Positions 1-64,000 of a stretch of 64,000 bases of DNA are shown one piece after another (positions within the stretch are counted from its first letter, which is position 1; each line of letters starts with the position of its first letter). Under the pieces are notes generated by a model, which saw only the letters and a list, made by a program, of their open reading frames with translations, searched no databases and was not told the DNA's origin. Source of the DNA: Lathyrus oleraceus (taxonomy: Eukaryota; Streptophyta; Magnoliopsida; Fabales; Fabaceae). The stretch spans positions 427,080,319-427,144,318 of the forward strand of contig NC_066584.1 in NCBI RefSeq assembly GCF_024323335.1, read 5' to 3'. Both the position numbers and the translations under genes were made by a program.

Positions 1-430
1 TAGTGAAGTTTATCTAAGCTTGATAGTATTTTAAAGGAAAAGAAGTCAACTTAAGTCTTGGGAAAGTTAGCATAAGACACTTGTGTTCAACTTGAATTAT
101 TATGAAAAGGGTCTGCACATGATTGACAGTTGTGTTTCTAATATTGTCATTATTCACATACAATTAATCAATTAATGCTTGCTTGGGATCTACAATACTT
201 GTTCAACTTCAATTATTTTGAAAATTAGGCAAGAGTAAACCATATCTAAGACACGTCTTCCTATTATACTCTATCATATTTTTCAGTGATAATCAGATAC
301 TCACTTTTTCGACATTTGCATCACTTGCTAATAATCACTTGCTAATCACATTAAAACATGTTAATTCAGTTGATCAAATAGTTAATTCGATTTATGATTA
401 AAATCATGATTAATTTAGTTATATGATTAT
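1..430. repeat. Gene-free repeat stretch related to 8620-8905
   Basis: No gene is supported here. The first 115 bases resemble the stretch 8620-8905: both carry a near-identical block (AGCTTGA.AGTATTTTAAAGG followed by AAAAGAAG) and, further on, the shared words TTGT..TCAA and GAATTATTATG.AAAG, with indels between them. This points to a dispersed or locally duplicated repeat flanking both the left edge of the window and the HPP gene region. Confidence 0.45.
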
Positions 431-1034
431 TACTGACATATAACAGAAAGATTGGAAGGTAAACTTCGATGTTTGCATACATCCATTAATAAAAGAAATA
501 TACAGTGCAGGTGTAACAGAGAAATTGAAAGGACTAACAAAATTCCTAATTGTCTGTCGACTGCGCGCATCGAAGAAGTCGTACGACGGAAATGTTTTAA
601 AGGATTTGCGCAAGTTCGGTGTCCGATATCAGAAGGACTCTTATTATATCTTTTTGTATAGGGAATCTGCCGACGAGTCCAACACACAATTCTGTTGTGA
701 ACTATGGGCTTTTCAAGCCATCCGAGTTTGTTTCAGTCCCCAAAATAGCATTTTAATAATTTTAACAATTTTAACAATTTTAGTTTTATTTTTCATAATT
801 TTAGCAATTTTCGTTTTATTTTTGTTTTTGAATATTTTTAGCATTAGGATTTCTTTTCAGTATTTAAACATTTTTGGGTGTGGTCGTCAAAGTGATCTTT
901 TATCATAATAAAAATAAATAGTTTCTTTATCTTTGGATTATATTGTTTTATCTGACATGTTTGTCGCTTGCAAATTGGTATTTTTGTTCTAGGTTTTGCG
1001 CTTGCATATCCTTTGTGATTCCGAATGTGTTAAG
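430..1034 (+). repeat. Probable LTR or leader of a decayed Ty3/gypsy element
   Basis: This AT-rich, T-tract-rich stretch ends just before a primer-binding-site-like sequence and a gag start, as expected for a 5' LTR. Short ORFs in it have no recognisable domains. A second LTR copy was not found in the window, so the left edge and the LTR identity are inferred from position only. Confidence 0.35.
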
Positions 1035-1050
1035 TGGCATCAGAGTAGGT
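1035..1050 (+). other. PBS-like sequence (initiator-Met tRNA type)
   Basis: TGGCATCAGAGTAGG resembles the common plant retrotransposon primer binding site TGGTATCAGAGC, with two differences. It lies about 35 bases before the gag ATG at 1083. Confidence 0.45.
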
Positions 1051-1082
1051 TTCTCATGTTTCTTTTTGTAGCTTGATCAACC

Positions 1083-1400
1083 ATGATAGATCAACCGATG
1101 ACTAGAGCAGACCTTGAGGGAATTACTGCGACTTTTGCCACGACCCTAGCTGCTTTGACTAAACGGATGTAGACTTTAACAAAACAGGTGAACAACGCCA
1201 ACAAAAAATAGACTGGAGAGGGGAACATATTAGGGTTCCGCAGGGAGGAAACAATCGTGTTGTTATTACTGAAAATTCTAGTTCTGAAGAAGAAGAATTC
1301 AACGAGGAAGAGATAGTTGATCATGGAAATCGACATAACCATGACTATTGAATGAAGACTGATATTCCATTATTCTACGGAATGATAGGAGTGGAGGAGT
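1083..1400 (+). pseudogene. Ty3/gypsy gag fragment, N-terminal part
   Basis: Starting at ATG 1083 the translation begins MIDQPMTRADLEGI and, after stops and frame changes, reads an acidic stretch (SSSEEEEFNEEE) followed by a DIPLFYG..GVEEFL motif. That motif is the start of the conserved plant Ty3/gypsy gag domain. The reading is cut at about 1400, where the LTR-like repeat of the next element begins. Stops and frameshifts make it non-functional. The lineage is uncertain; a chromovirus-type gag is my best reading. Confidence 0.55.
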
Positions 1401-1956
1401 TTCTGGCGAGTTGTTACTTCGCTTGGCGAGCAACCTTTATTGACCCTGAAGTATCTGTCAACTCAACATCTTAAATCACCTTGTCTCTCTTAGCGAGAAA
1501 GAGGCTCTCCTGACAAGCTTCCTCGTTGCAGCCTCGCCTGGCGAGAATGGAACATTTTGATTCTGAAAAGTCTCTGACTTGTCTTGCTTGGTGCTCACTG
1601 AAGTTTCACTGGGCGAGATGGGTCGCCTGAGGCTCGCCTGGCAAGAATGATGATTTTTTCTTCTGTTTCTCCATGTACGAGCCTCGTTATTGGTTTGTTG
1701 GACTAGCTTTCGCCTGGGCCTCGCTAGATGCTCGCCTGGCGAACATGCAGGATCTCTTCTTTCTTGATTTGTGTTCTAATCATGGTTAATTGTGGAAATT
1801 CATGCACAATACCAAAGAAATCACAAAGCATAAAGATTATATGTTTCAAACTTAATCATATTCAATATTTGGGGATATCAATGGTAGAAAACGGTAATTC
1901 AAGTCAATAAGTGGCAAGATTTAATGCGGTCAAATACCATCTTTTGGTACTTATCA
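1400..1956 (-). repeat. LTR copy (3' LTR on minus strand)
   Basis: Related to 6030-6552 along its length; shared words include CTCG.CTGGCGAG.., GTTAATTGTGGAAATTC and GCGGTCAAATACCATC. Read on the minus strand it begins TGATAAGTACCAAAAGATGG, the expected TG start. The short plus-strand ORF at 1728-1910 lies inside the LTR and has a counterpart in the other copy, so it is not treated as a gene. Confidence 0.6.
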
Positions 1957-1975
1957 AATTCTCCCCAACTTTTCA
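1957..1975 (-). other. Polypurine tract
   Basis: On the minus strand AAAAGTTGGGGAGAATT lies directly against the TGATAAG start of the LTR copy at 1956, which is where the plus-strand primer of an LTR retrotransposon sits. Confidence 0.55.
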
Positions 1976-3540
1976 AACACAAGAAGTTTTCACCAAGCTC
2001 CATGATCAACAATACTTTTCAAACAAATGAAGAAAACGTATGGTTCAAATGTAGAATGCACATGTGAATGTTATGTTTATTACTTTTCTAGAATCAAAAC
2101 ACGAATATGAATTAAGTTCTAAACAAAATTTTCATGTCATACATTATAAATCAATAGCATAATTCTACTTGAATCACCCTAACACACTTCTTCATAAAAT
2201 GGATGACGAACTTTGAATTCAATCATGCGGGAAGTGAACTCTTACCCAATAACATTGCTAACATCTTAATCAATTCATGTATTCATCTAAGTAATTCACT
2301 TTGAAATCACGAAAGAATAGATCACTAAGGACTTTTCCATGGTTGTAACTTGGTCGAGTTTCAAAAGGAAAGGTCATTTATAAGGTTATTGAAACAAGAA
2401 TGGTCAAAGTTAATGAAGATCATCTCAAAGTTGTATATTATCCACCCTTTCATTTTCTTATTTTCTTTCCATCCCTCAAGATATTTTGATGCAACAATGT
2501 GATCATTTATTTTCCTTTCTTTCATTTCCTTTCTCTCCTTTCCTTTCCTTTCTTTTTCTTTCTCTTTTCTTTTTTTTATTGCATTTTTCTTTTCCTTTGT
2601 TCAGTTTTCTTATTTTTCTTGTCCATGAAGCAACTTTCCCCCAACTTAATCAACTCCCACTTTCCTTTTAAAAAAATAAATACTTTTCATTATTGGCAAG
2701 TAACATTAATTAAGACTAATTTAAGGGTTTGCTTTCAAGGAAAAATTAGAATGGATCAATTATGAACTTTTTGATTTTTGGATAAAAGACAACAAGTTCA
2801 CCAAGTGGTTTACTTAGTGATTTGTTTGAGTTCAAAATTGATTCGTTCATGACTTTTTCGCTCAAAGGGATTTACAAATACTCAATCATTCACATGGTAG
2901 GAAATAACCATTTTTTGTTTGGTGGTTCTCTCAACATCAACAATTGCCTTTATCCTTTCTATGCTCTCATAACTTTCAAAATAAATGCAAGATTTAACAT
3001 GAATTGGATGAGTTAAAAAAAGAATCACCAGTCAACTTGAGCATATAAGTGAACAATTGACGGTTTCCTCACAATTTTTGGTTTAGACCTAAGTGATTCA
3101 AGCATGAAACATTTTTTTGCAAAATGATGCATGAAATGATTTTATATGAACACAAAGTTCAAGTTCACGCTAACATTCTAGAAAGCAATAAACATGTATC
3201 CTGCTTGTGTGCAACTCATCCAAAATTCTTATCATCACCACTACATTTTTGTTGATTTTCTTGAAACTTGATTGAGTCTTCTTTTCTTCTTCAAGGAAAT
3301 TAGACAAATCTTGAAAACAAACACAGAAAGCACAATTTAAACAAAATTATTAAACAAGCTTATTTAAACAACAAACTAATTATAAAGAACCAAAATCCAA
3401 AATTTATGGTAAAAACACCAACAAAATATCCCACATTAAAACAAACAGTGTGATCATTATAAGATAAAATGAATAAGAAAGCAATAAGATATATCATGTA
3501 AATGACTGAAAGCTTTTAAAAACATCACTCACTTATTGCA
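1976..3540. other. Non-coding interior of the Athila-like element
   Basis: No coding similarity was recognised on either strand. It includes a pyrimidine-rich low-complexity run at about 2500-2590 (purine-rich on the element's sense strand). Short ORFs at 2486-3016 are low-complexity or chance frames. Confidence 0.5.
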
Positions 3541-3559
3541 AGCTTTCTTTTCGGTCATC

Positions 3560-4284
3560 CACATTTTAATCAACCATTTTCTCATCTGATTCTTCACTTG
3601 ATCATGTCTTTGTTTCCTCATATCCTTCTTCTTCATTATCAGCAGTTGTTGCCTGCCCTTAGTTACCTTGCCTGTCCTCAAGCCAGTTAATATGTGCCTG
3701 GAACGCTCCTGGTTCCATCACTTGTTGCTTGCCTCCTCAGGTCTCCCCATCCGCAACTAAAGTCTATACATAGAATCCTGCCTAAAGATAAAAGCTCTAT
3801 GGTTGGACTCATTTTGGTCCCGAGTATGAGAAAAAGAAACTCTCATCCTTAGGTCCCAATCACTAAAACCATTATTAGTTGTATCTTGAGGGGTTATAGG
3901 TGTCAGCCAGGTTCCTCTAGTTCTCCTACGGGTACAATACCTAGAGATATATGCATCATTAATATGTCATGTGATAGTCTTGTGAACGTACCGTGGTAAA
4001 GCCATGCTTGTGCTCATTCACAATCCTATGATTAAACTAGGGTATACCAGAGGGCATGGAGGTTTTTCTCCTAGTTGACGACCATTTTCCACCACTATAT
4101 TGAGTTCATTAGCTATAATGCGAGCCACATCCACATGTCTTCCCTTTACAAGGTGAAATAGAAGCTTTGCAGTGTTCAAGGTGAAGGTAGAAGTATGGAT
4201 ATTAGGTATGATATTATGCAGGATTAGAAGGAGAAAAACTTCCGCAACTGGAGATAGGTCATCTCTCTGATATCTAATGGGCAC
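3560..4284 (-). pseudogene. Athila-associated ORF with putative plant transposon-type domain
   Basis: From 4284 down to 4018 the minus strand encodes an open 88-residue stretch starting MPIRYQRDDLSPVAEVFL. Its pattern (..LLLILHNIIPNIHTSTFT.. then ..GRHVDVARIIANEL..) matches the family of proteins of unknown function found in Athila and SIRE elements as an extra or envelope-like ORF. Below 4018 the frame is broken but a basic, lysine-rich tail can be followed to about 3560. Its role is not established. Assignment is by pattern only. Confidence 0.5.
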
Positions 4285-4539
4285 TCATTTTCTTTTCTTT
4301 TCATTTCTTCTGATTTTTCTATTTTTGTTCATCACTCATTTTTTCTCATTCCTTTCTCTTTCATTTTCAACTAATGCTTCTTTATTCTTTTGTTCTTCTT
4401 ACTGCTCCTAACTTTCTTTTATCTATCCCTCTTATTTTTCAACCACAACTCTTTCTTTTTCTAGATTTTTATCGACTCCAGTTTCAATCATTCTACCGCT
4501 CTCAGTTGTAATTGCTATACAATGCCCTCTTGGATTGGT

Positions 4540-5640
4540 TTGCATGTTGGCGGTGAAGGTTCCTCCTTGTTAATCAACTAATTGTTTTGCAATTTGCCCA
4601 ACTTGCATTTCAAGATTATTTATCGAAGCATCTATATTTTTCTGATTCGCAATTGATATTTGCATAAACTAATTCAAGGTGTCTTCCAATTTTTGAAGTT
4701 TTGTCCGGCTGTGGAAGATTTTTTATTGTAATTCTGATAAGGATTCATCATGTTCGATGGTCGTGTATCTTGTCTCCAACCTTGACCATAACTCGTGTTG
4801 TTTCCACATTAATAACCCTGATTACCTTGATATGGTGCCTGCTTCTGTTGTTGATTCCCTATATAACTCACTTCTCCACCAGCTGGAGGACAAATGCCAG
4901 TAGGATGGTCACCTGTTCAATGTTCGTAAAAAGTGATTTGTTCAAGTTTACTAGGTATCTGCTACATCTTCTTGAATTTTTGTGGAACTTTAGAAAGTTG
5001 CTTGTGGAGTTCTTCCACTGTTTGAGTAAGTAGCTTATTCTGAGCCAAAATCACATCATTCATTCCTAACTCGAGAATACCAACTTTTCGTTATGATGCA
5101 CCTATGCTATAGTGAACTTGATGGTCTTTCAGTTACATTCGATCAATGATGGCTATTGCATCCTTTACACTATTAGACATTAAGGAATCACATGTTGTTG
5201 CATCTAACAAAAGTTTGGGATGCGCCTGAAGTCTGTTGCAGAAAATTTGAAGTTGTGTAATATCATCGAAACCATGACTATGACACTTCCTCAACATAGA
5301 ATTGTAACGCTCTCATGCTTCACAAAGAGTTTCTATGGAACCTTAAGCAAACACGAAAATTGGGGTCTTTGCATCCATGAACTTGTTGTGCGGAAAGAAC
5401 CGATTAAGAAACTTTTCTTCAAAAATATTTCAGTTGGTCATGATTTATGTTGGTTGGTGTAGATACCGATCCTTAGCTTTATCAATCAAAGAATGAGGAA
5501 ATATTCTCATAAATACAGATTCATCTTCTTCTTTAGAAGCTCCAAGTGTACCGGTTAATTCACAGAATTTGGTGATATGAGTGTAAGGATCTTCATGATC
5601 AAGACCGGCGAAAGGATTCAAATAAATAATCTGAAGTAAT
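4540..5640 (-). pseudogene. Athila-type gag, degenerate
   Basis: On the minus strand, starting near 5640, the translation contains the motifs typical of Athila capsid: NPFAGLDHEDPYTHI, IFPHSLIDKAKDRYL, NRFFPHNKFMDAKT, EAWERYNSMLRKCHSHG and a basic glutamine-rich tail after SYIGNQQQKQAPYQ. Gag would form the virus-like particle core. In-frame stops occur at several places (for example after HQPT and after FVFA), so no full protein can be made. The plus-strand ORFs at 4701-5462 are shadows of this reading. Confidence 0.75.
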
Positions 5641-5689
5641 CATGTCTTCAATATGGTAGCATTAAGATTCAATACTATGGTGAATATTA

Positions 5690-6030
5690 AACCTAAACCT
5701 ATGTCTAGAGTTTAGCATCTAACATATGATTATCCTAGATCAAGATTCGAAGAGTATTTCTCAATAACGGTTCGAATCTATAAGTTAAACAAGGATAACA
5801 TCAATATCAATAAATAACTAATTCATATATAACACCATGATCATAATAAATACATACGACATCGATGGATTATACCCAATCTCAACAAGAGAGAGATTTA
5901 GCTAATCATAATAGTTTTTATTACAAATGAGAAGAAATAAAGATGGATGAGCATCAATGATGATTTCCCAATGATTGATGCGTATCCAACTCGTATTCTT
6001 CAAGTTCTACTCTTCTCTTTGTCTCTCTCT
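5690..6030. other. 5' leader of the Athila-like element; no gene seen
   Basis: This AT-rich stretch lies between the gag reading and the inner edge of the right LTR copy. A recognisable primer binding site was not found, so the exact inner LTR edge is unresolved. Confidence 0.4.
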
Positions 6031-6552
6031 GTCGAGTTGTTGCCTCGTCTGGTGAGCAACGTTTCTTCACCCTTAAGTATTCTAACTCAACATGTCAAAC
6101 CACCTTGTCTCGCATGGAGAGAAAAATGCTTGAATGTCGATCTTCCTCGCTGCAGTCTCGTCTAGCAAGAATGGAACATTTTAATTCTAGAAAGTCTCTA
6201 AGTTGTCACGCTTGGTGCTCACTGAACTTTCGATGGGCGAGATGGATCACTTTTTCTTCTATTTGTCCACGCCTAAGCCTCGGTGTTAGCTTGTTGGGCG
6301 AGCTTTCTCCTGGGCCTCGCTAGAAGTTCGTCTGGCGTACATGTGAGATCTTTTCTTTCTTGCTTTGTGTTCCAGTCTTGGTTAATTGTGGAAATTCCTA
6401 CACAATAACAAAGAAATCACAAAGCACAACACTTATATGTTTCAAACTTAAAACTAATCAATATTTAGGAATATCAATGGTAGAAAATGGTTATTCGAGT
6501 CAACAAGTGCCAAGATTTAATGCGGTCAAATACCATCTTTTGGCACTTATCA
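6030..6552 (-). repeat. LTR copy (5' LTR on minus strand)
   Basis: Second copy of the block at 1400-1956; on the minus strand it starts TGATAAGTGCCAAAAGATGG at 6552. Divergence between the copies is substantial (frequent substitutions and a deletion around 6250), suggesting an old insertion. Confidence 0.6.
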
Positions 6553-6566
6553 ATAATGCATGAATT

Positions 6567-7400
6567 TTAAAAGAATGTGACATTGCTATTTAGATCAGTG
6601 GTTAACTTCGAGATTAAGAATAAATTAAAGTAAAATTGAGGTATATAAAGAACATTTTGAAGATATATATTCTTGGTGAATAGATATTTCCAACATAATG
6701 TGCAATTATTTTGTGTCCATTTGGAAAAGTTATAGGCATATGTTTGTTTCGTGAATTGTATGAAAAAATCTAATAAAAGCACACACATGGTCCGATGCAC
6801 CGGAATCTAGTATATATAATGTATTTTTATGAAAAGGGTACTTGTTTTGGAGATGTTAGATGTGACCTGTGAGAAAAGGCTTGTGGTTGTCTTTCTTGTG
6901 ATCATCTTTGGAATCTTGATGGAGTTGGCCTCTTGTCTTGTACCCTAGGGGAAATTCATGCTTGAAATAATAGTTTTCAACTGTGTGAGCTTTTTTTTTT
7001 TTTTCTATAATGACTGCAGAGCATGAAGTTCCTTGATAGCCATATGCTTTTTCCCCTGCCTTGATTGTCGTTGGCGTTATCTTTGGAGAAGCTTGAATTC
7101 TGAGAAGAAATAATGGTATAAACAATAAGAGAAGCAGGAATTGCATGAGGCTGAGGATCTTGCTGAATAACCATTGAATTAGTGTTGTTGAGAGAAGGAA
7201 GAGAATGTTATTAAGACCTTTGAGGAAACATGTAATGTACTCCAAATATTTGAATTTTTGCACATATAGACTAAAGGAGCTAGAACATATTAGAGAACAT
7301 GTGCAAGAAGGGGTGGGACGAATGGATTCAAGTTTATCGTAGGATGAATTTATGACATGAAATCTCAAACTTTGAATGTCAAGTACTTGGACTAGAAAAA
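6567..7400 (-). pseudogene. Copia gag / protease / pre-integrase fragment
   Basis: On the minus strand, from high to low coordinates, there is a gag C-terminal part (..FLKGLNN.. and a spacer), a zinc-knuckle remnant (HTVENYYFKHEFPLGYKT), the protease active-site block ILDSGASDHV at about 6816-6785, and the conserved segment NVLYIPQFYFNLFLISKL before the pre-integrase domain. Several frameshifts separate these blocks. It is a truncated Ty1/Copia remnant with no LTRs recognised next to it. Confidence 0.7.
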
Positions 7401-7489
7401 ACAAAAGCAAAAAAGATAGTAATTGGTTAATGATTTGTACATGGGATTGGAAACAGAGCAAAAATAAGTGAGAAGTTTTCAACACACAA

Positions 7490-7495
7490 TTTATT
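7490..7495 (-). terminator. Possible poly(A) signal of the HPP gene
   Basis: AATAAA on the minus strand, about 75 bases past the stop codon of the HPP gene. Plant signals are loose, so this is suggestive only. Confidence 0.4.
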
Positions 7496-7570
7496 TTATA
7501 GGTAAAATGTTAGTGGTTACTTTCTTAAACAAACACAAATACAATAACTTTTTATCATAGTACAGAAAAC

Positions 7571-8180
7571 TTAGATGATGACACAGCTATTAGGATCCTC
7601 TTCAACGCTAACAACACCGTAATAAGGATTATATTGTGGTTTCATCTGATGATTATAATAAGCATGTGTTCCATAGAACATGAATGGATCAATAATATTT
7701 ATTTTTGTTGAATCTTTCTTATCATCTTCCTTCTTTTTAGGTTCTTCTTTCTTTTCCTCTTTAGCTGCTCCAACGGAGATGATTTCAGCATGACAAAACT
7801 TTCTTAGCTTGGCCACTACTTTTACTGCATCAACATCTCCAATAAAGGTTAGTTTCTTGTCTTTCATGTCCATTGAAACAGATTCAACCCCTGCAATAAT
7901 ATTACAAATAAAATCTCAGTATATATATCACTAAAACAATTCAATTCAATATAATTTCATTTCATTAAACAAACAAAAAGCATAATTCCAATAAATTAAA
8001 TACCTGAAATGCCAGAGACAGCTCTCATAGCTTTTTGCTTGATTTTGTCTTCATGTATCTCCAACTTTAACACTACTTTCTGTCACACAAAAATTAACTA
8101 GTTGTTAGGATTGAAAATTCATGGTTGAACTTTTGCATAAGAAATGCAAATAATCAGGTTTAGCTATTACTGACCTTCAT
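7571..8180 (-). CDS. Heavy-metal-associated (iso)prenylated plant protein, HIPP/HPP type, three exons
   Basis: Exons on the minus strand are 8175-8180, 8004-8079 and 7571-7890, giving 402 bases and 133 residues. Each intron has GT..AG ends and the frame holds across both junctions. The very short first exon (ATGAAG then GTCAG) is typical of this family. Residues 1 to about 68 form a ferredoxin-like HMA fold pattern (KKVVLKLEIHEDKIKQKA then GVESVSMDMKDKKLTFIGD). A Lys/Glu-rich linker follows (69-90), then a Tyr/Pro/Asn-rich tail and the C-terminal CVII, a CaaX box for isoprenylation and membrane attachment. The usual CxxC metal site is absent: the loop reads EIHEDKIK. It may therefore not bind metal in the canonical way. 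This is the only intact host gene in the window. It lies between a Copia gag remnant and a Copia/CACTA nest. Confidence 0.88.
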
Positions 8181-8300
8181 TGTTATGGAACTAAGGTAGA
8201 AGAAGTCTTGATGCAAATTGCAGTAGAATATAGAGATGCAGTGAAGATATGGTAGTTCAAATTGAAACTAAGTTATGAAGTAAAGATCATTGTTGGAGGC

Positions 8301-8308
8301 TTTTTATA
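8301..8308 (-). promoter_or_regulatory. TATA box of the HPP gene
   Basis: TATAAAAA on the minus strand, about 120 bases upstream of the HPP start codon, leaving room for a leader of roughly 90 bases. Confidence 0.6.
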
Positions 8309-8309
8309 A

Positions 8310-9019
8310 TAATGAAGGAAGAGTTGATGTAAGAGGCAGGTCAACCCAACTAAGTCACGGCAAATAGTGTGTTGTTTTCTACGAAACTTAAGCAGCAGAT
8401 ATAAAGGACTTTTTCCGATATACCGTTACTTCGTGGAAAACTGGAACCTACATAATACAAATTCATGTGGGAAACTTATTATTTTAGATATGACTGGTTC
8501 TACGGTGACTTGAATTGATTTTATTGGATCATAAAAAATTAAAACAAAAATTAGTATCGTACAAAATCTAACATTCATTGATACTGACTTTGGTCGGACA
8601 GATGCTACAAGGATTGGTGTAGTCAAGCTTATCTAAGCTTTAAGGTTTTTTTAATTTATTTATAAATTATGTATTCTCTTTGCGCAACTACATGAGTATG
8701 GTTAGGTTCGAATCTAGGATCTTTGATTAAGGTAGAAAAGACTTCAACCATCTCAATCAAGTGTTTTTGAATAGCTTGAAGGTATTTTAAAGGAAAAGAA
8801 GACCACGTATAGGACTAATTCAGAATGAAAGAGAAAAAAGTTAACTTATGTCATTTAGTATAACATACTTGTACTCAATATGAATTATTATGTAAAGTGT
8901 TTTCTCTGGGAATCAGAAATGGATATGGTTGGAAAATTGATGATCTTGAATGATGACCCCGATCTCTTTTACGGCGGTGCGGAACGGACTTGTATGGTTA
9001 GTACTCTAATGCCCATGTC
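8310..9019. other. Intergenic; no gene recognised
   Basis: It contains the repeat related to 1-115 (8620-8905). The segment 8906-9019 would have been contiguous with 18775 onward before the Copia element inserted. A small ORF starting at 8880 has no recognised domain. Confidence 0.45.
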
Positions 9020-9024
9020 AGTTC
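9020..9024. other. Target-site duplication AGTTC, left
   Basis: AGTTC directly precedes the left LTR end (TGCTGGTGCA) and is repeated at 18770-18774 after the right LTR end (TTCTAACA). Confidence 0.8.
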
Positions 9025-9098
9025 TGCTGGTGCATAAGGTTATATTGATGAACAATAGAAATAAGAAAGAGAAGAGAGAATAATAACAAACTTCCCCT
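9025..9098 (-). repeat. Copia 3' LTR, distal part (split by CACTA)
   Basis: Matches 18506-18579 (TGGTGCATAA.G, ATTGATGAACAAT.GAAATAAG) and continues at 15132 after the CACTA element. Confidence 0.8.
9096..9098. other. CACTA target-site duplication CCT, left
   Basis: CCT precedes CACTACGCCAAA and is repeated at 15129-15131 after TTTGGCGTAGTG. Confidence 0.85.
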
Positions 9099-9119
9099 CA
9101 CTACGCCAAAAACTGGAAT

Positions 9120-9830
9120 AGACAGCGCACCTTAGAGGGCGCTTTCTTAAAGAAGCGCACTCTAAAGTGAAGAGAAAAATAAGGAGGAATAGACAGCGCA
9201 CTTTAGAGGACGCTTTTGAAACAAAGCGCCCTCTAAAGTGAAGCAAAAAAATAATGAGGAAATGGAGGGACACCAATAGAGGGCGCGTTTATGAAAGCGC
9301 CCTCTAAGGGTACCCTTAGAGGGCGCTTTTAAAAAAGCGCTCTCTAAGTCCATGTACAACAACGCACTTTAGAGAGCGCTTGTGTAACAAAACGCCCTCT
9401 AAAGTGAAGCGAAAAAATAATGAGGAAATGGAGGGACAACAATAGAGGGCGCGTTTATGAAAGCGCCCTCTAAGGATACCCTTAGAGGGCGCTTTTAAAA
9501 AAGCGCTCTCTAAATCCATGTACAACAGCGCACTTTAGAGAGCGCTTGTGTAACAAAGCGCCCTCTAAAGTGAAGCGAAAAAATAATGAGGAAATGGAGG
9601 GACAACAATAGAGGGCGCGTTTACGCAAGCGCCCTCTAAGGATACCCTTAGAGGGCGCTTCTAAGGAAGCGCTCTCTAAGTCCATGTACAACAACGCACT
9701 TTAGAGGGCGCTTTATTACAAAAGCGTTGTCTAAAGTGAAGCGAAAAAATAAGGAGCAATAGACAGCGCACCTTAGAGGGCGCTTTTTTTCCACAAGCGC
9801 CCTCTAAGGTCCCGTTTAGTAAACATTAAA
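9120..9830. repeat. Left subterminal repeat array of CACTA, with 166-bp tandem units
   Basis: The words TAGAGGGCGC and GCGCCCTCTA occur many times in alternating orientation. A higher-order unit beginning ATAATGAGGAAATGGAGG starts at 9251, 9417 and 9583, a period of exactly 166 bases. Such arrays are where the element's DNA-binding transposition protein docks in En/Spm elements. Minus-strand ORFs here are translations of the repeat and are not genes. Confidence 0.85.
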
Positions 9831-9958
9831 ATTATAACATACTGCGCGTTTTGTTATTTCACTCTCTGTTATTTTCGTTCTTTTTCACGTTAGGGTTCTA
9901 AGGCGTTCTCCTTCCACCTCTGTTAGATCTACGACGTTTCCTCCTTCTGGCACCAAAG

Positions 9959-10270
9959 GTACGTTTGTTTCGTTTTAGCTTTGCCCTATTTCTTGCTTTG
10001 TTTTAGCTTTGCCCCATTTCAGTTTTTTGTTATTGTTGTCTATGCGTTGTCTATGCTACGTTTGTTTCAACCTGTAAAGTTTCAATATTCATAGTCATTT
10101 TAAATTTGATAGCGCATGCGTTAAATTTCAAGCCCTACGTTTGTTTGGGTTTATTAGGCAATTTCAAGCCCTATGAATATCTAATTTTGTGTCAACACCA
10201 ATATCATTAGAAACCTAGGTCCGAATGTGTTTGAACTCTTCTGAAATTGTTTTTTGTTTATTCTAATTAG
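9959..10270 (+). other. Probable intron in the 5' leader of the transposase gene
   Basis: Donor AAAG|GTACGT at 9958/9959 and acceptor CTAATTAG ending at 10270 bracket a T-rich stretch just before ATG 10273. Leader introns are common in plant transposase genes. Inferred from splice-site pattern only. Confidence 0.45.
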
Positions 10271-10272
10271 TA

Positions 10273-13200
10273 ATGGATAATACATGGATGTCTTCCAATC
10301 GATTGTCGAGAGAGTACGAGAATGGGGTATTAGAATTCGTTAAGTTTGCCGTTGCGAACGCCGAAGACCCCAGTAGAATGATATGTCCTTGCTTGGGTTG
10401 TTGTTATGGGAAACGGGTTGACGCAGTTCAGTTGACATCGCATCTAATGAGGCATGGAATTGATCGAAGTTATACATGTTGGAATTTGCATGGTGAGAAA
10501 AGTAACGAAAATGTTGAACCGGGGGATAGTACGACCTATGCCTCAAACTATAGTGGCGCAGATACATACGATTGTGATCGAGTTGAAGAGATTGCAGAAG
10601 CACTTGAAGGAGATCTTAAGGATTGTCCCGAAATGTTTGAGAGGTTGGTAAGTGATGCAGAGAAACCTTTGTATGATGGTTGCACTAAATTCACAAGATT
10701 GTCTGCGGTATTAAAGTTGTACAACTTAAAGGCGGGCAATGGGTGGTCGGATAAAAGTTTCACAGAGTTATTAGCCCTTTTGAAAGATATGCTTCCTGAG
10801 GATAATGTTCTTCCCAATCGAACAAATGAGACCAAAAAGATGTTGTGCTCTATTGGCATGAGCTATGATAAGATACATGCATGTCCAAACGATTGCGTTT
10901 TGTTTCGAAATGAGTATGCATCGTTAAATGAGTGTCCTAAATGCGGTGTCTCGCGATATAAGAACAAGTTGTCTCCAGCAAAGATCTTGTGGTATTTTCC
11001 TGTTATTCCGAGATTTAGACGCATGTTTCGTAGTGAAACCGATTCAAGACATTTGACCTGGCATGCAGATGAAAGAATTATAGATGGAAAGTATCGACAT
11101 CCGGCAGATTCACCACAGTGGTTGAAAATTGATAATGATTATCCTGAATTTGGAGAAGAATCAAGAAACCTTCGCTTGGCATTATCTACTGATGGAATGA
11201 ACCCACACGGTATCCAGAGTATCTCACACAGTACATGGCCTGTGATTATTATGATTTATAACCTACCTCCATGGCTATGTATGAAGCGTAAGTACATGAT
11301 GTTGTCTATGTTGATTTCTGGACCTAAACAACCAGGGAATGACATAGACGTGTACTTGAAGCCCTTAATCGAAGATTTAAAGATTTTGTGGGAGACCGGT
11401 GTGGAGGTTTATGATGGATATAGGAAAGAAAGTTTCAACTTGAGGGCGATGTTGTTTGGCACAATTAATGATTTTCCTGCATACGGAAATCTATCAGGGT
11501 ATAGCATAAAAGGTCAATGTGCGTGTCCTATTTGTGAAGATAAAACAGATTGGAAGCGCTTGGAGTTTGGTCAGAAGAATGTCTTTCTCGGTCATCGGAG
11601 ATTCTTAAATTCAAATCATCACTACCGTGGATGGAGAAAGGGGTTCAATGGAGAGACAGAACAAGGCAGAGCTCCACCTATATTGACGGGTGATCAAATT
11701 TTTGAAAAGGTGAAAGATTTGGATACTCAGTTTGGCAAGCCTTTTGCCCACACACTTGTCAAAAGTGGGAGGAAGAAGAGGTCAGTTTTTTTTGAATTGC
11801 CGTATTGGAAGTCCTTGTATGTGAGACATTTTCTTGATGTTATGCATATTGAAAAAAATGTATTTGAAAGTGTTATTGGCACGTTACTCAATATACAAGG
11901 AAAGTCTAAGGATGGCCTTAAGGCAAGAAAGGACTTGATAGCGATGGGAATAAGAACTGAATTAGGACCCTTGAAGAAAGGAAAACGAACATATCTACCG
12001 CCTGCTGCTTATACTCTATCTAGAAAAAAGAAAAAAACATTGTGTAAGTTTCTAAGTGAAGTTAAAGTTCCAGAAGGGTACTCTTCAGATATTAGAAGAC
12101 TTGTGTCTATGAAAGACCTCAAGTTAAAGAGTTTAAAGACCCATGATTGCCATGTTATAATGGAACATTTTCTCCCAATAGGTATACGTTCTATTCTTCC
12201 AGAAAAAGTAAGAAGCTCTATAACTAAGTTGTGTTCTTTCTTCAAGTCAATTTGCAGTAAGGTGATCAATCCTGCGATCTTACCAATGTTGCAAAAAGAA
12301 ATCGTTATTACTTTGTGTGAGCTTGAAATGTTTTTTCCTCCATCATTTTTTGACATAATGGTACATCTAGTTGTTCATCTTGTGAAAGAGACACAATTGT
12401 GTGGACCAGCTTATATGAGATGGATGTACCCTGTTGAACGTTATATGAAAATATTAAAAGGGTACGTGAAGAACCGAAGTCGACCAGAAGGTTGTATGGT
12501 TGAAAGATACATTGTTGAAGAAGCGATTGAGTTTTGTACTGAATATTTGTCTAATGTTCAGTCAATCGGACTCCCCAAGTCTCAGCTTGTCGAAAAGAAA
12601 GAAGGAAAAAATCTAATTGGAAATAAAATCGTGGCAGTATCAAGGGTCGAACGGGATCAAGTGCATTTGTATGTTCTGCACAATGAGAATGAGGTTGAGC
12701 CGTATGTTGAAATTCACAAGGATGTTCTCCGAGGTTTAAATCCCAATAGAAATGAAAATTGGATAGTACGAGAGCACAATTGATGTTTTATACCTTGGTT
12801 TAAGGATCATATTTATTCAAAGTATTATTCAGATCCCGCTTCAATAACAGAAAGGTTGAGATGCTTAGCATATGGTCCAAGTTTCCATGTTTTTTCTTAT
12901 AGCGCATACGCGATTAATGGATACACATTTTATACCAAAGAACAAGATGATAAAAGTACTATGCAGAATAGTGGTGTCACCGTGGTAGCTGAAGCAATGC
13001 ACATATCAAGTGTGAAGGACTTAAACCCCAAATTTGCAAATCTGTCGTATTTTGGTGTTATCGAGCGCATTTGGGTGTTTGATTATGAGAAGTTTCAGAT
13101 TCCTATATTTGGTTGCAAGTGGGTTGAAAATAATAACGGCATTCGAATGGATAAGTCAGGATTTTTGCAAGTGGATCTTAATAGGGTGGGATACAAAGAT

Positions 13201-13500
13201 GAGTCTTTTATTCTAGCCTCTCAAGCTAGACAAGTGTTCTATGTCAATGATCCGAAAAGTACGAAATGGTCTATAGTTCTTTTTTCCAACAAAGTAATTG
13301 ATGAAAACACTGGAGATCAAGGTGATGATATTGATGTTGAGATTGAATCGTTTACCAGAAATGATCAAGATGAGAATAATATATCAAATGTTTCATATAT
13401 TAGAAATGATCATAATGAGGGTATTTGGATCAATCCAACCGTCCGTGTTGTTAAGAGACATGTAGAACATATTCCAACCAAGAAAAGAAAGAGAACTTAG
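10273..13500 (+). pseudogene. tnp2: CACTA transposase, TNP2 family, with one in-frame TGA
   Basis: Reading from ATG 10273 runs 836 residues to TGA at 12781-12783, then stays in the same frame to TAG at 13500, 1075 codons in all with a single interruption. Domains in order: transposase-associated domain (about residues 4-75; MICPCLGCC zinc-binding pattern), TNP2 domain (about 190-525; STDGMNPHG with a likely catalytic Asp near 306, ending DVMHIEKNVFES), and a DUF4218-like region (about 627-758). After the stop come the expected next motif FIPWFKD and a DUF4216-like region (about 13000-13290). The C-terminus is basic (KKRKRT). The TGA falls between DUF4218 and DUF4216 and fits a C-to-T change of CGA, common in methylated repeats. 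Either it is a pseudogene or it makes a truncated product. A later ATG at 12856 is unlikely to be a true start. Confidence 0.9.
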
Positions 13501-13623
13501 TGAAAAAGGTACAGGTCAAATGATTTTAATTGTTTTCTTTATTACAGGTAAAATGACTTTTATGATTTTAATTGTTTTTACATTTGTCATCTGATTTTAA
13601 TTGTTTTCTTTTTTACAGGTAAA
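13501..13623 (+). repeat. Intergenic spacer with a duplicated acceptor-like block
   Basis: TGATTTTAATTGTTTTC followed by TTTTACAGGTAAAATG occurs twice (about 13520-13556 and 13590-13626), so the start region of the second ORF has a tandem copy directly upstream. Confidence 0.6.
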
Positions 13624-14085
13624 ATGGCTATTATGAAGTCAATCATTTGTGCAAGGGGCAAGGGATGCTCAAAAGTATCAATTGATATTTGTTTAGATGA
13701 TGATGCTGGATATTTGAAAGTATCCCTCTACGACATTGGTTTCCTTGTTCGACAACATATTCCGATTACATGTGATAATTGGAGAAGTCCGGACTTGAAG
13801 GTTGGCAAAGAAAAAATATGGTCGGAGATACAGGCTTGTGTCTCAATAGAGGATGGGTATCTACTTAAAGTTACTTTTGTAGTGGTCCAAAAGAGACATC
13901 ACACCCGTCTCTTTCCTGTCAACCCCAAAGAGACCGATAGAAGTGGAAAAATTATGCCAGGTTTTTTCAATATATTTCTCAATGCAGCTGGTATATATTA
14001 TCATTTGAATTTATCACTTTTTGCTGATTTTGTTGTTCTAAATTGTCAAAGGAACCGTGGTAGACACCGGCATTTGTCACCCTAG
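13624..14085 (+). CDS. Second CACTA ORF (TNPA / Ptta-like), possibly partial
   Basis: The 153-residue ORF begins [20 protein letters not shown]. The ARGKG..VSI start and the ..[23 protein letters not shown] segment resemble the N-terminal part of plant Ptta/En/Spm second proteins, which bind subterminal repeats and assist excision. The usual long C-terminal part is lacking; the reading may continue in another exon, since GGAATTTGATTTTTACC follows closely in a different frame. The low-complexity spacer upstream could be an intron joining it to the transposase transcript. Identification is tentative. Confidence 0.5.
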
Positions 14086-14690
14086 GGAATTTGATTTTTA
14101 CCTTAACAGCCATGCAGGAATTCAGGTAATATTAGCTATGTCATTTAACTTTATGCCATTGTTTACTATTTGTTGCTCAATCGCCTTTTGACAGTTCTGT
14201 GTTATTTGCATTTGGACGTGTTCTTTTTGTAGGGGACTACTTATGCTGCCATCTGTTGTTTTGGTTGAGCCTTATTTTGTATGGATGTGCGATAGAACTA
14301 CTAGACAGCTTTTGGATATACAGAACATGTTTGCCACCATGGGTGGATGGGCGTTTTTGTTTAGTATTGGTTAGAACTACTAGACAGCTTTTGGATACAG
14401 TGGTCACTGGGTGTTGGTTGCTATGTTTTATTCTCTTAATTGTAGTACTTTGAGAATATGTTGTTGTATATTGTTGATCAAAGAATCATATATTAATGTT
14501 GTATATATGGAGGATTAATGTTGTATATAAATGGATTCATGTTGTATATATCAATGGATTAATGGTGTATAACATTGGATTAAAGGATGAAATCAATATG
14601 AATTTTACACTTTTGCAGCATGCGAACAGGTTACCAAATAAATATATATCCACTGTTTTTCAAACAAATTTTTGTAAAATAACTAACACA
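14086..14690 (+). other. 3' part of CACTA interior; no confident gene
   Basis: A short ORF at 14199-14453 has no recognised domain. AT-rich repeats of TTGTATAT..GGATTAATG occur at 14490-14575. It probably holds the 3' exons or UTR of the second gene. Confidence 0.4.
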
Positions 14691-15118
14691 TTAGAGAGCG
14701 CTTTGTCCAGAAAGCGCCCTCTAAACACTTTACAATGACAACTTTAGAGGGCGCTTTTTCCTGAAAGCACCCTCTAAACACTTTACATTGATAACTTTAG
14801 AGGGCGCTTTTTCCTGAAAGCGCCCTCTAAACACTTTACAATGACAACTTTAGAGGGCGCTTTTTCCTGAAAGCGCCCTCTAAACACTTTACACTGACAA
14901 CTTTAGAGGGCGCTTTTACCAGAAAGCGCCCTCTAAGGTGTCCCTCTATGGACCACTCCAGAGGGCGTTTTTTTCTTAAAGCGCACTATAATGTGGCCAC
15001 TTTAGACAGCGCTTTCTCCAGGAGAACAAAGCGTTGTATTTACCTATGCCAGCGCCAGATTAGAGAGCGCTTAAAAGCGCTGTTATAGGCCAAAATAAGC
15101 GCCCTCTTTTCCCTTATT
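14690..15118. repeat. Right subterminal repeat array of CACTA
   Basis: Repeated units of about 60 bases contain ACTTTAGAGGGCGCTTTTTC and its inverted partner AAAGCGCCCTCTAA, followed by AGACAGCGCTTTC at about 15005. The same vocabulary is seen in the left array. Confidence 0.85.
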
Positions 15119-15128
15119 TGGCGTAGTG

Positions 15129-15307
15129 CCTACTCTTAAAATAGTTACAAAATGGGTGCACACACACACACTACTGCAGACTGCAAAAGGAATAAAAAGT
15201 ACAATTTGTTCACACCACTCACTTGCTTAGATACAAGTGGAACTTTAGGAGAAATACTAAAATACCCTATAACAAACTTTGTCTGAAAATATGAATTAAT
15301 TCTAACA
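15129..15307 (-). repeat. Copia 3' LTR, proximal part, with CACTA TSD
   Basis: CCT at 15129-15131 is the second CACTA target duplication. From 15132 the sequence matches 18580-18769 of the other LTR (ACAAAATGGGTGCACACACA, AATTTGTTCACACCACTCAC) and ends TTCTAACA. On the minus strand the LTR start TGTTAGAATTAATTC is preceded by a purine-rich tract (AATTAAGGGATGC). Confidence 0.8.
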
Positions 15308-15319
15308 GCATCCCTTAAT

Positions 15320-18200
15320 TCATATTTAGTTTAACCAAAACTAACAACACCAATTTCATCCCTCAAGCGGAGAAATTGATCTGTCTTGATCGCCTTCGTC
15401 AGAACATATGTCAGTTGCTTCTTAGTGCTACAGTGCACAACTTCTATTACTCCATTCTGAATTTGATTTCTCAGAAAGTGATACTTAGTCTCAATATGCT
15501 TGCTTCTCCCATGCAGCATTGGGCTCTTGGTAAGATTGATTGCAGACTTGTTATCAATCATCAGCTTCAGGGGCTTGTTTACTTTGATCTTCAGATCCAA
15601 CAGTAAATTCAGAAGCCACACAGCTTGACATGCAGTCATAGCACCTGCAATATATTCTACTTCACAGGTTCACAAAACAATATTTGGTTGCTTCTTAGAA
15701 CACCAAGAAATAGGACTTCCCATAAACTTAAACAAGTATCCATAAGTACTTCTTCTGTCAACTCTGTCTCCACACCAATCAAACTCTGAGTAATTCAGAA
15801 GTTCTAAGTCAGTTTCAGCACCAGAAGGGAACAAAACTCCATACTTCAGAGTTTCCTTTATATACCTCAGAATCATGACAACAACTTGCTAATGAGACCA
15901 CTTTGATTTACTCATAAACCTACTCATCATTCTAACTGCATAGTAAATATTAGGTCTGGTATTACAAAAATACCTCAGAGACCCAACCAACTGCTTGAAT
16001 GTTGTCGCATCTACATCATCACCAACAGAATCAGAATCCAATTTCTGATTTATATCAGCAAGTTTGACAACAACTTTATAATTCAGTAGCTCAAACCTCT
16101 TCAAAAGCTCAAGCTCAAATTTCTGCTGATGTAAAATTATGCCTTTCTCAGAGTAGATAATCTCTATCCCTAAAAAATAAACCATATTTCCTAGATCAGA
16201 CATCTCAAATTCATTCGTCAGCTCCTTCTTGAAATTAGCTATCTCATGTTCACAACTTCCTGTTAGCAATATGTCATCAACTTACAGACACACCAGAATC
16301 ATATTTCCTTCAGAAGCATGATGAACATAGACACCATACTCCATCTCATATTTATGAAATCCATGCTTCTTGAAAAATGAATCAATTTTCAGATTCCAAG
16401 CTATAGGGGTTTGCTTCAGTCTATATAAAACTTTGTATAATCTATACATCATCCATTCTTAATTATTTTTCTCAAATCTAGGAGGTTGTGACATATAAAC
16501 CTCTTCTTAGAATGGACCGTTCAGAAATGCAAATTTCACATCTAAATCCATCAGAGGCCAATTCCTGTTAGCATTTATCGCAATCACCAGCCTGATTGTT
16601 TCTTGTCTTGCTACATGCACAAACACTTCAAAGTAATCTAACCCAGATTTCTGCATAAAATCTCTCAGAACTAACCTTGCTTTGTGTTTTCAAATTAATC
16701 CATCTGGCTTTAAATTCACCTTATATATTCATCTCATGCTGATGGCTTTCTTGTTCTTTGGAAGTTTTGTCAGCTTTCAAGTCTTGTTTCTCTCTATGGA
16801 ATCAAGTTCTTCTTTCATGGACTTCTGCCAGACATTCTACTTGAGAGCTTCTTCCGTACTCACAGGTTCAGAGTCTACTAACATGGCACACTGAATAACT
16901 TCGCCTTCAAAATCTACTTCAATATCGTGCAACATGTCAAACTCTACAAACCTTCTATGAATGTTTATGATTCTTTGTGGCCTATGAACTTGTTCATAAC
17001 CTTCTAATTCTGGAACATTATCAGATGTTGGAACTCCAGAAATAACGATTTTAGAATCATGACCACCTTTAGAATCAGGAATATTCCCAGAATCTGGACT
17101 ACCACCAGAATCCGAATGACCATCAGAATCAGGATCACCAGAATCTGAATCACCATCAGAATCAATATCGCCTTCTGATTCTAACTCACTCTCAGAATCA
17201 TTTTCAGGCTCTGACTCATCTTCAGAATCAGAATCAATATCTTCAAAAGTTAACTCTGTATCGGAGTTGGATTGAGACTTGTTCCAATCTCATATTTCTG
17301 ACTCTTTCACAACAACATATATGTTGACTTCAACCTTATTAGTGAATGGACAATAAAGCTTATAGGCACTTGTACTGTGATACCCAGCAATAACATCACA
17401 TTTCTTCTATCATCCGACTTCTTTCTAGTTGCATTTGGAACATGTTTATAACAGACAGAACCAAATACTCTGAAATCAATCACACTTTGCTTATCTCCAG
17501 TCCACCTTTCAAAAGGAACAATTTCCTTCAGCTTCTTGGTTGGACACCTGTTGAGCACATATGCTACAGTGACAACAACTTCTCCCCCACAAAGTGTTAG
17601 GAAGCTTTTTCTCCTTCAGCATGCTCCTTGCCATATCAAGCAAAGTACAATTTCTCCTTTCATGAGGACCATTGTGTTGAGGAGTATATGGAGCAATCAT
17701 TTCATGCCCAATTTCATTCTCCTCATAGAACTTCTTGAACAATATAGAGTTATAATCACCTTCACCATCAGTTTTGAGAATCTTCAGAGTCTGGCCACTC
17801 TGTTTTTAAGCCTTGATTATGAATTTCTTAATTCAGCAAACACCTCGTGTTTGAACTTTATGAGGGATACTCATGTCATCCTTGTGAACTCGTCCACAAA
17901 TTACACAAAGTATTTATTACCTCCTAGTGAAGGTTCTAGAAATGGTCCACACACATCATAATGCACTGCTCCCAAAGCATGTTTTTCTCTTGGAGATACT
18001 TCTGATGCAAATGATAGTCTTGGTTGCTTCTCTCTCATGCACACATTGAATGATTTTTCTGGTTAGTTAATTGCAGGAATTCCACGTACTAGTTTCTTTG
18101 AATTCAGATGCCCTAAGCTTCTGAAGTTCAAATGACCAAATCTTTTGTGCCATAACTCACTTTCCTTCACGACACTTGTTGCGCTAAGGCATTCAAATTT
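15320..18200 (-). pseudogene. Copia pol: pre-integrase, integrase, RT, RNase H, degenerate
   Basis: From high to low coordinates on the minus strand: the pre-integrase motif LWHKRFGHLNFRSL (about 18160-18115); integrase core with APYTPQHNGPHERRN (about 17680-17640) and FGSVCYKHVP; a spacer rich in Ser/Asp/Glu codons (about 17060-17250); RT with FKKELTNEFEMSDLG and KFELELLKRFELL (about 16240-16080); and RNase H ending AVWLLNLLLDLKIKVNKPL, MIDNKSAINL and SKHIETKYHFLR (15620-15430). Many stops and frameshifts occur. In the RT catalytic YVDD motif near 16280 the tyrosine codon is a stop, so no active RT is possible. Plus-strand ORFs here are shadows. Confidence 0.8.
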
Positions 18201-18505
18201 TGTAGTTTTAAAATAACATACATATTGGAATCATCCAACGATTCCAGTTCTTGCCATCGAACACTAGAAGCTTGGTGCTCATATTGTTTATGTTCATCTT
18301 CAACCTTGTGCAATACACTCATATCTCACCTAAACACAGTGTTTCCCAATCCCGGAAAATTAAGATATGTGATTATGTTATGATTCTGAACAGAAATTCA
18401 TCATGAATTCTCCGAACAAAAATCAATCAGACAACGTCTCACTGTTTAACTCGTGTTTCCCGTGGTGTTTCCTTGTGGATCTGAACCGAAGCTCTAGATA
18501 TCAAT

Positions 18506-18769
18506 CGTTGGTGCATAATGTGATATTGATGAACAATGGAAATAAGAAAGAAGAGAGAATAATAACAAATTTCTACTATTCTTAAAATGGTTACAAAATG
18601 GGTGCACACACACACACACACACTGTTGCAGACTGCAAAAGGAATAAAAGGTAGAATTTGTTCACACCACTCACTTGCTTAAATACAAGTGGAACTTTAG
18701 GAAAAATACTAAAATATCCTCTAACAAACTTTGTCTACAAATTTATGAAAATATGAATTAATTCTAACA
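18506..18769 (-). repeat. Copia 5' LTR (intact copy)
   Basis: 264 bases, matching the split left LTR. On the minus strand it starts TGTTAGAATTAATTC and ends ..TGCACCAACG, followed by ATTGATATCTAGAGC, a weak match to the initiator-Met PBS ATTGGTATCAGAGC. Confidence 0.8.
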
Positions 18770-18774
18770 AGTTC

Positions 18775-20048
18775 AAGATTCAAGATGTGTATGGTGAAAA
18801 ATGGAGATCATAGATTGTACCTTTCTTTTAGTATGTGAACTAGTTTTATACTGATCAGTTGGAAAATGGAGTGGCTTTTAGATGGATCAGGCTTTAGTTA
18901 TTTGGACCTTTGGCCTGTACTGATCAGTTTTCTGTTGTATACTGTGAAATTTTATAAACAATTGTTAGACTCTTATTAAAGGTTACTTATAGGATAACCT
19001 AGAAAATTCTAGGACATAATGCTAAAGACTCTATTTTATAGTTTTAGTGGAAATTAAATTGATTTTGACTTGGTCGAAATAGTTGTAAAAGGGTATGAAA
19101 ACGTGATTTTCGACAGTAATAAAAGGCAAAGATTTTGTAAAACGAAGGTAAAGTGACAATGTAGTTAAACACAATATGAAGGTAACTAAGCAATAAATCA
19201 TAAACTGAAATGAAAACTTTGCATTTAAATAAAAGACGGTGTTTCAGGATTCATAGTTTCTCTCAGTTAACTCTTTTCTCTCAGGTAACTTTGGATTTAT
19301 ATAGTACTTTGAATATTTGTGATATTTTGTAATGAAATCAAAAGAATACCTCTGGATTCTAACATTAGAATCTCTATTTATACAAGTGTAAAATAATTGC
19401 TTCCTAACGTTCACTTCTTCATCCTTCACCAAATAGACTCTTGCATGCACTTCGCTTTTGATTTCCCTCCACGTGTTCTTTAGGATGAGACTGATAAGTA
19501 GTTACTTATTTTGAAACAAAAGTCTCTCGCACCCGAATAACTGCTGATTCGACGTGATTCCTTGATGTTGTCGAAAATACCGTTATCGAAATATTTTCCA
19601 AAAGCGTTCATTTTTCCTGAAAAATAACTAAGTCCCAATCTCTTTTGGTCTTGATACTTTGATAATATACACGTCCTAATCCCCCTTAACTTTCCCCAAT
19701 CCGTAACTTGTGCTTAGTTTTATAGCCCTTATCGAAAACATCCATATAAGAAATTGCCCCGCAAAAAGGCCTCTTTCGATGAAAAGGAGATATGGGCGTT
19801 TTTGACTTTCTAAAAAACTATTAAGCTAGTGGGCTGATGTCATGGACATCATGACCTTTCTATCATCAGTCACCTTGAAACGTGTGTTTCCCATTAACCC
19901 ATAACTTCCATCATCATGGCTCTGCCTTCGTAGGTTGACGTGGATTAGTATATCAAATTATTTTGCTTTCACCTCTCAGAAGATGGTACGTGTCACCATA
20001 TTTCGCGCCATTTGTCAAACACAAACTGAAGTGTCTTCTTGTCTTCAC
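18775..20048. other. Non-coding stretch, possibly LTR or leader of the PMD-bearing element
   Basis: The first bases continue the sequence interrupted by the Copia element. Beyond about 18960 the region is AT-rich, with words such as TTTTCGACAGTAATAAAAGG, and contains no recognisable gene. It leads into a TATA box and the PMD-type ORF, so part of it may be a promoter or LTR. A matching second copy was not found in the window. Confidence 0.35.
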
Positions 20049-20056
20049 TATAAATA
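20049..20056 (+). promoter_or_regulatory. TATA box upstream of the PMD-type ORF
   Basis: TATAAATA about 98 bases before ATG 20154, with a pyrimidine-rich leader between them. Confidence 0.5.
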
Positions 20057-20153
20057 CTAATTCCTTTGTTTTTCTTCCCTTTTCCATCCATTGTTATCAA
20101 AACTTCTCTAAAAAATTCTTCAAACTACTATATAAACTTAGAAACTCACAATA

Positions 20154-22807
20154 ATGGCCTCCAAAACAAAGAACCCAAAAGACAACAAGGAAAATCTTCC
20201 ATTAGCTAACATGCTTTCTTCTGTGAATTCCATTAGGAATCAAGAGTATGTTCCAGAACCACCAAACTACAAAGACAAATTCCATATCTACAAATCTCAG
20301 GTAATCATCCCTTACTCTATTTCTGGAAATACCCATACACTCATGGGTCCAATGTGTGATCCCACAGTAGATTCTACTAAGCTTAGATATTTTCCCCCCT
20401 CTTATCATATGACCAAACCCATAGTTAGCATTAAGGAACCTTTGAACTTATAGTACATGACTGCCAACTTACGTCTCTTTCGTTCAGCCCCCCTAATAAG
20501 AAACATGAGGATTACATCCTCTGGATGAACAAAATTGAGTTGAAAAGTGAAACCTGGAAAGCTAGAGGTATTTCAACTTGGTTCAATTGTTGGGAACTGG
20601 TCCCGCTTATTTCCAAAACATTTTGCTCGCATCTCTGTATTTCTAGAAAAGCATCACTAACACCTTCCAACTTCATTGTGGAATGGTGACACCCACCTTA
20701 TTTGATATAGCAACCATCACTGGTCTTCATCCAATTGGAAATTTTTTTGACCCTAATGAGAGTGACGAGGAAACCATCAATTTCGACACCAATCATGCCA
20801 GCTTTGGAAGGTATATTAAAGACTACCATGTCATTGGCACTACTGAAGTATCTGACGAGGAATATATTGCCTTCCCTGCACTGTGGTTGTCAAGATGCAT
20901 CTTTTGCTGCAAATCTTCAAAGGTAGCTAAAATATATCTAACCTTTGCCAATCAAATTCATGAAGGCAATGATATTTGCCTCAACCAACTAATTTTAGAA
21001 CCCCTCTATGAATCCTTAGGATTAGCTAAATAATTCTTAAGGAACATCCAACCTAATGATAGTTAATTGTTATCTGAACCCTTTTGGTTACATCAACTTT
21101 TGCTGAATGCCCCATTTGAGCTTTCTCTGGACGTTGACAAGCCCAATAACTCCAGTGAAGCTATTAGGGATAGGTGTATTGAAGGCGTTTGACTAACCTA
21201 AATGATTATGACTGACAAGAATAGATCAGACCGAGAAGCTTTATCATCATACTTCTTAATGTTCACCAAACATTACCACTTTAACCCAACAATGGCTCCC
21301 TTTTCCATAAGAATTCATAGACCGGAATGGTCCACGCGACCGTTTCCAGCTACTAGCGAACAAGAAGCTGAGTCGAAGAAGATATGGGAGGCCTTTATCA
21401 CTCAAAAACTCATTTCAACCAGATTGGGGACCTCCAGGGAGAATGTGAATATTCTTTGTTATCAGCCCAATTTGGTGTCACGTCAATTTAGAAAAAGCCA
21501 GACTATGCCCATGCCCTTTTTCAGTGAAAAAAGTGAACTATGCCTTTGCACCATGGATTTTCCTGAAGATGATTACCTTTGACGACTAGCTCGACACACT
21601 GTTGATCTTCCCATGCTTACTCCATTTTCTTTCCAACCATCGTTCTATTGTACCCCGAAATTCGACACTTGGTGGAAAGTCTACCATGCCAAAGAATTTA
21701 TGAATGGTGCAAGATTAACTCAACATCTAATTGGTTCTTTCTATTCTCTACAACAAAAGTTCAAAAAAGGTGGAGCCAAGCATATCAAAGAGATTCAGGA
21801 TTTATAGAAATACTTTGAAAATGTGTATGACCCCGATGATCTTAGTCGAACAATTAGAAAAGTAGTTGTTACACTAAAGGAAAAAATGATGGAAAAACTC
21901 TGAAACTATTCCTGAACCTATTCAGGTCGATGACTTGTCTCCTGAACCTCCTCTTTATAAGAAAAAAAAGAAATGTTGGTGTTAGTTCTAGGAATATTTC
22001 ACCTAGCCCTAAAGTGACTCCCACTCCTAAAACAAAGAAAGGAAGAAAGCTACCTCAGGGAAAGGTGAAAAAACGACCAACCAGCCAAGAAAACTGGTCT
22101 CTATTGCAAGCACCAATTCAAGCTCAGATGTAGACGCCTTAAAAGTAAGTCTATTTTTCTTTATCCTTTTTATGTCACTTTTCTAAGCACTGGCACATGA
22201 ATCTTGCAGGAAAAGTCATCAACCAAACCTATGTCGACTTTCAAAGGCCCAACGCTCCCAACCATCAGCTCTCCTACCAATCAACCTAACCCCAATGCAG
22301 AAATCACTGAAGAGGTCAATAATCCCAACGAATTAGGTGACAAAATATCCCATGATTAGACTATAAAAGCTCATCCTTCTGAATTTACTTCCTTCACATT
22401 CGTTGAAGAATGGGACATGACATGGATATGGATGCAACTTCTCAAGGGGAAACCTTCGAGCAAGAAGATCCAGGACCTACTTCACCTCCTTATATCCCCA
22501 AGCTAATTCAGAATACTTAACAAAATCCAGAAACCATTGTGCCTCTGACCAATGCTGAACAACCAAACTGGAGACCATGCCCAATGTCAAAAAAGCGAAT
22601 CAAACAGTTTCAAATACGTATCCCACCTCTTCGCCCAGCAACACTTTGTCCAAAGATGAATTGGCATCGCATGAATTAGTCCCCAAGGTCCACTCCTTGT
22701 GTTCCTATCATGAAGACTCCCCTAAAGTAGACATGTTTATAGATCTGGTTATAAGACTGCTATCATGCCGCATGACACTGATTCATGAAGGGTCTGTGAC
22801 TCTATGA
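20154..22807 (+). pseudogene. Plant-mobile-domain (PMD) protein, transposon-associated, degenerate
   Basis: The first open block (99 residues, MASKTKNPKDNKENLPLANM..) is followed by blocks in other frames that together read as one protein: GMVTPTLFDIATITGLHPIG with NFFDPNESDEETINFDTN (20683-21033), a middle part with APFSIRIHRPEWSTRPFPAT and ENVNILCYQPNLVSRQF (21202-21582), FDTWWKVYHAKEFMNGARL (21613-21807), then a Lys/Pro/Ser-rich tail. The middle is the aminotransferase-like plant mobile domain, found in plant silencing factors and in genes carried by transposons. At least five stops or frameshifts break it. No LTRs or TIRs tie it to a specific element, though a retroelement origin is likely given its neighbours. 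Its function is unknown. Confidence 0.65.
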
Positions 22808-22809
22808 GC

Positions 22810-23284
22810 CCCTCTTAGAACCAGTTTCTGCTTTGGTGGTTGCATAATGTTGGACTCCAATGGCCTTTCCTTGTTACAACCAACATGAAAACCCCGTTCA
22901 GAAGAGACCTTTCGTCACTCTTGTCATGAAATGGATAGCCTGTTGTATGATATTGATTGGATTATTGTCCATGACTCTAGGAACCTTATCCAAAAACATA
23001 GAAACTATCATATAAGTGGGTTTACGGGTAACCAACTTAGAACTATATGTTAAGAAGCCTACCAAATGTGGTTTTTTGAGTTACCTTATGATATCCAAAA
23101 CCAAATACCATGCATTCATGATCATCTGCGTAACATTATGACACTCATACATATTTTGTTTTCAAGGAATGTTTGTACACACAGTTGTTAACATAAAAAG
23201 TTTGTAAGGGGTTAAGAAAGAAGGAAAGCATTACCATTCAAAGTCAAAATTCCTGACATTGTCAACGTATTAATAATTTTAAGT
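22810..23284. other. Stretch before the Ogre ORF1; nothing recognised
   Basis: No domain or repeat boundary was identified. It may be the leader of the Ogre element or the junction with the PMD-bearing segment. Confidence 0.35.
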
Positions 23285-25210
23285 GAGCTTCCCTCATTCT
23301 TCAGGGTCACTTTGCAAGGAAAGTTTGGCCAAATTTTGGATCTCCTCTCAGTAAATGTTCAAACACTAGCCATCACCGCTTTGGCCCAGTTCTATGATCC
23401 TCCGCCTTTGAAGTTTCTTATTCCAAGACTTTTAGTTGATTCCAACCTTGGAGGAATTTGATAGACTTTTGGGATTTTCTATGAAAGGAAGGACACCATA
23501 CAATAGGATCGATTAGATACCTGAGATAGAAAAACTAGCCTTTGCACTTCACATCCTCATCTCTAATGCATTGTCGAATTGGAAGAAAAGGGAGGATCTA
23601 TTTGGTTTTTGGAGGGCTTATCTAGAAGAAGGAGTAGAAAGGTTATTTTTGGCACGTCATTGGGATGCATTGACAAATATATTATCTCTCCTCATATATG
23701 GGCTAGTGTTGTTTCCAACCCATTAAGGTTTCATAGATTAAGCTGCCATAAGCATCTTTTGGGTCGTTTGGAAGGATAAACAAAGTTTGGTACCTCCACT
23801 ACTAGCATACACTTTTCATATCTTGCATACTCGACATGAAAAGAAGAATGGAATGTTTATATGGTGTCTTCTATTGCTATATAATTGGCTTATCTCATAT
23901 GTGTTCAAGCCTAATGCTCACATCAGTGAAATTTCCAATAGGGGTTGGACAAGAACTCTAGTGTATTTGTATAGTAAGGATATCCTTTGGTACCGACATA
24001 AGATGAATGTTGAACAAATCATTGTCAGTTGTGGTAGTTTCCAAATGTACCACTAATAAAAATCATTGTCAATTGTGTTTAGTTTCCCAAATGTAAGGAA
24101 ATCATTGTTTGTGGTAGCTCTACATCAGTTTGGATACCCTATGTGTGGGAAGCCTGATAATAAAGAGTTAGAAGAGATGGTTTTGAATGATATGGGAACC
24201 AATGATCCAATTATACTCCACAAGATCATCTGATATTGGAAAAAAGTACATACCAAAGGGACATAGTTAGCAAAGAATAATGGTGCAGCAAAGGTTCCTT
24301 ATCAGCAATGGGTCTCAAAGAGGGTCAAAGTTGTGAAGCTCCATTTTTTATAGAGAATCCTCTAAAGTCTACTTCACCAGAACCAATCCATGTTTCTCTT
24401 GAAGAGGTGGAAGAAGTTTGAGCCATGGTGGCTAGATTTGGAAAGGAGAAGGAAGATCTGCAATCTGAACTCTACAAAGAAACTAGGGAAATATGATTAT
24501 CAAGAGGAAGAGAAACCAAAGGAAATAACTTTTGAAGGATAGTTGTAAGAAGAACATATATGAGAAAGATATCAAGGAAAGAGTCTTGGAGTTCCAAGAT
24601 CAGGGTGATAGTGGATTGGGTTCACTCCATGATTAGTTAGCTAAAGCCAAAAGAGATGGACAAGAGTGGAAGCATTCGTGGGACCTAGCGACTAAGAAAA
24701 AGAAGGAGGTAAGAGAGGAACTTGAGGCCCAAATCCAAGAACTGAAGGAGAAAATATGAAGCTTCGAAGCTAAAGTGGTATGTGAAAGACGCCTTAAGGA
24801 ACAAGACTGGATAACCTCTCAAATATGTCATATAGCTTGGGAAGTGAAATGTGATGAGCTTAATACCAATAAGGAGCTAGGTAGTTATTGGAAAAAACAA
24901 AATGAGTCTCTGAAGATCCAAAGCATGGATTAGCTAAATGAGAGAAGGCATTTGAATGAGATATTGGACGAGTATGAATGCACCATCAACCTTCCACATC
25001 CAAGTGTTGTTGCATAACGTATGAAGTTGGCTAACCTCGTAGAATTCTATAATGGCATTGCCTAAGGCTTAACATGGAAATTGGATAATTCTCTAGAGGA
25101 CATGGATGAAAACAACACCCATCCTTCGACTCGTGACCTTGTTTTTCTTTGCGAAAAGATGATGTGAAGATTCAAAGAAGAACTGAAAGCCCATAAAGAG
25201 CGAGTTTCTA
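23285..25210 (+). pseudogene. Ogre upstream ORF (DUF7745-type with coiled-coil tail)
   Basis: Pieces in all three frames together form the protein of unknown function found upstream of gag in Ogre elements: the start block around AQFYDPPPLKF (about 23380), IPTLEEFDRLLGFSMKGRTP (23440-23505), LLIYGLVLFP (about 23690), RHEKKNGMFIWCLLLLYNW (about 23835-23890), KDILWYRHKMN (23970-24010), QFGYPMCGKPDNKELEEMVL (24125-24190), then VSKRVKVVKL and a charged helical tail rich in Glu/Lys/Leu (24390-25200), which looks like a coiled coil. Many stops and frameshifts. The role in the element is unknown. Confidence 0.7.
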
Positions 25211-25771
25211 AGAAGACATTTTAATTTGTTTGCTTTGTACTATATCCAATTATTATATTTGGATTAATATTTTGTACCCACTTTGACAACTTACTTAGTA
25301 TTTTTTGGCTTCATTGAATGAATGGGTATTGACCTTTTGCATCAACTTTTGACTGTTGTCTTCTATTCTGTTCACATTACTTTCAAGTGCGTGCTTAACA
25401 ACTACAAAGTTTATAAGAATCCATGAAAATAAAACTAAATAAACATAATGCATTCATACATATATTCATGCATTCTCCAAAACAAACCAAAAAAACTCAT
25501 TCAATTTTTCATCTCACAGTTGTTCCACACTGAATCCTTAACACCACTACAACACTCGAGCCAACGCTCGTCAAAGGATGGAAGATCAAGAACAAAAGTT
25601 GGGAAGAATAAGCTCATAACTCAAGGACCTATGAGGAAATATGAGTTAAGTCATGGAGATGCTTAAAGTAATCAGAGCCAAGTTCGGCACTCAAGCAACG
25701 GTCGTTACAGAGATCTTTGGCCCTACCTTGGAACCCTAACCTGCAAGAACGGTACTGCTTCACACCTCAAG
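25211..25771. other. Spacer between Ogre ORF1 and gag
   Basis: AT-rich non-coding stretch. A short ORF at 25448-25666 has no recognised domain. Gag-like Pro/Gln-rich reading begins at about 25690. Confidence 0.4.
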
Positions 25772-27359
25772 TTGAAGGAGCCACCGGCGTTATACAATAC
25801 ACTTAGTAGACAGTGCCTCTACCAGCTACCAATGAGGCTCACCCTATGGTCCACACATTTGCACCACCCACTGTCCCTGCACGTGTGCAACCTTATTTTG
25901 AAGATCAACAACATGCTCCATATTTTTCTGACAAAGAGAATGAAAGGCATGAAGACATAAGAAGGAAGAAGGAGAATTTCCAGATTCTTGAGAAAAGATT
26001 AAGGGCTATGGAGGGTGACGGAGTCTTTGGTGCTGCTGCTAGGGAGATGTGCCTAGTATCCAGTCTTGTGATTCCTGCAAAATTAAAGATCCCTTCCTTT
26101 GATAAATGCGAGGGCCACTCATGCCCCCAAAGTCACCTCATTATGTACTATCAGAAAATGGTTGTGCACGTCGAGGACGATAAACTTATGATACATTCTT
26201 TCCAAGATAGTTTGAGGGGTGTTCCCTCTAAGTGGTATTTAAGCCTTGATCAAAGTAGAATTTGTTGCTTCCAAGACTTATCTGATGCTTTCATCCAGCA
26301 TTACATATATAATATGGACATGGCCTCGGATAGGAGGAAATTACTTGGCATGTCCCAGAGAGATAACAAGTCTTTAAAGGAATATGCACAACGATGGAGG
26401 GAGTTAGCTTCACAACTTGAACCACCCCTTGTTGAGAAAGAGTTAGCAGATTGGTTCCTTGATATGGTAAAGCCTATGTTTTATGAAAGAATGGTGTGTA
26501 GTGTATCTCCAAGTTTCTATGACTTAGTTTTTATGGGTATAGCGGTTGAGCTTGGATTGAAAAATGGCAAAGTGATAACCACCATTGAAACATCTGGTAA
26601 CAATGTCAAAAAAGTTCTTGAGGTTTTTAGAGAAAAAAGGAGGGTGAAACAAAAGTACCATCAACTAGTCAAAGAAGGAGTCATTCATGGAAGAATCAAC
26701 AACAACAGGTTTCCCAATAACAACCAAGTTATCCAGTGCAGTATACAAAACAACCGTATGTGGCAGCGATCACACCGACTTTCAGCCAACCACAAGCTCC
26801 TATCTATCAACATGTTCAACAAGCACCAGTATACCAACAAGCACTTATGGCATCAGTTTATCAAAAACCAAGGTATCAAGCTCCGCATTCACAGAATCTT
26901 CCAAATCATAATAGAGTACAAAGGGGTAGACCTCATTTCTCTTCGATCCCTATGACGTACACTGAGTTGTACCGATCGTTGCTGAAAAAGGGGTTGGTGA
27001 CTCCCAGATCTTTGGGTCCTCCACCTGATCATTTGCCTCCATGGTACAACCAAAATGCCCATTGTCCTTTCCATGAGGGCGCTCTTGGGCATGATTTGGA
27101 AGGATGTTATGCTTTGAAGCATATAGAGCGAGAGTTGGTTGAGAAGAAGATTCTTTCATTCAGATATGTTAGACCTAACGTAAAGAATAATCCTTTACCC
27201 GCACATGGTGATGTTAATGATATTGATGATGTATCTGATGTTTGTATAATAAAAAATGTTAGAGATGTTAAAACTATGTTGTTAGCATTCCATGTAAGAT
27301 TTGTGGGAGCTGTCCTGGTTAGTACCTGTCATGATAGCTGTGAAGAGTGTTCCATTTAA
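25772..27359 (+). pseudogene. Ogre gag
   Basis: The 380-residue open block from 25813 contains the Tat-lineage capsid: CLVSSLVIPAKLKIPSFDKC, HLIMYYQKM, DDKLMIHSFQDSLRG..KWYLSLD, MSQRDNKSLKEYAQRWRELA and FYERMVCSVSPSFYDLVFMG. A frameshift near 26690-26740 moves the reading to a second block (26736-27359) with a Gln/Pro-rich spacer and the segment NAHCPFHEGALGHDLEGCYALK, a cysteine/histidine pattern typical of the Ogre gag-protease junction. The stop TAA at 27357 is followed by more gag-pro-like reading, so it is probably a mutation. Gag would form particles in the cytoplasm. Confidence 0.75.
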
Positions 27360-28930
27360 CCAAGAGGGTGTAAATTGGTACAAGCCGATATTCAAAACTT
27401 GATGGACCAAGGTGTTTTACAAGTTTGTGGTCCTACAACAAATGAGGAAGTTTCAGTGATTGAAATTTTTTTCAATCTACCAAAACCTATTAAGGTAACA
27501 TATCAAAGAAGGGATGATGTTCAATTAACTAGTCGTTAATCACCTATGGTAGTTTGTATGCCTACCCCTTTTCCATTCGAACGCACTAAAGTCGTACCTT
27601 GGAAGTATGATATAACTACTGTAGATGGAGAGCCTGGAGATGTTGAACGTAAAAGGAGACTAGAGGGTGTTAGTGTCGATGTCACAAACATCACGGGGCC
27701 AAGCAGAATGACCTGCAGCGGTCTAATTTATACTCTCGATTTTAATATAACCCCTAAAGCACCGACAAAGGAAGCTGTGATGATAGTTCCTACCAAAGAA
27801 TCTAGAGTGGTACAATCAGCAGCGCAATCTGGTGAAGAGGTTGAATTTCTGAAAATCATAAAGAAAATCGACTACAATATAGTTGATTAGCTACATCAAA
27901 CACCGCCAAAGATATTTATCCTATCCTTGCTTTTGAACTCCCAATATCATAGGGAGGCTCTACTGAAAGTGCTTGCCCAAGCTCATGTTACTCAACATAT
28001 AATGGTTGGCCAATTCGATGGAGTGGTCGCCAATATCACCGCTTGCAACACTCTAAGTTTCAACAATGAAGAGTTGCCTAAGAAAGGATAGAGTCAAAAC
28101 CGTGCCTTAAATGTGTCCATAAAATGACAAGAAGATGATATAGCTAGGGTTTTAGTTGACATTGGATCTTCCCTCAATGTCCTACCAAAAAGGGCACTTT
28201 TTAAATTGTCTTACCAAGGGTCAGAGATGAAACCCAGTGCGCTTATGGTAAAAGCTTTTGATGGATCCCGGAGGACAGTGATAAGCGAGTTAGAACTACC
28301 AATCTAAATCTACCCACATGTATTCCCCCATCACTTTCCAAGTCATGGATATCAATCCCACTTATAACTGCCTTTTGGGACATCCATGGATACATGCCGT
28401 TGGGCAGTGACTTCTACCTTACACCAGAAAATGAAATTTGTCGTCAACAACAAGCTCGTCATTGTTTCAGGTGAATAAGATTCTTCATTAGTCAACTCTC
28501 TTCTTTATGATATATCGAGCCTGATAAAGATGCTTTGTAAACTTCTTTCCAAGCACTCGAGATAGTCAATGCCACGTTTGTGGAAGTAAAGGACCCCGTT
28601 GAGAAAACCATTTTTTGATTTGCATCTTTGAAAAGCGCGAAGTCAGCAGTTGAAAGTGAGGGTTCTACAGGTTGGGGGAAAGTCATTGATGTCAGTGAGA
28701 AAAAATATTGTATTTTGGGTTAGGGTACAAGCATTCTGCTAAGAAAGGAGCTCTGGTCCCTACAAAGGCCCGCGTATGAAGCATCCAAAAAGTCTTCCTC
28801 AACACAGGTTTTGTCCATGGGGATCAAGTCGGTGCAGTTGAAGATGACACTGAAGATGAAGAAGCATCAAAACTAATATACCGGTGTGAAGCAACCTTAA
28901 CAAACTGGGAGGCGGTTGAGATCCCAGAAG
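27360..28930 (+). pseudogene. Ogre protease region
   Basis: The blocks LTSR*SPMVVCMPTPFPFE, VPWKYDITTVDG (27595-27630) and the active-site segment VLVDIGSSLNVLPK (about 28147-28190) identify the aspartic protease. The usual Asp-Thr-Gly triad reads Asp-Ile-Gly, so even without the stops the enzyme would be dead. Several in-frame stops occur (for example 27888-27890). The 27546-27890 ORF is a piece of this reading. Confidence 0.65.
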
Positions 28931-28949
28931 TTTTTCCCGTGTCAAAATA

Positions 28950-29187
28950 ATTGTGTTTTTCTTTGTTTTTTCCAAAAAAAAATCCTTAGCTCTACCTAAG
29001 GCTAACTGATCATTTATAAGGCCACTTTATGACAAATAAAGAGCATTTTGTTCAAATTCTTATCGCTCATTTATTTGTTTTTCTTTCTCTAAAACATACA
29101 TGTTTTCAAAAAAACTACAAAAAAAAAATTCTTTCTCGTGCATTTTATTTCCACTTTTCTAAGAAACCAATCATTCAAAAAATATGC
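28950..29187 (+). other. Probable Ogre intron between protease and RT
   Basis: A T-rich non-coding stretch ends in ATGCAG at about 29187 and is followed by coding sequence for the RT N-terminal segment. Ogre elements are known for a spliced intron at this place. The donor is not clear. Confidence 0.45.
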
Positions 29188-31303
29188 AGAATAATCAATA
29201 AACCAGTTGAATCCGATGACCCCACTACTTCCTATGACTTTGAATTCCCCATCTACCGAGCAGAAGAGGATGGTGAGGAAGATTGTGACATCCCTGAAGA
29301 GATGGAAGGGTTGTTTAAGCATGAGTCTAAGGACCTTTAGCCGCATCAGGAACCGGTGGAGACAATTAACCTTGGCACCGAGGAAGAGAAGAAATGGGTC
29401 AAAGTTAGAAATACACTTGGGGCAAGCATCAAGGAAAGATTGATCAAGTTTCTACAAAAATATGTGGATGTATTTTCATGGTCATACCAGGATATGAGAG
29501 GGTTAGATACTAATATAAGCTGCCACTTTAGCAAGATTGCCCACCAGTGAAGTAGAAGCTCCAAAGAGAGAGACCCGACATGGCTCTGAAGATTTGTGAT
29601 GAGGTCAAACGTCAATTTGATGTTGGTTTCCTAGCAATGGCAAAGTACCCTCAATGGTGGCTAATTTTGTGCTAGTGACCAAGAAGTATGGAAAAGTTAG
29701 GATGTGTGTTAATTACAGGGATCTAAACAAATCTAGTCCGAAGGACGATTTCCCTCTGCCACATATTGACACTTTGGTTGGCAACACTGCTAAGTTCACA
29801 GTCTTCTCCTTCATGGGCGGATCTCGGGTTACAATCAGATCAAGATGGCTCTAAAAGACATGGAAAAGACCATATTCATCACCCCTTAGGGAACATTTTG
29901 CTACAAGGTAATGCCATTCGATATCAAAAACGTCGGGGCAACTTACCAAAGACAAATAGTCACTTTGTTCCATGATATGATGCACAAGGAAATTGAGGTT
30001 TATGTCGATGATATGACTGAAAAATCCCAAAGTGAAGAAGATCATATAAACCATTAGTAGAAGTTATTTGAGTGTCTCTAAAAATTCCGACTACGACTGA
30101 ACCTTGCTAAATTCACCTTTTGGTGTTCGATCAGAAAAGTTCCTTGGTTTCATCATTAGTCAATGAAGAATTAAGGTAGATCCATACAAGGTCAAAGCAA
30201 TACAAGAAATGTATGTTCCACGTACAGAGAGAGAAGTTAGAGGATTCCTTGTACGATTGAACTACAACTCCCGATTTATATCTCATATGATTGCTACGTG
30301 TGAGCCTAGTTTCAAGTTTATTCGAAAAGATCAAGCAATTGAATGGAACTCTGACTGTCAAAAAGCTTTCAAGAAAATCAGAGATTATTTGCAAGAGCCT
30401 CCGATACTAATTCCACCTATTCAGGGGAAGCCACTCTTTATGTATCTAATTGTGCTTGAAGAGTCAATGGGATTCATGCTAGGGAAACATGATGAACTCG
30501 TCTGGAAAGAACATGCCATTTACTATCTGAGCTAGAAGTTTACCGATTGTGAAACACGATATTGGCTCTTGGAGAAAACTTATTATGCTTTAGCATGGGT
30601 CGCTCGCTGTCTACGACAATACATGATTTGTCATACCACTTTGTTGATCTCAAAAATTGATTCAATAAAGTATATCTTCGAAAAGCCTGTTTTAACTGGA
30701 AGACTTGCTCGTTGGAAGATGTTATTGTTTGAGCATGACGTCTAGTACATATCCCAGAAAGCTACTAAAGGAAATATGTTTTCTAATTACCTTACTCACC
30801 AGCCTATTGAAGACGACAAGTCGTTGAAGTTTGACTTTCCTGACGAAGACATTAAGGTAGTAAAAGATTTTGAAATCCCAAGACCCGACGAAGGACCTAA
30901 ACCAGGATCTCGATGGAAGCTCATGTTTAATGGTTCTTCCAATTACATGGAGAATGGTGTAGGAGTTATTATGTTGAATCTGAATGGTGGATATACTCCT
31001 TTCACATCAAGTTTGTGTTTTGATTGCACAAACAATATAGTAGAATATGAAGAGTACATCCTAGGCATAGAAGAAACAATTGACCTCGGAATCAAAATCC
31101 TTGAAGTATGTGGAGATTCAACTCTAGCGATCTACCAAGTCAAAGGCAAATGGGAAACTTGTGATACCAAATATGTCCTATATTGTGACTATGTCATGAA
31201 GTTGATAAAATACTTTGACGAAATCACTTTTTGTCATATCCCAAGGACTGAGAGTCAAGTAGCTGATGCTCTAGCTATGTTGGCTTCAATGTACCAAATT
31301 TGA
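29188..31303 (+). pseudogene. Ogre reverse transcriptase and RNase H
   Basis: Blocks in order: FEFPIYRAEEDGEEDCDIPE (29240-29300); VDVFSWSYQDMRGLDTNI (29466-29520); KVRMCVNYRDLNKSSPKDDF (29694-29753), the RT motif with the first catalytic region; EIEVYVDDM (about 29992-30018), the catalytic YVDD box, intact; REVRGFLVRLNYNSRFISHM (30230-30292); FTDCETRYWLLEKTYYALAW (RNase H connection, 30539-30598); and SRWKLMFNGSSNYMENGVGV with NNIVEYEEYILGIEETIDLG (30910-31095), the RNase H fold. Stops and shifts interrupt it at several places. It would copy element RNA into DNA inside particles. Confidence 0.78.
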
Positions 31304-32650
31304 TTCCGCAATGAAGCATCCCTTATCCAGCTAGAGTGGAAAGTTGAGCTTGCCTACTGTCAGTTGGTGGAAGAAGAGGCCAATGGTAAACATTGGTTTC
31401 ACGACATCAAATGTTATTTGCAAAATCAAGAATACCCAGCAGATGCAACAACCCTTGACAAGAAGACCTTGAGGAAGTTAGCATCCAAGTTCTTATTAAG
31501 CAATCATGTACTATACAAGAGGAATCATGACATGGTTTTTCGTAGATGCATGGATAGACACGAAGAGGACATGTTGATTAAAGAGATTTATGAGGGATCC
31601 TTTGGAACCCATTCTAACGGGCATTCCATGGCCAAGAAAATATTGAGGGCTGGTTATTATTGGTTAACCATTGAATCTGATTCCTTCATCTATGCTAGGA
31701 AGTGTCATAAATGTCAAATTTATGCTGACAAAGTGCATGTGTCACCATCACTATTGAATGTTTTGACTTCGCCTCGACCTTTTTCAATGTGAGGCATTGA
31801 CTTGATTGGTGCCATCGAGCCTAAGGCTTCCAATGGTCACCATTTCATCTTGGTCATCATCGATTACTTTACCAAGTGGGTAGAAGTTGCCTCATATCCT
31901 AATGTGGCACGACAAGTGGTTGCTCGGTTCCTCAAGAAGGCGATTATCTACTGTTATGGAGTTCTAAGTCGGATCATCATAGACAATGGGTCGAATCTAA
32001 ATAATAAGACAATGAAAGAGTTGTGTGAAAATTCAATATTAAGCATCATAACTCTTCCCACTATCCTCTGAAGAGTTGTGTTGAAGACAATGAAATAGTT
32101 GTGTGAAAACTTCAAGATCAAGAAGATCCTACATAAAAATGGTGAAAACCTACAAGGATTGGCACGAAATATTACCCTATGCACTACATGGATATCTGAC
32201 CTCATTCCTCACTTCAATAGGGGCAACCCCATTTTCTTTAGTATATGGGATGGAGAAAGTTCTCCCAATCGAGGTGGAGATACCTTCAATGAGAATCTTG
32301 ATGGAGACCAAGCTAGAAGAGGTTGAATGGATTCAAAACAGATTTGACTAGTTAAACCTCATAAATGAGAAATGAATGACCTCTATGTGACATGGACAGT
32401 TGTATCAGAAGCGGCTCAAGAGAGTGTTTGACAAGAAACTCCGTCTTCGAGAATTCAGAGAAGAAAACCCCATGCTCAAGAAGATATTGCCAGTATACAA
32501 GGACTCATGTGGGAAATGGACTCCCAATTATGAAGGTGCGTATGTTATAAAGAACGCCTTCTCCGGAGGTTCCTTGATTCTTACAACTATGGATGATGAA
32601 GAGCTCTCGCACCTCGTGAACTCTGATGCAGTTAAAAAATATTACGCCTA
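31304..32650 (+). pseudogene. Ogre integrase
   Basis: The zinc-binding N-terminus is seen as HSNGHSMAKKILRAGYYW..CHKCQIYAD (31610-31725). The core has GIDLIGAIEPKASNGHHFIL (31796-31855), DYFTKWVEVASY, and SRIIIDNGSN (about 31967-31996) with the second catalytic Asp. The third-motif region is disrupted by a partial tandem duplication of about 77 bases (AAGACAATGAAA.AGTTGTG at about 32008 and 32085). The C-terminal part continues to 32650 (FSGGSLILTTMDDEELSHLV) in broken frames. Confidence 0.75.
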
Positions 32651-34828
32651 ATAAAAACCCGCTAAGTAGAAAACCTTAAAAGGTGGCTTAGGCAAAAATG
32701 GGTATCTTGGTGGACCAAAAACCCGAAAGGGAGATCAAGGAAAAAGTTAGGGATAAATAAAATATGATAGCTTGCTAAGTTGAAAAACTGAATAGGCGAC
32801 TTAGGCAAAAAAAGAGCGTCCCGGTGGATTGAAAACACGAAAGGACAGTCCAGGCAAAAATTAGGGACAAAAGGCAAGACTGCATCCGATAAAGCAGATC
32901 AACACAAAAGAGCCAGAGGTGGAAAATCAATCCAGCTGCTCCCTTTAGAAGCGAGGTTTTGGGAAGTCATGGTTATTAGGGATAGTTGTGGTCATTGATT
33001 CAATCTAAACCTTTCCTTATTTCCATTTTCAAATTTGTAACATTCCATGGAGCTAAGCCATTTGTGTGCTACCATTCTTGAATAAAATACAAATTTTACC
33101 TGTCAATTATGTTCTTTTATGTTTTTCTTTGTTATGCAAAATGTCATTTATTTTGTTAATAATGAAATTTTGAAACTTGAAAAGAATTTTGAAAACGTAT
33201 TAGAAAAACACAAAATTTGTTTGACATATGTGAAGACCAAGAGGAAATCATTTGTTTTCCCGAAAGTCTCAAGGTTACAGAAGCACTCCTAGATCACCAA
33301 CAAGAATCTCCATAGAGCACAACCTATTAATCCTCTGGGATGACCCTTTGGCTAGTTGTAACTGTCAATCTTGATAGATTCTCCTCTGAATGATCCTATT
33401 ACATGTATTGGGTTGAGTTATTGGTGTTGAGGAATCAGAACCTTTGTAAGCAGTTCCTACAGACTCCTAGTCTACTCAGCGTCAGTATTGCATATCATGA
33501 TCATTCATATATCATGCATAAAAGCAAAATCAAATCATGCATAGTTCAAAGTGTACTTTGCACTCATTTGCATTGACCCATGGTCTCGTCATTGATTGTT
33601 ATCCCTGGACCCAAAGTCTTGTTCTCGTTGGCACTCTGTCCAAAGTCCAATCATCATTGACATCTTATAAAATTAAGTTGTCACTGGTCTTATCTAAAAT
33701 CCAATTGTTATTAGTATGTCCAAAGTTCATTTGTCATTGGTATCTTGTTATAAAACTAATTGGTGTTTGGTACCCTTAAAATCCGGTTATCAGTGGTATT
33801 ATTTCAAGAGTTCAATTATCATTGACGTCTCCAAAATTCAGTTGTTACTGGAATTATCATCAAAAATCCAGTGGTTACTAGTATCTTTTCAAAATCCCAT
33901 TGTCATCAGTATCTATTTAAAGTCCATTAGTAACTGGCACTCTGTTCTTAAAATCCAATTGTTGTTGGCTTTCTCTAAAAGTCCAGTTATAATTGGCACT
34001 CCGTTTGAAAATCCAATCGTAATTGGTACCTGAAGTTTGCTTGTCGCCAACATCATTTAATGTCTAGTTGAAATTGTCACCAATCCGTTAGAAGCTAGTT
34101 GTAATCCATTGCTTAAGGTCCAAGTCCAATTATTATTGGCATATACAAAGACTCATCATTTTATGACTCAGGGTTCCTATAAAGTCATGTATGACTCATC
34201 ATTTTAAGGAATTCCTATAAGCTTGGATGTTATTCTAGTTATAAATAACTCTAATGATGTTTGTCTTAATTGATTTCTTCATAAAGAATCACCATGGTCT
34301 CTTTTGTGGATGATCTTCTCGTAATAAGACTCCAATGTTTTATGTGGATGATCTTCTAATGATAAGACTCCAATCTGTTCTTATCTTGGATAAATTACCT
34401 GTTAGGAATCTCTATAATCTTTTATTTGATGAATTTATTATGAGAAATGTCCATGAATGTCATATACATTCTAAAGTGTCAGGTCATATCTGAACCTATT
34501 GATAAATCATACTTCAAATGTTCCCCTAGTGTCTTTTCCCTAGCAAATTATCATCCCTAGTGAGTCTTCACCCATTGCCTTTTACATTTCCAATGAATCA
34601 CCATTACCGTATTTTTATCATTCCTCACAGGTCTATTTATCATCTATCATGAAAAATCATGATAGGATTCATCATATCCCAAGCAAACTAAAAATAAGTT
34701 TGTCAGCTCACAACATAGCATGTCATTCTATATAGGGGCAAAATTTGGGTCTTCTGTATTTAAATACCTCTCACCTTGATCCCATGAGGACTATCGTCAC
34801 TCATGCCATCCAGTAAAACTATTTAAAT
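32651..34828 (+). repeat. Ogre 3' untranslated region with short tandem-like repeats
   Basis: No coding signal. At 32655-32870 blocks of the type GGCTTAGGCAAAAA..GGTGGA.CAAAAACCCGAAAGG recur. At 33590-34030 a degenerate unit of roughly 40-48 bases with the core AAAATCCAATTGT.ATTGGTA repeats about ten times. Hypervariable 3' UTRs of Ogre elements are known to seed satellite repeats in pea. ORFs at 33537-34033 are translations of these repeats. Confidence 0.6.
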
Positions 34829-34837
34829 AGGGGCAAC
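34829..34837 (+). other. Ogre polypurine tract
   Basis: AAATAGGGGCAAC lies directly before the LTR start TATCATAACCTAAATTTTG. Confidence 0.55.
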
Positions 34838-36499
34838 TATCATAACCTAAATTTTGCCCATCTCCCAAAGTGTAATTTATGCATTGCATTTCCATTTCTA
34901 TCCTCTATTTTGCATAACCACGACATGCTCATTTCATAAATCATTTGTGTCACTCTTTTCACATTTTATTGTGTGGTTCAAGTACAAAATTTCATTTAAA
35001 TAGTACAACTAAAGAAGGATGTAACATTCTATTTCTTTATACAAACATGCATTAACCCAAAATCCAAGGTTTACATAAGGCATTACCTTTGGTTTCATCC
35101 CGAGAAGTACAAGTCTACAAGTATACCATTCTTAGATATTCATTCAAAAAACCACAACTCTTGTCATTAAATTATTCACTTCCATTTAGATTTACATTCA
35201 TTCCTTTCATTAAATCATTCATTCAAGATTCAAAGTTTTCTCATTCACATATATGATTCATTCACTTTAATGCATAATTCATCATGAATCATATTTTCAT
35301 TCAAGCATTCATTCACATTCCTAAGTCATGCATTCATTCACATTCCACCAAATCATGAACCATAAGTTTTCTCTTGTTTTTCATATAAATCAATTGAAAA
35401 TTATACAAAAAATTTGAGTTACAAGTTACATCATGGAACAAATTATACCATGTTCTATTGAGTTTTGTTACATTGGAACGTTGGTCTAAGTGACATGAAT
35501 CTAAGACCTAACAATTTAAATCTTCAAAATTCCAAGCACACCATTTCTTCATCTTCAAGTTCTTCACTAATCCTCTTTGCATCAAGACATCTCAAGTTAT
35601 GTTCATCAACCTAGCACCAAGAGAATGAGCATGTCATGTAGCAAGTCAGGAATGTCACAAAGGGTAAACTTCAAGTAAGAGACATGACTTTTATGCAATA
35701 AGGACCAAGAGTTAAACTCAAAATTCAAAAAAAAAGGAAATAAGTTACTAGTACAATAAGATAGTAACAACTACAACAAGGTTTCACATGCCCACAACAA
35801 TACAAATTCAAAAGTACAGGAAAAATATAGCATTGCATATTCACTAAAGTGGAAAAACATGAACCAAACTCCATTTGTTCCTTTGCACTATGACACTTTC
35901 ATCAATAACATCAGTTCAAACACCCTAATCCTCCCCCATATAAAATCAACAATAAGCAGAACCATAGGAGGAGGCAATTATCAGACCCTAGTTGAAACAA
36001 GATCCACAAAAAAAGAACCTTATCCATTAACATTCAACACGGTGAAAAAAAACAGCAACCATCAACACAGATACCATTCCATACATTGACATACACATAA
36101 AAAATAAAAATAAAAGGATCCACCATGTTCACCTATCAGAAGAAAATACTAAACCTAGTTTGCTAAATCCAGAAACATAGCAAGACGTACCATAATAATC
36201 ATCACTCATCTCACCAATAACATCAATTACGCACCCTCCATTCAGAACCAACACTCCATCATCCAAGAACACAGGAATAGGGATTGAAAACATCAAACAT
36301 AGAAAGGAGAAGAGGAATCAAAGAAGTGAAAGAAGGGAAACTTGAGTGCAAACTTACTTGACTTTTTTTTACACTAAAGGATTCCACGTCTGGTATGTTC
36401 TCACCATTTCTCTCTGATTTTTTTTGTTATACTTAATTCCTGCGCGTATTTGTCGATGTTGCCTTACGAGTTTTCATGTCCGAAATTTCTTTGCTCGTT

Positions 36500-36504
36500 A
36501 AATA
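36500..36504. other. SIRE target-site duplication AAATA, left
   Basis: AAATA before the left LTR is repeated at 44465-44469 after the right LTR. Confidence 0.8.
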
Positions 36505-37463
36505 TGTTGGTTCTTGTGTTGGCAGCAATTTTGATAAAACCTAGAATGTTCACAAGATGTCACATGTGTTGTCTTGACATAAGATATCATGTACCTGCTG
36601 GATGTTTAAAATGTAATTATGCAGGATTTTACTAAGATGTCAGAACCGATGTAATGACATCTGTATATAGAACATTCAGTCTGAATGTTATGTATTATGT
36701 GATTGCATTTTTAATGCAAATCTATGTATGATTGAAGCTATTATTTACACACGCATTCAATCATTAATTACAACCAGATTTACTTATTTCCCAAAGAGAT
36801 CTAATCAGCTGTCATGAGAAGATTTGAATGGAAAATAGTTTTAGGGTTTTATGATGTCCAAGCCCAGCCAAAGGCTTCTATAAAAAGGACATGGAAAACC
36901 TGATTTCATACACAAGAAATAATGAACGAAATATTGAGAGAGAATAAGGGTTTTAGTCTTGTGTGGTCATGTGAATTGTAAGTCATTCAATTCATCCATA
37001 GATGATTGAATTGGTCTGATTTTTGAGTTATAATTTGTCACTGAAAGCTTTTAAGCATGAGTGTGTGTCTACTTGATTGAAGTTGTTAAGTAAGATCAAG
37101 TGTGTGTCTTTGAAGAGTGTCTTCTTTTCATTGTAATTCTTGTTTATATCACTGGTGTGATTAAGGGGGAGTGAGTGGGATCTCATATCTAAGAGTTCTT
37201 AGGTAGAAGTCACACGGGTAGAGATTAGGTGATAAGACTGTAACTTGAAGTTGTTTATTGAGAGTCTTTGAACTGATTCTATTTTAGTGGATTTCCTTCC
37301 TGGCTTGGTAGCCCCTAGACGTAGGTGAGTTTGCACCGAACTGGGTTAACAATTGCTTGTGTCTCTTGCATTATTGTTCTTTATCTTTTATCCTATTTGT
37401 ATTGTTCAGATATTAGTGTCGTGACATTATCTTCGACATCTCATATCTGATACCAGAATTTCA
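36505..37463 (+). repeat. SIRE 5' LTR
   Basis: Starts TGTTGGTTCTTGTG and ends CAGAATTTCA. It contains a TATA box (TATAAAAA, 36879-36886). Confidence 0.9.
36879..36886 (+). promoter_or_regulatory. TATA box of SIRE LTR promoter
   Basis: TATAAAAA inside the LTR, followed by GGACATGGAAAACC; the same box lies at 43880-43887 in the right LTR. Confidence 0.6.
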
Positions 37464-37465
37464 AT

Positions 37466-37480
37466 TGGTATCAGAGCAGG
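37466..37480 (+). other. SIRE primer binding site
   Basis: TGGTATCAGAGCAGG is the standard match to the 3' end of initiator-methionine tRNA, two bases after the LTR. Confidence 0.85.
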
Positions 37481-37518
37481 CATCTGGGTGAGATCTAGGG
37501 ACGATACTTCCTGGTACT

Positions 37519-39601
37519 ATGGAGAGAGATGGAGGATCTGTTCATAAACCACCTATTTTGGATGGATCCAAATATGACTACTGGAAACCTCGAATGGTAG
37601 CCTTCCTAAAATCTCTGGATAATAAGGCTTGGAAGGTTATGTTAACAGGCTGGGAACATCCAGTTGTTACCAAGGATGGAGAAGCTACTACTGATAAGAA
37701 GGCTGAAGAACAATGGACCAAGGAGGAGCATGATTTATCCCTTGGGAACTCTAAAGCATTGAATGCTATATTCAATGGAGTAGACAATAATATTTTCAGA
37801 TTGGTAAACAACTGTGAAGTCGCTAAAGATGCTTGGGACATTCTCAAAACCACTCATGATGGCACCTCTAGAGTGAAGATGTCTAGACTGCAACTGCTCA
37901 CTACCAAGTTCGAAAATTTAAGGATGAAAGAAGATGAAAATATTCATGAATTTCATATGAATATCCTTGAAATTGCTAATGCCTCAGGAGCCCTGGGTGA
38001 GAAGACATCATGTGAAAAATTAGTGAGGAAAATACTCAGGTCACTCCCTAAGAGATTTGCCATGAAAGTGACAGCCATAGAAGAGTCTCAAGACATTTCT
38101 AATATGAGAGTTGATGAGCTAATTGGATCCCTTCAAACATTTGAGATGGGAATGTGTGATGGATCTGAAAAGAAAGTCAAAAGCATAGCCTTCATGTCAA
38201 ACATTGAGGAAGAAAAGGAGGAAAGTGGTCAAGATATTGATGAAGATCTGGCAAATGATGTTGCAATACTGGGAAGACAGTTCAACAGACTTCTGAAAAA
38301 GATGGATGTAAGATCTAAGGCTAATGTCAAGAACATCGCATCTGACATCAGTAAATCCAACAATGCTGGAAGAAGAACAAGGTCAGATGAAAAGCCCAAA
38401 GAAGGAAAAGGAGTTCAGTGCCATGAATATGATGGGTATAGACACATTAGAACTGAATGTGGGACCTACCTCAAGAAACAGAAGAGGAGTCTTGCTGCCA
38501 CTTGGTCTGATGAAAGTGAAATAGAAGAGTCTGCAAATCTTGTAACTGCCTTGACTGGAATATGGGGTTCTGATGAAGATTCAAGTGATGATGAAGTAAC
38601 CTTTGAAGAGTTGGCCACTACCTACAGAGAGTTGTGTCACAGAAGTGTGTCAACAAGTTGAAAGCCAAAAGAAAGTGATAGCAAAGCTGGAGAATGAGAA
38701 GGCAGAACATTTGGAAACCATCTCCAAGTTGAAGACTGAAGCAGTATTCTTGAATTCTAAACTAGATGAGATGAGCAAGTATGTAAGAATGCTGAACAAT
38801 GGATCTGACACCTTAGACAAAATTCTCCAGACTGGACAAATAACAGGAGACAAGTCTGGCATTGGGTTCAATGAATCTAAACCTGAGTGCAACCACACTG
38901 GTAGCAAATCAAAGCTCAAACCCAAGTGCAGTCACACTGGGAGCAAACCAGAGATGTCACATCATATGTCACAACATCATAAAGGAAGACAACAGAAAGG
39001 GAAAAATCAAAGATGGAGATGTCACTACTGTGGAAAATTTGGCCACATAAAACCATTATGCTATAAGTTGTATGGCTATCCTAGTCCCTCTCATCATCAA
39101 CCTAAACCCAAACATCACAGACCTGTCAACAAAAAACAATGGGTTCCTAGGACTGATGTTACAAGTCTGATAGCTCACACTTCCTTCAGAGTTTCAGCCA
39201 AAGAAGATTGGTATTTTGACAGTGGGTGCTCCAGACACATGACTAGAAACAAAAACCTGCTAACTGGCCTTCATCCTCATGCCACTAGTTATGTAACCTT
39301 TGGTGATGGAGCAAAGGGTGAAATTAAGGGAATTGGTAAGCTCAACTGCCCTGGAGTTCCTAATCTTGGCAATGTTCTACTTGTTAAAGGACTGACTGCA
39401 AACCTAATAAGCATCAGTCAACTATGTGACCAAGGTCTAACTGTAAACTTCACCAAAACTGAATGTCTGATTACTAACAAAGAAAATGAAGTGATCATGA
39501 AAGGAGTCAGGTCTAAAGACAACTGCTACATGTGGAGCTCTCAAGAAACTGGTTATTCTTCAATGTGTACTTTAGCCAAAGAAGAAGAAGTGAAGATATG
39601 A
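37519..39601 (+). pseudogene. SIRE gag and protease
   Basis: Gag starts at ATG 37519 (MERDGGSVHKPPILDGSKYD..) and is open for 380 residues: capsid with YWKPRMVAFLKSLDNKAWK, AKDAWDILKTTHDGTSRVKM and LLTTKFENLRMKEDENIHEF. A first zinc-knuckle remnant reads CHEYDGYRHIRTEC, with the second Cys replaced. A frameshift near 38603-38660 moves the reading to 38603-39601, which holds a coiled-coil stretch, a good second knuckle (CHYCGKFGHIKPLC, about 39020), and the protease site WYFDSGCSRHMT (about 39210-39245). A second frameshift occurs near 39560-39600, where part of the pre-integrase domain is missing. Confidence 0.85.
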
Positions 39602-41103
39602 CATCAAACATTATGAAGAGGATTATATCTGTTGAAGTTGTTAGAGGAATTCCCAACCTGAAAATTGATGAAGGAAAAGTTTGTGGGAAATGTCAGATTG
39701 GAAAACAGACAAGGATGTCACACCCGAAGCTCAGACATGACACAACTTCCAAAGTATTGGAACTCCTCCATATGGATTTGATGGGACCCATGCAGGTGGA
39801 AAGCCTTGGTGGGAAGAAGTATGCGTATGTAGTGGTGGATGACTTCTCCAGATACACCTGGATCAATTTTATAAGAGAAAAATTTGTTGTTTTTGAAGTC
39901 TTCAAAGATCTTTGTCTAAAACTTCAAAGAGAAAAGGAAAGTCAAGTTATCAAAATTAGAAGTGATCATGGGAAGGAATTTGAGAACAACAAATTTGCTG
40001 AATTCTGCTCTTCAGAAGGAATTCATCATGAGTTCTCATCTCCCATTACTCCTCAGCAAAATGGTGTGGTGGAAAGGAAAAATAGAACCCTTCAAGAATC
40101 AGCCAGAGCTATGATTCATGCTAAGAAATTGCCCTACCACTTTTGGGCTGAAGCTATGAACACAGCCTGCTATGCTCACAACAGAGTAACCTTGAAGAAA
40201 GGGACTCCTACTACCTTATATGACGTTTGGAAAGGAAGAAGACCTACAGTCAAATACTTCCATGTGTTTGGTAGTAAATGCTATATCTTGACTGATCGTG
40301 AGCAAAGAAGGAAGATGAATCCCAAAAGTGATGAAGGAATATTTCTGGGCTACTCAACAAACAGCAGAGCATATAGAGTCTTTAATTCCAGAATAAAAGT
40401 AATGATGGAATCTATCAATGTTATGGTTGATGATCAACAGACTGATGTCACAGATGATGTTGAGACATCTCCAAATGATTCCCCAGCTGATTTCTCAGAC
40501 AAAAATAATGAGAGTGAACCTCCTCAAGCTGAACCTGAAGATGACAAAATCAACAAGGGACCCTCCATCAGGATTCAGAAGGATCATCCTAAAGATCTCA
40601 TTATAGGAGACCCAAATAAAGGGGTCACAACTAGATCAAGGGAAGTGATCTCACATGGCTGCTTTGTGTCCAAGATTGAGCCTAGGAATGTCAAGGAAGC
40701 CTTGACTGATTAGTTCTAGATCAATGCCATGCATGAGGAGTTAGGTCAATTCAAGAGGAATGAAGTATGGGAACTGGTTCCTAGACCTGAAGGAATAAAT
40801 GTCATAGGTACAAAGTAGGTGAATAAGAATAAATCTGATGAACAAGGGGTGGTTACTAAAAACCAAGCAAGATTAGTAGCACAAGGATATACTCAAGTTG
40901 AAGGAGTGGATTTTGATGAAACATTTTCTCTTGTAGCTCGCCATGAGTCCATTAGACTTTTGCTTGGAGTGACATGTATTCTGAAGTTCAAACTGTTCCA
41001 AATGGATGTAAAAAGTGCCTTCTTGAATGGATACTTAAATGAGGAAGTATATGTTGAACAACCTAAAGGATTCACATATCCAAATCTGGATGAAGACGTT
41101 TAG
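39602..41103 (+). pseudogene. SIRE integrase and truncated reverse transcriptase
   Basis: The integrase zinc-binding end is visible as VCGKCQIGKQ. The core carries the expected acidic residues in HMDLMGPMQ, IRSDHGKEFEN and GVVERKNRTLQE, so the DDE triad is kept. FHVFGSKCYIL and KSDEGIFLGYS mark the C-terminal part. After an in-frame TAG at 40711 the RT begins (MHEELGQFKRNEVWELVPRP), with another TAG at 40816 replacing a conserved Trp, and runs through RLVAQGYTQVEGVDFDETFS and KLFQMDVKSAFLNGYLNEEV. It stops at TAG 41101 before the catalytic YVDD box. All the rest of RT and RNase H is absent. Confidence 0.85.
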
Positions 41104-42810
41104 GAAGTTATTCCTCTTTCAGTAATCCCAAGAGACACCCCTGGTCCTTCTTCCACTACAGGAAACACTCAAGGTAACAATTCTGACAACCCTCCTCCTA
41201 AGGATGACATGCATTATACTGATTGTGTCATTAGGAATCTGGTCACAAGGATCCTAAATGAAGGACACTCAGTCAAGGGAGTTTCGACTCCTCTGTCTAG
41301 AAGGGACCCCTCACCTGAGGTGGAACCTCAAAATGAAAAAGATGATGATTCATCTAGGTCAGAGAAAGATATTGTTGCAGAAGAATTGTGTTCTTTAGGG
41401 AAAATCGTGCCTAGTAAGAAACCTGTAGATGCTTCTCAGTCTAAGAAGCATGACACTGCTGAGAAGGTGATTGATTTGGAAGAAGAGAGCTCAGATGAGG
41501 AAGATGACACCTTGCTTCATCACTTGGAGCCAAGGGTTGCAAAGAGAATGAAGACCAGGAAAGGGAGGTCTGTGGCTGAGATGATGACAGCTAGAACTAG
41601 TAAGAAGGCTGTTGTTGTAGGTCCTTCAAAATCATGGAGTAAAGTGGAAGTCAAGAAGAGAAAAGTCAGAGAAAGTTCTGATTCAGAGGATGATGTCGAA
41701 GACGATTTCCCAGACATCTCTCCTAGTAAAAAGAAAACTGTTAGAAAATCTCCAGCTAAGGTTGCTGCTGCGCATTTGGATAACATTTCCTTCCATCTGG
41801 AAGATGGTGCAGCCAAGTAGAAATTTGTGATACAGAGGAGAGTTGTTGTGGAAAGGGAGCTAGGGAAGGAGGCTGTGGAAGTGAAGGAGGTTATGGAGTT
41901 GATCAAGTATGTTGGTTTAATGAAAACAGTTAGTGAACTACCCCAATGTTTTGAAGGTCTTGTGGAGTTTGTGGTGAACATTCCGGAGGATATTGCTGAC
42001 AAGAACAACAAAGAGTTTTGCAAAGTTTTTGTTAGAGGAAGGTGTGTAAGGTTCTCCCCAACTGTAATCAATAAGTTCCTAGGAAGAGGAACATAAGGAG
42101 TTGTTGAATTAGAGGCCACAGACAATGAAGTCTATAGGACAATCACTACTGGACAAGTAAAGAAATGGCCAAGCATAAAGCATCTCTCTGCTGGCAAATT
42201 AACTGTAAAATATGCTATCTTGCATAAGATAGGGTCAGCCAACTGGGTAAGAACAAACCACATCTCAACAATATCTAATTTTCTTGGAAGGTTAATATAT
42301 GCTATTGGAACCAGGCTCAACTTTGATTATGGAAGCTTCATGTTTGAACAAATTGTTAGACATGCTTCCACTAATGTAGTGAAGCTGCCAATTGCCTTTC
42401 CCTCAATTATTTGTGGAATAATTCTAAGCCAGCAACCTGGTATTTTAAGCACAAGTGATATCCCCAGTAGAAGGAAGCCTTCATTGTCAATTCATTACAA
42501 GTTATTTGAAGGCAGTCATGTCAATGACATTGTCTTGACATCTGCAATGAAGAAGCCAGCCTCTCAAGGTGGCCTGATTGCTGAATTAAAAGAAACCTAT
42601 AAGGAGTTGGAAACTGGGATTAGGGTGGCTAAGGCTAGGAAAGAGGATTTAGAGGTTCTAATTAGTAGCTTGGAGCAAGGAGACATGGATAATGTTGGTG
42701 AAGCCAAGGAAACAGATGCCCATGCCTCAAGTGAGAGGTTTGATTCTCAAGACAAATCTAGTGGCAGTTCTGGATCTGAAGGTGAAGAAGATGCTAGCTC
42801 CTCAGACTGA
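41104..42810 (+). pseudogene. SIRE envelope-like ORF
   Basis: The reading from 41104 to 42810 stays in one frame with only two stops (TAG 41818, TAA 42094). The N-terminal part is acidic and Ser/Lys-rich (EEESSDEEDD, SDSEDDVEDDFPDISPSKKK). The middle (41830-42540) matches the plant-transposon-type domain: FEGLVEFVVNIPEDIADKNN, VFVRGRCVRFSPTVINKFLG, ILHKIGSANWVRTNHIST, IGTRLNFDYGSFMFEQIV. A helical segment (about 42575-42680) and a Ser/Asp-rich end follow. SIRE-type elements carry this extra ORF after pol; an envelope role was proposed from predicted membrane and coiled-coil segments but is not proven. It is fused by deletion to the RT remnant. Confidence 0.75.
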
Positions 42811-43505
42811 GTTGTGGTCAAGATGGTCCCCCTGTTATAATGATGTGTGTTCTGGATGCTTGGATGCTTGGATGCTTTGATGTTTTTCTGTTTGATGTTT
42901 GTAGTTTTTTTGGTAGTCCTTTTTGATGCCATGATGTAATTTTTAGGCTCTTTATGAGTTCTCTGGATTTCTAATTATCTCAGCTCATGTAGCTGTGTAT
43001 AATTATGGTTTGTACCACCTGACATTTTGTTTTAACATTTTATATGTTATAACATCCTTTGTGACATTCTCTGTTGGACTGATTGTCATTTATTTTGTCT
43101 AATTGGTCACTTTGGTCTATTTTGACTAAAAAGGGGGAGAAGTTAATATATGGAGCGTTGCAGTTAATGTGTGGAGATATGGAGAGCTGCAGTTAATATG
43201 TGCTGAACAGATGACAGCTGATGTTGAACAGAATGATGTTCTATGGTGTAAAGGTGATGTTGGAGGAGATGTTAGATGGGAATGTTCTGTGGTGTACAGG
43301 TGTTGTTGAAGGAGATGTCTGTGTTGAACAGACTTAGGGGGAGAAGAACGACCTACGTGTTTAATGTGTGTTTATTACCAGTTGCTATTTTAGCTAGTAA
43401 TTGTGTGGTTATTGCTTTTGCTGATGCTTAACTGCTGATATGTTTTTATCTTGTGAACAAATTGACTGATATATGTTTTAGCCAAAATTTGCCAAAGGGG
43501 GAGTT
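42811..43505 (+). other. SIRE 3' untranslated region with several purine tracts
   Basis: No gene. Purine-rich tracts lie at 43128-43140 (AAAAAGGGGGAGA), near 43330 (TTAGGGGGAGAAG) and at 43494-43505 (AAAGGGGGAGTT); the last abuts the right LTR and is the functional PPT. Confidence 0.65.
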
Positions 43506-44464
43506 TGTTAGTTCTTGTGTTGGCAGCAATTTTGGTAAGACCTAGAGTGTTCACAAGATGTCACATGTGTTGTCTTGACATAAGATATCATGTACCTGCT
43601 GGATGTTTAAAATGTAATTATGCAGGATTTTACTAAGATGTCAGACCCGACGTCATGACATCTGTATATAGAACATTCAGTCTGAATGTTATGTATTATG
43701 TGATTGCGTTTTTAATGCAAATCTATGTATGATTGAAGATATGATTTACATGCGCATTCAATCATTAATTACAACCAGATTTACTTATTTTCCAAAGAGA
43801 TCTAATCAGCTGTCATGAGAAGATTTGAATGGAAAATAGTTTTAGGGTTTTATGATGTCCAAGCCCAGCCAAATGCTTCTATAAAAAGGACATGGAAAAC
43901 CCTATTTGATACACAAGAAATAACAAACGAAATATTGAGAGAGAATAAGGGTTTTAGTCTTGTGTGGTCGCGTGAATTGTAAGCCATTCAATTCATCCAT
44001 AGATGATTGAATTGGTCTGATTTTTGAGTTGTAATTTGTCACTCAAAGCTTTTAAGCATGAGTGTGTGTCTACTTGATTGAAGCTGTTAAGTAAGATCAA
44101 GTGTGTGTCTTTGAAGAGTGTCTTCTTTTCATTGTAATTCTTGTTTATATCACTGGTGTGATTGAGGGGGAGTGAGTGGGATCTCATATCTAAGAGTTCT
44201 TAGGTAGAAGTCACACGGGTAGAGATTAAGTGATAAGACTGTAACTTGAAGTTGTTTACTAAGAGTCTTTGAACTGATTCTATTTTAGTGGATTTCCTTC
44301 CTGGCTTGGTAGCCCCCAGACGTAGGTGAGTTTGCACCGAACTGGGTTAACAATTACTTGTATCTCTTGCATTATTGTTCTTTATCTTTTATCCTGTTTG
44401 TATTGTTCAGATATTAGTGTCGTGACATTATCTTCGACATCTCATATCTGATACCAGAGTTTTA
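43506..44464 (+). repeat. SIRE 3' LTR
   Basis: Starts TGTTAGTTCTTGTG and ends CAGAGTTTTA, 959 bases, followed by AAATA. Scattered substitutions relative to the left LTR. Confidence 0.9.
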
Positions 44465-46617
44465 AAATACATGGTGGATTTGTTGTTTAGGAGCTAATAA
44501 CAGAGTGTAAGAATGTTAGGCAGATAATTTTCCTTTTGGTTTCATAAGAGAAAGCGAAATAGGTAGATGAATGGAGGTTTTGGCTTCTCTGATTCGCAAA
44601 GTGTTGTTTCCATGACTGATGGAGCTTCTTGTTTTACTGAGAAGGGGAAGGAAATATGTCATGAATGAAAGAGAAATTGGGGTTGAGTTATTGCGTTGGC
44701 TATAATGTAGGATCTTGTATCCATGTTTTTTGGTTATTAAGGAAGAAGTGTGTGTTTCCATGAGGATGTGAGGGAACGACTGTAGGCCTTAGTTTTGTTT
44801 TAGGTTTTTTATTTTCCTTTCCTCTTTTGTTAAGCTAACTGAAACGGGTCTAGGTTAGAACCCGACTCGTCTCCTCATTTTCTTGAAATCCCACCAGTCG
44901 GGTTGTCTCTTTGTGGGTTGTGCCCCCCACCTGATCAGTTGCCCCTGGCCCATTTTCTTTGTTTTATTTAATTGATTCTTGTTATTAGTTTTTGTTTTAA
45001 AAACGATTTATTTAACTGAGTAATTTCTACTATTAACAAATAAATATATAATTAATCATAATTTCTAATTTTGTTTTCCTCATTTATTTTATTATTTATT
45101 TAATTAATTGTTGTTTGTTTTTGATTTATTTATCATACTTAATTAAATTAATGAGTAATGGCATTTATTAAAAATATAGAATAAAATAATATTGACTTAT
45201 TCCTTAAATCTTGGTTCAACACCAAGTAGTGCCCTTTTTAATTCAATTAAACCATTTTTACCCCGATTCAAATATCTTCCCATTTAAGTTTAATGATTAA
45301 AAAAAATCTAAAAAAAGATTCGAAATGAGGGGACTGTTAGGATCTAGCATTCCAGCATAACCCTCGAATGATTGGTCCCGAGACACGCATCTTGGGATAA
45401 CCATTCATTATTTTCTTTCAACACTTCCAACTATTTACAAAACTACTATCAAAACATTTTCAAAATCAAATCAAACACAAGTTTAAAAAATCATTTTTCT
45501 AAACAAATATGAAAGAAGAGGATCGTTGGAATCTAGCATTTTGGTGGGAACCCTCGAATGATCGATCTCGAGCATCACATTTTAGGTTACCATTCATTCT
45601 TTTCTTTTATCCCTGAAACACTCTAATTAACTTGGAAAAGATAAGGGTCGTTGGGATCAAGTATTTTGGCGTAACTCTTTGAATAATTGATTATTATCAA
45701 ACGTTCATTGTCCATCAAACAATTTTCGTATTTAATCGAATGAAAAATGACCATTGTAATCTAGCATTCCGGTGGAACCTCGAATGATTGATCCCGAGGC
45801 TTAGATCCCGTTCTCATCAAACGTTCTTCATTCACCTAAAATACATCCACCAATCAATTTTCTCGTCACCGTGCGATTAACCTCAATAACCTTTTCATAA
45901 GTGAAAGACATATTGTCTTAAGATGATGCAAAGTAATGTTTCATCTACAATTGTTAAGTTGAGATAAGTGATGTTTTTCTGAATGTTGATTTGTAAATCC
46001 ATTCGATGTGATGCAAACGTCCGCTCCTCATGTGTTTTGGGTAAAACAATGTTTCTCGTCAATTAATACAAGATAACTTTCGCTAAATTATCCAACAAAA
46101 AAACATTTTCTACCCAGAAATACGTAAGCCTTGAATTCTCCGTTGCACCCGGAGATACGTAAGAGCGTGATTGTGAATTCTTGTCAGGTCCGTTAATAAA
46201 AAAGTTAGGTTTAGTTCCTTTTATCAGGCCCCCTAATAATAAAAAACCTTTTTAGGTCTTTTCTCATTAATAAAAATTCAAAAAAACATTTGTATTTTTT
46301 ATATTTTCCCCTTTCAAATAACTAGAAGATTAGACACTAACACCATGCTAACATTCTTTCGATACTAACTAAACAATTCTCGTTGAGTACAATGAACGTG
46401 AGGGGTGCTAATACCTTCCTCTTGTGTGACTGACTCACGAACCCTGATATGGGTTGCGATGACCATATATTATACTTTCTTTTAGGGGTTTTATCGATAT
46501 TTCCCCTTTCCCTATTTTGGGAATAAATAAAGTTCGGTGGCGACTCTCTTCAATCCATCCCACGAGCATGCGATTGCGCTTCGTGAGCATTGTATTCTTA
46601 TTTTTCGAGGTGAGACA

Positions 46618-47660
46618 ATCGCAAAACAAGACAAATAAAATTTAAAGATCAACATTGGAAGGACCTGAAGATGTGAAAGCTCGGTCGATATTACACTTAA
46701 GTATTTTAGTCTTTCTGATCAATAATATGTATAAAAGTAAGAGTAAGTCTTGATGTCCTAAAGCAATTCACACAAACACTAAAATCTTTTGAATCCCTTC
46801 ACCTATTTCATATTTCTTCTAAAAATTAATCCTGGTAATTACTTAATCGGTTAAAAAGAAATTTTGACCAATTTGGAAATAAATACCCATTTTCTAACAA
46901 ATTAAAGCTTTCTTCCAATCAATTAAGGAGTAATTTTACCTCCTAATCAATTAAGGAGAGAACCTAAATTAGGATTTCCTATTTTGGCACATTGATTGTT
47001 GCCTTTTTTAGTTAAAATATTTTCATATATAAAGGTGTGATGTGCTCAATTTAAAAGCATTAATTTACAAAATGTACATTACCTTAGTGATGAGAAAGTG
47101 AAAAACTTACTTTAAGTGTTGTGTAACTTTGTTATTGTATTGAATTTGTATTTTCAATAGATTAGTTCTCTTGTGAATTAGTAATTGACTTTGAGGTTGC
47201 ACCCTAAAATTTTAAAAAGCCTGGTGTAAGGAAGGTTGTTGGGATGAACACGTGCAAAAGCTCAAGGTGTCTTAGAGACTGGAGTAGGCCATGTGGTTTA
47301 AGGATGAACTAATATAATTTTTGGTGGAATTTATTTAACTCCATCTCTTTACTTTTTGTTGTTTATTTTTTTTTGCTTAATCTATGCTTCTATTAGCTTA
47401 AAATTTAATCAACTTAAAATCAATCTTTTGCAACATATTTTTAAAAACCTAATAACATAATTCACCTTAATGTTGTGTTTGGAGTCACTTGTTCAACAAT
47501 AATTGTAGGAAACTCACAGGAATGGCATCACATTTACCAAGCACCAGGACACTGAGATTTCAATGGTGGCAACATATAATCAAGATTGAGCAATTACATC
47601 TCAGGACACAAATCCAACTAAGATATCCAAATAACACACTACCTAGAAGCAAGATCCCTT
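46618..47660. repeat. Probable remnant of another LTR; no gene
   Basis: No coding signal. The stretch 46850-47350 has features of a legume Copia LTR (repeats of CAATTAAGGAG, a late T-rich tail) but lacks a pair in this window. Assignment is weak. Confidence 0.35.
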
Positions 47661-47667
47661 AGATATT

Positions 47668-48690
47668 CACTACAACAAACAATACATTTTATGATAACAC
47701 TTTCACCTCACCCAACAAAAAATGAGGTATAATTCTTGGACGCATTATGTTTTTTCTTTCAAAAAAAAATACCATTTATTCCCTTGGTTAAAGTCTATAA
47801 CCAAGGGGTAAAATAATGCAGGTTCATACTTCGAATTCGAACAGCGATAGTTTTTATTTTTATTTTTGTAAAAGTGGTACCTCTCTTTTTATTTTAATTT
47901 TAATTTAATTATTAAATAATCTATTACATCGGGTTTCCTAATAACCAAGGGGTATGATACCCAAATTCATCTTTAAAAGGATTCCTTCACTACGTTTTAC
48001 CCTAAATCTAACTCATATATACAACCGATCCATACTTGTAAATATTATTCTCTTGGATGGATTGCAAGACAACAAAATTCTTTTGTTATGTGTTGTTGTT
48101 CTTCTAACACCATGATTCACAAGGATGATGATTAAGATATTATAGGATTCTTCTTCAAAATTGTACTTGTAGATTTAAATAAAAAATAATGTAAAATTAT
48201 GAAAATTTGTATTTCAATGAAAAATGTGGAAATATATATATATATATATATATATAGGATCGGGATCAAATGACACAAAGATGTCAAACTTAGTAACATG
48301 ACACCTTCGATAACTCTTCAATCAATCAAAACTCATATGATATATTAAATAAAATGATAAAAATTAATGGTTTTCATGAAGTTTTGTAAGACGTTAGGCT
48401 TTATGTATCTCGTCGACATGTCAAATGATTTCCGATTGATATTAAATTTTATAAACATGATCTATATGATGATATATTTCAATATAACGGTTGATTTTGT
48501 TATACGGACTTAGGGTGAAGAGTTTTCGGAGGTGTCATGTTACTAAGTTTGGAATCTTGGTGTCATTTGATCCTGACCCAAAACCAATGGGAAAAGTGGC
48601 AACTTTTTATGACGCCCTTCATTAATCGCCTATGAAAATGAGGTAAAACCCAGTTTTCAACTGAGGTAAGAGTTATTTTTCATAGAACTG
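47668..48690 (+). mobile_element. DNA transposon left end (CACTACAACAAA) with internal MITE; right end unresolved
   Basis: CACTACAACAAACAATAC at 47668 matches the left terminus CACTACAACAAACAAG of the CACTA element at 54399. The interior is AT-rich with the paired words TAACCAAGGGGTA and no coding signal. Near 48640-48685 the words AATGAGGTAAAACC and GAGGTAAGAGTTATTTTTCAT resemble the inverse of the left end but no clean terminus follows, so the right end is probably truncated. Confidence 0.45.
48257..48579. mobile_element. MITE with about 60-bp terminal inverted repeats
   Basis: The left end GGATCGGGATCAAATGACAC..GTCAAACTTAGTAACATGAC is mirrored at the right end, whose complement reads GGGTCAGGATCAAATGACAC..CAAACTTAGTAACATGAC. 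The homology runs about 60 bases and the total length is 323. No ORF. A TA microsatellite abuts the left end, so the target duplication is not readable. Superfamily is not assigned. Confidence 0.7.
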
Positions 48691-48729
48691 ACATGATTGA
48701 TATAACTCATTTGCGATATATGAAGGAAA

Positions 48730-49990
48730 CCTTTAGAAAAATATCTAAATATAAAAATAACCTAAATCAAACTAAATTTCCTTAGATCTTTCATCGCTAA
48801 ATTTCATTAGAGATTTCTTGATTTCACGTTTAACGTTAATGCATGTCTGGTTTCTTTCCAAATTTTCCCTATGATTATAGCTCTTTATTCCTAAGGTGGA
48901 TATGCATATCCTAATATTTTCAATCATATTTATAATTAGTTCCACTTGTTGATGGATTCCTCACATCAACGAACTTTTATCTTTTCCTAAGATGATAAGC
49001 CTAAGAAGCAGATTTATAATAGTATAATGCATGATAAAATCAGCCACTAACATCACATCAAATGACACAAGATTATGTTATGTTAACTTCATATTTCTCA
49101 ACATAAAATAGTTTAGCTCATGATGAGCTCAGTACATACATCAACATTGGTTCCTAAGCTAAATATTCTTAATTACCTAATGAATAAGAAATGAAAACCT
49201 AAGAGTAATTTCTTTATCTTCTTGCAATCTTTAATAAGCATGAGGCGTGCTTTGTCATGCTAGATACTGGGATACTGGTGTCTTCCAATTGAGAGGAAGA
49301 GAAGAGAAATTCTCCAAACTTAACTCAGCATACTTTCAATCAAGTTTCTCTCAATTGTTTTTCTATTTCTGAGTCCGAACATCCTTTCATTTCTTCAAAG
49401 AGGTCTTTTTTACACAACCTCATATAGGGTTTTGTGAGGTATTAGATCACATGCTTCTTTATTATCCATCACTTTTGGGACCATTAGAATCATCATATTC
49501 CATTCATTCTTTCTCCTTTTTACCGATACCTAGAGAGGTACACATCGCATGTAGGAGACAAAGCATCTAGTTGTATACCTATTGTACAAAGGAGACAGGC
49601 CGCACGCTGCAGTTGTTGTTCTATTTTTCTTTCTTTTGTTTTCTAGTGCTTTGGTCTTATCCTTTTATTTTCCAGCTTAGCTTCCTTCTTCAACACCAAT
49701 CTCCGTTTCTTTTCACCTTACTCTTGATGTTTTCCATTGTATTCATCATCTTCTGGCCCTAAAGCCTGCTAAACAAGAATTTCATTCCAGGTGCGACAAA
49801 ACTCGTCACCAGTGTAACTCATGCACATGTAAAAACACATAAAATTCACAAGACATAACACCTAATGTGCTCTTTATTAATCTAGATAAAACATAAAAAC
49901 TCAATTTAATACTTAGATTTAAATCATATAAAACAGTAAAAATTCAAATGTTAAGGGCTTAAATATTCTCACAACATATGAGTTATCACA
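48730..49990 (-). repeat. Athila 3' LTR (minus strand); distal end unresolved
   Basis: On the minus strand TGTGATAACTCATATGTTGT begins at 49990, right after a polypurine tract (GGATAAGGGAG, 49991-50001). This is a typical Athila LTR start. The far end near 48730 is estimated from the edge of the neighbouring DNA element. The ORF at 49571-49762 is not considered real. Confidence 0.6.
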
Positions 49991-51030
<1,040 letters not shown>

Positions 51031-51039
51031 CCCCTAAAC

Positions 51040-52960
51040 TTAAAGTAAGGACATTGTCATTATTGTCCTTTTGATGAGTTCCGACACAACAGAAAACAGG
51101 AAGGTAAATGGAAGAATAAAAACTAAACATGATTGGTTGGAAATACCGCTTAGCTTGAAGCCTGCTGCTTTTCTTGGAGTCCTTCTCCTGATCTGTCTTC
51201 TTCCTCTTTTAAATCTAGTCTTTCTTCCCAGCCACTTTATCATTTGCATGCACTTTTCTCTTCACCTTAGGAATAATATCATATGTTTTAGTTTCTTTCA
51301 TTTTCTTAGAGAACTCGGTGGCCTCAGTTGCTCTCTATTTGGTGGCTCTCTGGTGACTTCAGGCACGATAACTAGGATATTCTCTTTAACCTTTGTTGGG
51401 CTCTTCTTTTTCTCAGGGCTTTTCGGTTTGAAGGGGTTTTGGCTTATGCTGGACTAGGGCCTTTGACAGGGAGGACGACCTATGTTGGTCTTTTGATGAC
51501 TTCAGGCAAGAAAGGTGTTGCCTCCTCGATTTGTGGTTCAACATTGCTTGTATTCTTTGGAGATTGTCAGTTTTCTCATCTTCATGTTCTTCTTTTGATG
51601 TTTAGGTGTCATCATCTGATGTATCAGGTTCATACCTAATAAATTTTTTAGTTTCAGACTCTCCCTCTTCTTCAACAATCTCTTCTTCAGTGTCTTCTTG
51701 CTCTCCTTCCTTTTCATCAACTTGCTCTTCATCTCCATTCTTATTGTCTTCAGCATTGTTATATTTTTCCTCTTCTTTGTCTTCTTCATCTTCATCTTTC
51801 TTTTCTTATTCTTTTTTGGTTTCGTCCTCCACCTTAATTTCTTTCTCTTCTCTTAATTCCTCAGTGTCTTATGTCACTTATGTTGGTCTCTCACGAACAT
51901 GTGTAACTCCCTTTGGTCCTTTTTCATTTATAAAAAAATAGCCCACGAGATTTCTTTTTTGTCTCTTGAAGTACCATCTCCTGATGGCTTTTGGCGTGTC
52001 TCAACTCTTCCCTTATTCACTTTTGGGTTCAGTAGATTCATGATAGCTTACTAGTCAAACCCAAATGGTGGGTAGCATATTTCATGTGTGTCCTTCTGTG
52101 GAACTCCTTGAATTTTGCACATATCAATGATGAGGCAAGAAAAGTATATCATTCCATCATTCTTTTTAAAACAATCTTGGAAAAATTGTAGTATATCATC
52201 CTATCATTCTTTACCGGATGTAAGTGGTAATGCAATGCAGTATGACCAACCTAGCCTTGTTGATTGTTTAATTATGAGCAGTGGGATTGAGGGAGTGCTT
52301 GAATAATTGGTAGCTAACCTTTTGTACGTGTTATAGGTTCATCCTTAGCAAAATCTTATAGACTTGTTGGCCTCCAGCCAATTTTTTCCTGGTATATAGA
52401 TATAATCTTTCATCATATCTAGGTTTTCCTCATCCACTATTTACAATAACCTTTGATACATTTCTTACACACTATTCACTTCTAGAATCATGATAAGGGT
52501 TCCTTCAGAGTATTTCACCTTTGTCCCTCTCACAATGACCTCCAACCTATTTTGAGAAATGTCGACCATGTTAGGATAGAACTCCTTCATTATCTCCATG
52601 TTGTAGGCTTAAGATATTTACAAAATTTCTTCCACTTATGGCATGTTATGATGCGCCAGAGTTCATCCGTGGGCCTGAATCTCCACCCTCGATGTTCAAG
52701 ATAAAACCCCTCTCTTAATGCACACTCTTGGATGCAAAGATTTGGGTGAAATGCTGCTTGGCGTCACTGTTGATAAATGTCTTAACATCAGAGAAATCAG
52801 AGTCAGATAGTCAATAGAGGGAGTGGCATTTTTCCTTGCACGCATCTTAATTCTTTTTCCGACCATTTTTGGATCTATTGAGAGAATAGGGTTTAACAAT
52901 TATGGGATTGATGGTGATGGAAGTTGAGGTGTTGAGAATTCTTAGAGAGACAGAGATGGT
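51040..52960 (-). pseudogene. Athila envelope-like ORF, degenerate
   Basis: On the minus strand from about 52900 downward, blocks such as EVIVRGTKVKYSEGTLIMIL (about 52540-52480), DYIYIPGKNWLEANKSIRF and LLIIKQSTRLGWSYCIALPL belong to the same plant-transposon-type protein family as the 41.1-42.8 kb ORF. The C-terminal part (51795-51538) is a lysine/glutamate-rich tail open for 85 residues. It lies after integrase in the element's own direction, the position of the envelope-like ORF in Athila. Many stops. Plus-strand ORFs at 51071-51941 are shadows of the low-complexity tail. Confidence 0.6.
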
Positions 52961-53469
52961 TTTGAGATGTTTATGAAAACCGGGAATGAGAGGGAATGAT
53001 GATCATGGTGATGAGAAGTTGTACCTTTTTATAATGGAGAGGTGAAAGAGGGTTAAAATTTTGAATTTGAAAGTAACCGTTGAACTTTTACTGTCTGGTA
53101 ACTTGTCACGGTTAATTACATGGTAAATGATGACATACATAACCATTATTACACTAGCATGAGTACTGCGGTGATAATGTCATGTATGTGGCTAAATGTT
53201 TTATCCATTACTAACTTTCTCTTTCCTCATTATTTTCCTCTTTAGTCCAATTTTAATATTCCTTGTTTCTTTCTTTTCCTTCTAGGATTTTCATCTTCAT
53301 ACAACTTCACACTTTCCCTTTTATGCCACGTTATTGTCATACCATAAGACTTCATAAGGCGTCAGGATTCCACCATTTTCTAATTCATCACTTCAAACAA
53401 TAAATTATTAAGTTGAGCTTCCTCCCAGTAGTACTACTTTAGAGTCTTATAGCTTGACTTAAAATAAGA

Positions 53470-54398
53470 GCAATCATACATTAAAATTCACGGTGAACCT
53501 TGTGTTGTTTAAGGGATCATCAAGATAGGTTTTCATTCTTTGACTATTAACTTTAAACTCATTCCATGTTTTCTCATTCAAAGGGTCTACAACCCCATGT
53601 GGATAATTTTTCAAAAGTTTGAAGGGGCCTGACCATCATGACTTTAATTTTCCAGAAAATAGTTTCAATCTTGAGTTAAACAAGAGAACTTGTTGGCCTT
53701 CCACCAATTTCCTTTTCTGGCATTTCCTATCATGTCATTTTTTGGTCTTTTCCAGGTATAGCTCAGCATTTTCATATGAGAATAATCTATGTTCTTCAAA
53801 CTCATTGAGTTGGAGCATTCTTGCTTGCCCAACAGCTGGCAAATTAAAGTTCAAAAATTATATAGCCTGTAATGCTTTGTGTTCCAACTCAATGGGTAAG
53901 GTGGCAAGCCTTTCCATAAAATAGCCAATAGGGAGACATTCCTAAAGGGTTTTTTAAGCAGTCATATAAGCCAACAAAGTGTCATCAAGATATTTGGACC
54001 AGTTCTTCCTTACAGGATTAACCACCTTCTCCAATATTCTTTTTATCTCCCTATAAAATTACTCAAATTTCCTATTACTTTGTATGTAATAGGTTGTAGA
54101 AACCTTGTTCTTGACCTCATACTTTACCATTACATTTTTAAATAATTTATTGCAAAAATGGGTTCCCTTCTCACTTATGATAGCTTTAGGTGTGCCATGT
54201 ATAGAAAAAATATTTTTAATTAAAATTTTGGTCACAACCTTAGCATCAGTATTGGAGGTTACTAGTGCCTCTATCCATTTGAATACATAGTCCACAATAA
54301 CAAGGATGTAAAGATTGCCAAAGGATAGTGGAAATGTCCCCATGAAATCTATGCCCCACACATCAAAAAGTTCAATTTCCAAAATGTTTGCGAGTGGC
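53470..54398 (-). pseudogene. Athila integrase, core and C-terminal part
   Basis: From 54398 downward: [20 protein letters not shown] with the first catalytic Asp, [18 protein letters not shown], then [15 protein letters not shown], where the usual second catalytic Asp is Glu. Stops follow, and the C-terminal part continues to about 53470 (PIELEHKALQAI, QQVLLFNSRLKLFSGKLKSW, YPHGVVDPLNEKTWNEFKVN). The N-terminal half lies at 60687-61007, beyond the CACTA insertion. Integrase would insert the element's DNA. Confidence 0.8.
54396..54398. other. CACTA target-site duplication GGC, left
   Basis: GGC precedes CACTACAACAAA and is repeated at 60684-60686. Confidence 0.85.
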
Positions 54399-54870
54399 CA
54401 CTACAACAAACAAGACCTTAGACAGCGCTTTTTTTAGCCTTAGACAGCGCTTTAAAGCGCTGTCTAAACCTCCGCTGCTAAAGGTTTAGACAGCGCTTTT
54501 TTAAATCTTAAAAGCGCTGTCTAAGCCCCCCCCCCCCCCCCCTTAGACAGCGCTTTGGCCAAAAGCGCTTTATAAGACCCTCTTATTTTAAATTTTTTAG
54601 ATATACCTTAGACAGCGCTTTTTTCAAAAGCGTTGTCTAAGCCCCACCCCCTTAGACAGCGCTTTGGCCAAAAGCGCTTTCTAAGACCCTCCTATTTTAA
54701 TTTTTTTAGGTATACCTTAGACAGCGCTTTTCAAAAAGCGCTGTCTTAGCCCCCCCCCCCCCCCCCCCCCCCCCCTTAGACAGCGCTTTTGCCTAAAGCG
54801 CTTTCTAATCCCCCCCTTAGACAGCGCTTTTTACAAAAGCGCTGTCTAAGGTATACGAAAATTTTATTTT
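54399..54870. repeat. Left subterminal array of the Pack-CACTA with long C tracts
   Basis: At least ten copies of TTAGACAGCGCTTT or its inverse. Two long cytosine runs lie between hairpin-like pairs: 17 C at 54526-54542 and 26 C at 54750-54775, plus shorter ones near 54810. Confidence 0.85.
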
Positions 54871-55128
54871 AGTTATTTTTACTATTTTATGTTACATTAT
54901 TTTGAAAATAAGCACACAAAAAAACTAATAAATATTATATTTGACGTCAATTTTTTAAGATAAATAATCGTTCATACATTTTAAAAATATTCAGAAACAT
55001 CGATAAGGATTATATTAAAAATTCTCCGTTAGATAATATTTAAAATGAACGAGAAGAGTATAAATATACATAGTAATCATGTACAAAAATTTGAAAGTGA
55101 AGAGAATCCATCAAAATTGGCGCCTAAT

Positions 55129-57103
55129 CTACCGTCTTTGGAAGTTGAAGAGTTTGATTGAGACAGCAAAAATACATGCAAAGAGCACTCCTGTCCCAAC
55201 AACAACAGCTGCACAAACACCTATGAAATCATGCTTGATACCAAAGTAACTTGTTATGAATTCTTGAACTGTTTCATTTTCTGATTCCATCATGATGTTT
55301 ATATCTCCAAATTGTGATGCTATCAATCCATATATAGTCCAAGCCACAGGACATGCCCAATAGTACCATCTCCACCACACCGGAATCATCTGTCATCGTC
55401 GTAAAAACTTAGAACATTGTATGTACATCAAATAAATACATTTAAGGTTGGTCATCCGTGTTACACTTACCGGTCGTGGAACGACGAATCCTGAAAAGAG
55501 ATTCCAAATCGCATAGAATGCAGAAGCCACGATTGACGCGACATGGTGATTTGGAGTTATTGCTACTGCCATCATTCCATAGAAGGTGAAGTAGCACAAT
55601 GTAAAGTACATGAAAAATATGTACCAAAAGAATTTCTCTAGAGTCCAATCAAATCCAATCATCGCATAAACTATCACACCATATGATATAGCTTGGATAA
55701 AAACATAAGGTAGTTCTATTATAACCTGTCACAAAAGAAAGTGAATTCTATGAAACATCATGGTGAAATAGGGTCACTAGTTCTTTTGTCTAGTTTGAAG
55801 CGTGACTAGCTTACACAGGGCTTCCAAAAACTTACGACGGCTCAGGTTGAGATTTTTTTTACCTGTGCGAATGCATAGGGCAAGGCAGAATACATTCCAG
55901 CAGCTCTTTCTCTATAGAAGACAGATCTTTCAACGGCTACCACGGGTTGTACAGCCGATGAATTCTGGACCCCAAGGAAGAGAACAGCAGTATACATCGA
56001 ACCGAACGCATTAAACAGATCTTGTCTATTTGAGCTGAAAATCAACAAAAGAGGTTAGAATTTGTTCAACTTGGAAAGAAAAACAGATTAATAATTGAAG
56101 TTTCACTTACTATTTCCTGCCAAGATCCCAGAATATTGTTCCAAACATCAAGCCTATGAAAGTAGTGAAGAAGAACCTCACAGCAGTATATGGCGGATTG
56201 CGCCAATACGACCAATGTTGTTTCCATAAGCAAGCCAAGCATTGGACCGAAAATGACTGTGAGTATTGGGTGGAGAAATGAAGATCCTTTGAACCATAAG
56301 CAGGTTTGCCTAATTCTTCTATAAGTTGCTTGTTTCTCCTAAACAACTCAGAGTTTTTGTATGTATCATTAAAATCAACACCTAAAGTAAGTTCTTGCGC
56401 CGAACTCGTAACTTCCAACATCCATGTTGCTGGATTATAGCCATCTTTGATTTTACTAACCCCTTCAATGCTCTCAAAATACTTGATCAGTTGACTCGAA
56501 TGACGACCCAACGGCCCAACGTATACTTCTTGTCCTCCGCGCTTCATCAGGAATAACTAAAAGAAATCATATATGTATGATAAGATATGTCATTTCAATT
56601 TTCAAGTCCAGAAGATGAAGAATCAGAAAACACTTGTTTTTTTTATCGAAATCATTTCTTACCTTGTCAAAAGCTTCGAATATGTCGATACTTGGTTGAT
56701 GAATGGTGCAAACAACTGTTCTTCCTGTGTCAACTGTGTTTCTAACGGTTCGCATAACAATTGCAGCAGCTCTAGCATCTAAACCAGATGTAGGCTCATC
56801 CATGAAAATTATGGAAGGGTTGGCAACTAACTCAACTGCTATAGTTAGCCTCTTACGTTGTTCGGTTGAAAGACCGTTCACGCCAGGCAAACCAACCAAA
56901 GAGTTTCTCAATGGATTGAGCTCCACTAGTTCCATTACTTCCTCAATGAACATCTACAACCATTTATCAGATATCTCGATTAATGAATCAAGTATAAAAG
57001 AAAATCGCAAAGTGTCCCAAGCTTTAAATACGAACCTTTCTTGTATTGTAATCAACTTCGGCTGGTAAGCGAAGCCATGCCGAGTAGAGCAATGACTCAT
57101 GTT
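55129..57103 (-). pseudogene. Captured 3' exons of a PDR-type ABCG transporter
   Basis: Six exons read on the minus strand: 57036-57103 (5' truncated, ESLLYSAWLRLPAEVDYNTRK), 56663-56953, 56110-56556, 55863-56034, 55471-55725 and 55129-55389 with its natural stop. All internal junctions keep GT..AG. They encode the end of the second nucleotide-binding domain (signature region [20 protein letters not shown]; Walker [14 protein letters not shown]; the H-loop in [15 protein letters not shown]) and the second membrane domain ([58 protein letters not shown]). Full-size PDR proteins are about 1400 residues; the first half and Walker A of the second domain are missing. No stop was found inside the exons, so the copy is young or spared. 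PDR transporters export metabolites at the plasma membrane. Confidence 0.88.
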
Positions 57104-57291
57104 AAGAAAAAAAAGAAACAGTTGGAAAATAGCCTACACGTTAAAAACAAGCTACAAATCCAATCCAGAAAACAGATATATGTATAACAGAGCAAAAATG
57201 GAAGACAGAGTGGGACTAACAAGCTTGCTAGAAAGTATTATATGCAAATACTTCTAATGATGCTGTGTAGAGGCAATGATATAGAACATAC

Positions 57292-58889
<1,598 letters not shown>

Positions 58890-59139
58890 TGAACTATGAA
58901 AATTAAGCAGTGGAGAAATTGCAGAAAGAGTTAAGAAATGAAGAACAATGCAGAGTTATTTCTCAACATTCTCCGAATGTTGTTAAAATAATACCTAGAT
59001 TTCAAATCATTATGAAAATAATACCTCAAGCTATATAAAATTTTCCGAATGTTGTTAATAAAAGACAACATTCATAGTTCATTACAGCTTAAACACCAAG
59101 TCAAGTACTAAACTAAAAACAAATAACAACACAAAATAC

Positions 59140-60179
59140 TCATAAAGAAGCAAGTTTACCCTTTACTTCACTCTCATCTTCCAAATCACCATCACCAACA
59201 AGATTACTTTCAATATCACTCTGCTTAGTCACCACCACCGCATCCCGTTGTTGCGAACCATTCCCAGTAACCGATTGCTGATAAAGAACTCCCCCAATTA
59301 TAGTAAAAAGCAAACAAACCAGACCAGCAGGCTAGCATGCTTATCCCAAATCGTCACATTAATAGCCACCATGAGAAACTTATTCACAACCCCAGTAACC
59401 GTAAAAGCAGTAGCCGAAACCGCTTTTCTCGCAGCAAATCCAAAGAAACTGATAAGCAAACCAAACACACAAGACAAAGAAACCGCAAGAAACGCATTCA
59501 TCTCAAACAAACTCCCGGTACTCGAATTAATCGCATTCGAAACCTCAAAATTCTCTCCAGTTAGAAACCAAAAGAAAGGAGCAATCATTAAAGACAAGAC
59601 ATTGTTATAAAGAACAAAACCCCAAGTATTCAACCCAAGACTCATAACCATATGCTTGATATAAACCATCTCAGTAGTAATCGTAACCAAATAAGCAAAA
59701 GCCCATGAATAAGCGGTAAGAGTAAAACCCGAATCGGTAGCAACATAACCAACGGCACCAGCAAGAATAACAACAAGCGAGAAAAAAGTAAGGTTAGAAG
59801 GCGAAGGTTGACCTCGAAAAGCGGTATCAGCGAGAGCAACAAGAAGAGGGGTAAGAGATCTGAAAACAATGAAGGTATCAACGTTAGCGTGACGGAGTAG
59901 ATTCGTGTTGGTGAAGATAGCGAGGAAGAAAACGAGTGCGGCAGGGAAGAATTTCTTGGCGATCGGAATGGTGAAAGGATCGTGATGAAGAAACCCTAAT
60001 TTTCCGAAAAGGTAAACGCCGAGAGCTGAAGTGAGGTACTGTAAAGCGGTTAAGAGACCAGGGTAGTTGAATTGAGTGATGGCGTATTTGTTGATTATCG
60101 CTAACAAGCTTGAACAGAGAGCGTAACCTATCACCAAACCGCTTGTGGCGTAGTGCGGTGGCTTGGTTGATGATGACAT
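59140..60179 (-). pseudogene. Captured GDP-sugar (GDP-fucose type) transporter, near full length, one frameshift
   Basis: Single-exon reading from ATG 60179 (MSSSTKPPHYATSGLVIGYA) with about ten hydrophobic segments typical of the Golgi nucleotide-sugar transporter / TPT family (INKYAITQFNYPGLLTALQY, FFPAALVFFLAIFTNTNLLR, GAVGYVATDSGFTLTAYSWA, FGLLISFFGFAARKAVSATA). It is open to a stop at 59298, but a one-base deletion near 59330 (after WDKHAS) explains the early stop: the expected C-terminal reading continues in the next frame with ..YQQSVTGNGSQQ.. to a TGA at 59140-59142, total about 346 codons, the usual family size. Closest recalled relatives are Arabidopsis GONST4/GFT1 and GONST3. About 200 bases of 5' leader are also captured. 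The truncated protein would lack the last membrane segment. Confidence 0.88.
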
Positions 60180-60384
60180 TGTTGCGGTTTTTTTTGAAGG
60201 ATTCAACAATGGTGTGAATTGGTTGGGATTTTTTTTTATGGTGTTTGAAAATGAAGTGGATCACCGACACTAGAGAGAAAAATGGGGTTTTTAGGGTTGA
60301 TTGGATTGGAGGAAATTGGTGTTTGTGTGTGTGTGTCAGTGAAGTGTAAATTGGGAGCAGAATGAGTAGAGGAAAAATGAAGAG

Positions 60385-60660
60385 GGAAAGAGGACAGCGC
60401 TTTTGGTTTTAATTTTTTTTTTAAATTTAAAGACTTTAGACAGCGCTTTATCAAAAGCGCTGACTAAGGTCTATATTTAAAAGCGCTTTCTAAAAGCGCT
60501 GTCTAAGGGGGGGGTCTTAGACAGCGCTTTCTAAAAGCGCTGTCTAAGACCCCCCCTTAGACAGCGCTTTCATTACTTTTTTGGAACATTTTCCGTGTTT
60601 TATTTTAATTTTAACCTTAGACAGCGCTTTCTTTTAAAAGCGCTGTCTAAGATGCGCTGT
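60385..60660. repeat. Right subterminal array of the Pack-CACTA
   Basis: Repeats of TTAGACAGCGCTTT and its inverse, with a G run (60507-60514) and a C run near 60551, mirror the left array. It begins right upstream of the captured transporter leader. Confidence 0.85.
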
Positions 60661-60683
60661 TAAAAGTCATTTTTGGCGTAGTG

Positions 60684-60686
60684 GGC
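60684..60686. other. CACTA target-site duplication GGC, right
   Basis: GGC after GGCGTAGTG, matching 54396-54398. Confidence 0.85.
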
Positions 60687-61007
60687 ATTCCTTGCCTCGT
60701 TAAAATATTTCCTACCCTTTGGCATATGTCACATTACTTAACTAATGCATTAGCATCTTTAAATATAGAGGGCCATAAGTAACCTGACTGTAACACTTTT
60801 AGAGCAGTTCTGATTCCTCCAAAGTTTCTTGCATAAGGTCCATCATGGAAAGCTGTCAAGATTTGACGTGCCTCTAGGTGGTCTACAAATATCCTCAACA
60901 ATTTATTAACATATCTCTTATACAAAAAGGGTTCATATCAGAAATAACTCGGAGACATATGAAAGAACCTCTTTCTTCATTGGGAGTGAAATTATGGTAA
61001 AACACTC
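60687..61007 (-). pseudogene. Athila integrase, N-terminal part
   Basis: On the minus strand from about 60940: EPFLYKRYVNKLLRIFVDHL, HDGPYARNFGGIRTALKVLQ, GYLWPSIFKDANALVK, a stop, then CDICQRVGN, the HHCC-type zinc-binding end, and TRQGMP, which meets the GGC target site. The integrase core continues at 54398. The upstream part of pol was cut off by an Ogre-type LTR at 61008. Confidence 0.78.
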
Positions 61008-62226
61008 TGTCATACCCCAATTTTGTCTGGGCATTTCAAACTTTCCTGCATCCAACTTCACTTTGTTTTACTTAGAATTTTTTTTGATTTTATGGACATA
61101 CCGGTTGAATCGATTCTCAAATGTGCATAAAATTAGCGGGTTGAAAATTTAAAGATCGGGCTTGCAGACATCAGTTTTATTGACCTGAGATTTACGTAGT
61201 TTAACCTGATGTGCTCGTTTAATTGTTCCGACCCCATTTGCGGTCGTATTTTGATCAGCGTGATCCTTTTCAACCAGACGTTTTTTACTACCAAAATTTG
61301 ATCTTTACCTATCTGTTTTACTGAAGTATATTTCATGTAGTTTAAACATTTTCGTGCATTTTCACGACCAATCTTTATTCATTTTAATTCCTTTTAGTTT
61401 TATTTTTTTATCAAAATATCTAGAAAAAATAAATAGCAACAAATAAATAATCATTTGGTTTTATTTGTTTTTATTAAGAAGATTTTATTTTATTTTATTT
61501 AAAATTCATTTTTAATCATTTAAAATATATAAGAGAACTTGTTGGTATTTTTAATCATCACCCAAGAACCTCCCTTCATCTTATTCCACTTTTCCACTCT
61601 CCCATCAAGCCACCTTAAAACCATTGCGTAGAAACCTTGAACTACCCTTCACCGACAACACACACTCTCCCATTCAAACCACCTTCTAACGGACCTTCAC
61701 CACCATGCCTTTCACACCACCTTCTTCCTTGAACCATTCCTTTGCCATGCGAACTTATCAATCCTCTCTCTCCCTCCATTGATCCTCCTTCTTCATTTTC
61801 AACAGAACACCACCACACCAACCTTCTGCAAATTTTCCAGAGCCACCACCTTCTTGCAACTTCAACCTCCACATGTCCTCCTTTCCTCCGTCCAAACATC
61901 CACCACACCCACAAACAAAATCAACTATTGTCCCTCCTCCTAACCCCGCCAGAACCACCACACTAACATCTTTTTCACATCAACATTAAAGCTCATGAAC
62001 CAACCACAACTTGCACCAACGATAACTCCTCTGTCGACCTACATATACGTAACCGATGGATCCGTCCAAGCTTCTCCAACCAACCACCATCAATCTGCAT
62101 CGGATTCATTTCTACCATATCACCGCCACGAGTTTAATCCTCTTCGGTAACTAACCCTTCATCCATTTTAAATCCATATTATGTTGATATGTATCGTGTC
62201 TTCTTGTTTTGAATTTGGAAATTTAA

Positions 62227-62458
62227 ATTGAGGTGTTAGGGTGTGAAGCGAAAATGTGATACATGTGGAAGAGAATTATGATGAATTGAGGTGTTAGGGT
62301 GTGAAGCGAAAACGTGATACAGGTGGAAAAGAATTACGATGAATTGAGGTGTTAGGGTGTGAAGCGAAAACGTGATACAGGTGGAAAAGAATTACGATGA
62401 ATTGAGGTGTTAGGGTGTGAAGCGAAAACGTGATACAGATGGAAAAGAATTATTATGA
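62227..62458 (+). repeat. 58-bp tandem repeat, four copies
   Basis: Units starting ATTGAGGTGTTAGGGTGTGA at 62227, 62285, 62343 and 62401, period exactly 58, nearly identical. Confidence 0.9.
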
Positions 62459-62610
62459 ACGAACTAATTTTTCCTTTTTGGTTTTACTTTTGGTTTATTT
62501 TTTATTGTTTCAAATAAGATGGTCATTTTCTATTGGTTGTGACTTATTTTGGAAAAGGTCAAACAAGCATTTTACATTTTGTTATTTTTTTACTTTAATT
62601 TTGTTGGATG

Positions 62611-62612
<2 letters not shown>

Positions 62613-62697
<85 letters not shown>
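62613..62697 (+). repeat. (TTA)n microsatellite
   Basis: About 28 uninterrupted trinucleotide units. Long enough to be polymorphic between lines. Confidence 0.95.
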
Positions 62698-63525
62698 CAT
62701 CTAGGTTTTAGAAGAAGTTTTATATTTGGAGCATTTGGATGTGAGATGTTAAGCCCATTAATCATTGCATCTCATATATGCTATAAATAACTTTGCAAGA
62801 ATATAAATAAGTTGGTTGATGTCATTTTATTTCATTGATTTGTGTTGTGTAAAATCGGATTAAATTCGTGGTTTTGATGTATGTTATACGTTGTTATGCT
62901 GCTGAACTTTTGAAATATTGATGTGATACTTTACCGCGTTATGGTCCTTGCGTGTGACATTCCACTCTTGTTGTCTATATGTATAAACATGCTTTGAGCA
63001 CATTAGGCTTTGTATGCGTCTCTTTGCAATAATGCACCCTCTATCTTTTATTTGATTAATTATTTTTATTTCAATTAATTAAATTGGATAACTAAGTTTG
63101 ATTAAAATTATTAATGGTTGAATTAACCAATTAATCATGATAATCATTTTTAATTATCTTAGTTAATTAATTTGATTAAATTTTAATTAATTAATTTCAC
63201 CCTATTCAGTTGATTGCTTATTTGTTTAATCATACTTTTTATTCATTGTTAATCCTGACTTAATTATGCATTTGTGATCATCTTTGTAATTAAATAATAA
63301 ATGATTATTGAATAAACATTTTCAATAAACAAAACCCTTTGTCCAACTCCAAGTGAGATTTACAAAAACATTGGTCCCAACGCCAAGTGGATTCTTAAAT
63401 CTGACATACTTCAAACCATTTCCATTTCACTATGTAACGCGAATCAAACACTTGACCCAACAAAGCTCTTTTTATAATCAAAGTCAAAATGATTAATTTA
63501 TACTTTGACTATTTAAAATAATAAT

Positions 63526-63900
63526 GAAATAAAAATACTACCTGTGTAAAGGTCCGGTCATAGCCCCAAGTATTAGGCCCAAGTTGTAATAGCTTGTAAG
63601 TCATAAATACTCGTCTTTCGTCAAAATCCAAATATGTCTCATTTTCGCAATAAATCGAATGAAAAAGACTACCTAGGTGAAAGATCCAGTCAGAGTCCCA
63701 AACATTTGGCCCAAGTTTTAATAGCTTGCAAGCCTAAGTGTTTGTCTTTTCCTTAGAACACTTGTAAATGTTTGAACTTTTTCGCAAAACAAATTAGAAA
63801 GAAAAAGACCTAGGTGAAAGGTCCATTCATAGTCCCGAGTACTAGAACCAAGTTTTAATAGCTTTCAAGTTATGAATAATCATCCTCTAAGTCTAAAACA
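63526..63900 (+). repeat. Imperfect tandem repeat of about 130-140 bp, three units
   Basis: Units start near 63526, 63657 and 63797 and share CTAGGTGAAAG.TCC, CATAGTCCC and CCAAGTTTTAATAGCTT. Such repeats are common inside Ogre LTRs. Confidence 0.75.
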
Positions 63901-64000
63901 AAATTAACTCAATCAAACCTATCTTTTTCTCTCCCTCGCGCGATCGAAAACCTTTTCAAAAGAAACATTATTTAGTTCATTCTACCACGAAACAAACAAG

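Follow-up and report, generated by a model that had tools for sequence, protein, structure and literature searches.

A CACTA transposon of pea that carries pieces of three host genes in a single orientation

Element A and its three gene pieces

The window analysed here comprises 64,000 nt of Lathyrus oleraceus (GCF_024323335.1, NC_066584.1, positions 427,080,319-427,144,318, forward strand), and its features are collected in Table 1. Element A is a non-autonomous CACTA transposon, and its limits as proposed in the initial annotation, 54399-60683, proved exact. The termini are of the CACTA type, as claimed there, with CACTACAACAAA on the left at 54399 and CACTACGCCAAA on the right at 60683 (reverse complement); the terminal inverted repeats agree at 10 of 12 bases. 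The predicted GGC target duplication is present on both sides, and when the element and one GGC are deleted in silico, an open Ty3/gypsy integrase frame is restored, i.e., the empty site. The subterminal repeat arrays are likewise borne out in both directions. Allowing up to two mismatches, TTAGACAGCGCTTT has 53 matches in the window versus 0.35 expected, all of which lie inside two elements, 27 in A and 26 in a second one at 9099-15128 (element B). Transposase is absent from A, as had been stated: no such domain is found at E <= 0.01 in the six frames of 54862-60440. Helitrons insert between A and T without a target duplication and have a CTRR 3' end; such an identity was considered for A and is ruled out by the 3-bp target duplications.

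Table 1. Features of the window, with strand and basis or remark
Feature	Position	Strand	Basis or remark
Pack-CACTA element A, 6285 bp	54399..60683	- (direction of all cargo)	ends, target duplication, empty site, five places
Target-site duplication GGC, left copy	54396..54398	.	flank comparison
Target-site duplication GGC, right copy	60684..60686	.	flank comparison
Ty3/gypsy integrase gene of the host, to the left of the insertion	54301..54398	-	empty-site reconstruction
Ty3/gypsy integrase gene of the host, to the right of the insertion	60687..60850	-	empty-site reconstruction
Left terminal/subterminal repeat region, 3' side of cargo	54399..54861	.	PDR match begins 54862
Right terminal/subterminal repeat region, 5' side of cargo	60397..60683	.	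transposase 5' side in L032
Piece of a PDR-type ABC transporter with its six final exons (the first of these cut), stop codon, 3' flank	54862..57101	-	
HSP60/Cpn60 piece, from exon 1 (without its start codon) into intron 7	57098..58966	-	
28-bp filler at HSP60/GFT1 junction, resembles nearby GFT1 3' flank	58967..58994	.	family D10
GFT1 piece with the coding sequence in one exon and both flanks (5' flank about 215 bp)	58995..60396	-	
GFT1 coding sequence, ATG at 60179, early stop 59298-59300	59140..60179	-	
Element B: CACTA element, CACTACGCCAAA ends, CCT target duplication, related subterminal repeats	9099..15128	+	
TNP2-type transposase of element B	10273..13500	+	Transposase_21, DUF4218, DUF4216, Transpos_assoc
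Piece of an Argonaute gene (Piwi domain) within element B, codirectional with the B transposase	13624..14128	+	

The interior contains pieces of three genes, GDP-fucose transporter 1 (GFT1), HSP60 and PDR; both this composition and the shared orientation, all on the minus strand, were correctly recognized before. What had been described as a GDP-sugar transporter copy is indeed GFT1, 98-99% identical to GFT1 of pea, but it does not keep a full reading frame because of a 1-bp deletion near 59331. Exon 1 of HSP60 lacks 24 bp, the ATG included, and the HSP60 and PDR pieces overlap by a shared CATG. Introns are kept, as supposed earlier: of 13 exon stretches compared, 12 have the donor's four bases on each side, only the cut PDR exon deviating. 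The join from HSP60 exon 7 to this cut exon is phase-compatible; since this occurs by chance in 1/3 of cases, it is not used as evidence.

In the same genome, the pieces trace to three separate loci with exact donor breakpoints, GFT1 to C4:94974025-94975418, HSP60 to C6:374127118-374128975, and PDR to C7:547032848-547035087. The three fetched donor stretches contain neither CACTA ends nor the core subterminal motif. An arrangement in which the pieces stand next to each other without CACTA ends was not found within the pea genome, where the donors lie apart on three chromosomes.

Relatives, transposase and direction of the cargo

Relatives were collected by similarity to element A; for its right end, a first-look search of the pea assembly indicated 1241 places. 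Further copies with the same three-gene cargo, as envisaged in the initial annotation, were found at four places (five including A). With target duplications verified for A, L002 and L004, A has moved together with its cargo; L003 has a left end without the first 16 bp, and the right end of L005 lies outside the stretch retrieved for it. Among all loci with both ends exact, the flanking 3 bp are identical in 25 out of 25 rows, which represent 24 distinct places (L006 equals L027).

Other relatives keep the GFT1 end and carry downstream of it HSP60 alone, ACBP, or beta-galactosidase and malic enzyme, while in some related elements GFT1 itself is replaced; pieces of about a dozen further genes are found in this way. 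The GFT1 segments are 99.5% similar between types I to IV, which equals the similarity within types and thus points to one capture of GFT1 followed by a burst. Type II elements have further HSP60 where type I has PDR: 618 of 720 bp in L026 match the HSP60 donor with 99.2%, as far as the compared donor sequence reaches. The idea that these 720 bp of type II are unknown cargo was rejected, as they are mostly further HSP60. Search matches were obtained for the malic-enzyme part of type IV (C7:27.9 Mb, 96%) and for another type IV part (C6:464.96 Mb, 100% over 740 bp). L036, whose right end was not reached, contains CDC20. In L031, Pfam names nothing on either strand, and three peptides picked by eye also gave no meaningful match. 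Gene models of pea join GFT1 to pieces of Cpn60, ACBP/ankyrin and beta-galactosidase, long in-frame fusions included. Some caution is advisable here: among the pea gene models called GDP-fucose transporter 1 there is transposon cargo that is joined to other genes.

Remains of a transposase are carried by L032, whose ends are 96-97% like those of A. The transposase of element B has one in-frame TGA, at 12781-12783.

The less ordinary part of the finding is the one-way polarity of the cargo. In a Pfam scan with one member per element type, the donor genes named by tools lie on one strand in 14 of 14 cases, 10 of them strong and four weak (Tim17, UQ_con, RWD and HUN, below the Pfam curated cut-off), and this is the strand of the L032 transposase pieces. 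For the opposite strand, 30 frames from ten elements yielded no Pfam match. Outside the 14 stand a zinc finger, an alcohol dehydrogenase, a site-2 protease (weak M50) and an S9 peptidase, which were named by eye. The relatives having been collected by similarity to A, other families may differ in this respect. We lean towards a strict polarity rule, by which the pieces follow the direction of the transposase, with the 5' ends of genes towards the transposase promoter and their 3' ends on the opposite side. The direction is based on tools and 14 donors; where the 5' and 3' ends lie is evident for GFT1 and PDR, and was judged by eye for the rest. By this rule each element would have the layout of a complete transcription unit, and the family would act as a directional exon-shuffling machine in which GFT1 is a reusable first exon. 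The one-way pattern may be due to selection that removes antisense cargo or to a directional mode of capture.

Proposed assembly of the element and alternative explanations

Our explanation as a whole, to which we assign a probability of roughly 90%, comprises a Pack-CACTA element A, presumed movement by a TNP2-type transposase in trans, probable stepwise capture of the repair type, and a polarity possibly maintained by selection at the RNA level. Element A is a defective CACTA element, its interior consisting of copied host gene pieces, and the TNP2-type transposase of a relative may have acted in trans on its ends and so moved it. Each newer piece presumably joined the older cargo on the side of the left end and trimmed the 3' end of the piece preceding it; the CATG overlap and the 28-bp filler suggest repair-type copying. 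The probable order of growth is GFT1, then GFT1-HSP60, then GFT1-HSP60-PDR. Copies with GFT1 and a longer stretch of HSP60, but with no PDR, support sequential capture, one option of the initial annotation. Transcription would start at the right end, which is the one on the transposase side, and the 5' flank of GFT1 may serve as promoter. Cargo in antisense could then yield antisense RNA directed at host genes and be subject to silencing or removed by selection. Reading from the right end, together with this loss of antisense cargo, would produce the one-way pattern.

A serious competitor, to which we give somewhat less than even odds, is that the polarity arises from the capture process itself, and that no selection on RNA is needed. 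For example, one-directional insertions in transcribed genes may be followed by fusion of neighbours into a hybrid element that includes the intervening gene DNA, or repair may copy from transcribed templates with a fixed polarity. That all distinct donors are in sense, with no exception as the sign of a leaky filter, speaks for this process, as do local Pack-TYPE insertions with conserved direction, reported in passages of PMC8903248. Moreover, changes private to single copies are unconstrained, and the cargo proteins therefore need not be useful. Yet the hybrid model, as presented in passages of PMC13317346, is silent on the direction relative to the gene, and any insertion-direction bias in the family of A is hypothetical. 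A genome-wide count of the one-way pattern can separate RNA selection from directional capture.

It is improbable that GFT1 and the fusion proteins were once selected for function, which would make A a coding element rather than a passive carrier. The long in-frame fusions in the gene models would fit such a role, and so would the fixed differences from the reference donors, 30 of 31 of which are synonymous (GFT1 12/12, PDR 15/15, HSP60 3/4). The changes private to single copies argue against it, since only 9 of 61 are synonymous and 52 alter the amino acid, some stops among them, and GFT1 has frameshifts in A and L013. The fixed changes are accounted for more simply if the pieces were taken, not long before the burst, from functional alleles that differed slightly. 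So, judged from these two classes of changes, the pieces were probably captured recently from functional alleles and have been without constraint since.

Very little speaks for a shared orientation by chance or by repeated counting of related copies. Three pieces alone would agree one time in four, and many copies share their cargo by descent, but with each donor counted once the result is still 14 of 14 (10/10 for the strong ones). When the three original donors are left out, 11 of 11 remain (7/7 strong), for which the chance with a fair coin is 1 in 2^11. An ordinary gene cluster or an assembly error without any transposon can practically be dismissed, because the donors are located elsewhere, the empty site is recovered, and 24 separate insertions have their own target duplications.

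The pea case bears on how cut-and-paste transposons acquire gene pieces and on whether genes or only debris result: donors have been located for A, at 98-99% identity, and intermediates of stepwise capture are present within one genome.

Comparison with known systems

Gene capture by CACTA elements is already well known. We found no paper on Pack-CACTA elements of pea in the open-access literature searched, and no statement on an orientation bias of captured pieces in CACTA cargo. Helitrons transpose by the rolling-circle mode, have ends and an enzyme unlike those of CACTA elements, and leave no target duplication. As described in passages of PMC3288121, maize Helitrons likewise gain unrelated gene pieces step by step, with several in one element.

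Compared to the Pack-CACTA and Pack-TYPE elements of Arabidopsis, rice and maize, as covered by passages of PMC8903248, the pea elements join a fixed GFT1 5' module to exchangeable downstream pieces; all of their named cargo runs one way with the transposase strand, while cargo direction is not treated in those passages. On wheat chromosome 3B, 140 CACTA capture events were reported, some with exon shuffling and transcription; captures are defined there by genes between two elements of the same family, and the passages concerned contain no polarity rule (PMC4290129).

According to passages of PMC1947982, Tgm-Express1 of soybean is a CACTA element of 5.7 kb that holds pieces of five genes with their introns retained. 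Splicing joins these pieces to host transcripts as cassette exons, which would imply one cargo direction. The pea element resembles it in a multi-gene CACTA cargo with introns. Unlike Tgm-Express1, which is known from an insertion in F3H, it carries other gene pieces in another host, has a gene 5' end with its flank at one end, and has multi-copy relatives (PMC1947982, same passages).

Element A and the donors of its cargo

The initial annotation described element A as carrying a GDP-sugar transporter copy, here GDP-fucose transporter 1 (GFT1), and pieces of the HSP60 and PDR genes between CACTA termini. It is present as described, with coordinates exact to the base. A starts with CACTACAACAAA on the left, shows CACTACGCCAAA when read inwards from its right end, and is bordered by GGC on either side. 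With at most two mismatches allowed, the subterminal motif TTAGACAGCGCTTT is found at 53 sites of the 64-kb window (0.35 expected from shuffles), 27 of them in A and the other 26 in a second CACTA element, B. By its ends and structure, A is a Pack-CACTA element. Removal of A together with one GGC makes a Ty3/gypsy integrase frame of the minus strand open again, and thus A was inserted into a retrotransposon. The window itself lies on C6 of the 3.80-Gb assembly.

The cargo is located throughout on the minus strand, in the order GFT1, HSP60, PDR in the direction of transcription. The sequences fetched for the three donors (9.0, 3.1 and 3.4 kb) contain neither CACTA ends nor the core subterminal motif. 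The donor of GFT1 is intact, a gene with a single exon that encodes 346 residues. The PDR and HSP60 pieces have CATG in common, while a 28-bp filler similar to the nearby GFT1 3' flank separates HSP60 from GFT1; according to passages of PMC8277862, template switching leaves overlaps and fillers of such kind. HSP60 exon 1 of A lacks 24 bp including the start codon, and GFT1 carries a 1-bp deletion private to A. Of the 21 other GFT1-bearing places compared (L005 with only part of its GFT1 sequence), 17, including L021 with a stop, align from the first base onwards and are free of indels; L013 has a 1-bp insertion, and in L025 and L026 parts are lost or split.

Coordinates of the CACTA elements, the donors of A and the candidate donors of type IV cargo (identities of the three donors of A refer to aligned positions, gaps not counted)
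Feature	Position	Remark
Element A	window 54399-60683	GGC duplication
Element B	window 9099-15128	CCT duplication
GFT1 donor	C4:94974025-94975418	99.0%
HSP60 donor	C6:374127118-374128975	98.9%
PDR donor	C7:547032848-547035087	98.2%
Malic enzyme, candidate donor	C7:27944738-27945875	96%
Presumed zinc finger, candidate donor	C6:464956568-464957307	100% of 740 bp
Beta-galactosidase, candidate donors		four places, 98-100%

Family members and cargo types

The family was sampled by a BLAST search of the genome with A as query, with the best 40 candidates scored, and by 36 fetched loci. Type I (PDR, HSP60 and GFT1) comprises A and L002-L005, with L005 lacking 457 bp of HSP60. Type II has GFT1 and a longer HSP60 part without PDR (L006, L007, L008, L026); at the PDR position, L026 carries 720 bp, of which 618 bp match the HSP60 donor at 99.2% and reach the end of the fetched donor stretch. 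Ten loci with common cargo form type III, ACBP pieces plus GFT1 cut near the C terminus, and one of them, L010, is about 640 bp shorter than the other nine. Type IV (L018-L020) combines beta-galactosidase, malic enzyme, a 3' piece assigned by eye to a zinc finger, and GFT1 cut earlier. Type V (L022-L024; more than 99.9% alike across 3557 bp) contains PDR, Vps35 and a Tim17-family piece without GFT1. Single elements carry UBC, RWD and RRM (L033), ATG7 (L034), a ubinuclein-like piece (L035), or ACBP, a GFT1 piece and CDC20 (L036, fetched without its right end). L031 1-8031 shows a family-member left end, peptidase-like pieces on the cargo strand (by eye) and then an opposite-strand Ty3/gypsy element, and the stretch ends before the right end.

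The flanking 3 bp are identical in all 25 rows with both ends exact, representing 24 distinct places. Eleven loci have no such row, namely the three donors and L003, L005, L007, L008, L014, L021, L031 and L036, whose ends are cut, changed or outside the stretch; L007 is the same place as L028, which does have one. The right end of A (253 bp) gave 1241 candidate places at first look. Identity is 98% or more in each of the 40 that received a score, so a large and young family is probable. At seven places, C2:361314584 among them, GFT1 is cut down to 347 bp (q4857-5203), and in L036, the one of these that was fetched, CDC20 occupies the 5' position. The 5' module may be exchangeable, too.

Seven pea protein models (P0001, P0004, P0006, P0028, P0036, P0048, P0055) are predicted fusions resembling transposon cargo, named GDP-fucose transporter 1, beta-galactosidase or hypothetical protein; P0001 probably derives from L008. 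Such models inflate the GFT1 copy number in the pea annotation.

Order of capture and coding changes

A 1-kb GFT1 segment of types I-IV is 99.5% alike, to the same degree within and between types (98.5% against the donor), and its tree is star-shaped. GFT1 was therefore captured a single time, and the types arose and multiplied close in time. Since type I has PDR in place of the HSP60 part kept by type II, PDR was probably the last to arrive, replacing that part.

Between donor and family consensus, 12 of 12 coding differences in GFT1, 15 of 15 in PDR and 3 of 4 in HSP60 are synonymous, compared with 29% expected without constraint, as computed for GFT1. The 12 in GFT1 are partly clustered (L015 3732-4772 against the GFT1 copies). 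Among copy-private changes, 5 of 40 are synonymous in GFT1 (52 distinct changes minus the 12 fixed), 3 of 13 in PDR and 1 of 8 in HSP60, and no protein-level constraint after capture is visible in them. As the fixed changes are nearly all synonymous whereas the private ones mostly are not, functional alleles were the source of the pieces, and capture shortly preceded the burst. At noncoding positions the pieces also deviate from the reference donors (PDR 25/751, HSP60 16/1126), which suggests that alleles other than those of the present assembly were captured. GFT1 is odd in this respect: in its flanks (approximately 350 bp, positions beyond the junctions excluded), the only deviations from the donor are one substitution and three indels. 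Capture from another allele may account for the GFT1 pattern, as may gene conversion.

Orientation of the cargo and known systems

For ten elements, one per type plus the singles (A, L010, L019, L022, L031-L036), six-frame translations of the interior, in which X stood for a stop, were searched for Pfam domains at an E-value threshold of 0.01 (0.001 in the case of L010). All matches at threshold are on the cargo strand: ACBP, ankyrin; malic enzyme, GHD, GH35; PDR domains, Vps35, Tim17; UQ_con, RRM, RWD; Cpn60, ABC; ATG7/ThiF; HUN; CDC20, ACBP; and, in L032, transposase-associated domains. The 30 opposite-strand frames gave no Pfam match, and L031 gave none on either strand. Counting GFT1, 14 of 14 donors lie on one strand. 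Ten of these assignments are strong (HSP60 scored on joined exons), with Tim17, UQ_con, RWD and HUN under the Pfam cut-off; without the three donors of A, the count is 11 of 11 (7 of 7 strong).

The ends of L032 are 96-97% like those of A, and its transposase pieces, beginning towards the right end, are on the cargo strand, hence cargo and transposase share one direction. Element B, a separate CACTA element with CACTACGCCAAA ends, has a TNP2 transposase frame broken by a single TGA; downstream of it, a captured Argonaute (Piwi-domain) piece points in the same direction, the scan covering the transposase strand. As the cause of the polarity, selection or silencing acting on antisense cargo is slightly favoured over a directional capture process.

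Neither the paper listings nor the cited passages of the open-access literature searched yielded a statement that cargo always follows the direction of the transposase. That one Pack-CACTA element can capture several genes is already known, as passages of PMC8903248 state. Excerpts of PMC1947982 describe five gene pieces, spliced as exons, in Tgm-Express1 of soybean, and those of PMC4290129 report 140 captures by CACTA elements on wheat 3B.
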